Below, in pieces: positions 1-64,000 of a stretch of DNA of 64,000 bases. The position numbers and the translations under genes are program-made. Under the pieces are notes generated by a model. That model worked only from the letters and a program-made list of their open reading frames with translations. It did no database searches and had not been told where the DNA came from. Position 1 is the first letter of the stretch; each line of letters begins with the position of its first letter. This DNA comes from Herbiconiux sp. VKM Ac-1786. Lineage in GTDB: Bacteria > Actinomycetota > Actinomycetes > Actinomycetales > Microbacteriaceae. Location of the stretch: assembly GCF_015350805.1 (NCBI RefSeq), contig NZ_JADKSG010000002.1, forward strand, positions 1,178,001 through 1,242,000, read 5' to 3'.

Positions 1-728
1 CCGCCCGGGATCGCCCCCGGCACGGCCGGGTTCGGCGCCGTCCCGTAGTGCACGTTCCGCCCCGCGATGCTGTACGCGAACTCGTCCGTCTGCGCGATCC
101 CCTGCACGGCCGCCCCCGCGCCACGAAGCGCCGCCACGGCGTCGGCGTCGACGGATGCCCGCCCCGCCTCCGCGAGGAACACCGGGTTCCCCGCCCCCAC
201 CGCGTACCCCGCCACGTCGAACAGATCCTTCACGGCCACCGTCATCCCCGCCAGCGGCCCTGGACCGGAGGCAGGGACGAGCGGCGCCCCCGCCACCCGC
301 CAGACCGAGCGGTTCAGCGCGGGCGGGGCGCCGGTGACGTGGGCGGCTCCGATCGTCCAGGTGCCGGCGGGCGAGCGCTGCCAGAGCTGCGTCTGCAGCC
401 CCGTTCCGCCGGCGTCGAAGGCGCTGACGGACACGAGCAGTGCCGCATCCGGAGCCACCACCCGCACGTGCAGCTCGACGATGCTCCGCGGCGCCACCCC
501 ACCCCGCAGCCCCCGGAAGGCCGCGATGCGCCCGTGCCCCACGAGCAGCCCGTTCGCGTCGCCCCGCAGCGTGTCGGCCCCCGGGGCGAACGACCCGTCG
601 AGCGCGGCGACGTCGTTCGACATCAGCGCCGCCTCGTACCCCCGGAACGCCTCCAGCAGCGCCGCGAGCTCCCCCTCCGGCAGCGACCCCACCAACGATG
701 TGACACCGGAAGGCACCGCGTCAGCCAC
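1..728 (-). CDS. Amidase with fused N-terminal AtzH-like domain (partial, runs off the left edge)
   Basis: The visible part is the N-terminal 242 residues. Residues 1-130 resemble the AtzH/DUF3225 (SnoaL-like) domain, with TLRGDANGLLVGH and LQTQLWQRSPAGTW. The amidase-signature fold then begins: TVAVKDLFDVAGYAVGAGNP carries the catalytic lysine of the Ser-cisSer-Lys triad, followed by ARTDEF-like AQTDEFAYSIAGRNVHYGT. The sequence leaves the window just before the expected GGSSSGS serine motif, so catalytic completeness cannot be judged. The GTG start overlaps the end of the upstream acetamidase gene by 8 bases, implying co-transcription and translational coupling. Amidases of this fusion type are usually linked to urea, allophanate or biuret nitrogen metabolism. 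The exact substrate here is unknown. Confidence 0.85.
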   Translation of the reverse strand, partial: MADAVPSGVTSLVGSLPEGELAALLEAFRGYEAALMSNDVAALDGSFAPGADTLRGDANGLLVGHGRIAAFRGLRGGVAPRSIVELHVRVVAPDAALLVSVSAFDAGGTGLQTQLWQRSPAGTWTIGAAHVTGAPPALNRSVWRVAGAPLVPASGPGPLAGMTVAVKDLFDVAGYAVGAGNPVFLAEAGRASVDADAVAALRGAGAAVQGIAQTDEFAYSIAGRNVHYGTAPNPAVPGAIPG

Positions 729-1824
729 GCCGCACCCCCGCGAAGTCGGCGACGCGGATGCGCGCGTGCACGCCCTTGACGATGTCGACCACCTGCGAGA
801 TGTCGAAGTCGGTGGCGGCGCTGAGGTAGGCGTAGGCGAGCGCCCGGTCCATGCCGTACCGCGCCTCGAGGAGGCCGAGCGCGGCGCGCACGCAGTTCTG
901 CACCGCGACGTCGAGATCCTCGTCGAGGCCCGTCGGCACCAGAAACTCGGAGGTCTCGGCCAGCGGCCCGGCGATCGTCCCGAAGGACTCCACGGCCTCG
1001 GCCTGCGGCACCACCTCGAACCGCACGGTCACGCGCAGCGACGCCTCCATCGCGGTCAGCGCCACCTCCCCGTCGCCCTGCGCGAAGTGCGGGTCGCCGA
1101 CGTACGCGAGCGCGCCCGGCACCTGCACGGGCAGGTACAGCGACGACCCCACGGTGAGCAGGTTGATGTCGATGTTGCCGCCGTGCGGCCCCGGCGGCAC
1201 CGAGTGCGGCCGTTGGTCACCGGCCACCGCGACCCCCATGATGCCGAGGAACGGACGCAGCGGGAACCGCACCGACCGCTCCCCGCCCGGCACGAGCGGC
1301 AGCGTGCCCCACTCCGACCCGTCGAGCCCGTGCTCGACCTCGGCGAACACGCTCACCGACCCCTGCGAGACGGGCATCTCCCCCACCAGCGCGCCCTTGC
1401 CGTGCCGGTTCGAGATCACGCCGTACGGCACCCGCGGTGTCGTCTCGAGCACGGTCATCTTCAGCAGGTCGCCCGGCTGCGCCCCGCGCACGGCGATCGG
1501 GCCGGTCACGACGTGAGGCCCGTCGGTTCCCGAGCGTGGGTAGCCGGATGCGGCCAGCGCCACCGCGTCGTCGAGCACCAGAGACCGGTCGACGCCGTTC
1601 GCGGCGAAGAAGGCCGCCGGGTCGCGACCCTGGTCCTCGAGGATGCCCTCGTGGCTCAGCGTGTCGATCGTCACGTCGGTGCCCGGGTCGATCGTCAGCA
1701 CCGGCCGGTCGGTGGCGCAGGGCAGCCGCCCCCAGAGCACGTGCGAGAGGCTCGCGGCCAGGTAATCGGTGGCGCGGATCTCGCCCGCGCCGGGCTGCAG
1801 GGCCGCCGTCATCGACATGCGCAT
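721..1824 (-). CDS. Acetamidase/formamidase family protein
   Basis: This 367-residue protein matches the acetamidase/formamidase (FmdA_AmdA) family, which hydrolyses short aliphatic amides to the acid plus ammonia in the cytoplasm. Supporting segments are VLTIDPGTDVTIDTLSHEG near the N-terminus, TGPIAVRGAQPGDLLKMTVL, the central HGGNIDINLLTVGSSLYLPV, and GDPHFAQGDGEVALTAME. Length is normal for the family. Three in-frame methionines cluster at the start (M1, M3, M5), so the exact start may move by a few codons. It is the first gene of a pair with the overlapping AtzH-amidase gene, suggesting a small amide or nitrogen-scavenging operon. The gap to the divergent DUF1275 gene must hold both promoters. 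Confidence 0.9.
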   Translation of the reverse strand: MRMSMTAALQPGAGEIRATDYLAASLSHVLWGRLPCATDRPVLTIDPGTDVTIDTLSHEGILEDQGRDPAAFFAANGVDRSLVLDDAVALAASGYPRSGTDGPHVVTGPIAVRGAQPGDLLKMTVLETTPRVPYGVISNRHGKGALVGEMPVSQGSVSVFAEVEHGLDGSEWGTLPLVPGGERSVRFPLRPFLGIMGVAVAGDQRPHSVPPGPHGGNIDINLLTVGSSLYLPVQVPGALAYVGDPHFAQGDGEVALTAMEASLRVTVRFEVVPQAEAVESFGTIAGPLAETSEFLVPTGLDEDLDVAVQNCVRAALGLLEARYGMDRALAYAYLSAATDFDISQVVDIVKGVHARIRVADFAGVRRG

Positions 1825-2037
1825 CCGTTCTCGTGCCCGGGACGATGGAGCCGACGGCGGGCTCCGGGGCGGCCGCCGACCCCCCCGAGGCTATCGCCGT
1901 TTGCGGCCCGCTTCCCGGAGCGGCTACCGTTCAGGAGCAGTGTTTGCACGGCCGAAACCGGCTTTTACACCCGCGAAACATGCACCCCCTCGGCGTGAAA
2001 CAGCGCCGGCCCCGACCTCCGACCGACGGGACCATCC

Positions 2038-2778
2038 GTGCTCAAGAGACTCCGCGCCAACAGCGGCACCCTGCACCTCGCGCTCATGCTCGCGCTGACG
2101 TTCTCGACCGGCGTCGTCGACGCGATCGGCTACCTCGGGCTCGACAAGGTGTTCGCGGGCAACATGACGGGCAACGTGGTCATCCTCGGCATGGCGCTCG
2201 CGGGCGCACCGGGGCTGCCCTGGCTCGGCCCGCTGATCGCGCTGTTCGCCTTCATGGCCGGCGCAGTCGTGGGTGGCCGGGTGCTGCGCCCGATCAAGGC
2301 CGGCTGGACGACCCGCACCACCTGGCTGATCACCGTCGTGGGGCTGATGCTCAGCGGCCTCGCGATCACCCTGTTCATCACCGACGGCGCGCCGCCGCAG
2401 CCGTGGGAGTACCTGATCACGACGTTCCTCGCCATGGCGATGGGCCTGCAGGCCGCGACCGCCCGGCACATCGGCGTGAAGGACGTGACGACGGTCGTGG
2501 TCACCTCGACCATCACGGGATTCGCGGCCGACTCGCGACTCGCCGGCGGCAAGGGCCAGCCGTGGTTCCGCCGCGCGGCCGCCATCGTGCTGATCGCCGC
2601 GGGCGCCGGCGTGGGCGCGCTGCTGCTCATGCTGCACATCGGCTGGGGACTGGCCGCGGCCGCGCTGATCACCGTGGTGGTGGCCCTGATCGGCCACATC
2701 ACGGCCCACGTGAAGCACGCCGAGCGCGCCGCGGCGGCCACGGCCGAGGCGCCCGAAGCAACCCCGGCCGCCCGCTAG
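2038..2778 (+). CDS. DUF1275 (YoaK-like) integral membrane protein
   Basis: This 246-residue hydrophobic protein has the hallmark start of DUF1275/YoaK proteins: FSTGVVDAIGYLGLDKVFAGNMTGN at residues 22-46, the NMTGN motif being diagnostic. About six membrane segments can be read, with MGLQAATARHIGVKDVTTVV in the second half, also a family signature. The protein ends in a short Ala/Glu-rich tail. The family is widespread, but its transported substrate or function is not established. The start is a GTG. The gene is monocistronic, facing the acetamidase gene across about 213 bases and converging on mutM. Confidence 0.88.
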   Translation: MLKRLRANSGTLHLALMLALTFSTGVVDAIGYLGLDKVFAGNMTGNVVILGMALAGAPGLPWLGPLIALFAFMAGAVVGGRVLRPIKAGWTTRTTWLITVVGLMLSGLAITLFITDGAPPQPWEYLITTFLAMAMGLQAATARHIGVKDVTTVVVTSTITGFAADSRLAGGKGQPWFRRAAAIVLIAAGAGVGALLLMLHIGWGLAAAALITVVVALIGHITAHVKHAERAAAATAEAPEATPAAR

Positions 2779-2798
2779 CCCGGCGCTCCCGCCGACCG

Positions 2799-3767
2799 TC
2801 AGGCCGCGGTGGCGGCGCCGCGGGCCGCGCGCGCCCGGACGGGCCGCTGGCACCGCGGGCACAGGTGCGAGGAGCGGTTCATGAACGCCTCCCGCACGAT
2901 CGGCGTGCCGCACCGCGGGCACGGCTTGCCCTGCTGCCCGTAGGCGTTCAGGCTGTGCGAGAAGTACCCCGACGCCCCGTTGACGTTCACGTACTGCGCG
3001 TCGAAACTCGTGCCGCCCTCGGCCAGCGCCTTCTCGAGCACCACCCGCACCTCGCCCAGCAGCTCGCGCGCGCGGGCCCGGGGCAGCCGGTCGGCCGGAT
3101 GCTCGTAGTGCACCCGCGCGGCCCACAGCGACTCGTCGGCGTAGATGTTGCCAATGCCCGAGATCAGGGTCTGGTCGAGCAGGGCACGCTTGATCCCGGT
3201 GCGCTTCCGCGCCAGCGCCGCGAGGAAGGCCTTCTCGTCGAACGCCGGGTCGAGCGGGTCGCGGGCGATGTGCGCCACCTGGCCGGGCACGAGGGCAAGC
3301 GTGTCGCCGAGCATCCGCCCGCCGTCGAAGCCCGAGTAGCCGCCGGGCGCCCCGTCGCCGGTGGGAACGAGCCGGTCGACGGCCATCGAGCCGAAGATGC
3401 GCTGGTCGACGAAGTTCACCCAGAACTCGCCGTGCTCCGGATGCTCGATCTGCAGCCGGATGCGCAGCAGCCCCTCCTCGGCGGTGCCCGGCGTGCGCAG
3501 CAGCACCTGCCCGCTCATGCCGAGGTGCGCGACCAGCGCCTGCGGCCCCGTCGTCTGCCTCGTCGTCAGCGGGAACCAGAGGAACTTGCCGCGGCGGACG
3601 GCCGCCAGCATCCGCCGCCCCTCGAGCAGCGCTTCGAAGCGCCCCTCGAGCGCGCTGTGCCGCTTCAGCGACCGCGTGTCGAACACCTCGACACCCGTGA
3701 TGAGCGCACCGGACACGGCGGGCTCGAGGCCCGCGCGCACGACCTCGACCTCGGGGAGCTCGGGCAC
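2799..3767 (-). CDS. mutM: Formamidopyrimidine-DNA glycosylase (Fpg/MutM)
   Basis: This bifunctional DNA glycosylase/AP lyase removes oxidised purines such as 8-oxoguanine. The N-terminus PELPEVEVVRAGL supplies the catalytic Pro2 and Glu3. VRRGKFLWF carries the conserved phosphate-contacting lysine. The H2TH region with SGIGNIYADESLW is intact. A C-terminal zinc finger has two CPRC pairs (PCPRCGTPIVREAF and HLCPRCQRP). At 322 residues it is slightly longer than usual because of an Ala/Arg-rich tail after the zinc finger and a loop near residue 110. It lies 6 bases after rnc and is probably the last gene of the DUF177-rpmF-rnc-mutM block, a conserved actinobacterial order. Confidence 0.97.
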   Translation of the reverse strand: MPELPEVEVVRAGLEPAVSGALITGVEVFDTRSLKRHSALEGRFEALLEGRRMLAAVRRGKFLWFPLTTRQTTGPQALVAHLGMSGQVLLRTPGTAEEGLLRIRLQIEHPEHGEFWVNFVDQRIFGSMAVDRLVPTGDGAPGGYSGFDGGRMLGDTLALVPGQVAHIARDPLDPAFDEKAFLAALARKRTGIKRALLDQTLISGIGNIYADESLWAARVHYEHPADRLPRARARELLGEVRVVLEKALAEGGTSFDAQYVNVNGASGYFSHSLNAYGQQGKPCPRCGTPIVREAFMNRSSHLCPRCQRPVRARAARGAATAA

Positions 3768-3773
3768 GGCGCC

Positions 3774-4481
3774 TCAGGCCTTCGGGCCGAGCTCGGCGAA
3801 CGCCGCGGCCGCCGCAACCGATTCGGCCTGCTTCTTGCTCGACCCGGTACCCGAGGCGCTGATCGCGCGCTTCTTCCCCGCAGCGGGCAGCGTGACCGTG
3901 GCCGTGAACTGCTTGCGGTGATCGGGCCCCGACTCCTCGATCGCGTAGACGGGGGCCTCGTAGCCGTGCTGCGCTGCACGCTCCTGGAGGCTCGTCTTCG
4001 GATCCATCGAGATGCCGAAGCGCCCGGGGTCGTTGGCGAGGGGCATCACGAGGCGCAGCACGAGTGCCGTCGCCACGTCGGGCCCCTGGTCGAGGTAGGT
4101 CGCTCCGATGACCGCCTCGACGGTGTCGGCGAGGATGGACGCCTTGTCGCGACCGCCCGTCAGCTCTTCGCCGCGGCCGAGCTTGATCACCTCGCCGAGC
4201 CCGATAGAGCGGGCGATCTCGGCGAGCGCGACCGTGCTCACGAGCGAGGCGCGCCGCTTGGCGAGCTCGCCCTCGGTGAGGTCGGTGAAGGTGGTGTAGA
4301 GCATCACCGTCACGGCCTGGCCGAGGATGGAGTCGCCGAGGAACTCGAGCCGCTCGTTCGTGGGCACCCCGCCGTGCTCGTACGAGTACGAGCGATGGGT
4401 CAGTGCCAGGTCGAACAGCTCGGGCTCGAGCTCGATCTCCAGGCGCGCCAAAAGGCGCGACCGGGCATCCGATTCAGACAC
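3774..4481 (-). CDS. rnc: Ribonuclease III
   Basis: RNase III cleaves double-stranded RNA in rRNA maturation and mRNA decay. The signature NERLEFLGDS lies near residue 40, and DTVEAVIGATYLDQG supplies the second acidic cluster of the active site. The double-stranded RNA-binding domain fills the last 75 residues, from DPKTSLQERAAQHG to GSSKKQAESVAAAAAFAEL. The GTG start giving VSESDARSRLLARL was chosen because AAAGG lies about 9 bases upstream and the length of 235 residues is normal. The longer open frame upstream overlaps rpmF and is not coding. Confidence 0.96.
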   Translation of the reverse strand: MSESDARSRLLARLEIELEPELFDLALTHRSYSYEHGGVPTNERLEFLGDSILGQAVTVMLYTTFTDLTEGELAKRRASLVSTVALAEIARSIGLGEVIKLGRGEELTGGRDKASILADTVEAVIGATYLDQGPDVATALVLRLVMPLANDPGRFGISMDPKTSLQERAAQHGYEAPVYAIEESGPDHRKQFTATVTLPAAGKKRAISASGTGSSKKQAESVAAAAAFAELGPKA

Positions 4482-4504
4482 CGGTCGCACCTTTCGGAGA
4501 ACTG

Positions 4505-4708
4505 CTAAACGTCGGCGACCTTGCGGCCCTTGTACTCCATGAACAGGGCGGTGCCTGCGGAGTCCTCGACGACCTTCGCGCGGTGCGGGAGGCTGTACGT
4601 GGTCTTGCCGTTCTCGATCGTCTTGACGAGCGTGGGGACCTCGGCCTTCCACTGCGAACGACGCGCGTGGGTGTTGGAACGTGACTTCTTCCGCTTCGGA
4701 ACAGCCAT
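4505..4708 (-). CDS. rpmF: 50S ribosomal protein L32
   Basis: This small basic protein of 67 residues begins [20 protein letters not shown], the classical L32 N-terminus. The region [20 protein letters not shown] is typical of actinobacterial L32. The four-cysteine zinc motif of many L32 proteins is absent, so this is a zinc-independent (C-minus) form. It lies between DUF177 and rnc, the standard order in actinobacteria. A spacer of about 68 bases separates it from DUF177. Confidence 0.97.
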
Positions 4709-4776
4709 GGTTGTCTCTCTTCTTCTCTGTCGGCGTGTGCTGGTGGGCGCGCGGCCGGCGGTTTATGACTCCGTGC

Positions 4777-5337
4777 CTACTTGGCTTCGGTGTCCGTGTC
4801 TTCGGAAGCTGTCGACCCCTGAGGGCTGCTCAGACCGGCCAGTGCCGACCATCGCGGGTCGATCACGTCGGGTGCGGGTTGTGCCGGATGATCGGCCAGA
4901 CGCTCACCCGTCACCGGGTCGAGTCCTGCGCAATCCGGCGTGCACACCGGTTGGAACGGCAGTGCCAGCACCACCGCATCCCTGATCAGAGGTTCGAGAT
5001 CGACATGGTCGTCATGAACCTCGTAATCGAAAGCTTCGTCAGAAGAATACGCGAAAAGCTCCTGGAATTCGACTTCGACCGTCTGGGCGATGTCGCGGAG
5101 GCATCGACTGCACTCCCCGACGGCCTCGGCGGAGACGTCGGCGGACACCAGGATGCCCTCGTGCACGGACTCCAGACGGAGGTCGACGTGCAGCTCCTCG
5201 CCGGCCGGAACGGCCAGCAGGCCCTCGCCGAGCTTCTCGCCGGTGGCGATGTCGAAGCGGTGCTCGCGCATCTCGCCCGGCTTGTGGAGGAGATCGCGCA
5301 CGTTGACCGTGTAAGGGGTCTTCTTGAATGTGCTCAC
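4777..5337 (-). CDS. DUF177 (YceD-like) protein
   Basis: This 186-residue protein is the partner usually encoded before rpmF. Visible family traits are YTVNVRDLLHKPGEMRE at the N-terminus and the two cysteine pairs VGECSRCLRD and VCTPDCAGLDP, which could bind metal. DUF177/YceD proteins are implicated in 23S rRNA accumulation and ribosome assembly in plants and bacteria; the role here is inferred. The last 25 residues are a low-complexity acidic tail. The GTG start is preceded by a TAGAAT hexamer ending 6 bases upstream, so the transcript is probably leaderless and begins at the start codon. In many actinobacteria coaD lies immediately upstream; here coaD is about 31 kb away. Confidence 0.93.
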   Translation of the reverse strand: MSTFKKTPYTVNVRDLLHKPGEMREHRFDIATGEKLGEGLLAVPAGEELHVDLRLESVHEGILVSADVSAEAVGECSRCLRDIAQTVEVEFQELFAYSSDEAFDYEVHDDHVDLEPLIRDAVVLALPFQPVCTPDCAGLDPVTGERLADHPAQPAPDVIDPRWSALAGLSSPQGSTASEDTDTEAK

Positions 5338-5343
5338 CGAGAG

Positions 5344-5349
5344 ATTCTA
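5344..5349 (-). promoter_or_regulatory. -10 hexamer of the DUF177-rpmF-rnc-mutM promoter
   Basis: On the minus strand TAGAAT is followed by six bases and then the GTG start of the DUF177 gene. This geometry places transcription initiation on the start codon (leaderless mRNA). No clear -35 box was identified. Confidence 0.5.
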
Positions 5350-5356
5350 CCGGCTG

Positions 5357-6298
5357 TCAGAGGGCGCGGGGCGGGTTGCGGTGCAGGTTCGCCGCCACGA
5401 CCGCGTCGGCCTCGGCCCGCAGCGCGTCGACGACGGTACGCACGGCCAGACGCTCGGCCCGGTCGGGGCGCATCAGCGCGAAAATGTGCCGCTCGGCCAC
5501 GACCCCGCGCAGGTTCTTCAGCACGATCTCGCTGCGGTACGCCCCGCCCGCCGTGTAGCAGGGCAGGATGGCCACCCCGAGCCCCGCCGCCACGAACGCC
5601 TCGGTGACGCGCGTGTCGCCGAAGCGCTGCACGACGTTCATCGGGGTCCCGGCGGCCGAGGAGATGTCCAGGATGGTGCGCTCGAACGGGTAGCCCCAGG
5701 GCACCCCGATCCACCGTTCGCCGATCAGGTCCTCGGGGTCGAGCAGCTCCTTCTCGGCGAGCGGATGCCCGGGCGGCAGCGCGATGTCCAGCGGCTCGGT
5801 CATCAGCTTCACGGCCGCGAGCTCGGTCGAGGGCCAGTTCGTCGCCGCCGAGGAGGCGGTGTGCGCGAGCACGATGTCGAAGTCGGCCGTGAGCGCCGGG
5901 AAGTCGTCGCTCTCGGGGTCGCGGTCGCTGCAGTGCAGGGTCAGTCCGCCGACCTCGTCGAGCCGGCGCACGACGCCGGGAAGCAGCATCTGCCCACCGG
6001 TCGGGAAGGTCGCGAGCGACACCTCACCCGTCGGGTCGTTGCGGAACTCGTCCCAGAGCGCGTTCGCGTGCTCGATGGCCACGGCCACGTCGGTGGCACT
6101 GCGGGCGAGGGCACGCCCCGCATCCGTCAGCACGATCCCGCGGCCGGCCTTCTCGGTCAGCGGCAGCCCGGCTTCGCGCTCGAGCACCCGCAGCTGCTGC
6201 GAGACCGCCGACGGCGTGCGGTGCGTGGCACGCGCGACCTCGGTGATGCTGCCGCGCTCCGACAGTTCGCGGAGCAGTTCGAGCCGCCTGACGTCCAT
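5357..6298 (-). CDS. LysR-family transcriptional regulator
   Basis: This 313-residue protein has an N-terminal winged helix (residues 1-60: MDVRRLELLRELSERGSITE, then THRTPSAVSQQLRVLEREAG) and a LysR substrate-binding domain starting near residue 90 (GEVSLATFPTGGQMLLPGVV). LysR proteins are usually activators that sense a pathway metabolite. The gene lies just downstream of the aminotransferase gene and in the same direction, separated by about 100 bases that contain its own putative promoter. It could control the neighbouring catabolic operon or an unlinked target. A TAGAGT hexamer 6 bases before ATG suggests a leaderless mRNA. Confidence 0.92.
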   Translation of the reverse strand: MDVRRLELLRELSERGSITEVARATHRTPSAVSQQLRVLEREAGLPLTEKAGRGIVLTDAGRALARSATDVAVAIEHANALWDEFRNDPTGEVSLATFPTGGQMLLPGVVRRLDEVGGLTLHCSDRDPESDDFPALTADFDIVLAHTASSAATNWPSTELAAVKLMTEPLDIALPPGHPLAEKELLDPEDLIGERWIGVPWGYPFERTILDISSAAGTPMNVVQRFGDTRVTEAFVAAGLGVAILPCYTAGGAYRSEIVLKNLRGVVAERHIFALMRPDRAERLAVRTVVDALRAEADAVVAANLHRNPPRAL

Positions 6299-6304
6299 GA
6301 AGCG

Positions 6305-6310
6305 ACTCTA
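6305..6310 (-). promoter_or_regulatory. -10 hexamer of the LysR regulator gene
   Basis: TAGAGT on the minus strand ends six bases before the ATG of the LysR gene, the spacing expected for a leaderless transcript. Confidence 0.45.
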
Positions 6311-6396
6311 CAACGCCGAAGCGGGGCACCCAGGCGACACTAAAAGGTCCTCGGATGCCCCGCTGCAGCAGTACGGCCCGCCGGAGCGGGGACGTC

Positions 6397-7734
6397 TCAC
6401 GCCAGGTCGGGCAGCTCCGAGAAGGCCTGCTCGTAGATCGCCAGCGCCCGCTCCGCCTCCGCGTCGGTGACGACGCAGGGAGGCACGACGTGCAGGCGGT
6501 TGTCCGCGGTGAACGGCAGCAGCCCGAGCGAGAGCAGCTTGCCCTTCAGCGCCGCGATGCCGGCCGCAGAGAGCGGCGTCCGGGCATCCGCGTCGCTGAC
6601 GAGGTCGAGCGCCCAGAACACGCCGAGTCCGCGCACCTCGCCGATCACGTCGTGCTTCGCCGCCAGCGCCGCGAGCCCGGGCCCGAGGATGTCGCGCCCG
6701 ATGTGCGCGGCGTTGTCGACGATGCCCTCCGACTCCATCGCGTCGATGGCCCCCACGATCGCGGCCATGGCAAGCGGATGCCCGGAGTACGTCAGCCCGC
6801 CCGGGAACACGGCCTCGTCGAAGATCTCGGCGATGGCCGGGCTGATGATCACACCGCCGGCGGGCACGTAGCCCGAGTTGACGCCCTTGGCGAAGGTGAT
6901 CAGGTCGGGCTCGACGAACGACCCGTCCGGGGCGGTCAGCGCCTGGAACGCGAACCACGACCCGGTGCGGCCGAAGCCGGCCATCACCTCGTCGAAGATC
7001 AGCACGATGCCGTACTGGTCGGCCAGCGCCCGCACGCCCTCGAGGTAGCCGGGCGGCGGCACGAGCACGCCGGCGGTGCCGGGCACGGTCTCGAGCAGGA
7101 TGGCGGCGATCGAGGCCGCGCCCTCCGACACGATCACGCGCTCGAGGTGCTGCAGCGCACGGGCCGACTCCTCCTCGGGGCTCGTCGACCAGAAGTCGGA
7201 GCGGTAGGCGAAGGGGCCGAAGAAGTGCGCGTGGCCGCGCGAGTACTCGTTGGGCACGCGCCGCCAGTCGCCGGTGGCGACCACCGCGGCTCCGGTGTTG
7301 CCGTGGTAGCTGCGGTAGGTCGAGAGCACCTTGTCGCGGCCCGTGTAGAGGCGGGCCATGCGGATGGCGTTCTCGTTCGCATCCGCTCCCCCGTTGGTGA
7401 AGAAGACCTTGCTGTAGCGGCTGCCGGCCTTCTCGAGGATGCGCTGGGCGGCCTTGCCCCGCGTGAGGTTGGCGGCGGCCGGGGCGACCGTGGTGAGCAC
7501 GTCGGCCTGCTCCTTGATGGCGGCGACGACGGCGGGGTGCTGGTGGCCGATGTTCGTGTTCACCAGCTGGGAGGAGAAGTCGAGGTACTCGTTCCCCTCG
7601 AAGTCCCAGACCGTGGAGCCGAGGCCGCCGGCGATGACCATCGGCTTCAGCGAGGCCTGGGCCGACCAGGAGTGGAACACGTGGGCGCGGTCGAGCTCGA
7701 GGGCGAGCTGCTGGTCGGCTGGGTCGAGATCCAT
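6397..7734 (-). CDS. Class III pyridoxal-phosphate aminotransferase
   Basis: This 445-residue aminotransferase belongs to the omega-amino-acid/acetylornithine-type class III group. Visible are the N-terminal SWSAQASLKPMVIAGGLGST, the glycine-rich FFTNGGADANENAIRMARLY, and the cofactor-binding aspartate in IVLIFDEVMAGFGRTG. The PLP-binding lysine lies in DLITFAKGVNSGYVPAGG. In reductive pyrimidine degradation the final step is transamination of beta-alanine or beta-aminoisobutyrate to the semialdehyde, and this enzyme is well placed for that. It is the last gene of the operon that starts at the nitrilase gene, separated from the binding-protein gene by a strong hairpin. The amino donor/acceptor specificity is inferred from context only. 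Confidence 0.9.
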   Translation of the reverse strand: MDLDPADQQLALELDRAHVFHSWSAQASLKPMVIAGGLGSTVWDFEGNEYLDFSSQLVNTNIGHQHPAVVAAIKEQADVLTTVAPAAANLTRGKAAQRILEKAGSRYSKVFFTNGGADANENAIRMARLYTGRDKVLSTYRSYHGNTGAAVVATGDWRRVPNEYSRGHAHFFGPFAYRSDFWSTSPEEESARALQHLERVIVSEGAASIAAILLETVPGTAGVLVPPPGYLEGVRALADQYGIVLIFDEVMAGFGRTGSWFAFQALTAPDGSFVEPDLITFAKGVNSGYVPAGGVIISPAIAEIFDEAVFPGGLTYSGHPLAMAAIVGAIDAMESEGIVDNAAHIGRDILGPGLAALAAKHDVIGEVRGLGVFWALDLVSDADARTPLSAAGIAALKGKLLSLGLLPFTADNRLHVVPPCVVTDAEAERALAIYEQAFSELPDLA

Positions 7735-7771
7735 GGTGCGATTCTTTCTGTCAGTGCGGTGCGGGTGGTGA

Positions 7772-7799
7772 GGGAGGGTGGCGCTGCCGCCACCCTCCC
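7772..7799 (-). terminator. Intercistronic 12-bp perfect stem-loop
   Basis: GGGAGGGTGGCG pairs perfectly with CGCCACCCTCCC around a four-base loop, between the binding-protein and aminotransferase genes. There is no T-run. It could attenuate downstream expression or protect the 3' end of the abundant binding-protein mRNA, as such hairpins do in other ABC-transporter operons. Confidence 0.6.
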
Positions 7800-7813
7800 C
7801 CGGTGGCGAGTGG

Positions 7814-8977
7814 CTACTCGCCGCCCTCCTTGAGGGTGACGTCGATGGGCGTGTAGCCCTCGCCCATCACGTCGACGCCCTCGTCCTTGAGCTCGGCGAG
7901 CGCCTTCTCGACGTACTCGTTCGAGAACGCGGTCGCGGGCGGCTCCTCCGAGATGACGGTCGCGCCGGTCTCGTTGGGGGTGTCCATGGCGATCTTCACC
8001 GTCTGGTCCCACTGGTCCTGGTTGATCGTGCCGACGCCCGAGGTGCTCGGCCAGATCAGCTTGTTGACCTCGTTGGTCATCCAGAGCTGGTGGCTCTCAC
8101 CGAGCTGCGAGCCCGAGGCGGTCACGATCTTCGCGGCGTCCTCGGCGTTGTCGCGGGCGTAGGCCCAGCCCTTGATGGAGGCCTTGATGAACTTCACCGC
8201 GGTGTCGGCGTAGTCGGCGTCGTCGGCCAGGCGGTCGGAGTCGGCCCAGACGGCGTCCTGGAGCATCGCGGTGCCCTCGTCGTTCCAGTCGATGACGTTG
8301 AGCTCGTCGGGGGTGAAGAGCTTCCCCGTGGCCGGGTTCTTCGTCTCCAGCACCTGGGCGTACTCGTTGTACGTCATGGCCTGGGCCGCGTCGATGTCTC
8401 CGGCGAGGAAGCCGTTCATGTCGAACGCCTGCGCGACGAGCGAGATGTCGTCGAGCTTCACGTCGGCCTTGTTCATGCCGGCGAACAGCTCCCACTCGTT
8501 GCCGTAGCCCCAGCTGCCGACGGTCTTGCCCGACAGGTCGGCGGCCGAGGTGATGTTCTTGTCCTTCATCGAGATCTGGGTGGTGCCCGAGCGCTCGAAG
8601 ATCTGCGCGATGTCGGTGACGGCCGCGCCCTGCTCGATCGAGCCGAGCACCTTCGGCACCCAGGAGATGGCGAAGTCGGCGTCGCCGCCCGTGAGCACGT
8701 CGATCGGCACGATGTCGGTGGCGCCCTCGAGGATGGTGACGTCGAGCCCCTCGTCCTCGTAGTAGCCCTGGTCGAGGGCCGCGTAGTAGCCGGCGAACTG
8801 GGCCTGCGAGAACCACTGCAGCTGCAGCGAGACGGGGGTGAGGTCGCCGTCGGCGGCCGAGTCGGTGGAGTCCGACGAACCGCCGCTCGAGCATCCGGTG
8901 AGCACGATGGCGGTGGCGGCCAGGGCGCCGATGCCGCCGATGACACGGGAGCGGGTGAGACGTGTGCTGTGTTTCAT
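7814..8977 (-). CDS. ABC transporter substrate-binding lipoprotein, NMT1/THI5 type
   Basis: This 387-residue precursor has a signal peptide and lipobox ending AIVLTGC, with the lipidated cysteine near residue 29. A Ser/Asp-rich linker follows, then the NMT1/THI5-like fold: LQLQWFSQAQFAGYYAALDQ, GYYEDEGLDVTI and FAISWVPKVLGS. This subfamily includes pyrimidine-precursor (ThiY) and taurine/nitrate-like binding proteins. Next to dihydropyrimidinase genes, uptake of a pyrimidine or related nitrogen compound is likely. It anchors outside the membrane and delivers ligand to the two permeases and the ATPase encoded upstream. A gap of about 100 bases separates it from the preceding permease gene. Confidence 0.9.
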   Translation of the reverse strand: MKHSTRLTRSRVIGGIGALAATAIVLTGCSSGGSSDSTDSAADGDLTPVSLQLQWFSQAQFAGYYAALDQGYYEDEGLDVTILEGATDIVPIDVLTGGDADFAISWVPKVLGSIEQGAAVTDIAQIFERSGTTQISMKDKNITSAADLSGKTVGSWGYGNEWELFAGMNKADVKLDDISLVAQAFDMNGFLAGDIDAAQAMTYNEYAQVLETKNPATGKLFTPDELNVIDWNDEGTAMLQDAVWADSDRLADDADYADTAVKFIKASIKGWAYARDNAEDAAKIVTASGSQLGESHQLWMTNEVNKLIWPSTSGVGTINQDQWDQTVKIAMDTPNETGATVISEEPPATAFSNEYVEKALAELKDEGVDVMGEGYTPIDVTLKEGGE

Positions 8978-9080
8978 GTCGTTCCTCCTCTTGTGGTGCT
9001 GGTGGGTGGTGCGGGGGTGGTGCAGGGGTGGTGCGGTGGTGCAGCTCGGGGGGGGCGGTGCGGGGTGGGTCGGGTGCGGC

Positions 9081-9854
9081 TCAGGTGCGCGGCTTGTAGT
9101 GCCGCGTCGCGAAGGTCTCGATCGCGAGGGTGACGCAGTAGAAGACGAGACCGACGATGATGGCGCCGAGCACGTAGGCCCAGGCGAGGTTGTAGTTCGA
9201 CGACGACGCGGCCGAGGTGATCGACTTGCCGAGCCCCCCGACGGGGCCGCCGAAGTACTCGGCGATCAGGGCCGAGATCACGGCGAGGCTCGAGGCGATC
9301 CGAAGCCCGGTGAAGATGAACGGCAGCGCCCCGGGCACGGTCACCGTGCGGGTCGTCTGCCACGCGGATGCCGCGTACACGTGCATCAGGTCGCGATGCA
9401 CCGGGCGCACCTGCCGGAGGCCCCGCAGCGTGTTGATGTACACCGGGATGAAGACCGCGAGCGCCGCCACGAGCTGCCGCGCCGTCTCGGCACCGGCCCC
9501 GAACATCGTGTAGAGCACGGGCGCGAGGGCCACGATCGGCACCACCGCGAGCGCCGCGACGATGCCGGCGGTGAGTTCGTCGACGACCCGCGCCAGGGCG
9601 GCGAGCACGGCGAACAGGATGCCCACGACCCCGCCGATGACGAGCCCGACGAGGGCGTTGCCTCCGGTCACCAGCGCCCCGGCCACCACCGAGGCGATGT
9701 TGTCGCCGAACTCCGTGCCGATGGCGAGCGGGCCGGGAACGATGAACGGCTTGATGTCGAAGGCGACGACGAGCAGCTGCCAGAGCGCGAGCGCGACGAC
9801 ACCGAGGAGCACCGGTGCGAGCACGGTGCGCAGGGTGCCGGCGGAGGTCCTCAT
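9081..9854 (-). CDS. ABC transporter permease (SsuC/TauC/ThiX type)
   Basis: This 257-residue BPD_transp_1 permease has about six membrane segments. The EAA-type coupling motif region reads MHVYAASAWQTTRTVTVPGA followed by LPFIFTGLRIASSLAV, and GGPVGGLGKSI is typical of the nitrate/sulfonate/taurine group. It is translationally coupled to the ATPase gene through an ATGA overlap. With the second permease encoded upstream it should form a heterodimeric channel for the ligand of the NMT1/THI5-type binding protein. Confidence 0.92.
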   Translation of the reverse strand: MRTSAGTLRTVLAPVLLGVVALALWQLLVVAFDIKPFIVPGPLAIGTEFGDNIASVVAGALVTGGNALVGLVIGGVVGILFAVLAALARVVDELTAGIVAALAVVPIVALAPVLYTMFGAGAETARQLVAALAVFIPVYINTLRGLRQVRPVHRDLMHVYAASAWQTTRTVTVPGALPFIFTGLRIASSLAVISALIAEYFGGPVGGLGKSITSAASSSNYNLAWAYVLGAIIVGLVFYCVTLAIETFATRHYKPRT

Positions 9855-10690
9855 CGGTTCTCCACGCCCTTGATGCCGACGGGTGCCTCGCCGTGCAGCA
9901 GCTCGCGCACGCGGCTGACGTTCTCGAAGAACGCCTCGTCCTCGCGCAGGTGCTCGTCGCGGTCGGCGGTGCCCGGCAGGGTGATGCCGAGGATGTCGCG
10001 GATGCGGCCGGGCCGCGGCGACATCACGACGACCCGGTTCGACAGGAACACGGCCTCGGGGATGGAGTGGGTGACGAAGACGACGGCGGCCCCGGTCTCA
10101 CCCGTGATGCGCACGAGCTCGGTCTGCATGCGCTCGCGGGTCATCTCGTCGAGGGCGCCGAACGGCTCGTCCATCAGCAGCAGGCGGGGGCTCTCGGCGA
10201 GCGCCCGGGCGATGGCCACGCGCTGCTGCATGCCGCCCGAGAGCTGGTCGGGGTAGCTCTCGGCGAAGTCGCCGAGGCCGACGAGCGCGAGCAGCTCGGC
10301 CGAGCGCTTCCTGCGCCCCGCCGCGTTGACCCCGTGCAGCTCGAGCGGCAGCTCGATGTTCGCCGCCACCGTGCGCCAGGGCAGGAGGCCCGACTGCTGG
10401 AACGCGATGCCGTACTCCTGGTCGATGCGCGCCTGGCGGGCGGTCTTGCCGAACACCGTGAGCGTGCCCGCCGAGGGCGTGTCCAGGTCGGCGATCAGCC
10501 GCAGCAGGGTCGACTTGCCGCAGCCCGAGGGGCCGATCAGCGAGACGAACTCCCCCGGTGCGACCGTGAGGTCGATGCTGTCGAGCGCGGTCACCGACGG
10601 CTTGCGCTTGGCGGTGAACACCTTGTCGACGCCGGTCACCTGGACGGCGGCGGTCACCTGGACGGCGGCGGTTGCGGATGCCTCGCTCAC
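9851..10690 (-). CDS. ABC transporter ATP-binding protein
   Basis: This 279-residue ATPase has Walker A GPSGCGKST, Q-loop FQQSGLLPWRT, signature LSGGMQQRVAIARAL and Walker B LLLMDEPFGALD, followed by the VTHSIPEAVFL H-loop. It belongs to the nitrate/sulfonate/taurine/pyrimidine importer group. The GTG start overlaps the upstream permease stop (GTGA), and the stop overlaps the next permease start (ATGA). An 18-base tandem duplication near the 5' end repeats the residues AAVQVT, a possible recent slippage event that stays in frame and precedes the ATPase core. Confidence 0.95.
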   Translation of the reverse strand: MSEASATAAVQVTAAVQVTGVDKVFTAKRKPSVTALDSIDLTVAPGEFVSLIGPSGCGKSTLLRLIADLDTPSAGTLTVFGKTARQARIDQEYGIAFQQSGLLPWRTVAANIELPLELHGVNAAGRRKRSAELLALVGLGDFAESYPDQLSGGMQQRVAIARALAESPRLLLMDEPFGALDEMTRERMQTELVRITGETGAAVVFVTHSIPEAVFLSNRVVVMSPRPGRIRDILGITLPGTADRDEHLREDEAFFENVSRVRELLHGEAPVGIKGVENR

Positions 10691-11613
10691 GCGGGCACCT
10701 CCCCTCTGCGGAAGCGCCGGAGCAGGACTCCGAGCAGGGCGATGACACCGGCGGCCACGAGGCCGACGGCGATGGCGCCGAAGATCGGCGCCCAGGTCTT
10801 GGCCGGGTCACCGGACGCCTGCTGGGCGAACTCGATGATCATCCGGCCGATGCCGCCGCGGAGGCCGATGGAGACCTCGGCGACGACGGTGCCGATCACG
10901 GCGTTGGCGGCGGCGAGTCGGAGCGCCGGCAGCAGATACGGCACGCTGGCCGGCAGACGGAGCGTCAGCAGCGTGCGCCACCAGCCGGCGCCGTAGCTGC
11001 GGAACAGCTCGACATGGATCGCATCGGGTGAGTTGAGCCCCCGCAGCGCCCCGATCGACACCGGGAAGAACGCGAGGTACGAGGCGATGATCGCCACCGA
11101 CATCCAGCTCTCCCAGGTGAAGTCGCCGAACTCGAGCTGGGCGCCCCAGCGGCGCACGAGCGGCGCGATGGCGATCAGCGGCACCGTCTGGCTGAGCACG
11201 ATCCACGGCAGCACCGCCGACTCGGCCGTGCGGAAGCGCTGCATCAGCACGGCCAGCAGCAGGCCCACGACGACGCCGACGACCCAGCCGACCGCCGCCA
11301 CCCCGAGGGTGAACAGCGCCGCCTGGGTGACGGCGAGCCAGACGGGCTGGGCGTTCCGCCCGTTGCCGGTCTGCTCGAACAGGCGTCCCACCATGTCCCA
11401 GACGTGCGGCATCGCCAGGTCGGTCGTGCGCGGCAGCACGGTGAGGTCGCCGATCACGACGCCGGTGGCGGGGCCGATCGCCTTGTAGAGCTCCCAGACG
11501 ACCACCACGAGCAGCACGCCGCCCGCGCCGAACGCGACGCGGGTCGCGGTCGTGCCCGAGCGCCGCGCGGCCGGACGGCGGTCGCGGGTGCTCGACGGGG
11601 AGCGTCCGCTCAT
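10687..11613 (-). CDS. ABC transporter permease, second subunit
   Basis: This 308-residue permease has a longer Arg-rich N-terminus than its partner. Its first membrane helix is near residue 25 (VAFGAGGVLLVVVVWELYKA), and the coupling segment is FRSYGAGWWRTLLTLRLPAS. RGGIGRMIIEFAQ corresponds to the GGLG region of the other subunit. The ATG start overlaps the stop of the LLM oxidoreductase gene (ATGA), and that overlap fixes the start. Two different permease subunits rather than a homodimer are a feature of this system. Confidence 0.9.
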   Translation of the reverse strand: MSGRSPSSTRDRRPAARRSGTTATRVAFGAGGVLLVVVVWELYKAIGPATGVVIGDLTVLPRTTDLAMPHVWDMVGRLFEQTGNGRNAQPVWLAVTQAALFTLGVAAVGWVVGVVVGLLLAVLMQRFRTAESAVLPWIVLSQTVPLIAIAPLVRRWGAQLEFGDFTWESWMSVAIIASYLAFFPVSIGALRGLNSPDAIHVELFRSYGAGWWRTLLTLRLPASVPYLLPALRLAAANAVIGTVVAEVSIGLRGGIGRMIIEFAQQASGDPAKTWAPIFGAIAVGLVAAGVIALLGVLLRRFRRGEVPA

Positions 11614-12626
11614 GCCTTGGCCGTGATGTGGTCGCGGAGGGCCGGCATCACGGTCTCGCCGTACACGCGGAGGGTCTCCTCCTTGTTGTCGTGCTGCAGG
11701 TAGCCCGCGAACTGCGTCACGCCGATCTCGGCGTACTGCTTGAGCTTCTCGATGTGCTGCTCGGCGGTGCCGAGCACGCAGAAGCGGTCGACGATGTCGT
11801 CGGGCACGAAGCTCGTGTGCGTGTTGCCGGCGCGGCCGTGCTCGTTGTAGTCGTAGCCCTCGCGGCCCTTGATGTACTCGGTCAGCGCATCCGGAACCGC
11901 ACCGCTCTCGCCGTACTTCGCGACGATGTCGGCCACGTGGTTGCCCACCATGCCGCCGAACCAGCGGCACTGGTCGCGCATGTGCTCCCAGTCGTCGCCG
12001 ATGTACATCGGGGCGGCCACGCAGAACGCGATCTCGTCGGGGTCGCGCCCGACGTTCTCGGCGGCCTTGCGGACGGTGGCGATCATCCATTTGGCGATGT
12101 CGATGTCGCCGCACTGCAGGATGAAGCCGTCGCCGACCTCGCCCGTGAGCTTGAGGGCGAGCGGGCCGTAGGCCGCCACCCACATGTCGAGCGACGAGCC
12201 CTTGCTCCAGGGGAACTGCAGCGTGGCGCCGTTGTACTCGACCGCGCGGGAGTTCGCGAGCTCGCGGATGACGTGGATCGACTCGCGCAGCGTCTTCAGC
12301 GTGGTGGGCGCGCCGTTGGTGACGCGCACCGCCGAGTCGCCGCGGCCGATGCCGCAGATGGTGCGGTTGCCGTACATCTCGTTGAGGGTCGCGTAGATCG
12401 AGGCCGTGACCGTCCAGTCGCGGGTGGCCGGGTTGGTGACCATCGGCCCGACCTTGATCTTGTTCGTCTCGGCCAGGATCTGGCTGTAGATGACGTACGG
12501 CTCCTGCCAGAGCAGGTGCGAGTCGAAGGTCCAGAAGTAGTCGAAGCCGTACTGCTCGCTGAGCTTGGCGAGACCGACGGTGCGGGCTGCCGGGGGGTTG
12601 GTCTGAACGACCGCGCCGAAATCCAT
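11610..12626 (-). CDS. LLM-class F420/flavin-dependent oxidoreductase of the pyrimidine operon
   Basis: This 338-residue luciferase-like (bacterial luciferase/F420 reductase fold) protein resembles the subfamily catalogued as TIGR03842, related to methylenetetrahydromethanopterin reductase. Visible segments are FGAVVQTNPPAARTVGLAKL, YGFDYFWTFDSHLLWQEPYV, IKVGPMVTNPATRDWTVTAS and TICGIGRGDSAVR; the last is the usual cofactor-phosphate loop. The gene lies directly after dihydropyrimidinase (10-base gap) and overlaps the transporter permease gene by 4 bases. In the reductive pyrimidine route the missing first enzyme is dihydropyrimidine dehydrogenase; this protein occupies that position in the operon. 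Alternatively it could be a flavin monooxygenase acting on a substituted pyrimidine. Cofactor identity is inferred. Confidence 0.85.
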   Translation of the reverse strand: MDFGAVVQTNPPAARTVGLAKLSEQYGFDYFWTFDSHLLWQEPYVIYSQILAETNKIKVGPMVTNPATRDWTVTASIYATLNEMYGNRTICGIGRGDSAVRVTNGAPTTLKTLRESIHVIRELANSRAVEYNGATLQFPWSKGSSLDMWVAAYGPLALKLTGEVGDGFILQCGDIDIAKWMIATVRKAAENVGRDPDEIAFCVAAPMYIGDDWEHMRDQCRWFGGMVGNHVADIVAKYGESGAVPDALTEYIKGREGYDYNEHGRAGNTHTSFVPDDIVDRFCVLGTAEQHIEKLKQYAEIGVTQFAGYLQHDNKEETLRVYGETVMPALRDHITAKA

Positions 12627-12636
12627 GTGCTGTCCT

Positions 12637-14070
12637 TCAGATCAGGTACTGGCTGAGGCCGCGCTTGAAGTAAGCGCCGTCGCCCTTTTTACCGAGGTAC
12701 TCGTTGTCGTCGACGATCCTGCGGCCGCGGGAGAACACGGTGTCGACGTGGCCGTCGATCTCGTAGCCCTCCCAGGCCGAGTAGTCCATGTTCATGTGGT
12801 GCGTCTTCTCGAGGCCGATCGAGGTGTGCCCGTTCGGGTCGTAGATCACCACGTCGCCGTCGGCCCCGGGCTGGATGACGCCCTTCTTGCCGTAGATCCC
12901 GAACATCCGCGCCGGAGTCGTGCTGGTCAGCTCCACCCAGCGGGGCAGCGTGATCTCGCCCATCACGACGCCCTGGTAGATCAGGTCCATCCGGTGCTCG
13001 ACCGAGCCGATGCCGTTCGGGATCTTCGAGAAGTCGGCCAGTCCCATGTCCTTCTGGCCCTTCATGCAGAAAGGGCAGTGGTCGGTCGAGATGACCTGCA
13101 GGTCGTTGGTGCGAAGGCCCTGCCACATGTGGTGCTGGTGGCCCTCGTGCTTCGAGCGCAGCGGTGTCGAGCAGACCCACTTCGCGCCCTCGAAGTCGCC
13201 CCATTCGGGGCTGGATGCTCCGAGCTGGTCCTCGAGCGAGAGGTAGAGGTACTGCGGGCAGGTCTCCGCGAACACGTTCTGGCCCTTGTCGCGGGCGGCG
13301 GCGATCTGCTCGACGGCCTGCTTGGCGCTGACGTGGACGATGTAGAGCGGTGCCCCCGTGAGGTTCGCGAGCATGATCGCGCGGTGCGTCGCCTCCTCCT
13401 CGGCCTGCCACGGGCGGGAGACGCCGTGGTAGTAGGGGGTGGTCTCGCCGCGCTCGAGGTGCTGCTTCACCAGCAGGTCGATGACCGAGCCGTTCTCGGC
13501 GTGCATCATGATCAGCGATCCGTTGTCGGAGGCCCGCTGCATCGCCTTGACGATCTGGCCGTCGTCACTCAGGAACACGCCCTTGTACGCCATGAACAGC
13601 TTGAACGAGGTGACGCCCTCGTTGATCAGCTCGTCCATCGCCGTCAGGCTCGAGTCCTGCACGTCGGACAGGATCTGGTGGAAGCCGTAGTCGACCGCGC
13701 ACTGCCCGGCCGCCTTCTCCTGCCACAGGTTGTACTGGTCGAGGATGTTCTCGCCGGCGTACTGCACGACGAAGTCGATGATCGACGTGGTGCCACCGTG
13801 GGCGGCCGCGCGGGTGCCGGTCTCGAACGTGTCGCTCGCCTCGGTGCCGCCGAACGGCATCTGCATGTGCGTGTGCGCGTCGATGCCGCCGGGGATGACG
13901 TACTTGCCGGTCGCGTCCACCACCTGGTCGACGTGACCCTCGAGGTCGAAGCCGAGCAGCGTGCTGCCCGGTGCCAGCACGGCGGCGATGGTCTCGCCGT
14001 CGATCAGCACGTCGGCCGTGGCGGTGCCCGTGGCGTTGACGACGGTGCCGCCCTTGATGAGAGTCTTCAT
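12637..14070 (-). CDS. hydA: Dihydropyrimidinase (hydantoinase family)
   Basis: This zinc amidohydrolase opens the ring of dihydrouracil/dihydrothymine to N-carbamoyl-beta-amino acids. The 477-residue protein has the metal motif DAHTHMQMPFGG, the carbamylated-lysine segment SFKLFMAYKG, metal histidines in LIMMHAENG and YIVHVSAKQA, and the catalytic aspartate in VISTDHCPF. The substrate stereo-loop and the C-terminal GADGDVVIYDPN are normal for the family. It sits 19 bases after the nitrilase gene and 10 bases before the LLM gene. The neighbouring beta-ureidopropionase-like gene supports dihydropyrimidinase rather than a generic hydantoinase role. Confidence 0.93.
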   Translation of the reverse strand: MKTLIKGGTVVNATGTATADVLIDGETIAAVLAPGSTLLGFDLEGHVDQVVDATGKYVIPGGIDAHTHMQMPFGGTEASDTFETGTRAAAHGGTTSIIDFVVQYAGENILDQYNLWQEKAAGQCAVDYGFHQILSDVQDSSLTAMDELINEGVTSFKLFMAYKGVFLSDDGQIVKAMQRASDNGSLIMMHAENGSVIDLLVKQHLERGETTPYYHGVSRPWQAEEEATHRAIMLANLTGAPLYIVHVSAKQAVEQIAAARDKGQNVFAETCPQYLYLSLEDQLGASSPEWGDFEGAKWVCSTPLRSKHEGHQHHMWQGLRTNDLQVISTDHCPFCMKGQKDMGLADFSKIPNGIGSVEHRMDLIYQGVVMGEITLPRWVELTSTTPARMFGIYGKKGVIQPGADGDVVIYDPNGHTSIGLEKTHHMNMDYSAWEGYEIDGHVDTVFSRGRRIVDDNEYLGKKGDGAYFKRGLSQYLI

Positions 14071-14089
14071 GGCTGCCCCTCCCCGGTGC

Positions 14090-14938
14090 CTACGGTGCGA
14101 CGATCTCGTTGTAGGCGTCGGGACGGCGGTCGCGGTAGAACTGCCAGTCGTCTCGGGTGTCGCGGATGGCGTCGAGGTCGAGGTCGCGGATGAGCAGCTC
14201 CTCGTGCTCGCTCGAGCCGAGCTCGCCGACGTAGTTGCCGCGCGGGTCGACCACGTAGCTCGTGCCGTAGAAGTCGACGGCCAGGTCGCCGTACTCGTTG
14301 TCCTCCTTGCCGACCCGGTTGGGCACGAGCACGAAGTACTGGTTGGCGCCGGCGGCCGCGGGGCCCTCGAGCTCCCAGAGGCGGTTCGACAGGCCGGGCT
14401 TGGAGGCGTTGGGGTTGAAGACGATCTGGGCGCCGTTCAGGCCGAGCTCGCGCCAGCCCTCGGGGAAATGGCGGTCGTAGCAGATGTGCACGCCGACCTT
14501 GCCGACCGCGGTGTCGAACACCGGGTAGCCGAGGTTGCCGGGGCGGAAGTAGAACTTCTCGTAGAAGCTCTCGAGGTGCGGGATGTGGTGCTTGCGGTAC
14601 TTGCCCACGATGGTTCCGTCGGCGTCGACGACCACGGCGGTGTTGTAGTAGACGCCGGTCTGCTCCTCCTCGTAGATCGGGAGGATGGTGACCATGTTCA
14701 GCTCCTTCGCCAGCGCGGCGAAGCGCTGCACGATGGGGCCGTCGGCCGGCTCGGCGTAGCGGTAGTACTTCTTGTCCTGGGTGATGCCGAAGTACGGGCC
14801 GTAGAACAGCTCCTGGAAGCAGATCACCTGCGCGCCCTGGGCGGCCGCGTCGCGCATGAACTGCTCGTGCTTGTCGAGCATCGACTCCTTGTCGCCCGTC
14901 CAGGTGGTCTGGGATATCGCCGCGCGGATCGTCGTCAT
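14090..14938 (-). CDS. Nitrilase-superfamily beta-ureidopropionase / N-carbamoyl-beta-amino acid amidohydrolase
   Basis: This 282-residue CN-hydrolase has all three catalytic residues: Glu in CFQELFYGPYF, Lys in VGKYRKHHIPHL and Cys in VGVHICYDRHFPEGW. FYEKFYFRPGN and FNPNASKPGLSNRLWELEGP are close to beta-ureidopropionases and N-carbamoylputrescine amidase relatives. It would hydrolyse N-carbamoyl-beta-alanine to beta-alanine, CO2 and ammonia, the step after dihydropyrimidinase. It is the first gene of the catabolic operon, with its promoter in the region shared with the divergent MocR-type gene. AAAGGAAACACCG before ATG supports the start. Confidence 0.92.
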   Translation of the reverse strand: MTTIRAAISQTTWTGDKESMLDKHEQFMRDAAAQGAQVICFQELFYGPYFGITQDKKYYRYAEPADGPIVQRFAALAKELNMVTILPIYEEEQTGVYYNTAVVVDADGTIVGKYRKHHIPHLESFYEKFYFRPGNLGYPVFDTAVGKVGVHICYDRHFPEGWRELGLNGAQIVFNPNASKPGLSNRLWELEGPAAAGANQYFVLVPNRVGKEDNEYGDLAVDFYGTSYVVDPRGNYVGELGSSEHEELLIRDLDLDAIRDTRDDWQFYRDRRPDAYNEIVAP

Positions 14939-15089
14939 CGGTGTTTCCTTTCGAAGCGTGCTGTGCAGCCGGTTTTGTTATTATTCGGCGTGAACATTTC
15001 TCGTGTGTTTCAGAGTGTGACGCGAGAGTAAATATGTCAAGACTCCCGGGCACCCCCGTCCGGGCCGACGCACCAAGAACCGGGGCATC
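14939..15089. promoter_or_regulatory. Divergent promoter region of the pyrimidine operon and the MocR-type regulator
   Basis: This 151-base gap is clearly AT-richer than its surroundings in the middle (around 14970-15035) and must hold both promoters. TCTCG at 14999-15003 and CGAGA at 15023-15027 form an imperfect dyad around the direct repeats GTGTG and AGTGTG. MocR-type regulators commonly bind repeated sites next to their own gene, so this is the best candidate operator. The exact promoter boxes are not clear by eye. Confidence 0.45.
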
Positions 15090-16439
15090 ATGCTCGATCG
15101 GATCGTCGACGCGGTGGAGCACCGCACACCGGACGGGATCGCCGCCGCCATCTCCCGGCTGATCCGCTCGGGCTCGCTCGGCGCCGGCGACCGGCTGCCT
15201 ACCGTGCGCGACGTCGCGTCCACCCTCGGCGTGAGCCCCGCCACGGTCAGCACCGCCTGGCAGGCGCTCTCCGGGGTCGGCCTGATCACCTCCCGCGGCC
15301 GGGCCGGGAGCTACGTGCTGCAGGCGGCCACGCCGTGGATGCCGCCGCACTTCGGCGAGCTCGCCGGCTCGCACGTGACGGCCCGGCTCGACCTGTCGAC
15401 CGGCACCCCCGATCCGTCGCTGCTGCCCGACCTCTCGCTCGCGCTCACCAAGGTGCCCACCCGTGCCGACACGGCGAGCTACCTGAGCTCCCCGGTGCTC
15501 CCGGGGCTCGAGAAGCACCTGCGCGCATCCTGGCCCTACCCCGTCGCGTCGCTCACGATCGTCGACGGCGCGCTCGACGCCATCTCGCGGGCCCTCGAGA
15601 CGCTGGTGCGGTTCGGCGACCGGGTCGTGGTCGAGAACCCGACGTTCCCGCCGTTCCTCGACCTGCTCGAGACGCTCGGTGCGGAGCGGCTGCCGGTCGA
15701 CGTCGACGGCGAGGGGATGCTGCCGGCACGGCTCGCGGAGGCCCTCGCCCTGGGGCCGGTCGCGGTCATCCTGCAGCCCCGGGCGCACAACCCGACGGGC
15801 ATCTCGATGAGTGCGGGCCGCGCCAGGGAGCTCGCGCGGGTGCTGCGCGCCCACGATCACGTCTGCGACCCCGTGGTGATCGAGGACGACCACTCGGGCG
15901 AGATCTCGTCGAGCCCGGCGTACAGTCTCGGCAGCTGGCTGCCGCACCGCACCCTGCACGTGCGGAGCTTCGCCAAGTCGCACGGCCCCGACCTCCGCAT
16001 CGCGGCGCTCGGCGGGCCCGAGGCGCTGATCGACCGGATCGTGGCGCGGCGCCTGCTCGGGCCCGGGTGGACCTCGCGGATGCTGCAGACGATCCTCTAC
16101 GAGCTGCTCACCGCACCGGCCTCGGTCGACACCGTGCACGACGCGCGGCGCATCTACCAGGCCCGGCAGCGACTGCTCTCCGAGGCGCTGGTCGAGCAGG
16201 GGGTGCCGCACGCGCCCTCCGACGGCATCAACACCTGGCTGCCGGTGGCCGACGAGAAGGCCGCGATCCTCACGCTGGCGGCCAGCGGCATCCGCGTGGC
16301 GGCGGGCTCGTCGTTCGTCGCTGCGGCCCCGGTTCCGGATGCGCGGCCGCCGCAGTTCCTCCGCGTCACCGCGGGCCGTGTCGCCGACGACTTCGACGCC
16401 GTGGCCGCCCTCCTGGCCGCCGCCGCCCGCGCCGAGTAG
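15090..16439 (+). CDS. MocR-type regulator (GntR helix-turn-helix fused to aminotransferase-like domain)
   Basis: This 449-residue protein has a GntR winged helix at residues 1-75 (LGAGDRLPTVRDVASTLGVS then PATVSTAWQALSGVGLI). A fold-type I aminotransferase-like domain follows. The PLP-lysine region reads HVRSFAKSHGPDLRIAALGG, and ILQPRAHNPTGISMS carries the conserved Asn-Pro-Thr-Gly. MocR proteins bind PLP or PLP adducts and regulate adjacent metabolic genes. Divergent orientation to the pyrimidine-catabolism operon, which includes a PLP aminotransferase, makes it the likely local regulator and autoregulator. The ATG start follows a GGGG run. Confidence 0.92.
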   Translation: MLDRIVDAVEHRTPDGIAAAISRLIRSGSLGAGDRLPTVRDVASTLGVSPATVSTAWQALSGVGLITSRGRAGSYVLQAATPWMPPHFGELAGSHVTARLDLSTGTPDPSLLPDLSLALTKVPTRADTASYLSSPVLPGLEKHLRASWPYPVASLTIVDGALDAISRALETLVRFGDRVVVENPTFPPFLDLLETLGAERLPVDVDGEGMLPARLAEALALGPVAVILQPRAHNPTGISMSAGRARELARVLRAHDHVCDPVVIEDDHSGEISSSPAYSLGSWLPHRTLHVRSFAKSHGPDLRIAALGGPEALIDRIVARRLLGPGWTSRMLQTILYELLTAPASVDTVHDARRIYQARQRLLSEALVEQGVPHAPSDGINTWLPVADEKAAILTLAASGIRVAAGSSFVAAAPVPDARPPQFLRVTAGRVADDFDAVAALLAAAARAE

Positions 16440-16468
16440 CGGGCCATACTCGACACATCCTCATCGCA

Positions 16469-16487
16469 CTGCTAGCATTGACAGCAG
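16469..16487. promoter_or_regulatory. Candidate toxin-antitoxin operator/promoter
   Basis: CTGCT and AGCAG form a 5-base inverted repeat with a 9-base spacer just before the antitoxin gene. A TAGCAT hexamer inside the dyad, with TCGACA 18 bases further upstream, could be the promoter. RHH antitoxins of this type autoregulate by binding such palindromes. Confidence 0.4.
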
Positions 16488-16498
16488 CGAAAGGCGGC

Positions 16499-16759
16499 AT
16501 GATGGCGACGATCACGGTGCGAGATCTCGAAGACCGCACTCGGGAGCGACTGCGCGTGCGGGCGGCCCGTAACGGGAGGTCGATGGAGGCCGAGGCGCGC
16601 CAGATCCTCACCGCCGCCGTGGCGAACGAGCCGGCCGACACGGCCGGGGTGGGCAGCCGCATCCGGTCGCTGTTCGCCGATGTGGGGTACGCAGACGACC
16701 TCGCCGATCTGCTGCCGGATCGGTCTGCGCCGGCAGACCGCGTCGACTTCGACCGATGA
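16499..16759 (+). CDS. FitA-like ribbon-helix-helix antitoxin
   Basis: This 86-residue protein starts MMATITVRDLEDRTRERLRV and continues AARNGRSMEAEARQILTAAV, the FitA/VapB-type Arc-fold DNA-binding domain in which the beta strand TITVRDL pairs between monomers. The C-terminal 40 residues (SRIRSLFADVGYADDLADLL) form the toxin-neutralising segment. GAAAGG lies 5-10 bases upstream. Either of two tandem ATG codons can start it. The stop overlaps the toxin start (ATGA), the standard coupling in type II toxin-antitoxin modules. Confidence 0.88.
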   Translation: MMATITVRDLEDRTRERLRVRAARNGRSMEAEARQILTAAVANEPADTAGVGSRIRSLFADVGYADDLADLLPDRSAPADRVDFDR

Positions 16760-17175
16760 TCCTGCTCGACACGAACGTGGTGTCGGAACTTCTTCGCGCG
16801 CAGGCCGCCAGCGAGGTCGTCGACTGGATCGACCGGCAACCGGCCGACGAGCTGTGCCTCTCGGCCGTGACCCTCGCGGAGCTGCTGCAGGGGGTCGCGC
16901 TCCTCCCAGCCAGCACGCGACGGAGCGAGCTCGGCCGCCGGGTCGCGCACCTCGTGACTCACGAATTCGACCGGCGCATCATCCCGTTCGACGCGGAGTG
17001 CGCCGTCGAGTTCGCCGACGTGATCGCGTCACGCCGCCGCCTCGGCCGCCCCATCACCCCGTTCGACGCCCAGATCGCGGCGAGCGCCCGTGTGCACGGG
17101 GCCCTCCTCGCCACCCGGAACGAACGCGACTTCGAGCACACCGGCCTCCCCGTCGTGAATCCCTGGCACCCCTGA
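16756..17175 (+). CDS. PIN-domain toxin, VapC/FitB family
   Basis: This 139-residue PIN-domain ribonuclease has the acidic active-site residues expected: Asp5 in MILLDTNVVSELLR, Glu in TLAELLQGVALLP, and the later aspartates in PITPFDAQIAASARVHGALL and TRNERDFEHTGLPVVNPW. It should cleave tRNA or other RNA when released from the FitA-like antitoxin encoded just upstream. The module is complete with no disruption visible. It sits between the MocR-type gene and a lipoprotein gene inside the accessory stretch. Confidence 0.9.
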   Translation: MILLDTNVVSELLRAQAASEVVDWIDRQPADELCLSAVTLAELLQGVALLPASTRRSELGRRVAHLVTHEFDRRIIPFDAECAVEFADVIASRRRLGRPITPFDAQIAASARVHGALLATRNERDFEHTGLPVVNPWHP

Positions 17176-17219
17176 GCACCGAATTGGAACCGGTGGGGCG
17201 CGAGCGGACACTAGGGGGT

Positions 17220-18326
17220 ATGACGACGAAGAGCATGAGACGGATGCGCGGCGCGGGGGTCGCGGCGGCGACCGCGGCGCTGGCGCTGCTGCTGGCCGGG
17301 TGCGCGGGTACGACGCCGGCCGCCACCACGACCACCCCCGCGCCGGGGACGGGCTCCACCGGGGCGGCGAGCGCGAGCCCGACGCCGACAGGGACGCCGA
17401 CGGCGGCGAGCGCGCCGACGGTGCGGGTGCCGGCCACCTGCGACGAGCTCCAGCCCGTCCCGGCCGGCTTCACTCCGGTCGAGACCCAGCCCACCGGCGA
17501 CAGCCCCGCCGACTACGCCGCGGCCCGCGCCGGCGTGCTGCAGTGCGCCTACTCGGACGCGGCGAACGTCACGCTGACGTTCTCGGTGACGCCCGACGTG
17601 TCGGCCGAGGACTACTCCGCCACCGCCGACGGCGTCGACTTCGGCCCGCTGCCCGCCGCGCCCGCGATCGGACCGGACGCCCGCGAGGAGTGCCCGCTCT
17701 CCTCCCGCGCCGACCTCTGCCAGTTCATCGACCTCGAGAACGGCTACGGCATCACCGCGACCGCCTACAGCGGCGACCAGGGCACCGCGCTCCCGGCCGA
17801 CGTCGTCGACGGCTTCGCCGCCGCCGTCCCGCAGCTCGCGGCCGCCGTGACCGCGCTGGGCGCCCCCGAGCCGCTCTGGCACCCGAGCGGCGCCGACCTC
17901 CCCGGCGCGGTCGGCTGCGAGAACCTGATCTCCGACGCGCGGCTGAACGAGATCCTCGGCACCACCAAGGCGTCCGCCTTCAAGACCGACGACGGCGAGT
18001 ACGCGCGGTTCCCGTTCCGGGTGTCGAAGCAGGTCGGGTCGGAGTGGTGCCTCTGGGGGTCCGAGACCGATGCGGGGGCGGGGGCCTCCGTTCTGCCCGG
18101 CGGCGCCTCGTACCTGCCCGCGGCGATGGCGGCGAGCGAGCGCTACGACTGGCAGCCCGCCCCCGAGTACCCGGGCGAGGCCTACATCGCGACGCAGGAG
18201 GGCTCGCCGCAGTCGACGGTCGACCTCGCGATCGACGACGCCTGGGTGCAGGTCAGCGGGCCCGTCGAGGTGCTGCCCGCGCTGGTCGACGAGGTGCTGG
18301 GGAACGTGGGGGCGGTCGTCGGGTAG
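17220..18326 (+). CDS. Secreted lipoprotein of unknown function
   Basis: This 368-residue protein has a Lys/Arg-rich start, a hydrophobic Ala/Leu stretch and the lipobox LLLAGC, with lipidated Cys near residue 30. A Thr/Pro/Ser-rich linker of about 40 residues follows, typical of actinobacterial cell-envelope lipoproteins. The mature part has several cysteines (TCDELQPVPAGF, LQCAYSD, EECPLSSRADLCQF, GCENLISD, EWCLWG) that could form disulfides. It appears to contain two related halves, each with a Cys-x-x-Leu/Ile start. It is not recognised as a named family. It is monocistronic, ending 25 bases before cofD. Confidence 0.8.
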   Translation: MTTKSMRRMRGAGVAAATAALALLLAGCAGTTPAATTTTPAPGTGSTGAASASPTPTGTPTAASAPTVRVPATCDELQPVPAGFTPVETQPTGDSPADYAAARAGVLQCAYSDAANVTLTFSVTPDVSAEDYSATADGVDFGPLPAAPAIGPDAREECPLSSRADLCQFIDLENGYGITATAYSGDQGTALPADVVDGFAAAVPQLAAAVTALGAPEPLWHPSGADLPGAVGCENLISDARLNEILGTTKASAFKTDDGEYARFPFRVSKQVGSEWCLWGSETDAGAGASVLPGGASYLPAAMAASERYDWQPAPEYPGEAYIATQEGSPQSTVDLAIDDAWVQVSGPVEVLPALVDEVLGNVGAVVG

Positions 18327-18351
18327 CGCGCTCATGGGATTGAATGGGGGC

Positions 18352-19344
18352 GTGAAGGTGACGGTTCTCGCAGGTGGTGTCGGAGGTGCACGGTTCCTGA
18401 GGGGGCTGCGCACCCAGCTGAGGAAGGCGTACCCGAACGGCGACGGCGGCTCCAGCGCCGAGATCACCGCGGTCGTCAACACCGGCGACGACATGTGGCT
18501 GACGGGTCTGCGCGTCTGCCCCGACCTCGACTCGATCATGTACACGCTCGGCGGCGGCAACGACGACGAGCGCGGCTGGGGCCGGAAGGACGAGAGCGAG
18601 CGCGTGAGCGCCGAGCTCACCGCCTACGGCGTCGGCTGGCCCTGGTTCACCCTCGGCGACCTCGACCTCGGCACCCACATCGCCCGCACCAGCCACCTCC
18701 GCGACGGCCTGACCCTCACCGAGGCCACCGCCCGGCTCGCCGAGCGCTGGAACCCGGGCGTGACGCTCCTGCCGATGAGCGACGACCCGGTCGAGACCCA
18801 CGTCGAGATCATCCTCGACGGCAGGCGCCGCATCGTGCACTTCGAGGAGTGGTGGGTGAAGCACCGGGCGGGCGTGCCGGCGCAGCGCTTCATTCAGGTG
18901 GGGGTGGATGCGGCGAAGCCGACCCCGTCCGTGCGGCGGGCGATCGAGCAGGCCGACGTGATCCTGGTGGCCCCGTCGAACCCCGTCGTGTCGATCGGCA
19001 CCATCCTCGGAGTCCCCGGCCTCCGCTCGGCCCTGCGCGAGGCGCGTGCGCCGATCGTCGGGGTCTCCCCCATCATCTCGGGCGCCGCCGTGCGGGGAAT
19101 GGCCGACGCCTGCCTCACCGCGATCGGCGTCGAGACGACCGCCGCCGCGGTGGCGAAGCACTACGGCTCCCGCTCGCGGGGCGGCGTGCTCGACGCCTGG
19201 CTGATCGACGAGAGCGACGCGGCGAGCGCCCCGGTCATCGAGTCGGCGGGCATCCGCACCTCGGTCGTGCCCCTGTGGATGCGCGACCCCGACACGAGCG
19301 CCCAGCTCGCCGCCGACGCCCTGGCCGCCGCCGTCCGCCGCTAG
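18352..19344 (+). CDS. cofD: 2-phospho-L-lactate transferase / PEP-type FO transferase (FbiA, CofD)
   Basis: CofD/FbiA transfers the phospholactyl or phosphoenolpyruvyl group from its GDP-activated form to the deazaflavin FO, giving (dehydro-)F420-0. The 330-residue protein starts VKVTVLAGGVGGARFLRGL, the family hallmark, with VVNTGDDMWLTGLRVCPDLD binding the substrate phosphate. PGVTLLPMSDDPVETHV and VGVSPIISGAAVRGMADACL are also family hallmarks. The GTG start is preferred because homologues begin at this lysine-valine, and a weak -10-like TTGAAT lies 6 bases before it. An ATG six codons upstream is the alternative. The other F420 genes fbiC, cofC and cofE lie within 17 kb. Confidence 0.95.
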   Translation: MKVTVLAGGVGGARFLRGLRTQLRKAYPNGDGGSSAEITAVVNTGDDMWLTGLRVCPDLDSIMYTLGGGNDDERGWGRKDESERVSAELTAYGVGWPWFTLGDLDLGTHIARTSHLRDGLTLTEATARLAERWNPGVTLLPMSDDPVETHVEIILDGRRRIVHFEEWWVKHRAGVPAQRFIQVGVDAAKPTPSVRRAIEQADVILVAPSNPVVSIGTILGVPGLRSALREARAPIVGVSPIISGAAVRGMADACLTAIGVETTAAAVAKHYGSRSRGGVLDAWLIDESDAASAPVIESAGIRTSVVPLWMRDPDTSAQLAADALAAAVRR

Positions 19345-19368
19345 CCGGCGGCACGGGGCCACCCTCAG

Positions 19369-20361
19369 CTAGGTGGGCGGACGGAGGGCGATCAGCCAGG
19401 CGTACAGCGCCATCGAGAGGGCGTAGACCAGCACGACGATGCCGTAGCCGAGCACGTGCGTCTTCACCGGGATGCCCCGCTTGACCCACCAGCCGAAAAG
19501 CTTGAACGCCCACGGCACGAAGAACCAGCCGAGCAGCTGCGTCGAGACCAGGTTGCCGATGAACAGCGACAGCCAGAACGGCACGCCGTGGCTGTCGAAC
19601 AGCGGATCGGCGATGAAGTAGCCCCACAGGAAGACGATGGGGTAGAGCATGAGCAGCACCAGCAGGTTGCTCTTGAAGACCGGGTCGGGCCGGGCATCCT
19701 GAGCCGTGCGCCCCGACCAGAAGCCGAAGCCGTAGCTCGAGCGCGTGAGCTTCAGCTGCTCGTTGTAGTCGGCGCCCTCGGCCAGCAGTGCGGCGCGCTC
19801 GGGCGAGTCGAGCCAGGCGTTCAGGTGCGGCTCGGTGTCGAAGCTGAGCACCACGACCCAGTCGTCCTGCACGCCGGCGACCGGGCGCTCGACCTTGTGG
19901 CCGAGGAAGCCCTCGAAGCGCGACTCCACGGCCGAGATCTCGCGCTGCCACTCGAGGAAGCGCGCCTCGTCCTGCGGGGCCACCTTGCTCGAGATGAGCA
20001 CCGAGGCGGCCTCGGAGGGGTGCTTCGCCTCCTCGGTGAACAGGTGCACGTCGTCGTTGCCGATGAAGCGGTCGCCGATCTCGTCGATTAGGTTCTTGCG
20101 CTCGGCGCTCTGCAGCCAGCCGCGCGCCGAGCCGGCGTCGCGGAAGTGCTGCACGGTCACCCAGTCGACCTGCAGCGGCGGGTTCGGCCGGATCAGCTCG
20201 CGCTCGATGAAGCCCGGCCAGCGCGACACACGCTCGGCGACCTTCTTCTGCCATGCCTCGTAGTCGGCGCAGTCCTTCTCGGCGAGCCGGCGGTGCACGA
20301 CGAGCGTGACGGTTCCGTCGGCTGCTGTCGTGGCACCACCGGGCAGCGCCGTCTCGGTCAT
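19369..20361 (-). CDS. Double antibiotic-biosynthesis-monooxygenase (ABM) domain membrane protein
   Basis: This 330-residue protein has two tandem ABM (dimeric alpha-beta barrel) domains, about residues 18-110 and 115-205. They share motifs: WPGFIERELIRPNPPLQVDW with VQHFRDAGSARGWLQS, and FEGFLGHKVERPVAGVQDDW with LSFDTEPHLNAWLDSPE. The C-terminal third has three hydrophobic segments (LLVLLMLYPIVFLWGYFIAD, FWLSLFIGNLVSTQLLGWFF, GIVVLVYALSMALYAWLIAL). Function is unknown. ABM folds act as heme-degrading or quinol monooxygenases, but none is proven in this membrane-bound architecture. The gene starts two bases before the stop of the guanine-deaminase gene and is probably co-transcribed with it. 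Confidence 0.88.
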   Translation of the reverse strand: MTETALPGGATTAADGTVTLVVHRRLAEKDCADYEAWQKKVAERVSRWPGFIERELIRPNPPLQVDWVTVQHFRDAGSARGWLQSAERKNLIDEIGDRFIGNDDVHLFTEEAKHPSEAASVLISSKVAPQDEARFLEWQREISAVESRFEGFLGHKVERPVAGVQDDWVVVLSFDTEPHLNAWLDSPERAALLAEGADYNEQLKLTRSSYGFGFWSGRTAQDARPDPVFKSNLLVLLMLYPIVFLWGYFIADPLFDSHGVPFWLSLFIGNLVSTQLLGWFFVPWAFKLFGWWVKRGIPVKTHVLGYGIVVLVYALSMALYAWLIALRPPT

Positions 20362-20363
20362 GG

Positions 20364-21758
20364 TCAGGCCTTCTGGTAGGCGAGCTCGCCCGCGACCCAG
20401 GTCTGGTCGACGGCACGCTCGTCGCCGACCATCATCACGCCGAAGAGCAGGTCGGATGCGGTCTCGAGCGTCATGGCCCCGCCGTCGTACGACAGGCTCT
20501 GGTGCCAGGCCGTGGCGGGCGGCCCGGCGGTCCAGTCGAGGGCGACGAAGTCGGCCTCCTTGCCGATGTCGAAGGAGCCGACGAAGTCATCGATGTACAG
20601 CGCCTCGGCGCCACCCTTGGTGAGCGAGTAGAAGGCGCGCAGCGGGGAGAGCTTGTTGCGCTCGGACTCGGCGAGGTCCTGCTCGCTCGGCACGATGGAG
20701 CCGTCGAGGATGGTGTTGTTGAGCATGCCGACCTTGTAGCCGTCCTCGAGGCTGTTCAGCATGCTGAAGCGGTTTCCACCGCCCATGTCGGTGCCGTAGG
20801 CGATGCGCACGCGGCGCTCGGGGTCGAGGGCGCGGCCGAGGCGGAAGAGGCCGGAGCCGAGGTAGAGGTTCGACGACGGGCAGAACGCCACGGCGGCGCC
20901 CGAGTCGGAGAAGCGGCGGAACTCGTCGTTGGAGAGCCAGACGCCGTGGCCGCCGGTGAACTTCGGGCCGACCAGTCCGTACTTCTCGTACACGCCGAGG
21001 TAGTCGGTGCAGTCGTCGTGCAGGGCCAGCACACCGCGGATCTCGGCGGGGTTCTCGGAGATGTGGGTGTTCACCCACAGGTCGGGGTGCTCCTCCTTGA
21101 GGCGGCGGCAGGCCTCCATCAGCTCGGTCGAGGCGCCGAAGGCGAAGCGGGGGGTGATGGCGTACAGCGCGCGGCCCGTGCCGTGCCACTTCTCGATCAG
21201 CGCCGAGCTGTCGGCGTAGAACTGCTCGGGGGTGGTGGCGAAGTAGTCGGGCACGTGGGTGTCGATGCCGGTCAGGCCGCCGATCATGCGCATGTTGCGG
21301 CGGGCGGCCTCCTCGAAGAACACCTCGTTGCAGGTCAGGCTGCCGGTGGTGAAGGTCTGCGCGGTCGTGGTGCCCGAGGCGAGCAGGTTGTCGAAGAAGT
21401 GCTTCGTGCCCTCCTCGGCGTAGGAGCGCTCGGCGTAGCGGTGCTCCTCGGGGAAGACCCACTTCTGCAGCCACGGCAGCAGCTGCTCGCCGTAGGCGCC
21501 GAGCACGCGGGTCTGCGGCAGGTGGATGTGTCCGTCGATGAAGCCGGGGAGGATGATGCGGTCGCGGATCTCGGTGATCTCGACGCCCTCGTGCTTCGAG
21601 GCGATGTCGTCGTAGGCGCCGAAGTCGACGATCACGCCGTCCTCGATCACCAGCAGGCCGTCGGCCTGGAACCGGGCTGCGGCCTCCTCGTTGCCGACGT
21701 GCTTGTACGGGTCGTCGACGAAGTCCAGGAAGGTTCCGCGCACAGCTGTCTTGGCCAA
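20364..21758 (-). CDS. guaD: Guanine deaminase
   Basis: This zinc amidohydrolase converts guanine to xanthine and ammonia. The 464-residue protein has the metal motif PGFIDGHIHLPQTRVLG, the characteristic LPWLQKWVFPEEHRYAERSY, metal residues in VNTHISENPAEI and GGHGVWLSNDE, and the guanine-deaminase signature YGTDMGGGNRFSML. A TTG start is chosen because GGGGA lies 5 bases upstream and the resulting N-terminus (LAKTAVRGTFLDFVDDPY) matches family length. An ATG 39 bases upstream is possible. Together with the dihydropyrimidinase operon it broadens the region to nucleobase nitrogen salvage. It is divergent from fbiC and followed immediately by the ABM membrane protein gene. Confidence 0.93.
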   Translation of the reverse strand: MAKTAVRGTFLDFVDDPYKHVGNEEAAARFQADGLLVIEDGVIVDFGAYDDIASKHEGVEITEIRDRIILPGFIDGHIHLPQTRVLGAYGEQLLPWLQKWVFPEEHRYAERSYAEEGTKHFFDNLLASGTTTAQTFTTGSLTCNEVFFEEAARRNMRMIGGLTGIDTHVPDYFATTPEQFYADSSALIEKWHGTGRALYAITPRFAFGASTELMEACRRLKEEHPDLWVNTHISENPAEIRGVLALHDDCTDYLGVYEKYGLVGPKFTGGHGVWLSNDEFRRFSDSGAAVAFCPSSNLYLGSGLFRLGRALDPERRVRIAYGTDMGGGNRFSMLNSLEDGYKVGMLNNTILDGSIVPSEQDLAESERNKLSPLRAFYSLTKGGAEALYIDDFVGSFDIGKEADFVALDWTAGPPATAWHQSLSYDGGAMTLETASDLLFGVMMVGDERAVDQTWVAGELAYQKA

Positions 21759-21940
21759 GATGTTCCCCGATTCGTAGTGGTGACGCCATCGTGGCACACG
21801 CGGCGCGCGGGCTGCCCGTCCCCATCAGGGGGAGGCCCGACACGGGGGTGGGCACGGGGTAGGCTGTGCTGCAATCAGGTTATGGGTCTGGCTTTGGGCC
21901 CCTTCTTCTCATCTTCTTCCGAGACTCCAGAGGTTCGCCC

Positions 21941-24625
21941 ATGCCCGAAGATCTTCCGTTTCCCACGTCCACGGGCGTGCGCGCCACGGGCCGCAGCACG
22001 GCCCCCGCCCCGGCACCGGCTCCCGTCGAGCAGACGTTCGTGCCGAACGCCTCGGCCATCCGCCGCGCCCTCAAGCGCGCCGAGACCGGCGTCGCCCTCG
22101 ACGCCACCGAGGCCGAGACGCTGCTGCACGCGCGCGGCGACGACCTCGAGCGCCTGCTCACCGCGGCGTCCCGGGTGCGCGACGCCGGCCTCGAGATAGC
22201 AGGGCGCCCCGGCGTCATCACATACTCGCGCAAGGTGTTCATCCCGCTCACCCACCTCTGCCGCGATCGCTGCCACTACTGCACCTTCGTCGAGACGCCC
22301 GGCGGGCTCGAGAAGCAGGGCAAGGCGCCCTTCCTCTCCCCCGACGAGGTGCTCGCGATCGCCCGCGAGGGCGCCGCGCTGGGCTGCAAAGAGGCCCTGT
22401 TCACCCTCGGCGACCGCCCCGAGGAGCGCTGGCCCGTGGCCCGCGAGTGGCTCGAGGCCCGCGGCTACGACTCCACGATCGCCTACCTCCGCGCCGTCGC
22501 GATCCTCGTGCTCGAGGAGACCGGCCTCCTCCCGCACCTGAACCCCGGTGTGATGACCTGGGAGGAGATCCAGCGCCTGAAGCCGGTCGCCCCCTCGATG
22601 GGCATGATGCTCGAGACCACCGCCGACCGGCTCTGGAGCGAGAAGGGCGGCCCGCACTACGGCTCCCCCGACAAGGATCCGGTGGTGCGCCTGCGCGTCC
22701 TGGAGGACGCCGGGCGCTCCAACGTGCCCTTCACCACCGGCCTCCTGCTCGGCATCGGCGAGAACTACGCCGAGCGCGTCGACGGGATGTTCTCCATCCG
22801 CTCGGCCGCGCGCCGGCACGGTCACGTGCAGGAGGTGATCATCCAGAACTTCCGCGCGAAGCCGGCCACGGCCATGATGGCCGCCGACGACCTGGAGACC
22901 CAGGAGTACGTCGCCGCGGTCGCCGTGGCGCGGCTCGTGCTCGGCTCCAAGGCGCGCGTGCAGGCTCCGCCGAATCTGACGGATGCGCGAGAGCTCTCCC
23001 TCCTCGTCCGCGCCGGCATCGACGACTGGGGCGGGGTGTCGCCGCTCACCCCCGACCACGTGAACCCCGAGCGCCCGTGGCCGCACATCGACGACCTGGC
23101 CCGCCTCACCGCGGAGGCCGGCTTCGAGCTGCGCGAGCGACTCACCGCGCACCCCCACTTCGTGCGCGCCGAGGAGCCGTGGATCGACCCCCGCGTCCTC
23201 CCCCACGTCCGCGCCCTCGCAGGGCCCGACGGGCTGGCCGTCGAGGGCCGCGTCCCGGTCGGCCTGCCCTGGCAGGAGCGGGACTGGACCTCGTCGGGCT
23301 CCGGCCGCACCGAGCTGCACACCGAGATCGACACGATCGGGCGCACGGGCGACCGGCGCAGCGACTTCGAGGACGTCTACGGCGACTGGGAGGAGCTGCG
23401 CGAGCACGTCGGGGCGAACGAGGGCACGGCGCCCCGCGCATCCGGAGACCCTGCGGTGCGCAGCGCCCTGGCCCGCGCCGCCGAGGACCCGGCGGGGCTG
23501 AGCGACGCCGACTACCTGACCCTGCTCGGCGCCGACGGGCCCGACCTGGAGGCCCTCGCGGCCCTCGCCGACGACGTGCGCCGCGCGACCGTGGGCGACG
23601 AGGTCGGCTACGTCGTGAACCGCAACATCAACTTCACGAACGTCTGCTACACCGGCTGCCGCTTCTGCGCGTTCGCCCAGCGCCGCACCGACGCCGACGC
23701 CTACACGCTCTCGATGGAGCAGGTCGGCGACCGGGTCGACGAGGCGTGGATGATCGGGGCCACCGAGATCTGCATGCAGGGCGGCATCCACCCCGACCTG
23801 CCAGGCACCGCCTACTTCGACCTCGCGCGCACGGTGAAGGCGCGGCAGCCCGACATCCACCTGCACGCGTTCAGCCCGATGGAGATCGTGAACGGGGCCT
23901 CGCGCACGGGGCTGTCGTACCGCGACTTCCTGCTCGAGGCGAAGGCGGCGGGGCTCGACTCGATCCCGGGCACGGCCGCCGAGATCCTCGACGACGACGT
24001 GCGCTGGGTGCTGACCAAGGGCAAGCTGCCGGCCGCCGCCTGGATCGAGATCGTCTCGACGGCGCACGACATCGGCCTGCGCTCCTCGTCGACCATGATG
24101 TACGGCCACGTCGACAACCCCTCGCACTGGGTCGGGCACCTCCGCACGCTGGCGCGCGTGCAGGACGAGACCGGCGGGTTCACCGAGTTCGTGCTGCTGC
24201 CGTTCATCCACATGAACGCCCCCGTCTACCTCGCGGGCGTCGCCCGGCCGGGGCCGACGCGGCAGGAGAACCGGGCCATCCACGCGGTGTCGCGGCTGAT
24301 GCTGCACGGGCGCATCGACCACGTGCAGACCTCGTGGGTGAAGCTCGGCAACGCGGGCACGCAGCAGATGCTGCAGGGCGGCGCCGACGACCTCGGCGGC
24401 ACCCTGATGGAGGAGACGATCAGCCGCATGGCGGGTGCCGACAACGGCTCCGAGAAGACGGTCGACGAGCTCGAGCGGATGATCGGCGAGATCGGTCGCG
24501 TGCCGGTGCAGCGCACCACCACCTACGGCCGCCCCACGGCCGAGCGCGTCGCGGTCGCCCGCGAGTTCGCCTCCCAGGGCTTCGCGGCCACGGGCCGCAC
24601 CCTCCGCACCAACCTCCTGGCCTGA
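21941..24625 (+). CDS. fbiC: FO synthase (fused CofG-CofH), FbiC
   Basis: This 894-residue bifunctional radical SAM enzyme builds the deazaflavin chromophore FO of coenzyme F420 from a pyrimidine intermediate of riboflavin synthesis and tyrosine. Two radical SAM halves are visible. The CofG half carries CRDRCHYC near residue 106 and [10 protein letters not shown]. The CofH half carries CYTGCRFC near residue 568 with [17 protein letters not shown] and [16 protein letters not shown]. The ATG with AGAGG 8 bases upstream was chosen; an in-frame extension of 25 codons upstream lacks a ribosome site. Fusion of both halves is the usual actinobacterial arrangement. Confidence 0.97.
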
Positions 24626-24651
24626 TACCGACAGATCCTCATCTAATGGGA

Positions 24652-24657
24652 TAGGGT
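24652..24657 (+). promoter_or_regulatory. -10 hexamer of lipoprotein gene
   Basis: TAGGGT ends exactly six bases before the ATG of the downstream lipoprotein gene, predicting a leaderless mRNA. Confidence 0.5.
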
Positions 24658-24663
24658 GCGACG

Positions 24664-25311
24664 ATGCGTTCGTCGTCCCGCCACCCTGCCCCCGTCCACC
24701 GCGCGCTCGTCGCCGTCGCCGCCGTGGCCGCCACGGTGCTCCTCGCCGGATGCTCGTCGGTCGGGGGTGCGCCCGTGGCCGGCCCGACCAGCCCCACCCC
24801 GACGATGGGTGCACCCGAGACGCCGTTCCCCACGGCGACCTCGACGGCGCCGGGCGATGTGGACGCCGACGGCGTCTGGTACCTCGACGAGTTCACGATC
24901 ACGCCTCTGGCGGGGCCGTCGTCCGCCATGACTGCCCTGGTGGTCGGCGGCACGATGCGCGTCTCGATCGACGACGAGACGGAGGCGACCCTCGCGATGG
25001 ACGGCGCGTTCCGGGTGGAGGTGGCCGAGGACATGCCGCCCGTCGAGGTGCAGGGCAGCGGCGACGAGCAGGCCTCGCTCGTCTTCGACCGCGCGGCCGG
25101 GGTGCTGCACTGGACCCAGCTGCCCGGTGGCTCCGGGCTCACCTTCTCGGTGGCGGGGCAGACGGTCGACGGCGCGATGTTCGGTGCGGGCGGCGGGCGG
25201 CCGTTCCAGCCGGCTGCCGAGATGGCCTACACGATCGACGGCGACGCGATGACGTGGAGCTACGCGGCGGGCGAGGCCACCGCCCGCTGGCTCTGGCATC
25301 GCGCGCCCTGA
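24664..25311 (+). CDS. Secreted lipoprotein of unknown function
   Basis: This 215-residue protein has a signal peptide with lipobox TVLLAGC (lipidated Cys near residue 30) and a Pro/Thr/Ser linker. A beta-rich domain follows: VWYLDEFTITPLAGPSS, LVVGGTMRVSIDDETEATLA, AEMAYTIDGDAMTWSYAAGE. The pattern resembles small lipocalin-like META/DUF-type envelope domains, but no family is firmly recognised. It follows fbiC with its own probable leaderless promoter and converges on glpK, from which it is separated by a strong hairpin. Confidence 0.75.
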   Translation: MRSSSRHPAPVHRALVAVAAVAATVLLAGCSSVGGAPVAGPTSPTPTMGAPETPFPTATSTAPGDVDADGVWYLDEFTITPLAGPSSAMTALVVGGTMRVSIDDETEATLAMDGAFRVEVAEDMPPVEVQGSGDEQASLVFDRAAGVLHWTQLPGGSGLTFSVAGQTVDGAMFGAGGGRPFQPAAEMAYTIDGDAMTWSYAAGEATARWLWHRAP

Positions 25312-25320
25312 CGAACGGGG

Positions 25321-25353
25321 ACGGCCCGGCCCTCGTGGGGAGGGTCGGGCCGT
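25321..25353. terminator. Bidirectional hairpin terminator between lipoprotein gene and glpK
   Basis: ACGGCCCGGCCCTC and GAGGGTCGGGCCGT pair with one mismatch around a five-base loop. It lies between two convergent stop codons. There is no long T-run, as is common in high-GC actinobacteria. Confidence 0.7.
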
Positions 25354-25372
25354 CGGGTGGGGGCGGGGCGGG

Positions 25373-26896
25373 TTACGCCTCGGTGTCGGCGTCGACCCAG
25401 TCGAGGGTCTTCGTGACGGCCTTCTTCCAGTTGCGCAGCTGGCGCTCGCGCTCGGCGTCGTCCATCTTGGGCTCCCAGCGGGAGTCCTCCTGCCAGTTGG
25501 CGCGGAGCTCGTCGAGGTTCGCCCAGAAGCCCACCGCGAGGCCCGCGGCGTACGCGGCACCGAGCGCGGTGGTCTCCGCGACGACCGGGCGGATGACCGG
25601 CACGCCGAGGATGTCGGCCTGGAACTGCATCAGCGTGTTGTTCGCGATCATGCCGCCGTCGACCTTCAGCTCCGTCAGGTCCACGCCCGAGTCGGCGTTC
25701 ACCGCGTCGAGCACCTCGCGCGTCTGGAAGGCCGTGGCCTCCAGTGCCGCGCGGGCGATGTGGCCCTTGTTGACGTAGCGGGTGAGGCCCACGAGGGCAC
25801 CACGCGCATCCGACCGCCAGTACGGCGCGAACAGGCCCGAGAAGGCGGGCACGAAGTAGGCACCGCCGTTGTCCTCGACCGTGTTCGCCAGGGTCTCGAC
25901 CTCGGGAGCCGAGGAGATGATGCCCAGGTTGTCGCGCAGCCACTGGATCAGCGAACCGGTGACCGCGATCGAGCCCTCGAGCGCGTAGTGCGCCGGTTGG
26001 TCGCCCAGCTTGTAGCCGAGGGTGGTGAGCAGCCCGTTCTTTGAATGCACGATCTCGGTGTCGGTGTTGAAGATCAGGAAGTTGCCCGTGCCGTAGGTGT
26101 TCTTCGACTCGCCGGCGTCGAACGCCGCCTGGCCGAAGGTCGCGGCCTGCTGGTCGCCCAGGATGCCGGCGATCGGCACCTCGCGCAGCAGGTTCGACGA
26201 CTCGACGGTGCCGTAGACCTCGGAGGACGACTTGATCTCGGGGAGCATCGACTTCGGCACGCCGAACGCCTCGAGGATGTCGTCGCGCCACTCGAGCGTC
26301 TCGAGGTCCATGAACAGGGTGCGCGAGGCGTTGGTCACGTCGGTGACGTGCACGCCGCCCTCGGTGCCGCCGGTGAGGTTCCAGAGCACCCAGGTGTCGG
26401 TCGTACCGAACATCAGGTCGCCGGCCTCGGCCTTCTCGCGGGCGCCGTCGACGTTCTCGAGGATCCAGACGATCTTCGTGCCCGAGAAGTAGGTCGCGAG
26501 CGGCAGGCCCACGATCGACTTGAAGCGCTCGGTGCCCTCGTCGCCCGCGAGGCGGTCGACGATCGACTGGGTGCGGGTGTCCTGCCAGACGATGGCGTTG
26601 TAGACGGGCTTGCCGGTGTTCTTGTCCCACACCACCGCGGTCTCGCGCTGGTTGGTGATGCCCACGGCGGCGATGTCGTGGCGGGTCAGGTCGGCCTTGG
26701 AGAGCGCCTGGCCAATGACCTCGCGGACGTTCGCCCAGATCTCCATCGGGTCGTGCTCGACCCAGCCGGCCTTCGGGAAGATCTGCTCGTGCTCCTTCTG
26801 ACCGGTGGACACGATGGTGCCCTTGTGGTCGAAGATGATGGCGCGCGAGCTGGTCGTGCCCTGGTCGATGGCCAGGACGTACTTCTCTTCAGACAT
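25373..26896 (-). CDS. glpK: Glycerol kinase
   Basis: Glycerol kinase phosphorylates glycerol to sn-glycerol 3-phosphate. The 507-residue FGGY-family enzyme begins with the phosphate-loop segment [20 protein letters not shown]. It has [36 protein letters not shown] and the ATP-site [20 protein letters not shown]. Length is standard. It is the third gene of the glpD-glpF-glpK operon, transcribed leftwards from the promoter near 29.55 kb. The start is ATG with AGGAGTTAAGAC upstream. Confidence 0.97.
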
Positions 26897-26946
26897 GTCT
26901 TAACTCCTTTGTCGTTACTGAATTGCGAAGCGGATGCGCGGGGCGC

Positions 26947-27717
26947 TCAGGTGAGGATCGGCAGCAGCGGGATGGCCAGGAGACCGGCCAGCACGCCACC
27001 GATGATCGGGCCCACCACGGGCACCCAGGAGTACGACCAGTCGGACGAGCCCTTGCCCTTGATCGGCAGGAAGGCGTGCGCGAGGCGCGGGCCGAGGTCA
27101 CGGGCCGGGTTGATGGCGTAGCCGGTCGGGCCACCGAGCGAGGCGCCGATCGCGATCACGAGCAGCGCGACAGGCAGGGCACCGAGGGCCGCGAGGCCGC
27201 CCTCGCCCTGGCGTCCGCCGCCGAAGCCGATCACGACGAACACGAGCACGAAGGTGCCGATGATCTCGGTGACGAGGTTCCAGCCGTAGGAGCGGATGGC
27301 CGGGCCGGTCGAGAACACGCCGAGCTTGTTGGCCGCGTCGGGCTCCTCGTCGAAGTGCTGCTTGTACGCCAGCCAGACGAACACGGCGCCGATGATGGCA
27401 CCGATCAGCTGGGCGCCGATGTACGCGATCACCGAGAGGGCGTTGACGTCGACCGGGGTGGCCGCCGAGCCGAAGGTCTTCGCGCCGTTGGCGAGAAGAC
27501 CCAGGGTGACCGCCGGGTTCAGGTGCGCGCCCGAGGCGTACGACACGATCACACCGGCGAAGACCGCGAGGCCCCAGCCGATGTTGACCATGAGGGTTCC
27601 GCCGTTGAAGCCCTTGGTGCGCACGAGCGCCACGTTGGCGACCACACCGCAGCCTAGGAGCACCAGGAGGGCTGTGCCCACCAGCTCCGATACGAAGTCG
27701 ATACCGAGATTGTCCAC
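26947..27717 (-). CDS. glpF: Glycerol facilitator / aquaglyceroporin
   Basis: This 256-residue MIP-family channel has six membrane segments and two half-helix motifs: HLNPAVTLG near residue 75 and INPARDLGPRLAHAF near residue 195. The Asp after the second NPAR is typical of glycerol-conducting members. It admits glycerol for GlpK. The GTG start (VDNLGIDF) was chosen since AAAGG lies 5 bases upstream; a longer frame reaching 27753 lacks a ribosome site. It lies about 40 bases from glpD and 50 from glpK. Confidence 0.95.
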   Translation of the reverse strand: MDNLGIDFVSELVGTALLVLLGCGVVANVALVRTKGFNGGTLMVNIGWGLAVFAGVIVSYASGAHLNPAVTLGLLANGAKTFGSAATPVDVNALSVIAYIGAQLIGAIIGAVFVWLAYKQHFDEEPDAANKLGVFSTGPAIRSYGWNLVTEIIGTFVLVFVVIGFGGGRQGEGGLAALGALPVALLVIAIGASLGGPTGYAINPARDLGPRLAHAFLPIKGKGSSDWSYSWVPVVGPIIGGVLAGLLAIPLLPILT

Positions 27718-27758
27718 GTTGACCTTTCTTCTCTCAGGTGGCGCCTGCGCCACCCGAC

Positions 27759-29501
27759 TCAGTTGACGGCTGCTGCCGCCGTGTTCGCCGCTTCCAGCAC
27801 GATGCCGTGGAAGAAGCGGAGGTTCTCGACCGCGAGGCGGCGCTCGTCGGCGAGGGTCTCGTCCGACCAGCCCTTCGAGCGCTGCGCCAGGGTGCTCAGT
27901 TCATCGAACACCTCCTGGGTGAGCCCGCCCACGAACGCGATGATGCTGCGGCGCAGCACCAGGTCGCTGAGGTGCACGGTGTGCTCGCCCATCAGGAAGT
28001 CGATCTCGCCGGTGCTGTACCCGGGCAGGGTCTGAAGCGGCGCATCCGTCGCCTCGGTGGCGTTCAGCGCGGCGATGTGGTCGATGACCTTCGCGGCGTT
28101 GCTGCCGTAGCGGGCGAGCAGGGTGCGGGTGCGCTCCTGGCCGAGGTCGGCGCCGTGCGCCTTGATCCAGGATGCGGTGGCCGCCGGCGTGGTCGGGAAG
28201 CCCGCACCGCCGCCGATCGCGAGGTCGGTGGTGCTGACCTTCCGGGTGCGGCCGAGCAGCGCCAGTGTGTCGTTGGTCAGGTGCTCGGCCAGAGCGCGGA
28301 AGGTGGTCCACTTGCCGCCGACCAGGCTGAGCTGCTTGGTCGTCGTGGAGGAGCCGAACGCGGTCTGCTCGATGCGGTAGTCGCGAGACACGAAGCCGGG
28401 GGCGGTGTCGCCGTGGCCGGGCAGCGGGCGGATGCCCGAGTAGCGGTAGACGATCTGCGGCCGGTCGACCTCGATGGTCGGGAAGACGTGCTTGACGAGC
28501 TGGAAGAAGTAGTCGACCTCGTCCTCGGTGCAGACGCTGGGCTCGTTGATGTCGGCCTCGAGGTCGGTGGTGCCGACGAGCACGCGGCCGTTCAGCGGGT
28601 AGATCAGCACGATGCGGCCGTCGTTGTTCTCGAAGAACACCTCGCCGCCGGCGCAGGCCTCGTAGAGCTCCGTGTTGTCGAGCACGATGTGCGAGCCCTT
28701 GGTGCCGCCCATCCACGTCGTCGACTCGCCGAGGGCGGCGTTGGTCAGGTCGGTCCAGGGGCCGGAGGTGTTGACGACCACGTCGGCCGCGACCTCGAAG
28801 GTCTCGCCGCTGACGAGGTCGCGGAGCACCACGGCGTCGCCGTGGGAGCCGATGGCCTCGAGGTAGTTGGCGGTGCGGGCGTGGGGACCGGTGGCCAGAG
28901 CATCCTGAACCAGGTCGAGCGCGAGCCGCTCGGGGTTCTCGACCGCGGCGTCGTAGTAGGTCGCCGTGTACTTCACGTCACCGCGGAGCTTCGGCAGCTT
29001 GGCGAGCGACTTCTTGCGGCCCACGAACTTGTGGCGCGGCACGTTGCCGCCGTCGCGCGAGAAGGAGTCGTAGCCGAGCAGGCCGACCTTGATCAGCAGC
29101 GCGCCGCGCTCCTTGGCCTTGCCCTGCTTGTGGGTGAGGAAGCGCAGCGGCGCGCTCAGGATGCCCGAGAAGGTCGAGAAGATCGGGATGGTCGTGGGCA
29201 GCGGCTTCACGTAGTGGGGAGCCAGGCGCAGGAGGCGGTTGCGCTCCTGCACGCTCTCGCGCACCAGGCGGAACTCGCCGTTCTCGAGGTAGCGCACGCC
29301 ACCGTGGATCATGTGGCTGGACGCGGCCGAGGCGCCCGAGGCGTAGTCGCCGCGCTCGACGAGCACGACGTCGACGCCCTGGAGCGCGAGGTCGCGGAAC
29401 GTGCCGATGCCGTTGATGCCTCCACCGACGATCAGCACCTGGGTCTTGGGGTTGCTGCGGATGGCTTCGACGCTGCTGCGGACATCGTTGGTGCTGGTCA
29501 C
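27759..29501 (-). CDS. glpD: Aerobic glycerol-3-phosphate dehydrogenase
   Basis: This FAD-dependent membrane-associated enzyme oxidises glycerol 3-phosphate to dihydroxyacetone phosphate, passing electrons to quinone. The 580-residue protein has the FAD-binding VLIVGGGINGIGTFRDLALQ near residue 22 and the family motif SHMIHGGVRYLENGEFRLVR. It also has IVLIYPLNGRVLVGTTDLEA and, near residue 340, YRYSGIRPLPGHGD. It is the first gene of the glp operon; a good promoter and two operator-like palindromes lie in the divergent gap shared with a SorC-type regulator. Confidence 0.97.
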   Translation of the reverse strand: MTSTNDVRSSVEAIRSNPKTQVLIVGGGINGIGTFRDLALQGVDVVLVERGDYASGASAASSHMIHGGVRYLENGEFRLVRESVQERNRLLRLAPHYVKPLPTTIPIFSTFSGILSAPLRFLTHKQGKAKERGALLIKVGLLGYDSFSRDGGNVPRHKFVGRKKSLAKLPKLRGDVKYTATYYDAAVENPERLALDLVQDALATGPHARTANYLEAIGSHGDAVVLRDLVSGETFEVAADVVVNTSGPWTDLTNAALGESTTWMGGTKGSHIVLDNTELYEACAGGEVFFENNDGRIVLIYPLNGRVLVGTTDLEADINEPSVCTEDEVDYFFQLVKHVFPTIEVDRPQIVYRYSGIRPLPGHGDTAPGFVSRDYRIEQTAFGSSTTTKQLSLVGGKWTTFRALAEHLTNDTLALLGRTRKVSTTDLAIGGGAGFPTTPAATASWIKAHGADLGQERTRTLLARYGSNAAKVIDHIAALNATEATDAPLQTLPGYSTGEIDFLMGEHTVHLSDLVLRRSIIAFVGGLTQEVFDELSTLAQRSKGWSDETLADERRLAVENLRFFHGIVLEAANTAAAAVN

Positions 29502-29535
29502 TGTTCACTCGCCTTCGTGCTGGGTTGACTGTCCA

Positions 29536-29564
29536 GTTCTACGACCGTTTTCACATATGATCAA
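29536..29564 (-). promoter_or_regulatory. glpDFK promoter
   Basis: On the minus strand TTGATC (29559-29564) and TAGAAC (29536-29541) are separated by exactly 17 bases, a good vegetative promoter pointing at glpD. A CATATG core lies in the spacer adjacent to the -35 box and overlaps it, so a bound regulator would block RNA polymerase. Confidence 0.6.
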
Positions 29565-29584
29565 GCTCGTTGCACATATGTGCA
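29551..29584. promoter_or_regulatory. Paired palindromic operators of the SorC-type regulator
   Basis: TGCACATATGTGCA (29571-29584) is a perfect 14-base palindrome. A second site, TCACATATGA (29551-29560), shares the CACATATG core. The CATATG centres are 21 bases apart, two helical turns, as expected for cooperative binding by a dimer of dimers. The sites lie between divergent glpD and the regulator gene, and the pattern is not seen elsewhere in the window. Confidence 0.65.
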
Positions 29585-29605
29585 GACGAAAGGATGCGAG
29601 GACGC

Positions 29606-30568
29606 ATGGCCGACACCGCTGGCGCCGAGAAGGAGCGCGACGCGCTCCGCGCCGCCCATCTCTACTACCTGCAGGATCTGACGATGGAGGCCATCGCCAC
29701 CGAGCTGCACACCTCACGATCATCCGTCTCCCGGCTGCTCGGATACGCGCGCGACACGGGGCTCGTCGAGATCCAGGTGAAGTCGCCGCTGGATCGCCTG
29801 TCGAGTCTGCAGGAGCGCATCCGGGCCCGCCACGGGGTCACGGCGCACGTCGTGCCCGTTCCCGACTCCACCGCCGAGGTCGATCGCCTCGAGCGCGTGG
29901 CGATGAGCGCTGCACGGATTCTCGGGCCCTTCTTCGACTCGAACATGACCATGGGCATCGCCTGGGGCTCGACGCTGTCGGCCGTCTCGCGGCACCTGCA
30001 GGAGAAGGTCACGCACAACTCGCAGATCGTGCAGCTGAACGGCGCCTCGAACGCGCGCACCACGGGCATCGGCTACGCCAGCGAGATCATGAGCCGCTTC
30101 GGCACCGCCTTCGGGGCGTACGTGCAGCAGTTCCCGGTGCCGGCGTTCTTCGACGACCCGCGCACGAAGGAGGTGCTCTGGCGCGAGCGGAGCATCCGCC
30201 GGGTGCTCGAGATCCAGAAGCACATGGACATCGCGCTGTTCGGCCTCGGCTCGGCCTACGCCGACGTGCCCTCGCACGTCTACGTCGGGGGCTACCTCGA
30301 CGACGACGACTTCCAGCAGCTCGGCCGCTCGCAGGTCGTCGGCGACGTGGCGACGGTGTTCTACCGCGCCGACGGCTCGAGCGAGGACATCCCGATGAAC
30401 GCCCGCTCGTCGGGGCCGTCGCTGGAGTGGCTGCGCAAGGTGTCGCGACGGGTCTGCGTGGTGTCGGGGCGCTCGAAGCTGCCGGCCCTCCGCGGGGCGC
30501 TGGCGGCCGGGGTGATGACCGATCTGATCATCGACGAGACGACGGCGCACTCGCTGCTGGAGGACTGA
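29606..30568 (+). CDS. SorC/DeoR-type sugar-binding transcriptional regulator of glycerol genes
   Basis: This 320-residue regulator has an N-terminal helix-turn-helix (HLYYLQDLTMEAIATELHTS then RSSVSRLLGYARDTGLVEI). A SorC-type sugar-phosphate-binding domain follows (MTMGIAWGSTLSAVSRHLQE, IALFGLGSAYADVPSHVYVG, VSGRSKLPALRGALAAGVMT). The divergent arrangement with glpD-glpF-glpK and the palindromes in between make it the likely glycerol-operon regulator, probably sensing a phosphorylated triose or glycerol compound. Many other actinobacteria use an IclR-type GylR instead. GAGGA precedes the chosen ATG; an in-frame ATG 36 bases upstream overlaps the operator. Its 3' end overlaps convergent cofC by 41 bases. 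Confidence 0.9.
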   Translation: MADTAGAEKERDALRAAHLYYLQDLTMEAIATELHTSRSSVSRLLGYARDTGLVEIQVKSPLDRLSSLQERIRARHGVTAHVVPVPDSTAEVDRLERVAMSAARILGPFFDSNMTMGIAWGSTLSAVSRHLQEKVTHNSQIVQLNGASNARTTGIGYASEIMSRFGTAFGAYVQQFPVPAFFDDPRTKEVLWRERSIRRVLEIQKHMDIALFGLGSAYADVPSHVYVGGYLDDDDFQQLGRSQVVGDVATVFYRADGSSEDIPMNARSSGPSLEWLRKVSRRVCVVSGRSKLPALRGALAAGVMTDLIIDETTAHSLLED

Positions 30569-31202
30569 GCGTCTCCAGCACCAGGGCCGTCGCGGGGCCG
30601 ACGCCCCGGCGCCAGGCCTCCTGCAGCTCGGCCTCGGTGTCGACGTCGTGGCGCAGGGTCGAGTCGGGGCCGAGGGTCAGGGCGACGTGACCGGCGGCGC
30701 GGTGGCGCTCGGCCGAGTCGGCGCCGAAGCGGGGCACGAGGGCGGTGGCGGTGCCGGCCGGGCTTCCGGTCGCGGTGATGAGCGTGGTGCCCGAGCCCTG
30801 GGCGTCGGCGACGAAGGCGAGCGGATGCGCGTGCGCGGCGTCGAGCGCCTCGTCGACGTCGTCCGCCACCAGCGTGGGCAGGTCGCCGAGCATCGCGGCG
30901 GTCGGCCCGCCGCCCGCGGCGGCGATGCCGCTGGCCACGGCCGCGTTCAAGCCCCGACCCGGATCGGCGAGCACCTCGACACCGGGGCCCGTCTCGCGGA
31001 GGCGGGCGGCGACCGACGACCCGGCATCCGTCACCACGATCACCCTGCCCACCGTGCGGGCGGCGCGGAGGGCGGCCACGGCGTCGAGGGTGAACGCTTC
31101 GGCCAGCCGCAGGCGCTCCTCGGCGGAGCGCTCGGGCATCAGGCGGCTCTTGCCCTCGGCGGTCCCCTTGACGGGGACGACGACGGTCCACTGTTCGGTC
31201 AT
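30528..31202 (-). CDS. cofC: 2-phospholactate / phosphoenolpyruvate guanylyltransferase (CofC, FbiD)
   Basis: CofC/FbiD makes the GDP-activated donor used by CofD; actinobacterial FbiD enzymes use phosphoenolpyruvate. The 224-residue nucleotidyltransferase has TVVVPVKGTAEGKSRLMP at the N-terminus (the Lys/Ser/Arg nucleotide loop), VIVVTDAG, and GRGLNAAVASGIA. The metal-binding AAMLGDLPTLVADDVDEAL and AQGSGTTLITA are also present. It is monocistronic, with a GATAAT hexamer 8 bases before the ATG. Its last 41 bases overlap the convergent SorC-type gene, so the two messages share an antisense end. Confidence 0.93.
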   Translation of the reverse strand: MTEQWTVVVPVKGTAEGKSRLMPERSAEERLRLAEAFTLDAVAALRAARTVGRVIVVTDAGSSVAARLRETGPGVEVLADPGRGLNAAVASGIAAAGGGPTAAMLGDLPTLVADDVDEALDAAHAHPLAFVADAQGSGTTLITATGSPAGTATALVPRFGADSAERHRAAGHVALTLGPDSTLRHDVDTEAELQEAWRRGVGPATALVLETLSPPAASAPSSRR

Positions 31203-31210
31203 TGCTGTCG

Positions 31211-31216
31211 ATTATC
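31211..31216 (-). promoter_or_regulatory. -10 hexamer of cofC
   Basis: GATAAT on the minus strand lies 8 bases before the cofC ATG, predicting a very short or absent 5' leader. Confidence 0.45.
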
Positions 31217-31277
31217 CCGCAGTTCGAAAAGACAGAACGATCGGTACCTTTCCGGGAATGCCCCGGGTGGGTCGAGG

Positions 31278-31289
31278 GTTGTATACAAC
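31278..31289. promoter_or_regulatory. Perfect 12-base palindrome GTTGTATACAAC abutting a start codon
   Basis: GTTGTATACAAC ends on the base before the GTG of the hexapeptide-repeat protein gene. The form T-T-G-T-A-T-A-C-A-A is typical of operators for GntR (FadR/VanR-like) regulators. It could be an operator blocking initiation or translation of the gene. No GntR regulator of this type is adjacent. Confidence 0.45.
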
Positions 31290-31754
31290 GTGAGCAGAAC
31301 GTTTCTTGAGATCGAGGGCGAGCGCGGAGTCGTGTCGCGGTATCGCCGCCACCCCAACGGAAAGGGTTACGTCGCAGTCGGAGCGGAGGTCGACCCGTCG
31401 GCCTACGTCGACCCCACGAGCTATGTCGAGGCCGGCGCCAAGGTCGGGCCGAAGGCCTGGATCGGATCCGGCAGCTGGATCGAGCACGACGCGATCCTCG
31501 GCGCCGGAGTGTTCGTCGGCGCGAACGTGCACGTCGGACACTCGGCCGTGATCGGCCGGTCGTCCAAGATCGGCAGCCACTCCCGGATCGGCGAGAAGGC
31601 GGCCATCTCGGACGCCACGCTGATCGAGAACGACACCACGATCGCGCCCGGTGCCGTGCTGCGGCGCGGGGCGGGTTCCGGCTCCGGCTCGTCCGGCTCC
31701 GGCTCGTCCGGTTCCGGTGCCTCGGGCTCGTCGGACTACGTGCGGGCGGCGTGA
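31290..31754 (+). CDS. Left-handed beta-helix (hexapeptide repeat) protein
   Basis: This 154-residue protein consists of hexapeptide repeats: VGAEVDPSAYVDPTSYVEAG, AKVGPKAWIGSGSWIEHDAI, LGAGVFVGANVHVGHSAVIG and so on. They form a left-handed beta-helix as in acyltransferases and gamma-carbonic anhydrases. No clear catalytic His pair for metal binding is seen beyond the single NVHVGHSAV. The last 25 residues are a Gly/Ser repeat (SGSGSSGSGSSGSGASG), a flexible tail. The GTG start directly follows a palindrome; the open frame extends far upstream but without a good start. Function is unknown. Confidence 0.75.
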   Translation: MSRTFLEIEGERGVVSRYRRHPNGKGYVAVGAEVDPSAYVDPTSYVEAGAKVGPKAWIGSGSWIEHDAILGAGVFVGANVHVGHSAVIGRSSKIGSHSRIGEKAAISDATLIENDTTIAPGAVLRRGAGSGSGSSGSGSSGSGASGSSDYVRAA

Positions 31755-31783
31755 GCCGATCGTCTCCCGCCGGCGGCTCGCGA

Positions 31784-31789
31784 TAGGGT
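31784..31789 (+). promoter_or_regulatory. -10 hexamer of the DUF6412 gene
   Basis: TAGGGT ends seven bases before the ATG, consistent with leaderless transcription of the small membrane protein gene and perhaps the following yidC paralogue. Confidence 0.45.
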
Positions 31790-31796
31790 CGTAGCC

Positions 31797-32147
31797 ATGA
31801 CGGCCGACCGCACGCGCGCAGCAGTGCGCGCCCTGCTGCGCGTCGCCGCCGTCGCCTCCGGGCTCGGCCTCGTCTGGTTCGTCAGCTCGAGCGGCGCCCT
31901 CGACCCCGGTGCGGTGACGGCCCTCGCCCTCGCGGCGACGGCCCTCGCCGCGGGGTCGGTGGCCGCCGGGTCGGTCGGATCGGTGCTGCGGGCACTGGGG
32001 GCCGTGCTCGCGCGGTTCGTGCGCGCATCCGCCCGCCCGCGCCCCGCCGACGACGTCGACCTGCCGGTCGTCGTGGTGCAGAGCCGCCCCGACGCACCCG
32101 GACGCCCCCGCACGCGCGCACCCGGCCGCCTCCTCGCGGCCGCGTAG
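31797..32147 (+). CDS. Small membrane protein, DUF6412-like
   Basis: This 116-residue protein has two hydrophobic segments (residues 12-34, LLRVAAVASGLGLVWFV, and 38-70, AVTALALAATALAAGSVAA) followed by an Arg/Pro-rich cytoplasmic tail. It resembles the short membrane proteins (DUF6412) encoded directly before a YidC/Oxa1 paralogue in many actinobacteria, and here too the next gene is a yidC paralogue. Function is unknown; a role with the insertase is inferred from context. Confidence 0.7.
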   Translation: MTADRTRAAVRALLRVAAVASGLGLVWFVSSSGALDPGAVTALALAATALAAGSVAAGSVGSVLRALGAVLARFVRASARPRPADDVDLPVVVVQSRPDAPGRPRTRAPGRLLAAA

Positions 32148-32265
32148 CGCAGCACCCCGCCCCTGACGGGCGGCCCGCCCCTCATCGGGCACCCCGCCCT
32201 GCCCGGGCGGGAGCGCGCTCCTTCGCGGCCATACGGTCCCCTATCCGTATCCCGCAAGGAGTCCC

Positions 32266-33168
32266 GTGAACATCTATGCCTTCGGCCCCGTCGCGGCCGC
32301 GCTCGACGCCGCCTCGACGGTGCTGCAGTTCCTCTCGTCCGTCCTCCAGCCGCTCGCCGGCGGAGCCTCGGCCGCCCTCGCGGTGGTCGCCCTCACCGTG
32401 CTCGTGCGGCTCGTGCTGATCCCCGTCGGCGTCTCGCAGGCCCGCGCCCAGCGCATGCGCACCCGCCTCGCCCCGCGCCTCGCCGAGTTGCAGCGCCGGC
32501 ACCGCCGCGACCCGCAGCGGCTGCAGCGCGAGACGATGGCGCTCTACGCCGCCGAGAACGCCTCGCCGCTCGCCGGCTGCCTGCCCCTGCTGCTGCAGGC
32601 GCCCGTGCTCTCGCTGGTCTACGGACTGTTCATCCTGCCGACGATCAACGGGCACCCCAACGTGCTGCTCACAGAGTGGCTGCTCGGGGCGCCGCTCGGC
32701 ACCTCCTTCGCGGCGGCGGTCGGCGCGGTCGTCTCGGGGCATCCGCTGCAGGCGTCGGCGGGGCTCGCGGTGCTGCCCGGGTCTCCGGATGCCCTGCCCG
32801 CACTCGTGGTCACCGGGGTCGTGCTGGTGCTGCTCGCCGCGGTGGCCCTCGTGTCGCGCCGGGTGACGCTGGCGCTCGCGCCGACGCCGGAGGCCGCGGC
32901 GGCACCGGGGTCGCGGGGGTCGTCGGCCCCGCAGTCGTCGATGTCGCAGCCGCGGGGCGCGCGGTCGGCCGGGGCGCTGCCGCCGGCGGCGCCGGACCTG
33001 CCGGCGGCGCTCGCGCCGGGCGGCTCGCTGCAGCGCGCGCTCTCGTGGCTTCCGCTGATGACCGTCGTGATCGCCGCCTTCGTGCCGCTCGCCGCGGCGC
33101 TCTACCTCCTCGTCACCACTACCTGGACGGTCGCCGAACGCGCGCTCCTGCACCGCCTCATCCGCTGA
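32266..33168 (+). CDS. yidC: YidC/Oxa1-family membrane insertase (paralogue)
   Basis: This 300-residue insertase has the Oxa1 core: LVRLVLIPVGVSQARAQRMR with the positively charged groove, RLAELQRRHRRDPQRLQRET, and CLPLLLQAPVLSLVYGLFIL. Around residues 205-250 it has a long Ala/Pro/Ser-rich cytoplasmic loop instead of a folded domain, and a final membrane segment at the C-terminus. It is shorter than the main actinobacterial YidC, and it is not next to rnpA/rpmH, so it is probably a second copy. It starts with GTG, with AAGGAG about 8 bases upstream. Confidence 0.85.
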   Translation: MNIYAFGPVAAALDAASTVLQFLSSVLQPLAGGASAALAVVALTVLVRLVLIPVGVSQARAQRMRTRLAPRLAELQRRHRRDPQRLQRETMALYAAENASPLAGCLPLLLQAPVLSLVYGLFILPTINGHPNVLLTEWLLGAPLGTSFAAAVGAVVSGHPLQASAGLAVLPGSPDALPALVVTGVVLVLLAAVALVSRRVTLALAPTPEAAAAPGSRGSSAPQSSMSQPRGARSAGALPPAAPDLPAALAPGGSLQRALSWLPLMTVVIAAFVPLAAALYLLVTTTWTVAERALLHRLIR

Positions 33169-33208
33169 CTAGCGAAATAGAGCTCACCGCAGCACGGTCT
33201 TCCCGCGG

Positions 33209-34297
33209 GTGGGCGACGACGCCCTGCTCGACCTGCAGGAACGGCTGCGGCGCTTCCGCCCCGTGCCCCAGCTCGGCGGTCCCGCGTTCGCCGGGGCCGA
33301 GCTGGTGGTCGAGCCCGCGCTCCTCAGGCGGCTCGTCGAGCACTGGCGCGACCGCTTCGACTGGCGCACCCAGGAGTCGCGGCTCACCGCACTGCCGTGA
33401 CGGCAGACCGAGCGGGCGGCGGTTCCCGTGCGGGCGATCGTGGCCGAGGTGCCGGATGCTCCGGTCGTGCTCCTCCTGCACGGCTGGCCCGACTCCGTGC
33501 TGCGCTTCGAGCGGATCCTGCCGCTGCTCGACGACGTGACGGTCGTCGCGCCGGCGCTGCCCGGCTATCCGTTCGCGGCCGCCACGGATCCGGCCGGACT
33601 GCCGCCGACCGCGATGGCGGACGCCGTGGCCGCCGCGATGGCCGAGTTCGGCTTCGACCGCTACGTCGTCTCGGCCGGCGACGTCGGCTGCGACGTGACC
33701 GAGTCGCTGGCCGCCCGGCACCCGTCGGCCGTGTCGGCGCTCCACCTCACGGACGTGTCGCAGCGGCACTTCCTCGACTCCGGCCCCGGGCTGCTCGACG
33801 ACCTCGACGACGAGGAGCGCGCTTACGTGGAGCACGGACGCCGCTGGCAGGCGGCCGAGGGCGGCTACATGCACGAGCAGTCCACCCGCCCGTGGACGCT
33901 CGCCGCCGCCCTCGGCGACTCCCCCCCGCCGGGCTCGCCGCGTGGATCGTCGAGAAGCTCGTGCGCTGGACCGACTCCGACGGCCGCCTCGAGAACGCCT
34001 TCACCCTCGACGAGGCACTGACCTGGGTGAGCGCCTACTGGTTCTCGGGCGCGATCGGCACCTCGTTCGCGGCCTACGCGGCGGACGACCCGAAGGACTG
34101 GCCGCGCATCCAGGCCCCCACCGTGTTCACGGTCTTCCCGCACGACCTCGTGAACGCGCCGCGCTGCTTCGCCGACCGCTTCTTCGCGGTGGCCGACTGG
34201 CGGCCACTTCGCGCGCGGCGGCCACTTCGCGGCGTGGGAGCGCCCCGCCGACTATGCCTGGGGCGTCCGCCGCGCCCTGCAGCTCGCGCAAGGCTGA
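33209..34297 (+). pseudogene. Decayed epoxide hydrolase (alpha/beta-hydrolase with EHN domain)
   Basis: Fragments read in order as one epoxide hydrolase. The N-terminal EHN part is LDLQERLRRFRPVPQLGG; then come the oxyanion HGWPDSVLRF, the nucleophile region YVVSAGDVGCDVTESLAARH and the lid WIVEKLVRWTDSDG. The catalytic-His end is GHFAAWERPADYAWGVRR. There are three lesions: an in-frame TGA at 33398-33400, a shift in a seven-C run at 33921-33927 (two extra C compared with the expected frame), and a further shift near 34205 inside a duplicated GGCGGCCACTTCGCG. The N-terminus is also truncated. No intact product is possible, so this is a relic. Confidence 0.85.
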
Positions 34298-34368
34298 CCG
34301 GGGGCGGCTCCACGCACGCACCTCGGTCACCGGCCGCGTAGAGCGCCCGGCGGCCGGGATGCGTGCGC

Positions 34369-35370
34369 CTACCGCTCTCCGTCGCCGCGCAGCGCCAGCA
34401 GGGCGGCCTCGAGGCGGGCGATCGTGGCCGCCGCCTCCGCGCGGCCCTCCGCCAGGCCCTCGACGCGACCCTCGGCCCGACCTTCAGCGTGGCCTTCGGC
34501 CAGGCCCTCGGCGCGCCCGGCGGCGAAGCCCGCCAGGTGCCCCTCCGCGAGGCCCGCGGCGCGCCCCTCGGCGTGCCCCTCCGCGCGGCCCTCCGCGCGG
34601 CCTTCAGCGCGGCCTTCAGCGCGGCCCTCCGCGAGGGCCTCGTCGGTGCCGAGCCGGAACATGTCCGCCGGGCCCGTGCGCGAGAGTGCCCGCGCGGGCG
34701 TGTCGAGGGAGGCCGTCACGGCGTGGCCCGCTCCGCGCACGAGGGCCACGGGCATCCCGCTCGCCTTGCCTTTGACGAGGTCGCCGGCCGACGCCAGCTC
34801 GTCGGCCAGCGCGGCCTGCGTGACCGCGAGCTCGTGCCCGAAGGTGTCGCGCGAGCCGCGCAGGTCGTCGAGCACGTGCACTCCGGCCGCCCCGATGGCC
34901 TGGTCGATCTGGCCCTCGCGCCAGGCACGGCCGAGCGTGTCGGAGAGCACGACCCCGAGCTGCACGCCGAAGCGCGCCCGCAGCCCCGCGGCGAGCCCGC
35001 GCGCCGAGGCGTCGGGGTCGACGGGCAGCAGCAGCACGGTGCCCGTGGGCGTGTTGCTCGCATCCACCCCGGCGGCGGCCTGCACGATGCCCTGCCGGTT
35101 CTCGACGATGCGCGTCACCCCGCCCGGATGCGCCCGGCTCGCCACGACCCGCACCGTCTCGGCGGTGATCGCGTCCTCCCGGTCGTCGGCGGAGACGATG
35201 CGCCCCTCGGCCTTCGACACGATCTTCGACGTCACCACGAGGATGTCGCCGTCGGCCGGCACGAGCCCCGCCCCCTCCAGCGCGTCACCGATCAGCGCCA
35301 CCAGGTCGTCGCCCTCGGCGATCTCGGGCAGGCCGTCGAACGCGACCACCCGCAGCTCCCTCGTCGCCAC
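34369..35370 (-). CDS. cofE: Coenzyme F420-0:L-glutamate ligase (CofE; FbiB N-terminal domain) with EGRA-repeat tail
   Basis: CofE adds gamma-linked glutamates to F420-0. Residues 1-243 are the ligase: [96 protein letters not shown]-like text and [11 protein letters not shown]. The FMN nitroreductase domain that completes mycobacterial FbiB is absent. Instead about 90 residues follow, with about 16 tetrapeptide units of the form E-G-R-A, then a short helix [16 protein letters not shown]. The GTG at 35370 has GAGG 8 bases upstream; another GTG at 35376 overlaps the stop of the upstream LLM gene. It is co-transcribed with coaD and the LLM gene. Confidence 0.9.
34372..34641 (-). repeat. 12-base-period repeat encoding the EGRA tail of CofE
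   Basis: About 270 bases are built from imperfect 12-base units encoding E-G-(R/H/L)-A, around sixteen copies. Silent differences between units show that it is not a very recent expansion throughout, though the 5' copies around 34580-34620 are nearly identical and may still slip. Confidence 0.8.
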
Positions 35371-35372
35371 GG

Positions 35373-36416
35373 TCACCGCCTCAGCTTCGGCAGCACGTCG
35401 CGGGCGAAGACGTCGATCCACTCGCGCTGGTTGCGCCCCACGTTGTGGAGGTAGATGCGGTCGAAGCCGAGATCGGCGTAGCGCTGCAGGTGCGCGAGGT
35501 GCGTATCGGGATCGGCGGAGACGATCATCCGGCCCTCGAAATCGGCGGGCCGCACCATCTTCGCGATCTGCTCGAACTCGAACGGCGAGCGGATGTCGGC
35601 CTTCGGGAACCGCATGCCCCCGTTCGGCCACTCGGTCAGCGCGTTCGCCATTGCCTCCTCGTCGGTCTCGGCCCATGACAGGTGCAGCTGCAGGATGCGC
35701 GGCATCCGCGACGGGTCCTTGCCGGCCTCGCGGGCACCCTCGTCGAACCGCGCGAACAGGCCCGCGATCTTCTCCAGCGGCGCACCGACGGTGATCAGGC
35801 CGTCGGCGGTGCGGCCGGCGCGCTTCGCGGTGACCGGACCGGCGGTCGCGACGTAGATCGGCGGAGGGGTGGGCGGCATGGTCCAGAGCCGGGTCGACTC
35901 GAGCTTGAAGAAGGTGCCGGAGTGCTTGACGTCGCGGCCGGCCACCGAGGCGGTGAAGAGCTTGGAGATGACGTCGATCGCCTCGAACATGCGGTTGATG
36001 CGCTCCGGCGCCTCGGGCCAGTAGCCGCCGACGACGTGCTCGTCGAGGGCCTCGCCGGCGCCGATGCCGAGCCAGTGCCGGCCGGGGTACATCGCCTCGA
36101 GGGTGGCGGAGGCCTGTGCGACGACCGCCGGGTGGTAGCGGTAGCTGGGCGCGGTGACCCCGGGTCCGATGTCGCCGCGGGTGCGTTCGCCGAGCGCCGC
36201 GAGCACGTTCCAGACGAACGACGACTGGCCCTGACGGGGCACGTAGGGCTGGAAGTGGTCGGCCGCCATCGTGCCCTGGAAGCCGCGGCTCTCGGCGTGG
36301 GCGGCGTAGTCGATCGCGTCGCGCGGGTGGAACTGCTCGAGCTCGGCGGCGTACCCGACGGGCACCACACCGACGGGCACGACACCGGCCGGCGGCGCCC
36401 CGGGGCTCGGCACCAT
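35373..36416 (-). CDS. LLM-class F420-dependent oxidoreductase (FGD-like, G6PDH-type family)
   Basis: This 347-residue protein resembles F420-dependent glucose-6-phosphate dehydrogenase relatives (TIGR03557 type). It has [20 protein letters not shown] with the active-site His, [20 protein letters not shown] with the conserved Glu, and [20 protein letters not shown]. The tail is [20 protein letters not shown]. In mycobacterial Fgd the HFQP motif is followed by an active-site Trp; here it is Tyr, so the substrate may differ from glucose 6-phosphate. The start ATG overlaps the coaD stop by one base (TGATG) and cofE follows with a 2-base gap or 4-base overlap, tying it to F420 metabolism. Confidence 0.9.
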
Positions 36417-36907
36417 CAGTCGGCGGTGCGCTCGAGGAACCGCGCCACCACGGCCGGCACGTACGGCGCCACGTCCCCACCGAGCGCCGACACCTGCCGC
36501 ACCAGCGAGCTCGACACGTGCGCGTGCGCCGGATCGGGCAGCAGGAAGATCGTCTCGACCCCCGCCAGGTCGCGGTTCACGATCGCCATCGGCGTCTCGT
36601 AGGCCACGTCGACCTGCGAGCGGATGCCCTTCACGATCGCCGTCGCCCCCACGTCGGTGCAGTAGTCGACGAGCAGCCCCATCGCCCACGAGGTCACGAC
36701 CACGTTCGCGCCGACCAGTCCGCGCTCCTCGAGCGACTTCTCGATCAGCGACACCCGGTGCGCGATGGGGATCAGCGCCTGCTTGTCGGGGTTGTGCACC
36801 ACCACCACGTGCACCTGGTCGAAGATCGACGCGGCACGCTCGATCACGTCGACATGCCCCAGCGTGATGGGGTCGAACGAACCGGGGACCACCGCGACAC
36901 TGCTCAT
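36416..36907 (-). CDS. coaD: Phosphopantetheine adenylyltransferase
   Basis: CoaD catalyses the fourth step of coenzyme A synthesis. The 163-residue protein has the nucleotidyl-transferase motif [18 protein letters not shown] (T/HxGH), [17 protein letters not shown], and the C-terminal [17 protein letters not shown]. The ATG for MSSVAVVP was chosen; TAGCCT lies 7 bases upstream, suggesting a leaderless message. It heads an operon with the FGD-like LLM gene and cofE. In most actinobacteria DUF177-rpmF-rnc-mutM follows coaD directly; here a stretch of about 31 kb intervenes. Confidence 0.97.
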
Positions 36908-36914
36908 GCCGTCC

Positions 36915-36920
36915 AGGCTA
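36915..36920 (-). promoter_or_regulatory. -10 hexamer of coaD
   Basis: TAGCCT on the minus strand lies seven bases before the coaD ATG, the leaderless spacing seen at several genes in the window. Confidence 0.45.
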
Positions 36921-37048
36921 TCAAGCACGCATTTCGGCTTCGTTTCGCGCGCGGCGTCAGGCGCGGGCCTGGGCGGCTTCGGGGGGGGCGGGCAGACGGA
37001 TGCGCGGCGGCGGCATCCCGAGGCCGCCGCCGCGCATCCGCTGATCTG

Positions 37049-37792
37049 TCAGACCTGCACGGCCCGGTGCGTCTCAGGCGCAGCGACCGACGACCCGACC
37101 GACGCGGACGGGGCCGAAGCGCGCGACGCCGTCGCCGCCACGAACCGCTCGCACAGCGCGATCGACTCGGCGAGCATCGCGTACAGCCGGTCGTCGGGCC
37201 GCGGCACACAGGCCGAACGCACCCCGTCGACCGCCATGGCGATGGTCGTGTGGGTCTGCCGCTCGGTGATCTCGGCGTGCCCCCAGCGCTGGTTGCGCTC
37301 GAGGAACCGCCGCGCCCAGCGCTCGGCCTCGGGCGCCGACGCCAGCGCCTCGGCGAAGGGGCCGTCGACCTCGACGGGGCCGGGGCTCAGGCGGTGCAGC
37401 GCGTCCTGGCAGACCAGGCCGCCGACGGCGAGCGCGTGCTGGCGATCCAGCGGCGCGTCGGGCAGGGCGGCGGTGACCGCCGTGATCGCGAGCACCAGCT
37501 CGAGTCGCGGGTCGTCGCTCGTCAGCCCGATCACCGAGGGGATGAGCCTCGCCAGCCGCCCCCGCCCCTCGTTCGAGCTCATGTCGTTGACGGCGCGCGC
37601 CATCTGCGCGAGCCCCGGATGCGTGCAGGCCGGATGATCGCTCCACTTCTCGCCCGCGAGGAACGACGCGAACTCCATGAAGCAGGCCCCCGAGCGGGGC
37701 GATCGATGCTTGCCGGCTGAGAGCACGGGCATGATGTCGGGGCGCAGCTGGGCGCCTCGGCCGGTGTGTCGGAACGACTTCGTGATGTGCAT
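37049..37792 (-). CDS. Conserved actinobacterial protein of unknown function
   Basis: This 247-residue soluble protein has a cysteine-containing N-terminal motif, GACFMEFASFLAGEKWSDHP followed by ACTHPGLAQMARAVND, that recurs in hypothetical proteins of many actinobacteria. The middle is mostly helical with LGVLAITAVTAA-like hydrophobic patches but no membrane helix. The C-terminal 40 residues are Ala/Ser-rich. The ATG for MHITKSFRHTG is preferred because GAGGTGG lies just upstream; a longer frame to 37822 is possible. It stands alone between coaD and recG. No function can be assigned. Confidence 0.75.
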   Translation of the reverse strand: MHITKSFRHTGRGAQLRPDIMPVLSAGKHRSPRSGACFMEFASFLAGEKWSDHPACTHPGLAQMARAVNDMSSNEGRGRLARLIPSVIGLTSDDPRLELVLAITAVTAALPDAPLDRQHALAVGGLVCQDALHRLSPGPVEVDGPFAEALASAPEAERWARRFLERNQRWGHAEITERQTHTTIAMAVDGVRSACVPRPDDRLYAMLAESIALCERFVAATASRASAPSASVGSSVAAPETHRAVQV

Positions 37793-37925
37793 GGGCCACC
37801 TCGTCTCCAGTGGCTTCCACAATGCGCCTGCGCCCGCGATTTATCAATGGGCTTGCGGATGCTCGTCGCGCCGTTTTGCCGCCGCGTCGCCGCGCGCCGC
37901 CTTGTCGCGCGGCGTCGCCCGGGCC

Positions 37926-40613
37926 TCAGTTCTTGGCGAGGAACTCCCGCTCGCTCTCGCGCAGCCGCCGCTCGAGCGCGCCCCGGATCGCCGGATGCGC
38001 GGCGAGCTGCGGATCGGCGTCGACGATCTCGAAGGCGACGGCCCGTGCATCCTGGATCACGTCGGCGTCCTTCACCACGCGCAGCAGCCGGAGGGACGAC
38101 CGCCCACCCGACTGGATGCTGCCGAGCACGTCGCCCTCGCGTCGCAGCTCGAGGTCGATCTCGGCGAGCTCGAAGCCGTCGAGCGTGGACGCGACGGCGT
38201 CGACCCGCTCGCGGGCGAGCGACTCGGCCTCGGCGGTGGTGACGAGCAGGCACAGGCCGGGCACGCCGCCCCGGCCGACGCGGCCGCGGAGCTGGTGCAG
38301 CTGGCTGACCCCGAAGCGATCGGCGTCGAGCACGACCATCGTGGAGGCGTTGGGCACGTCGACGCCGACCTCGATGACGGTCGTCGCGACGAGCACGTCG
38401 ATCTCCTTCGCGGCGAAGGCGCGCATGATGGCGTCCTTCTCCTCGCTCGGCATGCGGCCGTGCAGCGACTCGATGCGGTAGCCGGCGAGCGCGGGCAGGG
38501 CTCGGAGGTGGGCGAGCGTCTCGACGACGGTGGACTTGGGTGGGCGCGGCGCCTCGCCGGCGCCCTGTGCGGTGGAGGTCTTGGCGGTTGCGGCTTTCGG
38601 GGTGGCGGCGGCCTTCGCGGTGGCAGCTTTCGCAGTGGCGGCGGTCTTGGTGGCGGCAGCAGCCGTCTTCGCGGCGGCGGCGGTCTTGGTGGCGGCGGCA
38701 GCCGTCTTCGCGGTGGTGGTCGTCGCGGATGCAGCTGCGCCCGTGGCGCCAGACCCCGCCCGACCAGCCGGCCCCGACGCCGCGGCCGCGGCCGCCCGCG
38801 CGGCCCGGCGGGCCCGCGCCTCCGCCAGGTCGTCCCGCACCCCGTCGAGCTCGCCACCCCGATCGCCGCCCCGATCGCCGCCGCGGTCGTCGTCGTTCTC
38901 GGGCGCGTCGGCCGGCTCCACCGGGTCGGCCGGGTCGATCGCCGGGCAGACGACGAACGCCTGCCGCCCCTGAGCGAGCTCCTCGGCGACCCGCGCCCAG
39001 ATGCGTCCCGCCCAGCCCGGCTTCTCGGCGAGCGGCACGCTGAAGCTCTCGATGCCCTTGCGCCCGGCCGGCAGCTCGGTGATCGTCGAGACGTCGAGGT
39101 CGCCGAACACCGTCATCGCGACCGTGCGCGGGATCGGCGTCGCGGTCATCACCAGCACGTGCGGCGGAGTCGCGCCCTTCTGGCGCAGGGTGTCGCGCTG
39201 CTCGACCCCGAAGCGGTGCTGCTCGTCGACGACCACGAGACCGAGGTCGTAGAACTGCACGACGTCGCTCAGCAGCGCGTGCGTTCCGACGACGAGCTTG
39301 GCCTGCCCCGAGACCATGCGCAGCAGCGCCTTCTTGCGCTCGGCGGTGCTGAGCTGCCCGGTGTGCAGCGTGGGCACGAGCTCGGCCGCGAGGTCGGGGC
39401 CGAGCACCTTCACGATCGAGCGCAGATGCTGAGCGGCGAGCACCTCGGTGGGCGCCAGCATCGCCGACTGCCCGCCCGAGTCGGCGACGGCGAGCATCGC
39501 CCGCACCGCCACGAGCGTCTTGCCCGAACCGACCTCGCCCTGCAGCAGCCGCATCATCGGGATGTCGCCGCCCAGGTCGCGGGCGATCTCCGAGCCGACG
39601 AGCTGCTGGTCGGCGGTCAGCCGGAACGGCAGCGCCGCGTCGAAGCGCTCGAGGTACCCCCCGGGCTTCGGCCGGCGTGCCGCGGTCTTCTGCGCGTGCG
39701 CGGCCCGGCGCTGGCTGACGAGCGCCGTCTGCAGCACGAACGCCTCGTGGAAGCGCAGGGTCTCGCGCGCCCGCATGTAGTCGGCGTCCTTCTGGGGCCG
39801 GTGCATCAGCTCGTAGGCCCGCTGGGCTGTGAGCAGCCGGCGCTCCTCGCGCACGTGGTCGGGCACCGGGTCGGCGATCTGGCCCTTCACGGCGTCGAGC
39901 ACGATGGCCACCGAGTTGGCGATCTGCCAGCTGGCGACGGATGCGGTGGCCGGGTAGATCGGGATCGGCATCTCCGCCCAGCGCTTGGCCTCGGCGTCGT
40001 CGAGCGCGCTCGGGTCGGCGAGCCCGTCCCCCAGCGCGTCGAGCGCGTCGGCGCCCAGCCCCCGCGCGTCGCCGAACAACTCGTAGTTCGGATGCGCGAG
40101 CTGCAGCGCCCCCCGGTAGTCCGACACCTTCCCGGCGAAGATGCCCCGCACCCCCGGGCGCAGCTCGCGGGCCCGCCAGGACTGGTTGAAGAAGGTGAGC
40201 GAGATGAAGCCCTGCCCGTCGCTGATCGACACCTCGAGCAGGCTGCCCCGCCGCGCCCGCATCGGCCGCTCCCGCACGTCGCGCACCTCGGCGACGATCG
40301 TGACGTTCTCGTCCAGCGGGAGCTTGTCGATGGCGGTCAGCTCGCCGCGCTTGGCGTAGCGCCGCGGGTAGTGGCTGAGCAGGTCTCCGACGGTGCGGAT
40401 GCCGAACGCCTTCTCGAACGCGCTCGCCGTGCGCCCGCCCAGCACCCCCGATAGCTTCGCGTCGAGCGCATCCGCCCCCGGCGGCACAGCCACCGGCGCC
40501 ACCGTCGTCTCGGGCGAGCCCGCCCCGCCACGCGCATCCGCCCCCGCCCCGCCAGGCGCGCCCGGACCGCCGGGCGCGCTCGGCCCACGCGTGCCGGAGG
40601 TGCTGCCGCTCAT
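37926..40613 (-). CDS. recG: ATP-dependent DNA helicase RecG with large Ala/Lys/Thr-rich insert
   Basis: RecG remodels stalled forks and branched DNA. The core is intact: wedge/OB region SISDGQGFISLTFFNQSWRA, Walker A LLQGEVGSGKT, DEQHRFGVEQR (the RecG form of the DExH motif), VMTATPIPRT, the TRG-proximal IESLHGRMPSEEKDAIMRAF, ATTVIEVGVDVPNAS and QLRGRVGRG. At 895 residues it is about 150 longer than usual. Residues about 560-694 are an insert between the two helicase lobes: an Asp/Gly/Arg part, an Ala/Arg part, then repeats of A-A-A-T-K-T. The N-terminus also has a Gly/Pro/Ala extension of about 40 residues. The insert is in frame without stops. Confidence 0.93.
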   Translation of the reverse strand: MSGSTSGTRGPSAPGGPGAPGGAGADARGGAGSPETTVAPVAVPPGADALDAKLSGVLGGRTASAFEKAFGIRTVGDLLSHYPRRYAKRGELTAIDKLPLDENVTIVAEVRDVRERPMRARRGSLLEVSISDGQGFISLTFFNQSWRARELRPGVRGIFAGKVSDYRGALQLAHPNYELFGDARGLGADALDALGDGLADPSALDDAEAKRWAEMPIPIYPATASVASWQIANSVAIVLDAVKGQIADPVPDHVREERRLLTAQRAYELMHRPQKDADYMRARETLRFHEAFVLQTALVSQRRAAHAQKTAARRPKPGGYLERFDAALPFRLTADQQLVGSEIARDLGGDIPMMRLLQGEVGSGKTLVAVRAMLAVADSGGQSAMLAPTEVLAAQHLRSIVKVLGPDLAAELVPTLHTGQLSTAERKKALLRMVSGQAKLVVGTHALLSDVVQFYDLGLVVVDEQHRFGVEQRDTLRQKGATPPHVLVMTATPIPRTVAMTVFGDLDVSTITELPAGRKGIESFSVPLAEKPGWAGRIWARVAEELAQGRQAFVVCPAIDPADPVEPADAPENDDDRGGDRGGDRGGELDGVRDDLAEARARRAARAAAAAASGPAGRAGSGATGAAASATTTTAKTAAAATKTAAAAKTAAAATKTAATAKAATAKAAATPKAATAKTSTAQGAGEAPRPPKSTVVETLAHLRALPALAGYRIESLHGRMPSEEKDAIMRAFAAKEIDVLVATTVIEVGVDVPNASTMVVLDADRFGVSQLHQLRGRVGRGGVPGLCLLVTTAEAESLARERVDAVASTLDGFELAEIDLELRREGDVLGSIQSGGRSSLRLLRVVKDADVIQDARAVAFEIVDADPQLAAHPAIRGALERRLRESEREFLAKN
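38540..38735 (-). repeat. GCGGCGGTCTTGGT-type repeats encoding an Ala/Lys/Thr-rich RecG insert
   Basis: Imperfect repeats of 15-30 bases encode K-T-A-A-A and A-T-K-T units, with two nearly identical long units around 38640-38710. The composition resembles histone H1-like and HBHA-like DNA- or polyanion-binding tails. Confidence 0.75.
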
Positions 40614-40650
40614 GCCAGAAGTCTAGGCGGCACGCCCGACACCGCCGCGA

Positions 40651-40656
40651 TAGGGT
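40651..40656 (+). promoter_or_regulatory. -10 hexamer of rsmD
   Basis: TAGGGT lies seven bases before the GTG at 40664, supporting that start and a leaderless message. Confidence 0.5.
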
Positions 40657-40663
40657 GCAGGGC

Positions 40664-41242
40664 GTGACGCGCATCATCGCCGGATTCGCCGGCTCCCTCA
40701 CCCTCGCCGTGCCCCGCTCGGGCACCCGCCCCACGAGCGACCGGGTGCGCGAGGCCATCTTCTCGGCCCTCGAGGCGCGCGGGGGGCTCGACGGCCTCAC
40801 CGTGCTCGACCTCTACGCCGGCTCGGGCGCCCTCGCGCTCGAGGCCGTCAGCCGCGGGGCCGCCACGGCGCTCCTGGTCGAGAAGAACGCCGCGGCCGCC
40901 GCGATCGCGAAGAAGAACGCGGCCCGGGTGATCGCGGCCGCGGCTCCGGATGCCCGTCCCCGCGTCGAGGTCGTCACGCAGGCGGTGCTCCCCCGGCTGA
41001 GGGCGTCCGCCGCCGTGGCGGGCGCGGGCTACGACGTGGTGTTCCTCGACCCGCCCTACGATCTCACCGACGCGGAGCTCACCGAGACCCTCGCCGCGCT
41101 CGTGCCGCTCCTCGCGCCCGACGCCACGGTGCTCGTGGAGCGCAGCACCCGCTCCCCCGAGCCGGCCTGGCCCGCGGGCCTCGCCCTCGACCGCACCCGC
41201 GCCTACGGCGAGACCGCCCTCTGGTGGGCCACCCCCGCCTGA
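40664..41242 (+). CDS. rsmD: 16S rRNA (guanine(966)-N(2))-methyltransferase RsmD
   Basis: RsmD methylates G966 of 16S rRNA. The 192-residue protein begins VTRIIAGFAGSLTLAVPRSG, as in the family, followed by TRPTSDRVREAIFSALEARG, the SAM-binding LDLYAGSGALALEAVSRGA and the catalytic VVFLDPPYDL (N/DPPY). The GTG at 40664 matches homologues and sits 7 bases after a TAGGGT -10 hexamer; a GTG three codons upstream is the alternative. The gene is divergent from recG, while in many relatives both point the same way, and it converges on thiL across a large inverted repeat. Confidence 0.95.
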   Translation: MTRIIAGFAGSLTLAVPRSGTRPTSDRVREAIFSALEARGGLDGLTVLDLYAGSGALALEAVSRGAATALLVEKNAAAAAIAKKNAARVIAAAAPDARPRVEVVTQAVLPRLRASAAVAGAGYDVVFLDPPYDLTDAELTETLAALVPLLAPDATVLVERSTRSPEPAWPAGLALDRTRAYGETALWWATPA

Positions 41243-41338
41243 CCCTTCCGACCGACGTCGGTACGGGAGGAGAATCAGCCCCATAGGCGCCTATACGGGC
41301 CATCGGCGCGATTCTCCTCCCGTACCGACGTGAGGGTC
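41241..41338. repeat. 98-base nested inverted repeat between convergent rsmD and thiL
   Basis: Perfect 22-base arms lie at 41255-41276 (ACGTCGGTACGGGAGGAGAA then TC) and 41310-41331. Outer six-base arms GACCCT and AGGGTC lie at 41241 and 41333. The loop contains a further perfect palindrome, ATAGGCGCCTAT (41283-41294). The left outer arm overlaps the rsmD stop and the right outer arm touches the thiL stop. It may act as a bidirectional terminator, but the arm length and nesting look more like a palindromic repetitive element. No second copy was found in the window. Confidence 0.85.
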
Positions 41339-42491
41339 AGCCGGCGGCGCCGTTCCAGCCGTCGTACGGGTCCCAGCCGCCGAGGGCGTCGTAGGGGGTG
41401 TCGCCCACGAGCACGTCGGGCGCCGGGCTGCGGTCGAGCACGGTGCCGAGGCGGCGGAAGCCCTCCGGCAGCGCACCGGGCGGGAAGGTCGCCAGCAGGG
41501 CGTGGTCCTCGCCCCCGGCCAGCACGAAGGCCGCGGCCCGATCGCCCACCACGGGATCGAGCGCGACGAGCGCCCGCGCCTCGAGGTCGATCGCGGCGGG
41601 GTCGAACCGGATCGAGCATCCGCTGGCCACGGCGAGCCGCCGGGCGTCGAGCACCAGCCCGTCCGAGACGTCGAGCATCGCGGTCGCCCCGCCCAGCGCG
41701 GCCGGCACCCCCAGCGCGATCGGCACGATCGGTGCCAACTGCGCCGCCACGAGCACCGGATGCGCGTCCCGCACCTCCGCGGCCCGCTCCGCATCCGGCA
41801 CCCCCCGCCCCCCGGCGCCGTCGCCCGCACCGTCGGCCGCCGCGTCATCCGGCGCACCGTCGGGCGCACCGTCGGGCGCGACCGCGTCGCGGAAGAGGAG
41901 CCACAGGCCCGCGCCCGCGCGCCCGAGGTCGCCCGCGACCGCGAGCTGGTCGCCCGGCCGCGCGCCCGAACGGGTGACCGGAGCCCGCCCCTCGAGGTCG
42001 CCGAACGCCGTCACCGCGATCATCAGCGCCGGCGAGGCCGACAGGTCGCCGCCCACGACGCCGCATCCGGGAGCCGCGACCGCGCACCCGTCGCGCAGCC
42101 CGTCGGCGATGCCGAGCAGCACGTCGACGGGGGTGTCGAGCGGCGCGGCGAGCGCCACCACGAGCGCCGTCGGCCGGGCCCCCATCGCGGCCACGTCGGC
42201 GAGGTTGGTCATGGCGGCCTTCACGCCGAGGTCGTGCGCGCTCGACCACGCCGAGCGGAAGTCGGGCCCGTGCACCATCAGGTCGGTCGTCACCGTGAAG
42301 CGCCCGTCGGGGGCGGCCACCACGGCGCTGTCGTCTCCCGGCCCGAGCAGCTCGGCGTCGGCGTGCGGCAGCCGCGGGAAGATGCGCTTCAGCGTCTCGC
42401 CCTCCCCCACCTCGGCGAGGGTCGGCCCGGCGGCGACGCCGAACCCGGTCTCAGGATGCTCGTTCGCAGGTAAACCGAAGTCGGAGGCCAC
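41337..42491 (-). CDS. thiL: Thiamine-monophosphate kinase
   Basis: ThiL phosphorylates thiamine monophosphate to the diphosphate. The 384-residue protein has LLGPGDDSAVVAAPDGRFTV, TTDLMVHGPDFRSAWSSAHD, LGVKAAMTNLADVAAMGARP, GVVGGDLSASP and MLDVSDGLVLDARRLAVASG, followed by VLAGGEDHALLATFPPG. It is longer than usual because residues about 215-250 form a low-complexity insert (DGAPDGAPDDAAADGAGDGA). The GTG start yields VASDFGLPANEHPETG; no strong ribosome site is seen, so the start is uncertain by some codons. The gene is divergent from the DUF3515 gene over a very short gap. Confidence 0.93.
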   Translation of the reverse strand: MASDFGLPANEHPETGFGVAAGPTLAEVGEGETLKRIFPRLPHADAELLGPGDDSAVVAAPDGRFTVTTDLMVHGPDFRSAWSSAHDLGVKAAMTNLADVAAMGARPTALVVALAAPLDTPVDVLLGIADGLRDGCAVAAPGCGVVGGDLSASPALMIAVTAFGDLEGRAPVTRSGARPGDQLAVAGDLGRAGAGLWLLFRDAVAPDGAPDGAPDDAAADGAGDGAGGRGVPDAERAAEVRDAHPVLVAAQLAPIVPIALGVPAALGGATAMLDVSDGLVLDARRLAVASGCSIRFDPAAIDLEARALVALDPVVGDRAAAFVLAGGEDHALLATFPPGALPEGFRRLGTVLDRSPAPDVLVGDTPYDALGGWDPYDGWNGAAG

Positions 42492-42501
42492 GAGCCAACG
42501 G

Positions 42502-42507
42502 TAGCCT
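42502..42507 (+). promoter_or_regulatory. -10 hexamer of the DUF3515 gene
   Basis: TAGCCT ends eight bases before the ATG of the lipoprotein gene, and lies only 11 bases from the thiL start on the other strand. Confidence 0.4.
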
Positions 42508-42515
42508 GAACACCG

Positions 42516-43085
42516 ATGCCCCACGCCGCCCGAACCCCCGTCCTCCCCCGTCGGCGCCGCCCCGCCCCGCTCGCGATCACCGCCACCCCGGGCCGGCGCC
42601 GAGCCCTCGCGGTCGTCACCGCGGCCGCCGCCACGGCGACCCTGCTCACCGGTTGCGCCAGCACGGTCAGCCTCGAGGCCGCCCCCGACGCGACCGACCC
42701 GGCGTGCGCCGACGTGATCGTGCGGCTGCCCGACACCGTCGCGGGCGAGGAGAAGCGCACCACCGACGCGCAGGCGACCGGAGCGTGGGGCGACCCGGCA
42801 TCCGTTCTGCTGCACTGCGGCGTGCCGCCCTACGGGCCGACCACCTTACCCTGCGGCAACGTCAACGGCGTCGACTGGATCGTCGACGACTCGAACGCCC
42901 CCACCTACGTCTTCACCACCTACGGCCGCACCCCCGCCGTCGAGGTCGTGCTCGACTACGACGTCGTCGGCGGCACCAGCGCGCTCGACGACCTGCGCAC
43001 GGCGGTGCAGTCCATCCCGCAGGAGGCCCAGTGCCTCGACGCCGACGACGTGCTCAGCACCCCCACCGCGACCCCCGCCCCGTAG
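42516..43085 (+). CDS. DUF3515 lipoprotein
   Basis: This 189-residue precursor has an Arg-rich start, a hydrophobic segment and the lipobox ATLLTGC near residue 45. The mature part has the DUF3515 signature: DPACADVIVRLPDTVAGEEK, LLHCGVPPYGPTT, VNGVDWIVDDS, and the final VDCLD-like EAQCLDADDVL. The conserved cysteines are present. Function is unknown. In many actinobacteria this gene lies between ddl and thiL, as here, except that an extra secreted-protein gene intervenes on the ddl side. Confidence 0.9.
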   Translation: MPHAARTPVLPRRRRPAPLAITATPGRRRALAVVTAAAATATLLTGCASTVSLEAAPDATDPACADVIVRLPDTVAGEEKRTTDAQATGAWGDPASVLLHCGVPPYGPTTLPCGNVNGVDWIVDDSNAPTYVFTTYGRTPAVEVVLDYDVVGGTSALDDLRTAVQSIPQEAQCLDADDVLSTPTATPAP

Positions 43086-43109
43086 CGGGACGAAGCCGGG
43101 GCCGACCGC

Positions 43110-44057
43110 CTACGGTCGAGTGACTTCGTAGAAGTTCGTGACGAGCGTCGAGTGGTTGACGGACGGACGTGACACAGAGGATTTGATCTGGCGAAGCCCC
43201 CTCGCCGACACCTCGACATCGATCGCCGACGTGTCCACCGGGTCGCCGCTGGCAGTCAGCACGAAGATCGTCGAAACCGTCTGACCCGGCAGAATGCTGT
43301 CGACGACGCAGAAGAGCCCCTCATACGGCTCGCAATCGACACCGCGCGGCAGGAGTGGGATGCTCTCGACCGAGTAGCCCTTGAGCCCCAGGAAGACATC
43401 GGCATAATTGTTGGTCGATCCCGTGTTGGTGACGTCGATCCTCAGGAGGTATTTGTTGTCTGGGAGGGCTGACATCGCTCCCCGCGTCTGGACGAGGCCG
43501 GTGACCTCGGCGGGAATGCTCGTCGACCCTGTGCCCGGCATCGGAATGAGGTTCTTGTTCGGAGTCGCCTCGTACATCGCACCTCCACTCGATTCCATGC
43601 AATCGAAGTAGGCGAATTCCTGCTTAAGACCCGCACGGTCATAGACGTTGATGCCCATGACGAACTTTCCACGGTAGGACCAGATCTCGATCTGCCCGAT
43701 GGATCGGCCGCCCCTCCTGTAGTACGTCCGAGATACTCGCTCGCCGGATTCCAAGGTGCTGGAGGTCGAGAAGTAATACGCGCCGTTCAGGAAGTCGAGC
43801 ATGCCATCCGGGATGCGACCTTTGCTCCATCCGTACGCGCAGGCACCACCGGTCGCGCCCCAGGCGGCACCGGCGCCACCAGACCCCTCCACGTCCGGGC
43901 AGCTGACGCCGGCGGCTTTCGCGGCGGATGCGAGGCTGGGGCCGAGCACGCACCCGAGCGCGGATGCAGATCCCGCTGGAGCGACGAACAGTCCGGCGAG
44001 GACTGCAGCCGTAGCGATGAGGGAGGCGAAGGCGCGCCTGCGTGATGAAATCTTCAT
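43110..44057 (-). CDS. Secreted orphan protein with atypical composition
   Basis: This 315-residue protein has a Sec signal peptide (RRAFASLIATAAVLAGLFVA then PAGSASALG). It shares no recognised family. The mature part has conserved-looking cysteines (GCVLGPSLAS, VSCPDVEG, GACAYGWSKG, FDCMES, DCEPYEGLFC) and a late beta-rich region (LLRIDVTNTGSTNNYADVFL) like an adhesion or carbohydrate-binding fold. Its base composition and codon use (TTG, ATA, AAG/GAA, TCG mix) are visibly AT-richer than both neighbours, and it interrupts the usual ddl-DUF3515-thiL order, both signs of acquisition. The start is ATG with AAGGAGAT upstream. Function is unknown. Confidence 0.8.
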   Translation of the reverse strand: MKISSRRRAFASLIATAAVLAGLFVAPAGSASALGCVLGPSLASAAKAAGVSCPDVEGSGGAGAAWGATGGACAYGWSKGRIPDGMLDFLNGAYYFSTSSTLESGERVSRTYYRRGGRSIGQIEIWSYRGKFVMGINVYDRAGLKQEFAYFDCMESSGGAMYEATPNKNLIPMPGTGSTSIPAEVTGLVQTRGAMSALPDNKYLLRIDVTNTGSTNNYADVFLGLKGYSVESIPLLPRGVDCEPYEGLFCVVDSILPGQTVSTIFVLTASGDPVDTSAIDVEVSARGLRQIKSSVSRPSVNHSTLVTNFYEVTRP

Positions 44058-44118
44058 GGATCTCCTTGATGGTCGAAAGCCGCCCTGGTCAGGGCGACAT
44101 CGACTATACGAGGATTTC

Positions 44119-45222
44119 TCAAAAAAAGGAATACTCCAGCGCCAGCGCGATCAGCTCGTCGATCAGCTCGGGGTAGCTCAGCCCCGACGCGATCCAGCAC
44201 TTGGGGAACATCGAGATCGGCGTGAAGCCCGGCATCGTGTTGACCTCGTTCACCACGAAGCCGTCGGGCGTCAGGAAGAAGTCGACCCGGGCGAGCCCCG
44301 CCCCGTCGATGGCCGTGAAGGCACGCGCGGCGAGTTCCTGCATCTCGGACAGCTCGGCAGCGCTCAGCACGGCCGGGCAGACGAGGTCGACCCCGGGCGC
44401 GTCGAGGTACTTCGCGTCGAAGTCGTAGAACTCCCGCCCGGTCATCACGATCTCGCCCGCGAGCGACACCCGCGGCGCACCGCCGGCCCGCCCGCCGAGC
44501 ACGCCGCACTCGACCTCGCGGCCGACGACGGCCGACTCGATCAGCACCCGCGAGTCCTCCCGCAGGGCGGTCTCGATGGCGGCCGACAGCTCCGAAGGCG
44601 ACGACGAGCTGACCTTCGACACCCCCACCGACGACCCGGCCCGCGCGGGCTTGACGAACAGCGGCAACCCCAGCGACGAGGCCGCCGACAGCACAGACGA
44701 CGAGGACGAGGCCCACTGGTGCGCCGTCACCGTCTGCCACGGCGCCACCGCGATCCCCGCGGCCTGCAGCACGGTCTTGGTGAAGTGCTTGTCCATGCCG
44801 AGCGCCGACGCGAGCACGCCCGACCCCACGTACGGCAGCCCGACGAGCTCGAGCAGCCCCTGCACCGTGCCGTCCTCGCCGAACGGCCCGTGCAGGATGG
44901 GGAACACCACGTCGACGTCGCCCAGCAGGTCGACCGTGCCGTCGGCCCGCTGCACCGAGAGCGCGCGCGAGGCGGTCGACGCGGGCCACAGGATGCGCGT
45001 GCCGTTGTCGGAGACGACGGGCAGCGCCGAGGGGTCGAGCCGGAACTTCGCGGGCTCGTCGTCCTCGAGCACGAACGCGCCCTCGGCCGTGATGCCCACC
45101 GGGATCACGTCGAAGCGCGAGCGGTCGATCGCCTCAAGCACCCCGCCGGCCGTGGCGCAGCTGATCGAGTGCTCGCTGGAGCGCCCGCCGAACAGCACCG
45201 CCACCGTGGTCTTGCTTGGCAT
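44119..45222 (-). CDS. ddl: D-alanine--D-alanine ligase
   Basis: Ddl makes the D-Ala-D-Ala dipeptide for peptidoglycan. The 367-residue ATP-grasp enzyme has VAVLFGGRSSEHSISCATAG, VFPILHGPFGEDGTVQGLLE, GSGVLASALGMDKHFTKTVL, KPARAGSSVGVSKV and FVVNEVNTMPGFTPISMFPK. The ATG for MPSKTTVAV was chosen with AAAGGA upstream. Its first 89 bases lie inside the 3' end of gpsA in another frame, an unusually long overlap. It is the last gene of the leuC-leuD-murA-plsC-gpsA-ddl run. Confidence 0.96.
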   Translation of the reverse strand: MPSKTTVAVLFGGRSSEHSISCATAGGVLEAIDRSRFDVIPVGITAEGAFVLEDDEPAKFRLDPSALPVVSDNGTRILWPASTASRALSVQRADGTVDLLGDVDVVFPILHGPFGEDGTVQGLLELVGLPYVGSGVLASALGMDKHFTKTVLQAAGIAVAPWQTVTAHQWASSSSSVLSAASSLGLPLFVKPARAGSSVGVSKVSSSSPSELSAAIETALREDSRVLIESAVVGREVECGVLGGRAGGAPRVSLAGEIVMTGREFYDFDAKYLDAPGVDLVCPAVLSAAELSEMQELAARAFTAIDGAGLARVDFFLTPDGFVVNEVNTMPGFTPISMFPKCWIASGLSYPELIDELIALALEYSFF

Positions 45223-46267
45223 CGAGTGTCCTTTCGCCCTGGGGGCCGCTGTCGTCATCGGTCGTCAGATGCGGCGCGATGTCCCGAGGATCGAGCGTAC
45301 CGGCGAGCACCTGGCTCACCTGGCGGCAGATCGGCATGTCCACACCCTTGGCCTCGGCCAGGGTGAGCACGGGCGCCACCGAGGCGAGCCCCTCCGCCGT
45401 CTGCTGCATCGACTTCACCACGTCGGCGAAGCTGTAGCCCTGACCGAGCAGGCGCCCGGCCGTGTTATTGCGCGAGAGCGACGAGCCGCTCGTGGCGATC
45501 AGATCGCCGAGGCCCGCGAGCCCCGACAGGGTCTCCGGATGCCCGCCGTACGCCACGGCGAAGTCGGTCATCTCGACCAGCCCCCGCGTGATGATCGAGG
45601 CCTTGGTGTTCTCGCCGTAGCCGACGCCGTCGACGATGCCGATCGCCACCGCGATGAGGTTCTTCAGCACGCCACCGAACTCGGTGCCGATCACGTCGGT
45701 GTTGACGAAGGAGCGGAAGTAGCGGTTCGTCGCGACCATGGCGACCCGCTCGGCGGTCTCGAGGCTCGCCGAGGAGACGACGGCGGCCGTCGGCTGCTCC
45801 TTCGCGATCTCGAGGGCGAGGTTCGGCCCGGACGCCACGGCGATTCGGTCGGGATCGATCTCCAGCACGGATTCGAGCACCTCGCTCATCCGGAGGCCCG
45901 TGCCCTTCTCGACGCCCTTCATCAGACTCGTGATCGGGACGCCCTCGGGGATGAGCGACTTCAGCTCGACGAGGTTGCCCCGCAGCGACTGGCTGGGGAT
46001 CGACACGAAGACGAACTGCGCGTCGGCCAGGGCACGACCGACGTCGGAGGTGGCCGTGATGGTCGGCGGGAGGTTGACGCCCGGGAGATAGTCGCTGTTG
46101 CGCTTGGCCTCGCGGATCTCCTTCGCGAGCTCGGGGCGGCGGGCCCAGACGGTGACGTCGGCGCCGCCGTCGGCGAGCACCTTCGAGAACGTCGTGCCCC
46201 AGCTGCCGGCGCCGAGCACGGTGACGCGCGGCCGCGGAGGCACCACGGCGCGGGAGGCGCGGCTCAC
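45134..46267 (-). CDS. gpsA: Glycerol-3-phosphate dehydrogenase [NAD(P)+]
   Basis: GpsA makes sn-glycerol 3-phosphate for phospholipids, directly before the acyltransferase-type step of PlsC. The 377-residue protein has the Rossmann VTVLGAGSWGTTFSKVLADG, YLPGVNLPPTI, SLMKGVEKGTGLRMSEVLE and VASGPNLALEIAKEQPTAAV. It also has GTEFGGVLKNLIAVAIGIVD (catalytic Lys) and GLAGLGDLIATSGSSLSRNN. GpsA normally ends near DPRDIAPHLTTDDD; here about 38 further residues are read through into ddl. The GTG start overlaps the plsC stop (GTGA). Confidence 0.96.
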   Translation of the reverse strand: MSRASRAVVPPRPRVTVLGAGSWGTTFSKVLADGGADVTVWARRPELAKEIREAKRNSDYLPGVNLPPTITATSDVGRALADAQFVFVSIPSQSLRGNLVELKSLIPEGVPITSLMKGVEKGTGLRMSEVLESVLEIDPDRIAVASGPNLALEIAKEQPTAAVVSSASLETAERVAMVATNRYFRSFVNTDVIGTEFGGVLKNLIAVAIGIVDGVGYGENTKASIITRGLVEMTDFAVAYGGHPETLSGLAGLGDLIATSGSSLSRNNTAGRLLGQGYSFADVVKSMQQTAEGLASVAPVLTLAEAKGVDMPICRQVSQVLAGTLDPRDIAPHLTTDDDSGPQGERTLDAKQDHGGGAVRRALQRALDQLRHGRRGA

Positions 46268-47052
46268 TCGGAACCCTCCGGGCGGCCGTCGCGCAGGCGC
46301 CCGAACTCGCTCTGGTTGTGCGCCTTCGGGTTCCACCGCTCGGCCGGCGCGGTCTCGCCGCGCAGCTCCTCGAGCAGCCCGGTGATCGCCGTCATCAGCC
46401 GGTCGGTCGCCTCGGTGAGCGTCTTCTGGTCGAGCGCGTGCCCGCGCAGGTCGTCGAGGTCGACGGGCGGCCCGTAGGCCACCTTCACCGGCTTGCGCCC
46501 GAACAGCCGCAGCTTCTTCGAGTACCGCGGCATGATCGCCTGCACGCCCCAGTGGGCGGCGGGGATCAGCGGGATGCCGTGCTCCAGCGCGAGGCGCACG
46601 GCCCCGGTCTTGCCCCGCATGGGCCAGAGCCCGGGATCACGGGTGAGGGTTCCCTCGGGGTACACGATGACGCCCTTCCGGTGTTCGAGCAGCTCGGTGG
46701 CCGCCGAGATGGACGCGTTGCCCCGGCCTGGGCCGGAGCGCTCGACGGGGATCTGACCGATCGCACGCAGGAGCCCGCCGACGACGGGCACCGAGAACAG
46801 CGAGGCCTTCGCGAGGAACCGCGGGGCCCGCTTGAGCTTCCAGACCGCCCAGGCCACGACCACCGGGTCGAAGTTCGAGTAGTGGTTCGGGCTCAGCACG
46901 AACGGCCCCTCGGCCGGGAGGTTCTCGGTGCCGCGCTGGTCGAGCTTGACGGTCGCCGCGAGGGTGGGTGCCACCAGCGCCTCGACCACCCGGAAGGCCG
47001 GGGTCTTCTCGGAGCGTTCGCGGGCGTCGGTGCGAGCGGGGGCGTCGGCCAT
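46264..47052 (-). CDS. plsC: 1-acylglycerol-3-phosphate acyltransferase (PlsC family)
   Basis: This 262-residue acyltransferase has the catalytic LSPNHYSNFDPVVVAWAVWK (NHx4D motif), the substrate-binding GQIPVERSGPGRGN and the IVYPEGTLTRDPGLWPMRGK box. It makes phosphatidic acid from lysophosphatidic acid at the membrane. The coupling with gpsA by a 4-base overlap fits phospholipid synthesis. The C-terminal tail (GRLRDGRPEGSE) is acidic. It follows murA after 11 bases. Confidence 0.93.
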   Translation of the reverse strand: MADAPARTDARERSEKTPAFRVVEALVAPTLAATVKLDQRGTENLPAEGPFVLSPNHYSNFDPVVVAWAVWKLKRAPRFLAKASLFSVPVVGGLLRAIGQIPVERSGPGRGNASISAATELLEHRKGVIVYPEGTLTRDPGLWPMRGKTGAVRLALEHGIPLIPAAHWGVQAIMPRYSKKLRLFGRKPVKVAYGPPVDLDDLRGHALDQKTLTEATDRLMTAITGLLEELRGETAPAERWNPKAHNQSEFGRLRDGRPEGSE

Positions 47053-47063
47053 GCGGTCGAGTT

Positions 47064-48434
47064 CTACTCGGCGAAGTAGAAGTCGGCCCCGAGCTTCTCG
47101 AGCTTGCCCACGAAGTCGCCGTAGCCGCGGGCGATCAGGCCCACGTTGCTGACCGACGACTGGCCCTGGGCGACGAGCGCCGCGATCAGGTGGCTGAAGC
47201 CTCCGCGCAGGTCGGGCACCTCGAGCTCGGCACCGTGCAGCTGGGTCGGCCCGGTGATGACGGCGGCCTGCTCGAGGGCGCGGCGCGGCACGCGGCGGTT
47301 CGGGTCGGCCAGGCCGTCTTTGTGCACCTCGATGTTCGCGCCCATCTTGACCAGCGCATCCACGAAGCCGAAGCGGTTCTCGTACACGGTCTCGTGCACG
47401 ATCGAGGTGCCCTGGGCCTGGGTGAGCGCCACGATCAGCGGCTGCTGCCAGTCGGTCATGAAGCCGGGGTGCACGTCGGTCTCGATCACGACGGGCTTCA
47501 GCTCGCCACCGGGGTGGTAGAAGCGGATGCCCTCCTCCTCGATGTCGAACGCGCCGCCGATCTTGCGGAAGACGTTGAGGAAGGTCATCATCTCGGACTG
47601 CTTGGCGCCCGTCGTGAAGATGGAGCCGCCGGTCGCGAGCGCGGCGGAGGCCCAGGAGGCGGCCTCGTTGCGGTCGAACAGGGCGCGGTGGTTGAAGCCC
47701 GAGAGCGAGTCGACGCCCTCGATGAAGATGGTGCGATTGGGCTCGACCGAGATGATCGCGCCCATCTTCTGCAGCACGGCGATGAGATCCATGATCTCGG
47801 GCTCGATGGCCGCGTTCTTCAACTCGGTGGTGCCCTTGGCGCGCACGCCGGTGAGCAGCACCTGCTCGGTGGCGCCGACGCTCGGGTAGGGCAGCTCGAT
47901 GTTCGCGCCGCGCAGGCCGTTGGGGGCCGTGATGTTGATGCCCGAGGGCAGCTTGTCGACGACGGCGCCGAACGCGCGCAGGGCGTCGAGGTGGAAGTCG
48001 ATCGGCCGGTCGCCGATGCGGCAGCCGCCGAGGTCGGGGATGAACGCGTGACCCAGGCGGTGCAGCAGCGGGCCGCAGAACAGGATCGGGATGCGGCTCG
48101 AGCCCGAGAGGGCGTCGATCTCGGCGCTCGTGGCGGTGGCCACGTTCGTCGGGTCGAGCTGCAGCACGCCGGTCGCGGCCGAGCCGGTGATCTTCACGCC
48201 GTGGATCTCGAGCAGGCTCGACACCACGTGCACGTCGCTGATGTCGGGGACGTCGCGGAGCGTGGAGGTGGTGTCACCCAGCAGCGACGCCACCATCGCC
48301 TTGGTGACGAGGTTCTTCGCCCCTCGGACGTCGATGGTGCCGCGGAGCGGCCGACCGCCGTTGATGACGATCGTGTCGGACAGCAGTCCGACCCGCTCGG
48401 CCGCCTTGCGACCATCCTGTACGAGAGAGTTCAC
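47064..48434 (-). CDS. murA: UDP-N-acetylglucosamine 1-carboxyvinyltransferase
   Basis: MurA starts peptidoglycan precursor synthesis by transferring enolpyruvate to UDP-GlcNAc. The 456-residue protein has INGGRPLRGTIDVRGAKNLV (conserved Lys-Asn), LFCGPLLHRLGHAFIPDLGG followed by the catalytic Cys in GGCRIGDRPIDFHL, ANIELPYPSVGATEQVLL, and TDVHPGFMTDWQQPLIVALT. Because the Cys is retained, fosfomycin sensitivity is expected. The GTG start (VNSLVQDGRK) has AGGTGA upstream. It lies 23 bases after leuD. Confidence 0.96.
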   Translation of the reverse strand: MNSLVQDGRKAAERVGLLSDTIVINGGRPLRGTIDVRGAKNLVTKAMVASLLGDTTSTLRDVPDISDVHVVSSLLEIHGVKITGSAATGVLQLDPTNVATATSAEIDALSGSSRIPILFCGPLLHRLGHAFIPDLGGCRIGDRPIDFHLDALRAFGAVVDKLPSGINITAPNGLRGANIELPYPSVGATEQVLLTGVRAKGTTELKNAAIEPEIMDLIAVLQKMGAIISVEPNRTIFIEGVDSLSGFNHRALFDRNEAASWASAALATGGSIFTTGAKQSEMMTFLNVFRKIGGAFDIEEEGIRFYHPGGELKPVVIETDVHPGFMTDWQQPLIVALTQAQGTSIVHETVYENRFGFVDALVKMGANIEVHKDGLADPNRRVPRRALEQAAVITGPTQLHGAELEVPDLRGGFSHLIAALVAQGQSSVSNVGLIARGYGDFVGKLEKLGADFYFAE

Positions 48435-48457
48435 GTGAATCACCTGACTGCTTGAAG

Positions 48458-49054
48458 CTACTTGACCGGGAGTGTTCGAGGTCTCCAACTCTCCCGACGG
48501 CTCTCGAATTCCGTGATCGCCTCTTCGTCGCGAAGCGTCAGCCCGATGTCGTCAAGACCCTCGAGAAGCCTCCACCGAGTGTAATCGTCGATCGAGAAGC
48601 TGACTGTGAGGTCGCCGATGGCGGCGGTTCGCGCGATCAGGTCGACCGTGATCTCGACCCCGGGCTGCGCCTCGATGGCGGCCCAGAGCCGCTCGATGTC
48701 GGCCTCGTCGACCTGCCCGGTGAGCAGGCCCTGCTTGCCCGAGTTGCCGCGGAAGATGTCGCCGAAGCGCGAGGAGAGCACGGCGGTGAAACCGTAGTCG
48801 CGGAGCGCCCAGACGGCGTGCTCACGGCTGGAGCCGGTGCCGAAGTCGGGCCCGGCCACCAGCACGCGCGGGTTCTGGTAGGCGGGCTGGTTCAGCACGA
48901 ACTCGGGGTCGTTCCGCCAGCCGGCGAACAGCGCGTCCTCGAAGCCTGTCTTGGTGACGCGCTTGAGGTAGACGGCCGGGATGATCTGGTCGGTGTCGAC
49001 GTTGCCGCGCTTCAGCGGCACGGCCACACCGGTCAGGATGTCGATCTTCTCCAT
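48458..49054 (-). CDS. leuD: 3-isopropylmalate dehydratase small subunit
   Basis: LeuD is the swivelling small subunit of isopropylmalate isomerase in leucine synthesis. The 198-residue protein has [40 protein letters not shown] and [15 protein letters not shown], all diagnostic. It starts with ATG two bases after the leuC stop. It is under the control of the leucine-rich leader upstream of leuC. Confidence 0.97.
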
Positions 49055-49056
49055 GG

Positions 49057-50511
49057 TCAGACCTCCACGGTCTCGCGAGCGGCGGGTTCTGAGAGGTCGG
49101 AGACGCTCGAGAGCGTGCCCCGGATGGCGGTGGCCGCGGCCACCAGCGGCGACACCAGGTGCGTGCGCCCGCCCTTGCCCTGCCGGCCCTCGAAGTTGCG
49201 GTTGGAGGTGCTGGCGCAGCGCTCCCCCGGAGCCAGCTGGTCGGGGTTCATGCCGAGGCACATGGAGCAGCCCGCGAAGCGCCACTCGGCGCCGAACTCC
49301 TCGACGATCTTGTCGATGCCCTCGGCCTCGGCCTCGATGCGCACGCGCGCACTGCCCGGCACCACCATGACGCGCACGCCATCGGCCTTCTTCTGACCCT
49401 GGATCACCGAGGCGAAGGCCCGCAGGTCTTCGATGCGGCTGTTGGTGCACGAGCCCATGAACACGGCGTCGACGCGCACCTCCTTCAGCGGGGTGCCCGC
49501 CTCGAGGTCCATGTACTCCAGGGCCCGCTCGGCGCTGGCGCGCTCGTTCGGGTCGATGATCGTCGACGGGTCGGGCACGCGCTCGTTCAGCGAGACGCCC
49601 TGGCCGGGGTTCGTGCCCCAGGTGACGAACGGCTCGAGCTGGTCGGCGTCGAGGAACACCTCGGCGTCGAACACGGCGTCGTCGTCGGTCTGCAGGGTGC
49701 GCCAGTACTCGACCGCGGCGTCCCAGTCCTCGCCCTCGGGGGCGTGCGGGCGGCCCTTCAAATAGGCGAACGTCGTCTCGTCGGGCGCGACCATGCCGGC
49801 GCGGGCGCCCGCCTCGATCGACATGTTGCAGATCGTCATCCGCCCGTCCATCGACAGGCTCCGGATGGCCGAGCCGCGGTATTCCAGGACGTACCCCTGC
49901 CCACCGCCCGTTCCGATCTTCGCGATGACGGCGAGGATGATGTCCTTCGCGGTCACCCCTGGACGGAGCGTCCCCTCCACCGTGATGGCCATCGTCTTGA
50001 ACGGCTTCAGCGGCAGCGTCTGGGTGGCGAGCACGTGCTCGACCTCGCTGGTGCCGATGCCGAACGCCATGGCGCCGAAGGCTCCGTGGGTGCTGGTGTG
50101 GCTGTCGCCGCAGACCACCGTGATGCCGGGCATGGTCAGGCCGAGCTGCGGGCCGACGACGTGCACGATGCCCTGCTCGACGTCGCCGAGCGAGTGCAGG
50201 CGCACGCCGAACTCCTGCGCGTTCCGGCGCAGCGTGTCGATCTGGGTGCGGCTCGTCAGGTCGGCGATCGGCTTGTCGATCGCCAGCGTCGGGGTGTTGT
50301 GATCTTCGGTGGCGATCGTCAGATCGGGGCGGCGCACCGGGCGGCCCTCGGCGCGCAGGCCGTCGAAGGCCTGCGGGCTCGTCACCTCGTGCACCAGGTG
50401 CAGGTCGATGTAGAGCAGGTCGGGGCTGCCGTTCTCGCCCTTGGCGACGAGGTGGTCGTCCCAGACCTTCTCAGCCAAGGTGCGCGGGCGGACGGTGGGT
50501 TCGGGGCTCAT
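49057..50511 (-). CDS. leuC: 3-isopropylmalate dehydratase large subunit
   Basis: LeuC is the iron-sulfur aconitase-family subunit that isomerises 2- to 3-isopropylmalate. The 484-residue protein has [46 protein letters not shown] and the cluster ligands in [20 protein letters not shown] and [30 protein letters not shown] precedes ATG. A 14-residue leader peptide with five leucine codons and a strong hairpin lies directly upstream, so expression is probably controlled by leucyl-tRNA level. Confidence 0.97.
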
Positions 50512-50551
50512 TGCGTGTCCTTCTGAAGTAGGGGGTCAGCCATCGACAGAC

Positions 50552-50590
50552 TCCGCGACGAGGGAGGCCTGGAACTAGGACTCGTCGCGG
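50552..50590 (-). promoter_or_regulatory. leu attenuator hairpin
   Basis: CCGCGACGAG in the last codons of the leader peptide pairs perfectly with CTCGTCGCGG (10 base pairs, 18-base loop; plus-strand arms 50553-50562 and 50581-50590). A ribosome stalled on the leucine codons or released at the stop would change whether this stem forms. No T-run follows, so termination may be factor-assisted or the hairpin may have a partner structure nearer leuC. Confidence 0.65.
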
Positions 50591-50619
50591 CAGCTAAGAA
50601 GGAGCAGACCGAACAGCAC
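50575..50619 (-). CDS. leuCD leader peptide (attenuator)
   Basis: A 14-codon open frame, MLFGLLLLSCRDES if GTG is read as Met, has five Leu among the first eight codons, including two CTT, a rare codon in such high-GC DNA. It ends 63 bases before leuC. TACGAT ends six bases before its GTG, so the transcript would begin at the start codon. Leader peptides rich in the end-product amino acid are the signature of ribosome-mediated attenuation. Confidence 0.75.
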   Translation of the reverse strand: MLFGLLLLSCRDES

Positions 50620-50625
50620 GCGACG

Positions 50626-50631
50626 ATCGTA
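50626..50631 (-). promoter_or_regulatory. -10 hexamer of the leuCD operon
   Basis: TACGAT on the minus strand lies six bases before the GTG of the leader peptide. No convincing -35 box is seen at the normal distance. Confidence 0.5.
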
Positions 50632-50647
50632 CCACCCGCCCCCGCCG

Positions 50648-51673
50648 TCAGCGGGTGGGGTCGGACTCGGGGTCGGCGGCGGCCTTCAGCTCCTCCTTGA
50701 CCGGCACGCCGCGGCGGCGCATCACGATCAGGGAGGCGATCGTGGCGACCGCCATCGAGGCGATGATGACCGCGAGAGAGGTCCAGGTGTCGATCTCGGG
50801 GATCCACTCGATCGGCTCGCCGCCGTTGATGAAGAACACCTCGTTGGCGTGCAGCGCATGGAAGACGAGCTTCACACCGATGAAGGCGAGGATGAACGCG
50901 ATGCCGTACTTGAGGTAGATGAGCCGGTCGAGCAGCCCGCCGAGCAGGAAGTACAGCTGGCGCAGGCCCATCAGCGCGAACACGTTGGCGGTGAAGACGA
51001 TGAACGGGCTCTGCGTGATGCCGAAGATGGCCGGGATCGAGTCGAGCGCGAACAGCAGGTCGGTGGAGCCGAGCGCGATGAACACGATCAGCATCGGGGT
51101 GAAGACCTTCTTGCCGTCGATCACCGTGCGCACCTTGGCGCCGTCGAAGTCGGGGGCGATGCTCATGCGCTTGCGGAGGAAGGTGACGAGGCCGTTCTCG
51201 CCGTCGCCCTCGTCCTCCTTGCCGAAGGCCTGGCGGAAGGCGGTGACCAGCAGGAAGGCGCCGAAGATGTAGAAGATCCAGCTCAGCGACTCGATCAGCT
51301 GCGCGCCGATCAGGATGAAGATGCCGCGGAGCACCAGCGCGATGATGATGCCCACCATCAGCGCTTCCTGCTGGTACTTCCGGGGCACGTTGAAGCGCGC
51401 CATGATGATCACGAAGACGAACAGGTTGTCGATCGACAGGCTGTACTCCGTCAGCCAGCCGGCCAGGAACTGGCCCGCCGGCTCCCCGCCCGCGAACACC
51501 AGCATCAGCGCCGCGAAGACCAGCGCGAGCGCCACGTAGAACACGACCCAGAGGGTCGCCTCCTTGAACGAGGGCACGTGCGGACGCTTGAACGCGATCA
51601 GCAGATCGGCGGCGAGGATCAGCACGAGCACCACGAGCGAGGTGATCTCGAAGGCGATGGGGAGTTCTAGCAC
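50648..51673 (-). CDS. TerC-family membrane protein (probable Mn2+ exporter)
   Basis: This 341-residue protein has about eight to nine membrane segments and the TerC hallmark acidic motifs: YSLSIDNLFVFVIIMARFNV in the first half and FIALGSTDLLFALDSIPAIF in the second. Members linked to yybP-ykoY riboswitches export manganese or load it into secreted enzymes. The upstream region contains such a riboswitch-like element, which supports metal homeostasis rather than tellurite resistance. The start is ATG. It lies 29 bases upstream of the leu leader start and runs in the same direction. Confidence 0.93.
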   Translation of the reverse strand: MLELPIAFEITSLVVLVLILAADLLIAFKRPHVPSFKEATLWVVFYVALALVFAALMLVFAGGEPAGQFLAGWLTEYSLSIDNLFVFVIIMARFNVPRKYQQEALMVGIIIALVLRGIFILIGAQLIESLSWIFYIFGAFLLVTAFRQAFGKEDEGDGENGLVTFLRKRMSIAPDFDGAKVRTVIDGKKVFTPMLIVFIALGSTDLLFALDSIPAIFGITQSPFIVFTANVFALMGLRQLYFLLGGLLDRLIYLKYGIAFILAFIGVKLVFHALHANEVFFINGGEPIEWIPEIDTWTSLAVIIASMAVATIASLIVMRRRGVPVKEELKAAADPESDPTR

Positions 51674-51714
51674 GGGGGCCTTTCGACAGCGGCGCCCTCT
51701 TCAGGGCAGCACGA

Positions 51715-51832
51715 TGACCGAAAGTCTCTCCCGTGCAGGCTGCCGTGGCAACCGCACCGCTCCCCCGGGCACACGTCGGAGTGGGCCGTGATGACGATGA
51801 CAGCGAGGTGGGATACTCCCCTTCCCTGCAAT
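51715..51832 (-). promoter_or_regulatory. Probable yybP-ykoY (Mn2+-sensing) riboswitch upstream of the terC-type gene
   Basis: On the minus strand the region begins AGGGAAGGGGAGTATCCC (GGGGAGTA at 51814-51821) and ends ACGGGAGAGACTTTCGGTC (GAGACTTT at 51721-51728). These correspond to the two conserved internal loops of yybP-ykoY RNAs. GC-rich helices lie between them. Directly downstream is a TerC-family gene, the classical target. It would turn on expression when manganese is high. Assignment is by motif and context, without a covariance-model score. Confidence 0.7.
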
Positions 51833-51833
51833 G

Positions 51834-52424
51834 CTACTGCCGGCGGCCGAGCTCCTCGCGCACCTCGAGCCGCACCTCGGCGAGCCGCTCGCGCAGCCGT
51901 CCGATCAGCGCCGGGTCGATGCCCTTGGCCGAGGCCTTCCGGAGGTCGGTGCGCAGCTGCTGACGGAACTCCGTCAGCGCCACGTCGGCGTCGCGGAGCG
52001 CCTCGGCCGACTCGGCCCGGGAGCCCGCGGGCGGCGTGCGCGCCTCCCGCTTGGCCGAGGCGAGCTCGGCCTTCAGGCTCTTCATCGCCTGATCGACACC
52101 CGTGCGCACCTCGTCGGCGAGCCGGCGCACCGAGTCCGAGAGGTCGGACTCGATGTCGGCGAGCTCGCCGCGCCGGCTCTCGAGCTCGGCCCGGCCGGCG
52201 TCGGTGATGGAGTAGACGGTCTTGCGGCCGTCGGCGGTCTTGGTGACGAGCCCCTCGTCCTCGAGCTTCGCCAGCCGCGGGTAGATCGTGCCGGCGCTCG
52301 GGCTGTAGGTGCCGCCGAAGCGGTCGGCGAGCGCCTGGATGAGCTCGTAGCCGTGCTTCGGCGACTCCTCGAGCAGGTTCAGCAGGTAGAGCCGCAGGTG
52401 GCCGTGGCCGAAGACGGGGGTCAC
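51834..52424 (-). CDS. PadR-family transcriptional regulator
   Basis: This 196-residue protein has an N-terminal PadR winged helix (residues 1-85: HLRLYLLNLLEESPKHGYEL, TYSPSAGTIYPRLAKLEDEG). A long C-terminal helical segment follows, in place of the short PadR dimerisation helix. The GTG start overlaps the stop of the DUF4097 gene (GTGA), so the two are coupled. It most likely represses its own operon through the dyad near 53339-53369, responding to envelope stress or an antibiotic-like ligand, as many PadR proteins do. Confidence 0.93.
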   Translation of the reverse strand: MTPVFGHGHLRLYLLNLLEESPKHGYELIQALADRFGGTYSPSAGTIYPRLAKLEDEGLVTKTADGRKTVYSITDAGRAELESRRGELADIESDLSDSVRRLADEVRTGVDQAMKSLKAELASAKREARTPPAGSRAESAEALRDADVALTEFRQQLRTDLRKASAKGIDPALIGRLRERLAEVRLEVREELGRRQ

Positions 52425-53293
52425 AGCGAGGCCCCGGCGTCCGAGGCGCTGTCAGAAGGGGCGGATGCGCGAGCCGAGCCCTCGGCGGAGTCCGCCGCCC
52501 CGCGGTACAGCACCGTGATGTCGCCCGAGACCGAGTTCGCCCGGAACTCCGTCCAGCTGCCGTCGAGCTCACCGGTCTGGCCGTTGTAGCCGCCACCGCG
52601 CAGCCCCTTGATCGTGTTCGGCCCCAGCTGGAGCGTGCCGGCGACGGAGTTCACGTTGTAGCGCGCGGCGGTCGACGCGTCCAGGCGCACGGTGAGGTCG
52701 CCCGAGACGGTGTTGTTCTCGATCGCCGAGGGCACGCCGGTGGAGTCGACGAACACCTCGCCCGAGACGCCCTCGGCCGAGAAGCGGCGGATCTCCCCCG
52801 CCGCCGCGATGTCTCCCGAGACGGTGTGGGCACTGACGAGACCGACGTGGTCGCGGATCGAGATCTCGCCCGAGACCGTGTTGACGTCGAGGTCGCCGCG
52901 CACCGCGTCGATGACGACGTCGCCCGTGACCGTGCTGACCCGCGCATCCGTCACCAGACCCGAGATGAGCGCCGAGGCCGAGATGACCCCGAACTTCAGC
53001 GCCGCGTCGCGCGGCACCATGATGCTGATGTCGGCCTTGGCGTTGCCGCGCCACGACTTGAAGACCTCGACGAAGTTGTCCCAGCGCAGCTGCGGGTGGT
53101 CGATCTCGAGGCGGTCGCCGTCGATGGAGACCTTGAGGTCTTTGCCCGAGACGGAGTGCACCTCGATGCGGGCCCCCGGCTCGTCGTGGCCGATGATGTC
53201 GACCTGGCCGCCGATCAGGCCCACCTTGAGCGAGCGCACCAGCTCGATGTCGATGACTTTCGGACCGGTGACGATCCACTTCTCCAAGACCAC
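52421..53293 (-). CDS. DUF4097 beta-strand repeat protein
   Basis: This 290-residue protein is built of short beta-strand repeats with a recurring V-S-G-(D/E)-I/V motif (VSTVTGDVVIDAVRGDLDVN, TVSGEISIRDHVGL, TVSGDIAAAGEIRR, VSGDLTVRLDAS). This predicts a right-handed beta-solenoid (DUF4097, sometimes called the adhesin-like domain). There is no signal peptide or membrane segment, so it is probably cytoplasmic. The GTG start has AGGAG 6 bases upstream. It is first in the operon with PadR. Function is unknown; the pair is common in actinobacteria. Confidence 0.9.
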   Translation of the reverse strand: MVLEKWIVTGPKVIDIELVRSLKVGLIGGQVDIIGHDEPGARIEVHSVSGKDLKVSIDGDRLEIDHPQLRWDNFVEVFKSWRGNAKADISIMVPRDAALKFGVISASALISGLVTDARVSTVTGDVVIDAVRGDLDVNTVSGEISIRDHVGLVSAHTVSGDIAAAGEIRRFSAEGVSGEVFVDSTGVPSAIENNTVSGDLTVRLDASTAARYNVNSVAGTLQLGPNTIKGLRGGGYNGQTGELDGSWTEFRANSVSGDITVLYRGAADSAEGSARASAPSDSASDAGASL

Positions 53294-53338
53294 GATGTTC
53301 TCCTGCCTCGCGCTGTATCGCGTGTTCGGAGATCAAGC

Positions 53339-53369
53339 TATATCTCGATCAGGCGCCGGTCAAGATATA
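53339..53369. promoter_or_regulatory. Dyad operator of the DUF4097-PadR operon
   Basis: TATATCTCGATC and GGTCAAGATATA form a near-perfect inverted repeat (9 of 12 positions) centred on GGCGCC. Related words TGTATCGCG (53314) and TATATCGCGA (53366) flank it at 25-27 base steps. The AT-rich cluster stands out in GC-rich DNA and lies just upstream of the DUF4097 start, the expected place for PadR autoregulation. Confidence 0.6.
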
Positions 53370-53391
53370 TCGCGACTTCGTCAGCCTGCGC

Positions 53392-54120
53392 TCAGGCGGC
53401 GCCGTGCTCGGTGAGGAACGGCATCGGGTCGTAGCGCACCCCATCGGCCCCGTACAGCTCGAAGTGGCAGTGCTCGGTGGTGGCGTTGCCGGTGCGACCG
53501 GTGAGCCCGATCACCTGGCCGGCCGCGACCGTGTCCCCCACCCCGACGGTGAGCGAGGAGTCCTGGAAGTGCATGTACATGCTGCACACGGCGACCCCGG
53601 CCACCTTGTGCGCGATCGACAGGTAGACCCCGCCGGTGCCGCCGTTGCCCGAGGCGGCGATCACGACCCCGTCGGCGATCGCGTGCACCGGCACCCCGGG
53701 GTCGTTCAGCATGTCGACGCCCTTGTGGAAGCCCTCGGCGCGCGGGCCGAACAGGTCGGACATGCGGTAGCCGTCGGGGTAGACCGACGAGAACGCCGCC
53801 GACTCCGCCGTCGAGTCGGCACCGGCCTGGCACTGCGCTCCCCCGTAGCCGCCCTGGTTCGACGAGACCGCGGCGGGTTTCGGGGTCGGGGTGGGCGTCG
53901 GGGTGAAGGTGTGCACGACGTACCCGTCCCGGGCGACGGATGCCCCGGCCCCCTCGTTCTCGGAGGAGAAGCTCTGGGCGGCCCCCGCCTCGATCGAGAA
54001 CTGCTGGGGGTCGAAACTGCCCGCCGAGGTGAGGGAGGCGGCGGGGACGCTCGTGGCGACCGCCACGCCGACCACGAAGGTCATGGCGAGCACTCCGAGC
54101 AGCTGACCCTGGTACTTCAC
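53392..54120 (-). CDS. M23-family (LytM) peptidase, secreted or membrane-anchored
   Basis: This 242-residue protein has an N-terminal hydrophobic segment (LLGVLAMTFVVGVAVATSVP), a Pro/Thr linker (TFTPTPTPTPKPA) and a C-terminal M23 domain. The zinc ligands appear as GFHKGVDMLNDPGVPVHAIA (HxxxD) and TTEHCHFELYG (HxH). The GTG start at 54120 gives VKYQGQLLG. It would cleave peptidoglycan cross-bridges or act as a cell-wall-binding factor. The first His ligand sits in HKGVD as in active LytM proteins, so activity is plausible. Confidence 0.9.
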   Translation of the reverse strand: MKYQGQLLGVLAMTFVVGVAVATSVPAASLTSAGSFDPQQFSIEAGAAQSFSSENEGAGASVARDGYVVHTFTPTPTPTPKPAAVSSNQGGYGGAQCQAGADSTAESAAFSSVYPDGYRMSDLFGPRAEGFHKGVDMLNDPGVPVHAIADGVVIAASGNGGTGGVYLSIAHKVAGVAVCSMYMHFQDSSLTVGVGDTVAAGQVIGLTGRTGNATTEHCHFELYGADGVRYDPMPFLTEHGAA

Positions 54121-54173
54121 CGGGCCTATTGTCCTTGGCGGCCGCGGCGAGCACAACCGGGGGCGCGACAGGG

Positions 54174-54179
54174 CAGAAT
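54174..54179 (+). promoter_or_regulatory. -10 hexamer of the GH15 gene
   Basis: CAGAAT ends six bases before the ATG of the GH15 gene, the leaderless spacing. Confidence 0.4.
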
Positions 54180-54185
54180 CGGCAC

Positions 54186-55946
<1,761 letters not shown>

Positions 55947-55967
<21 letters not shown>

Positions 55968-55994
55968 GCCCCGCGACACCGCCGTGCGTTAGGG
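55947..55994 (+). repeat. 25-base tandem duplication of the GH15 gene 3' end including the stop codon
   Basis: CGCGCCACCGCCGTGCGCTA and CGCGACACCGCCGTGCGTTA lie 25 bases apart, each followed by G(G) and containing the TAG. The second copy is non-coding. It records a local slippage or unequal exchange. Confidence 0.7.
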
Positions 55995-56051
55995 CACTGT
56001 TCACCGCGGCGCCACCGCGGGCCCCGGGGCCACGGGCGTAGACCAGGGGGC

Positions 56052-57215
56052 ATGGATGCACTCGTGCCCGTACTGCTCGTCATCGTGGTGGCCCTGGTGT
56101 TCGACTTCACCAACGGCTTCCACGACACCGCCAACGCCATGGCGACCTCGGTCGCCACCGGAGCGCTGAAGCCGAAGGTCGCCGTGACGATCTCGGCCGT
56201 GCTCAACCTCGTGGGCGCCTTCCTGTCGACCGAGGTCGCGAAGACCATCTCGGGCGGCATCATCAACGAGGGCGACAACGGCCTCGAGATCACCCCGATC
56301 ATGATCTTCGCGGGGCTCGTCGGCGCCGTGCTCTGGAACCTCACGACCTGGTACCTGGGCCTGCCGTCGAGCTCGACGCACGCGCTGTTCGGCGGGCTGA
56401 TCGGCGCCGCGGTGATCGGGGCGGGCTTCGGCGCCGTGAACTTCGGCGTGGTGCTGACCAACGTGGTCGTGCCCGCCCTGCTCTCGCCGCTCGTGGCCGG
56501 CGTGGTCGCCCTCGTGGCGACGTTCGCGGCGTACCGCATCACGAAGCAGGCGACGGCGCGGGGCTCGGACACCGGTTTCCGCCACGGGCAGACGGTCTCG
56601 GCCTCGCTCGTCTCGCTCGCGCACGGCACGAACGACGCCCAGAAGACGATGGGTGTGATCACCCTCACCCTGATCGCCGCCGGCTACCAGGAGTCGGGGT
56701 CGGGGCCGCAGTTCTGGGTGATCGCCGGCTGCGGGCTCGCCATCGCGCTCGGCACCTACCTCGGCGGCTGGCGCATCATGCGCACGGTGGGCAAGCGGAT
56801 CACCGACATCCAGGCACCGCAGGGCTTCGCGGCCGAGACCAGTTCGGCGGCGACCATCCTCGTGTCGTCGCACCTCGGTTTCGCCCTGTCGACCACGCAG
56901 GTCACCTCGGGCGCCGTGGTGGGCGCGGGGCTCGGCAAGAAGCTGGCCTCGGTGCACTGGGGCGTGGTCGGCCGGATCGCGATCGCCTGGACGGTGACGC
57001 TGCCGGCCGCCGCCCTGGTGGGCGGGCTGGCCGCCTGGGCCGCCTCGTCGAGCGTGCTGGGGCTCGGGATCGTCATCGTGCTGGCGCTGGCCGCCGGGGT
57101 GACGCTGTACCTGCTGTCGCGGCGTCACCCGGTGACGCACGACACCGTGAACGACGAGCCGGAGCCGGTCGCCACGGGCGCCCGCACCGGCGCCAACGAG
57201 GAGGGGACGCGCTGA
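56052..57215 (+). CDS. pit: Inorganic phosphate transporter (Pit family)
   Basis: This 387-residue membrane protein belongs to the PHO4/PiT family. It has the duplicated signature: DFTNGFHDTANAMATSVATG near residue 17 and SLAHGTNDAQKTMGVITLTL near residue 190, with about ten membrane segments. It imports phosphate (probably as metal-phosphate) with protons. A short membrane protein gene follows with a one-base overlap. The start is ATG with an AGGGGG site. Confidence 0.94.
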   Translation: MDALVPVLLVIVVALVFDFTNGFHDTANAMATSVATGALKPKVAVTISAVLNLVGAFLSTEVAKTISGGIINEGDNGLEITPIMIFAGLVGAVLWNLTTWYLGLPSSSTHALFGGLIGAAVIGAGFGAVNFGVVLTNVVVPALLSPLVAGVVALVATFAAYRITKQATARGSDTGFRHGQTVSASLVSLAHGTNDAQKTMGVITLTLIAAGYQESGSGPQFWVIAGCGLAIALGTYLGGWRIMRTVGKRITDIQAPQGFAAETSSAATILVSSHLGFALSTTQVTSGAVVGAGLGKKLASVHWGVVGRIAIAWTVTLPAAALVGGLAAWAASSSVLGLGIVIVLALAAGVTLYLLSRRHPVTHDTVNDEPEPVATGARTGANEEGTR

Positions 57216-57448
57216 TGGACGGTTTTCTGGGAGTCGACTGGGGCGCCTTCGTGGTGGTGTTCCTCGTGGCGTTCGCGGCGAGCATCCTCGTCGTCGGCTC
57301 GTACGCCGTGGGGCTGCGGCTGCTCGCGACCGGGGCCTCGGTGAAGGAGCGGTCGCTGCCCGCCACGGCCGGCGCCGTCGTGTGCTTCGCCGTCGGGGTG
57401 GCGGCCGTGCTGTACGGCCTCTGGCTGATCATCCCCCAGTTCCACTGA
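57215..57448 (+). CDS. Small two-helix membrane protein downstream of pit
   Basis: This 77-residue protein has two membrane segments (FVVVFLVAFAASILVVGSYA and AGAVVCFAVGVAAVLYGLWL). It overlaps the pit stop by one base (TGATG), so it is translated with the transporter. Small partners of this kind occur beside pit in related actinobacteria. Its role is unknown. Confidence 0.82.
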   Translation: MDGFLGVDWGAFVVVFLVAFAASILVVGSYAVGLRLLATGASVKERSLPATAGAVVCFAVGVAAVLYGLWLIIPQFH

Positions 57449-57477
57449 GGGGCGGCCGCCGGGGCCGCGAGTGCGAT

Positions 57478-57483
57478 TAGGCT
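57478..57483 (+). promoter_or_regulatory. -10 hexamer of the FBP-domain gene
   Basis: TAGGCT ends seven bases before the ATG of the next gene, again the leaderless spacing. Confidence 0.45.
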
Positions 57484-57490
57484 CGATGCG

Positions 57491-57985
57491 ATGCAGGCAC
57501 TCACCGAGGCTCAGATCCGCGAGTCGTTCACCAACATCACCGAGCAGGAGCTCGAGCGCATGACCCTGCCGGGCCTGCACGAGATCGTCTGGGAGGACCG
57601 CGAGTTCCTCGGCTGGCGCGACGCGCACGCCATCCACCGCGGCTACATCGTCTACTGGCGCGGAGGTCAGCCGATCGGCCTGCTGATCAAGGCCGCCGGC
57701 TCGCACACCCGCCCGGGCATCTCGGCGATGTGCACGCTCTGCCGCACGCCGCGCCCCGGGGTGCAGGTCACGCTCTTCACGGCACCGCGCGCCGGCCAGG
57801 CGGGCATCGACGGCTCGACCGTCGGCACCTACATCTGCAGCGACCTCGGCTGCTCGAACCTGATCCGCATCGTGCCGCCGAAGTCGGCGATGCAGCCCGA
57901 CCCCGACGCGGTGATCGCGTCGCGGGCCGAGGGCCTCACCACGCGCCTCGACTCGTTCACGCAGAGCGTGCTGCGCGTCGGCTGA
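57491..57985 (+). CDS. FBP-domain (elongation factor G-binding-like) zinc-finger protein
   Basis: This 164-residue protein resembles the C-terminal treble-clef domain of fibronectin/fusidic-acid-resistance (FusB-type) proteins. CTLCRTPRPGVQVTLF and YICSDLGCSNLIRI supply four zinc-binding cysteines. The N-terminal half is a helical region (RESFTNITEQELERMTLPGL). FusB-type proteins bind EF-G and release it from fusidic acid-stalled ribosomes. A similar role is possible but not demonstrated for chromosomal actinobacterial members. Confidence 0.85.
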   Translation: MQALTEAQIRESFTNITEQELERMTLPGLHEIVWEDREFLGWRDAHAIHRGYIVYWRGGQPIGLLIKAAGSHTRPGISAMCTLCRTPRPGVQVTLFTAPRAGQAGIDGSTVGTYICSDLGCSNLIRIVPPKSAMQPDPDAVIASRAEGLTTRLDSFTQSVLRVG

Positions 57986-58010
57986 GGCCCGCGGCGGGCT
58001 TCAGGATGCG

Positions 58011-58238
58011 CTAGCCGTCGTTCTCGACGATGGTCTCCTCGTCGGTCGAGGCGGCCTCGGGGTCGTCTCCCGGCTCGGGCTCGTCGGCCACGGTCGGGTC
58101 GACGCCGGAGGGGACGGCCTCGGTCGTGGGGCCGTTGCCCACCACGCCCTCGCCGTCGGGGTACCCGGAGTAGTCGGGGTACTCGATGTCGCTGAGGTCG
58201 ACGGACGCGGGGTCGACGGGTTCGTTCTTGTCGGTCAT
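58011..58238 (-). CDS. Small acidic protein of unknown function
   Basis: This 75-residue protein, rich in Asp, Glu, Pro and Gly, has no hydrophobic core or membrane segment. A Tyr-rich patch DIEYPDYSGYPDGEG stands out. It is probably intrinsically disordered. ATG for MTDKNEPVD was chosen. Codon positions show the high-GC third-base bias of real genes. Function is unknown. Confidence 0.55.
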   Translation of the reverse strand: MTDKNEPVDPASVDLSDIEYPDYSGYPDGEGVVGNGPTTEAVPSGVDPTVADEPEPGDDPEAASTDEETIVENDG

Positions 58239-58301
58239 GCCCCCAGTCAACACCGCCGCCAGGGGCCGCGGAAGAGCCGACCGGAAGAGCTGGGGAAGGC
58301 G

Positions 58302-58340
58302 AAAGCCCCCGGCCTGCGCTTCCGCGCATTTCGGGGGCTT
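58302..58340 (-). terminator. Terminator after tRNA-Glu
   Basis: AAGCCCCCG and CGGGGGCTT form a 9-base-pair stem with inner self-complementary GCGC segments, 10 bases after the tRNA 3' end on its strand, followed by a short T-rich stretch. Confidence 0.75.
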
Positions 58341-58350
58341 CCTGATGCTG

Positions 58351-58423
58351 TGACCCCAGCGGGATTTGAACCCGCGTTACCGCCGTGAGAGGGCGACGTC
58401 CTAGGCCGCTAAACGATGGGGCC
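58351..58423 (-). tRNA. tRNA-Glu (anticodon CTC)
   Basis: The 73-base cloverleaf begins GGCCCCATCGTTTAGC and ends CGCTGGGGTCA. The anticodon loop is CTCTCAC (anticodon CTC) between TCGCC and GGCGG, and the T loop is GGTTCAAATCC. The CCA end is not encoded. The 7-base acceptor stem includes one G-T pair. CTC reads GAG, the preferred Glu codon in this high-GC genome. Confidence 0.95.
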
Positions 58424-58488
58424 GTTTTTGCAACTCCACGAGTATGCCATACGAAAGCGGCACGCTCAAATCGAGCCCCGTCGGCGCG

Positions 58489-59433
58489 TCAGACGAGCAC
58501 CCTCAACGCGCCCGGCACGAGCTCGACGGTGAGCGGCAGGGCCCCGAAGCGCTCCCCGTCGGCGTAGCCGGCGATGCCCTCGGCGGCCACCCGCACCACC
58601 CGCGCCCGGCGGAACTCCACGATCGGCAACGTCGAGTGCGTGCCCGAGAACACCTTCGGGAAGAGCCGGACGAAACGCAGGCGCGACACGGGCTTGACGA
58701 TGAACACGTCGAGCAGCCCGTCGTCCAGCCGCGCATCCGGAGCGATGCGCATGCCGCCGCCGATCGTCGTGTTGTTCGCCACCGAGAGCAGCGGCGAGTC
58801 GACCTGCAGCACCTCGCCGTCGAGCTCGAGCTCGTAGGAGCGGGTGCGCAGGGTCGCGAGCTCGGCGGCCAGCGCCAGCACGTAGCGGGACGCTCCGCGG
58901 GGGCGGCGCATCCGATTGGCCCGTTCGTTGACGGCGGCGTCGAAGCCCGCCGAGAGCACGCCCGCGAACCAGCGGTGCGGCTCGTCGCCCTCGGGCCGGC
59001 CGGCATCGAGGGCGGGGTCGGGCTGCACGCCGGTGACCCGGGCCGCGTCGATCACGCGGGGCGGGCGGGTCAGGGCGTCGACGAGCACGCGGACGGCCTC
59101 GTCGGGGTCCTTGGTGGGCAGACCGAGGCCCGAGGCGAAGTCGTTGCCGGTTCCGGCGGGCACGATGCCGAGCGGCACCTCGGTGCCGGCGACGAGGTTG
59201 ACGCCGAGGTTCACCATTCCGTCGCCGCCGACCACGACGAGGGCGCCCGCGGGTGCGTCGAGGGCCTGACGGGTGATGCGTACCAGCCCGGCGTAGTCGG
59301 GGGCGCTCAGCGGCACCACGTCGTGGCCGGCGGCGCGCAGGGCGGCGACGACGGCCGGGCCGACGTGTCGGGTGCCCCCGAACGATGCGTTCGGGTTGAT
59401 CGCGACGACGACGCGCTGCGCGGGGGAGGCCAT
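58489..59433 (-). CDS. Diacylglycerol kinase-family lipid kinase
   Basis: This 314-residue protein has the DAGK catalytic signature ALVVVGGDGMVNLGVNLVAG then PLGIVPAGTGNDFASGLGLP, and a C-terminal beta-sandwich with VANNTTIGGGMRIAPDARLD DGLLD. It phosphorylates diacylglycerol or a related lipid alcohol at the membrane. Members of this family in actinobacteria also make phosphatidylinositol mannoside or sphingoid-like intermediates, so the substrate is not fixed. GATAAT lies 8 bases before ATG. Confidence 0.92.
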   Translation of the reverse strand: MASPAQRVVVAINPNASFGGTRHVGPAVVAALRAAGHDVVPLSAPDYAGLVRITRQALDAPAGALVVVGGDGMVNLGVNLVAGTEVPLGIVPAGTGNDFASGLGLPTKDPDEAVRVLVDALTRPPRVIDAARVTGVQPDPALDAGRPEGDEPHRWFAGVLSAGFDAAVNERANRMRRPRGASRYVLALAAELATLRTRSYELELDGEVLQVDSPLLSVANNTTIGGGMRIAPDARLDDGLLDVFIVKPVSRLRFVRLFPKVFSGTHSTLPIVEFRRARVVRVAAEGIAGYADGERFGALPLTVELVPGALRVLV

Positions 59434-59441
59434 GACGACCG

Positions 59442-59447
59442 ATTATC
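59442..59447 (-). promoter_or_regulatory. -10 hexamer of the DAGK-family gene
   Basis: GATAAT on the minus strand lies eight bases before the ATG of the lipid kinase gene. Confidence 0.45.
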
Positions 59448-59491
59448 CACGACGTTGCACTTCGGCGGGCGCGGGTGTTGAGTCGGGGATC

Positions 59492-60142
59492 ATGAGACTG
59501 ACGAAATTCGAGCACGCCGCCCTCCTCCTCGAGCAGTCGGGCAAGAAGCTGTTCATCGACCCCGGGATGTTCACGACGGCGATCACGGATGCGGCGAACA
59601 CCGCCGCCGTGGTGATCACCCACGAGCATCCCGACCACTGGACGCCGGAGCAGCTGCGGCGCATCCTGGAGGCCTCCCCCACCGCCGTGGTGTACGGGCC
59701 GGAGGGGGTCGTGAACGCCGTGCGCGAGGCCGACGCCTCGACCGCCGTCACCCGTGTCGACCCGGGCGACGCCGTCTCGGCCGGTCCCTTCTCGCTGCGC
59801 TTCTCGGGCGGGCGGCACGCGGTCATCCACTCCTCGATCCCCGTGGTCGACAACGTGGGCGTGCTCGTGAACGACGTGCTCTACTACCCGGGCGACTCCT
59901 GGGCCGTTCCCGAGGGCGTCGATGTCGACGTGCTGGCCGTGCCGGCGGGCGCACCGTGGCTGAAGATCGCCGAGGCGATCGACTACGTGCTCGAGGTGAA
60001 GCCCAGGCGCAGCTTCCCGACGCACGAGATGGTGCTGTCGACGGCGGGCAAGGGCATGGCCGGCGACCGCATCCGCTGGGCCACCGAGCAGGGCGGCGGC
60101 GAGTTCTTCCCGCTGCAGCCGGGCGACACGCTGGATCTGTGA
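59492..60142 (+). CDS. Metallo-beta-lactamase-fold metal-dependent hydrolase
   Basis: This 216-residue protein of the UlaG/beta-lactamase-like (Zn-hydrolase) fold has the metal motif VVITHEHPDHWTPEQLRRIL, GRHAVIHSSIPVVDNVGVLV and YYPGDSW, followed by FPTHEMVLS. It is shorter than glyoxalase II and resembles YcfP/UlaG-like cytoplasmic hydrolases with unknown substrate. It starts with ATG; no strong ribosome site is seen. It is divergent from the lipid kinase gene. Confidence 0.85.
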   Translation: MRLTKFEHAALLLEQSGKKLFIDPGMFTTAITDAANTAAVVITHEHPDHWTPEQLRRILEASPTAVVYGPEGVVNAVREADASTAVTRVDPGDAVSAGPFSLRFSGGRHAVIHSSIPVVDNVGVLVNDVLYYPGDSWAVPEGVDVDVLAVPAGAPWLKIAEAIDYVLEVKPRRSFPTHEMVLSTAGKGMAGDRIRWATEQGGGEFFPLQPGDTLDL

Positions 60143-60204
60143 GCGGTAGCCGCCCGATCTGAACGTTCTGGCCTGCGCCTGCGTTGCACCAGGATGGAGG
60201 CCTC

Positions 60205-60711
60205 ATGAACGACGAGCACGCGGAACTGCTGCGGGCGGCGCACGACGCGCACGGCGCCGCGCTGTTCCGCTACGTGGTGCGCCTCACCCGCGACCCCGGG
60301 ATGGCCGAGGACGTGGTGCAGGAGACCCTGCTGCGCGCCGGGCGGAAGCCCGCGATCCTCGAGCAGGGCGACGAGGAGGCGCGGGCGTGGATGTTCACCG
60401 TCGCGCGCAACCTCGTGATCGACGACCGCCGCAGCGCCCGGCACAACCGCGAGTTCGCCACCGACGAGCTGCCCGAGCGGGCGCAGGCCGACCGCACCGA
60501 CGCCGTGCTCGACAGCTGGCTGGTGTCGGATGCCCTGCTCTCGCTCTCGCTGGAGCACCGCACCGCGATCGTCCGCTCGTACTACCTCGGCGAGACCGCC
60601 GTCGAGATCTCCGCCGCCGAGGGCGTGCCCGTCGGCACCGTGCGCTCGCGCATGCACTACGCGCTGCGGGCCCTGAGGCTCGCACTGCAGGAACGGGGGG
60701 TGACGGAGTGA
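60205..60711 (+). CDS. ECF-type RNA polymerase sigma factor
   Basis: This 168-residue sigma-70 family protein has region 2 (HGAALFRYVVRLTRDPGMAED and VVQETLLRAGRKPAILEQG) and region 4 (LLSLSLEHRTAIVRSYYLGE then ISAAEGVPVGTVRSRMHYAL). Regions 1 and 3 are missing, as in ECF (group 4) factors. GGAGG precedes the ATG. The anti-sigma gene overlaps its stop (GTGA). TGAACG-N16-CGTTGC upstream (60160 and 60182) could be an autoregulated promoter. It resembles the SigL/SigK type that controls envelope functions. Confidence 0.93.
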   Translation: MNDEHAELLRAAHDAHGAALFRYVVRLTRDPGMAEDVVQETLLRAGRKPAILEQGDEEARAWMFTVARNLVIDDRRSARHNREFATDELPERAQADRTDAVLDSWLVSDALLSLSLEHRTAIVRSYYLGETAVEISAAEGVPVGTVRSRMHYALRALRLALQERGVTE

Positions 60712-61484
60712 CCGCCGCCGACGAGTACCGCGACTGGGACGCCGCCTACGTGATGGGCATGCTCTGCCCCGAGGAGCGCCGGGAGTACGAGCGCCACCTC
60801 GCCGACTGCCACGAGTGCTCGCACGCCGTGGCCGAGCTGGCCGGTCTGCCGGGGGTGCTCGGCAGCCTCAGCGCGAGCGAGGCGTCGGCGCTGCTGGCGC
60901 CCGAGGCCTCGAGCGCCGCACCGGCTTCCCCGCCCGCCGCCCCGCCATCGGGCACCGTGCAGCACCTGGCCCGGGCCGTGGGGCGCCGCCGGCGCACGAT
61001 GCGGCGACGGATGGCCGCGGCCGTCGTGGGCACCGGGGTGCTCCTGGCGGGCGCCGGGGTGCTCACCGGCTTCGCGCTCGGGCAGTTCGCTCCCGTTCCC
61101 GGCACGGCTCCCGCCGCGACGGCCGAGGCCGGTTCGCCGGGGATCGACGCGACGCCGGCGGGCATCCGCCTCGCCATGGGCCAGGTCGAGCCGGGCTACA
61201 TCGACGCCGAGCTGCGCGTGTCACCCAAGGAGTGGGGCACCCGCTTCGACTGGGACTGCAGCTACAGCGAGAAGCTCCAGGAGACGCTCGACGGGCCGGT
61301 GCCCTACGACCTCGTGGTCACCGACCGCTCGGGCGTCGAGACGACGGTGGCGAGCTGGACCGCCGAGGAGGGCGCCGCCGCCGGCAACCTCTCGGCGTCG
61401 ACGAGCATCCCGGCCGCCCAGATCGCGTCGGTCGACATCCGCATCATGGGCAGCGACCAGCCGATCGTGCGCACCGAGCTCTAG
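60708..61484 (+). CDS. Anti-sigma factor with zinc-finger and membrane segment (RskA/RsrA-like)
   Basis: This 258-residue protein has an N-terminal anti-sigma domain with the ZAS motif HLADCHECSHAVAELAGLPG (HxxxCxxC). An Ala/Pro linker follows, then one membrane segment near residue 105 (MAAAVVGTGVLLAGAGVLTG) and an extracytoplasmic beta-rich domain (VEPGYIDAELRVSPKEWG, WDCSYSEK). It should hold the ECF factor at the membrane and release it on envelope signals. The GTG start overlaps the sigma stop. Confidence 0.9.
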   Translation: MTAADEYRDWDAAYVMGMLCPEERREYERHLADCHECSHAVAELAGLPGVLGSLSASEASALLAPEASSAAPASPPAAPPSGTVQHLARAVGRRRRTMRRRMAAAVVGTGVLLAGAGVLTGFALGQFAPVPGTAPAATAEAGSPGIDATPAGIRLAMGQVEPGYIDAELRVSPKEWGTRFDWDCSYSEKLQETLDGPVPYDLVVTDRSGVETTVASWTAEEGAAAGNLSASTSIPAAQIASVDIRIMGSDQPIVRTEL

Positions 61485-61500
61485 CGGGGCGGCTCCAGCC

Positions 61501-62280
61501 TCACCAGGTCGAGTCGCCGCGGATCACCGCGTCCGACCCGCCGTCGACGAAGATCACCTGCCCGCAGAGGTGCGTGTTCTCCTCGCTGACGAGCCACGCG
61601 AGCAGGTGGGCCGGCACGATCGCCTCGGCGAAGCCGTTCAGCGGCATCGGCACCCCGGCCCGGATCTGCTCGCGCCCCTCCTCGGTCTCCAGGAGCGGTG
61701 CGGTCATCGGCGTCACGATGACCCCGGGCGCGATGGCGTTCAGCGGGATGTCCGCGCCCGCCCAGTCCTCGCTCGGGGCGTTCCGGCGCACCCACTGCGC
61801 GAACGCCTTCTTCGTCGAGGCGTAGATCAGGTGCCCCGTCGACGGGTCGCCCGCGAGCACCTCGGCCCGGGCGAGGGAGCCCGGCTCGTCGCCGGCGGTC
61901 AGCAGCGCCACGAGCTCGTCGTCGTGCGGGTGCAGGCTCGCCATCGAGGCGATGCCGACGGCCCGCGGCGACCCCGACCCGGCCAGCAGCGGCCGCAGCC
62001 CCTCGAGCGTCGCCACCATGCCGAAGTAGTTCACGGCGACGGTCGCGGGGATGGGCGCCGCGAGGCCGGCGATCGCCAGGATTCCGTCGATTCGTCCGCC
62101 GCTCGCCTCCCGCACCTGCTCGACGAGGCTCGCCCGCCCCTCGGCGGTGCTGAGGTCGGCGGTCACGTCGGCGTCACGCAGATCGACGCCGATCACGGTG
62201 TCGCCGCGCCCCCGCAGCAGCTCGGCGGTCGCCTTGCCGATGCCCGAGGCGGCCCCGGTCACGATCATGGTCCTGGTCAT
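61501..62280 (-). CDS. Short-chain dehydrogenase/reductase
   Basis: This 259-residue SDR has the cofactor motif TMIVTGAASGIGKATAELLR and the catalytic LIYASTKKAFAQWVRRN (YxxxK). FVDGGSDAVIRGDSTW at the C-terminus closes the active site. The position of Ser and Tyr fits classical SDRs; preference for NAD or NADP is unclear. It is divergent from a broken MarR-type gene, which probably once regulated it. Substrate unknown. Confidence 0.9.
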   Translation of the reverse strand: MTRTMIVTGAASGIGKATAELLRGRGDTVIGVDLRDADVTADLSTAEGRASLVEQVREASGGRIDGILAIAGLAAPIPATVAVNYFGMVATLEGLRPLLAGSGSPRAVGIASMASLHPHDDELVALLTAGDEPGSLARAEVLAGDPSTGHLIYASTKKAFAQWVRRNAPSEDWAGADIPLNAIAPGVIVTPMTAPLLETEEGREQIRAGVPMPLNGFAEAIVPAHLLAWLVSEENTHLCGQVIFVDGGSDAVIRGDSTW

Positions 62281-62722
62281 GGCTGAACTCCTTCGTTCGC
62301 AGAACTACTCTTCTACTCTTCCTCCGAAACTACCTGGCTCGACGACGGGCGCGACCTCAGCACCATCGAGATCCGGATGCTCTGGACCCTCGGCTCGCGC
62401 GGCCCCTCCCGCGGCGCGGAACTCGCCGAGGCCCTCTCGGCGAGCGCCCCGAGCGTCAGCAAGGCCGCGGCCAAGCTGCACCGCGCCGGCCCTCGTGACG
62501 AGGGAGCCGAGCCCGAGCGACCAGCGCTCGCACACCCTCCACCTCACCGCCTCGGGGCGGGCTGTGGCGCAGCGGCTGTACGACGTGGGCGACGAGATGG
62601 TCACCGAGATCTTCGCGTCGTGGCCGGGGGCCGACGTCGAGGCGCTGAGCGGGCTGCTCGAGCGGTTCGCGAGCGATTCTCAGCAGTACGCGCGTCGGCT
62701 GCGTCGCACCCGCGACGAGTAG
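62279..62722 (+). pseudogene. MarR-family regulator disrupted by frameshifts
   Basis: Conserved MarR elements appear in two frames. The helix-turn-helix LGSRGPSRGAELAEALSASA (frame 1) continues AKLHRAG; then, after a one-base shift near 62490, the wing LVTREPSPSDQRSHTLHLTA and the last helices (frame 2) follow. The N-terminal part upstream of 62338 reads as MAELLRSQNYSS only in frame 2, so a second shift is likely near 62300-62335. The gene is divergent from the SDR gene with only a few bases between the starts. No intact product is expected unless the shifts are sequence errors. Confidence 0.7.
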
Positions 62723-62787
62723 CGTGCCGGTCCGGCAACGGGTTTTGCAGCGGGGGCCGGGGGCGGCAGGCTGAGGGGATGGCGCAC

Positions 62788-63432
62788 ATGAGTCCCGACC
62801 CGAACACCGACCCGACCGCGTTCTGGGAGGACCTGTACCAGCAGCGGGAGCGGGTCTGGAGCGGCCGGGCCAACGCGGCGCTCGTCGCCGTGGCCGGCGA
62901 GCTCGCGCCGGGGCGCGCACTCGATCTCGGCTGCGGCGAGGGCGGCGACTCCATCTGGCTCGCCGAGCAGGGCTGGACGGTGACGGGGGTCGACATCTCC
63001 GCGACGGCACTAGCCCGGGCCGCCTCGCACGCGGACTCGCGCGCGGTCGACGCGGATCGCATCGAGTGGGTGCGGGCCGATCTGTCGGAGTGGCGACCGT
63101 CGGGTGAGTACGACCTCGTCTCGGCCTGCTTCCTGCACTCCCCCGTGGCGTTCCCCCGGGAGCAGGTGCTGCAGCGGGCCGCGCTGCCCGTCGCGAGCGG
63201 AGGGCACCTGCTGGTGGTCGGGCACGCGGAGTTCCCGAACTGGTCGGGCACGCGGGAGGGCGGGCACGAGCATCCGGAGCTGCCCACCGCCCAGGAGGTG
63301 TTCGACTCGCTCGAGCTGCCGGCGGGCGAGTGGGAGGTCGTGGTCGCCGAGCCGCGCTCACGCGACGCCATCGGGCCCGACGGCCAGGAGGCGGTGCTCG
63401 TCGATTCGGTGCTGCTGGTCAGGCGGCGCTGA
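62788..63432 (+). CDS. Class I SAM-dependent methyltransferase
   Basis: This 214-residue methyltransferase has the motif I LAPGRALDLGCGEGGDSIWL, the acidic VTGVDISATALARAA, and LVSACFLHSP. The N-terminus DPTAFWEDLYQQRERVWSGR is typical of TehB-like or thiopurine methyltransferase relatives. The ATG at 62788 was preferred because GAGGGG lies 9 bases upstream; an ATG three codons earlier abuts that site. Substrate unknown, possibly a small toxic compound. Confidence 0.85.
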   Translation: MSPDPNTDPTAFWEDLYQQRERVWSGRANAALVAVAGELAPGRALDLGCGEGGDSIWLAEQGWTVTGVDISATALARAASHADSRAVDADRIEWVRADLSEWRPSGEYDLVSACFLHSPVAFPREQVLQRAALPVASGGHLLVVGHAEFPNWSGTREGGHEHPELPTAQEVFDSLELPAGEWEVVVAEPRSRDAIGPDGQEAVLVDSVLLVRRR

Positions 63433-63539
63433 CGCTCGGCGCCGGGCGGCTGGGAAGAGCATGGGGGCCCGGGCCGGCATGCCGCGAGCGGCATAGGGTT
63501 GTGCGCACCATCAGCCGGATCGACCCGAGGACGTGCACC

Positions 63540-63716
63540 ATGACCGACTCCCCCACCGAAGGCACCCGTCAGCAGGACGGCGACGCCGAGAACCTCGGCG
63601 ACGACAAGACGATCCCGAACGACCCGAACGGCCTGGCCGCGGGTCACGACCCCGACGGCTCGCACTTCAACCCCGAGGAAGACACCGACCCGGAGCCCGC
63701 CGCGGAGGAGTCCTAG
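63540..63716 (+). CDS. Small acidic protein of unknown function
   Basis: This 58-residue, Asp/Glu/Gly/Pro-rich, soluble protein begins MTDSPTEGTRQQDGDAENLG. No domain is recognised; it is probably disordered. Similar short acidic proteins occur in related genomes, and the protein recalls the acidic protein encoded at 58 kb. The stop overlaps the stop of the convergent exonuclease gene by two bases. Confidence 0.55.
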   Translation: MTDSPTEGTRQQDGDAENLGDDKTIPNDPNGLAAGHDPDGSHFNPEEDTDPEPAAEES

Positions 63717-64000
63717 CCGGCCGTCTTCGCGTCGAGGGCGGTCAGCAGGCGCTTCACCGCGCCGCCGAGGTTCCACTCCTCGGCGAGCTCCTCGAGCCGC
63801 TCGCGGTCGGCGCCGGTCACGGGGTGCAGGAGCGCTCCGGCCTCGTCGGGCGCCGGCACGTCGAGATCGCGCACGACCTCCACGACGGTGGGCGCCACGG
63901 CGAGGTAGTCGGCCGCCGCCTCGAGCTTCGCGTGCACCGACGGCGACGGCTCGCCCCGCGTCGCCGCGGCCAGCAGGCCCTCGAGCGTGCCGTACTCGCC
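63713..64000 (-). CDS. 5'-3' exonuclease, C-terminal part (runs off the right edge)
   Basis: The last 95 residues of a FEN/5'-3' exonuclease-type protein are visible: EYGTLEGLLAAA (the helix after the H3TH motif), HAKLEAAADYLAVAPTVVEV, and VRDLDVPAPDEAGALLHPVT, ending with LTALDAKTAG. These correspond to the C-terminal region of DNA-polymerase-I-like stand-alone exonucleases of actinobacteria. The H3TH motif and nuclease core lie beyond the window. Assignment is moderately sure because only the tail is seen. Confidence 0.75.
   Translation of the reverse strand, partial: GEYGTLEGLLAAATRGEPSPSVHAKLEAAADYLAVAPTVVEVVRDLDVPAPDEAGALLHPVTGADRERLEELAEEWNLGGAVKRLLTALDAKTAG

Follow-up and report, generated by a model that had tools for sequence, protein, structure and literature searches.

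The short leader upstream of leuC in Herbiconiux sp. VKM Ac-1786 is almost certainly a LEU element, the riboregulator of leuA in actinobacteria, placed here before leuC. The presented data argue for a real and conserved element of a known kind in a new placement, with a mechanism that is probably translational. The original prediction for this 64,000-nucleotide stretch of DNA (the window) had been that a leucine leader is aimed at leuC-leuD, and our results support it; the published target is leuA, so that the placement before leuC is unusual.

The leader frame reads, on the minus strand, GTG CTG TTC GGT CTG CTC CTT CTT AGC TGC CGC GAC GAG TCC TAG, with leucine at codons 2, 5, 6, 7 and 8, two of these being CTT. 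The predicted frame of 14 codons with five Leu codons in its first eight positions was thereby confirmed, and so were the rarity of CTT (in ten genes of the window it accounts for 4 of 376 Leu codons, whereas in 176 leaders it reaches 353 of 710), the TACGAT sequence on the minus strand (50631-50626) six nucleotides before the GTG, and the perfect 10-bp hairpin, with a loop of 18 nt, that overlaps the frame. The element is longer than first described and extends to the Shine-Dalgarno sequence of leuC (Table 1). Taken singly, this leader is inconspicuous. The fold energy of the RNA, including 12 nt upstream of the GTG, was not exceptional (z -1.26), a sigma-70 pattern scan returned no promoter with both hexamers and no recognisable -35 at the leader, and the families of Rfam 15 gave no relevant match to the leader region at gathering score or at E<=10. 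With fold energy and promoter scan both unremarkable, it is conservation that provides the evidence for the element being more than a chance arrangement.

Table 1. Positions in the window of the leuC leader, its proposed pairing strands and the neighbouring genes.
Feature	Positions	Strand	Remarks
Extended -10 box TGG TACGAT	50626..50634	minus	sequence; ends 6 nt 5' of leader GTG
Leader frame, 14 codons + TAG, peptide MLFGLLLLSCRDES	50575..50619	minus	probably leaderless
Leader start GTG	50619-50617	minus	
Leader stop TAG	50577-50575	minus	inside hairpin loop
Leu codons 5-8 (CTG CTC CTT CTT)	50596..50607	minus	proposed leucine sensor
UCCUUCU within Leu run	50597..50603	minus	proposed anti-Shine-Dalgarno strand of base stem
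Hairpin 5' arm CCGCGACGAG	50581..50590	minus	sequence, covariation
Hairpin 3' arm CTCGTCGCGG	50553..50562	minus	sequence, covariation
AGGCC in hairpin loop	50566..50570	minus	proposed pseudoknot strand
GGCTG	50537..50541	minus	proposed 3' pseudoknot strand
leuC Shine-Dalgarno AGAAGGA	50518..50524	minus	6 nt 5' of ATG
leuC, 3-isopropylmalate dehydratase large subunit	49057..50511	minus	NCBIfam TIGR00170, 750 bits; ATG at 50511
leuD, small subunit	48458..49054	minus	NCBIfam TIGR00171; 2 nt after leuC
TerC/Alx family gene, upstream neighbour of leuC	ends at 50648	minus	

Of 40 related genomes, 28 contain a match to the leuC leader region at E<=0.001. The Herbiconiux genome itself holds a second copy on the same contig, 461 kb off and before leuA (locus L029; target by tblastn), which is 94% identical to the leuC copy across 86 nt and encodes the identical leader peptide. 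From the 40 genomes we gathered 49 elements, 21 before leuC and 28 before leuA, leaving out locus L050, which has no leu gene. Those before leuC came from all 16 genomes of the Herbiconiux genus and from five of nine other genomes of the family, and none was found before leuC in the 15 genomes from other families of the order. Every one of the 49 has a Leu-rich short frame whose start is preceded, at 5-7 nt, by a TANNNT box. A larger set has this box 5-8 nt 5' of the start in 137 of 150 elements, and a shift control found it in place in 136 of 148 and at seven shifted positions in 0 to 3 of 148, although the in-place figure is favored by the fact that start codons were chosen partly by the box. 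Among the 13 elements that do not have the box, eight encode MRFGLLLLSCRGEGL, identical to LeuL1 of S. lividans. The conserved box and, for leuA, the RNA-seq of S. lividans lend indirect support to transcription starting at the leader start codon, so that the leader frame is probably leaderless. A further constant feature is the stop codon, which falls within the hairpin loop in 174 of 176 elements.

The leader peptides before leuC are of more than one type. Those of genomes G002-G009 and G011-G015 (loci L004-L014, L016 and L017) are of the type VLFGRLLLRCRDES or close variants of it, in which one Leu is replaced by Arg and the flank of the Shine-Dalgarno sequence is altered; those of G000, G001 and G010 have the leuA-type peptide. 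In several genomes of the genus (L004, L006, L007, L016 and L017) the leuC frame also seems to be open upstream of the usual start, and a possible N-terminal extension of the protein would there sit between element and leuC.

Covariation supports the hairpin and the pseudoknot. Elements were found with a covariance model (R1) and thinned at 80% similarity to 73 representatives; pairs were counted in 66 of these, aligned without structure, seven having been left out for doubtful placement of the hairpin. The hairpin is paired in 99.8% of cells, with four of its ten pairs changed on both sides, and the pseudoknot columns in 78.5%. Together they contain 53 cells changed on both sides, as compared with 6-17 when the partners are slid, and on each of five measures at most one of 500 shuffles did as well. 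In a hand-chosen 52 of the 66 representatives two of the five shuffle measures were not significant (73 and 99 of 500). In permutation runs, the counts of which are inflated throughout by the relatedness of the elements, the loop pairs with its own 3' segment at a mean of -13.45 kcal/mol, against -11.75 kcal/mol when permuted (0 of 5000; 73 representatives).

The same approach showed that the Leu-codon run pairs better with the Shine-Dalgarno sequence of the gene it precedes than with those taken from other loci, an observation that is new here. The energies were -12.10 for own and -11.10 for permuted partners in 69 representatives (2 of 5000), with the energy of absent duplexes capped in this run, and control segments gave 417 and 2271 of 5000. 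For leuA representatives alone the counts were 70 of 5000 for the base stem and 1 of 5000 for the pseudoknot, and for leuC representatives alone 135 and 155 of 5000, which is modest support. The full set of 175 related elements was uninformative because control segments likewise reached 0 of 5000. The leuC type of the Herbiconiux window pairs UCCUUCU with AGAAGGA, and the other leuC type in the genus pairs UCCUUCG with CGAAGGA. When the leader was folded together with 32 nt of leuC, the best fold contained both the base stem (50597-50603 with 50524-50518) and the hairpin; the leader RNA cut at the AUG had a different best fold, without the base stem.

These parts are the ones by which the LEU element was described before leuA in Actinobacteria by Seliverstov et al. 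2005 (PMC1262725): a leader peptide with a Leu run, a pseudoknot, and a base stem that joins Leu codons to the Shine-Dalgarno sequence. The upstream frame with its Leu run, the hairpin with its pseudoknot and the base stem are all present, the pseudoknot being supported over all representatives and more weakly for the leuC copies alone. The element also precedes a leucine gene, but that gene is leuC, leuA of the same genome having a homologous copy of its own; the difference from the element of 2005 lies in the target, leuC-leuD. The leucine passages of that paper concern ilvB, leuS and leuA, and do not name leuB and leuD. Our search of an open-access library turned up no leader described for leuC or leuCD of actinobacteria, and no earlier report of a LEU element before leuC. 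Close in kind is LeuL1, the leuA leader of S. lividans, which is leaderless by RNA-seq and has no typical terminator (PMC8079986). It shares with the leuC leader the five Leu codons, the lack of a typical terminator, the core LLLLSCR and, probably, the leaderless start, and differs from it in preceding leuA and in the end of the peptide. Leaderless upstream frames with a codon run are also present in mycobacteria, where they respond to cysteine, precede other genes and are said to act by translation attenuation (Canestrari 2020, cited in PMC13236596).

The pairing of the Leu codons with the Shine-Dalgarno sequence of leuC points to control of translation initiation, and we consider it rather likely, on the strength of modelling, that the element works as a translational attenuator. 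According to this hypothesis transcription would start at the GTG, so that translation of the leader peptide sets in at the very 5' end of the message. When charged tRNA-Leu is ample, the ribosome would pass the Leu codons and end at the UAG in the hairpin loop, after which UCCUUCU could pair with the Shine-Dalgarno AGAAGGA, drawn close by hairpin and pseudoknot, and leuC, with leuD presumably coupled to it, would be poorly translated. Under leucine shortage it would be expected that the ribosome waits on codons 5-8 and covers the pairing strand, leaving the Shine-Dalgarno sequence free and allowing leuC-leuD to be made. The modelled openness of the Shine-Dalgarno sequence in the window copy was 0.24 for free RNA; a ribosome placed on the Leu codons brought it to 0.51, and one at the stop to 0.32. 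Covering the Leu codons raised the modelled openness in 51 of 62 leuC, 82 of 94 leuA and 8 of 10 leuA2 elements, and did not raise it in 11 of the 62 leuC elements.

Leader peptides of this sort are known to act at the level of transcription before actinobacterial operons such as ilvB1NC of M. tuberculosis (PMC13236596), and translation of the leuC leader could likewise decide whether transcription ends early, by an intrinsic or Rho-dependent route, or continues into leuC. A loose criterion for T-rich sequence 3' of the hairpin is indeed satisfied by 38 of 188 elements. We nevertheless regard such transcription attenuation as unlikely, insofar as a pattern scan of this region of the window detected nothing resembling a terminator, the leader of S. 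lividans leuA is reported to be without a typical terminator (PMC8079986), and it is the Shine-Dalgarno sequence with which the Leu run has kept its pairing. The classical form, in which a terminator hairpin is followed by a U tract, was set aside since no such structure was found. What stands of the attenuator originally predicted is a leucine-responsive leader; that it is a classical transcription attenuator has become improbable, given a Leu run that pairs with the Shine-Dalgarno sequence and the lack of a terminator-like site. Translational attenuation is favored by the modelled openness, the fold with the base stem, the stop codon in the loop and that same lack of a terminator-like site.

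Seliverstov and co-workers noted that codon changes in the leuA leader of S. coelicolor are at odds with classical attenuation and, from these published changes and the phylogenetic pattern, preferred an element bound by a protein (PMC1262725). Applied to leuC, the element would be a binding site for a leucine-sensing protein or another factor and the reading of codons incidental, and the highly conserved sequence of the hairpin fits such a site. We find this improbable, even more so than transcription attenuation, since all 49 elements from the related genomes retain the Leu run and the presumed leaderless start although other codons vary, and since covariation indicates that the hairpin sequence is able to change by compensation. 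Under translational attenuation a single run of Leu codons may serve two purposes, sensing leucine and masking the Shine-Dalgarno sequence by pairing, and this would explain the results of the codon changes in Streptomyces leuA: in the model, changes to the Leu codons also break the hiding stem, and mixed results would be expected. The long-standing choice between codon sensing and protein binding can now be put to the test by compensatory changes.

The model R1 finds a match in 191 of the 199 genomes of the family, which we take to be Microbacteriaceae; the 26 best named leuC relatives all belong to it. Across the phylum it matches 32 of 296 genomes, with filters that lose weak matches. Among 191 examined matches, 188 precede a leu gene, namely leuA, a second leuA, leuC and, once, leuB; the ratios between these targets are meaningless because some places are doubled and the sampling is uneven. 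L218, L228 and L229, which have weak scores and no leu gene downstream, were dropped as false matches. Ten further weak matches include seven that precede a leu gene and three (L263, L266 and L267) that do not. The element is thus a module found on leuA, on the second leuA, on leuC and, by two weak matches, on leuB, which amounts to a set of natural replicates, with joint changes of Leu codons and Shine-Dalgarno sequence.

Several of these placements differ in detail. Several genomes of the family have, before the second leuA paralogue, a variant element, mostly with the stem CCACGGCGGGG (L219, L220, L223-L227, L230, L231, L239, L264, L265 and L268). The weak matches before leuB are L234 (G308) and L259 (G025), each from a genome belonging to another family of the order, and both have leader frames and a pseudoknot-like pairing. 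In a distant family (L260 in G331, L262 in G275 and L217 in G298) the leader ends in VLLIL or similar and is followed by a hairpin; leaders of this type precede leuC, at about 550 nt, and leuA-like genes, and are perhaps another branched-chain leader.

The placement before leuC occurs in most sampled genera of Microbacteriaceae and at none of the loci outside, which is new. In 60 genomes of the family that we picked, one per genus, passing over several small or incomplete genomes, the best leuC locus is preceded by the element in 45. Among the best 80 leuC loci listed, a sample that leaves distant leuC genes outside and that very divergent elements could escape, it is found at 19 of 27 Microbacteriaceae loci and at 0 of 53 loci outside the family. 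At L106 and L108, two Microbacteriaceae loci where leuC does not have the element, a TANNNT box lies just 5' of the gene, and the leuC mRNA may there be leaderless.

In other actinobacteria leuCD is adjoined and controlled by NdgR/LtbR (PMC4340878), which has the same target genes as the element here but is a DNA-binding protein of the IclR type and not an RNA. Within the same best 80 loci listed, 51 of the 53 outside Microbacteriaceae have a divergent NdgR-like gene next to leuC, the two others being L118 (family unstated) and L134; within the family the count is 0 of 27, and one of these loci (L087) has 633 nt upstream only. For whole genomes the query was the NdgR-like protein of the Pseudarthrobacter locus L107, whose identity as NdgR comes from position and similarity. 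At E<=1e-40 orthologues were found in 107 of 111 genomes from other families of the same order, and the 199 genomes of the family gave none. Among all genomes searched for the order 107 of 119 have such an orthologue, and eight of the twelve misses are Microbacteriaceae. The best matches in 25 genomes of the family were distant IclR paralogues with E no better than 1.5e-17, and those in 15 other genomes of the order were all at 1.9e-85 or better; the strong matches outside the family serve as the positive control that an empty result calls for. The lack of NdgR/LtbR across the sampled Microbacteriaceae genomes is new here. It may be, and we hold the arguments to be evenly balanced, that Microbacteriaceae lost NdgR/LtbR and copied the leuA riboregulator before leuC, an RNA taking over from a protein; the element before leuC is also absent from 15 of the 60 genera and from 8 of the 27 named Microbacteriaceae loci. 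The absence of NdgR, together with the leuC element in most sampled genera, is an unexpected correspondence and provides a clean comparative case in which a protein has possibly yielded to an RNA regulator.

The original prediction had extended the leader's reach to a long operon, leuCD-murA-plsC-gpsA-ddl, which would tie envelope synthesis to leucine. Co-transcription is plausible from the tight spacing and overlapping frames, the gaps being 2 nt between leuC and leuD, 23 nt between leuD and murA (with the start of murA chosen by us) and 11 nt between murA and plsC, followed by overlapping frames of gpsA and ddl. Leucine control over this run is, however, very unlikely in our judgement. All 27 Microbacteriaceae loci examined have murA after leuD, the 19 with the element as well as the 8 without, and outside the family murA lies within 300 nt of leuD at 22 of 53 loci; the order of leuD and murA is hence independent of the element, and synteny is silent on control by leucine. 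Moreover, a switch at the Shine-Dalgarno sequence of leuC need not reach murA. The coupling of leucine to cell-wall and lipid genes was on these grounds set aside, and the proposed link to murA-plsC-gpsA-ddl is unsupported. Farther along this run, the start of ddl and the gpsA frame, as the latter is open in this sequence, share 89 nt (window positions 45134-45222).
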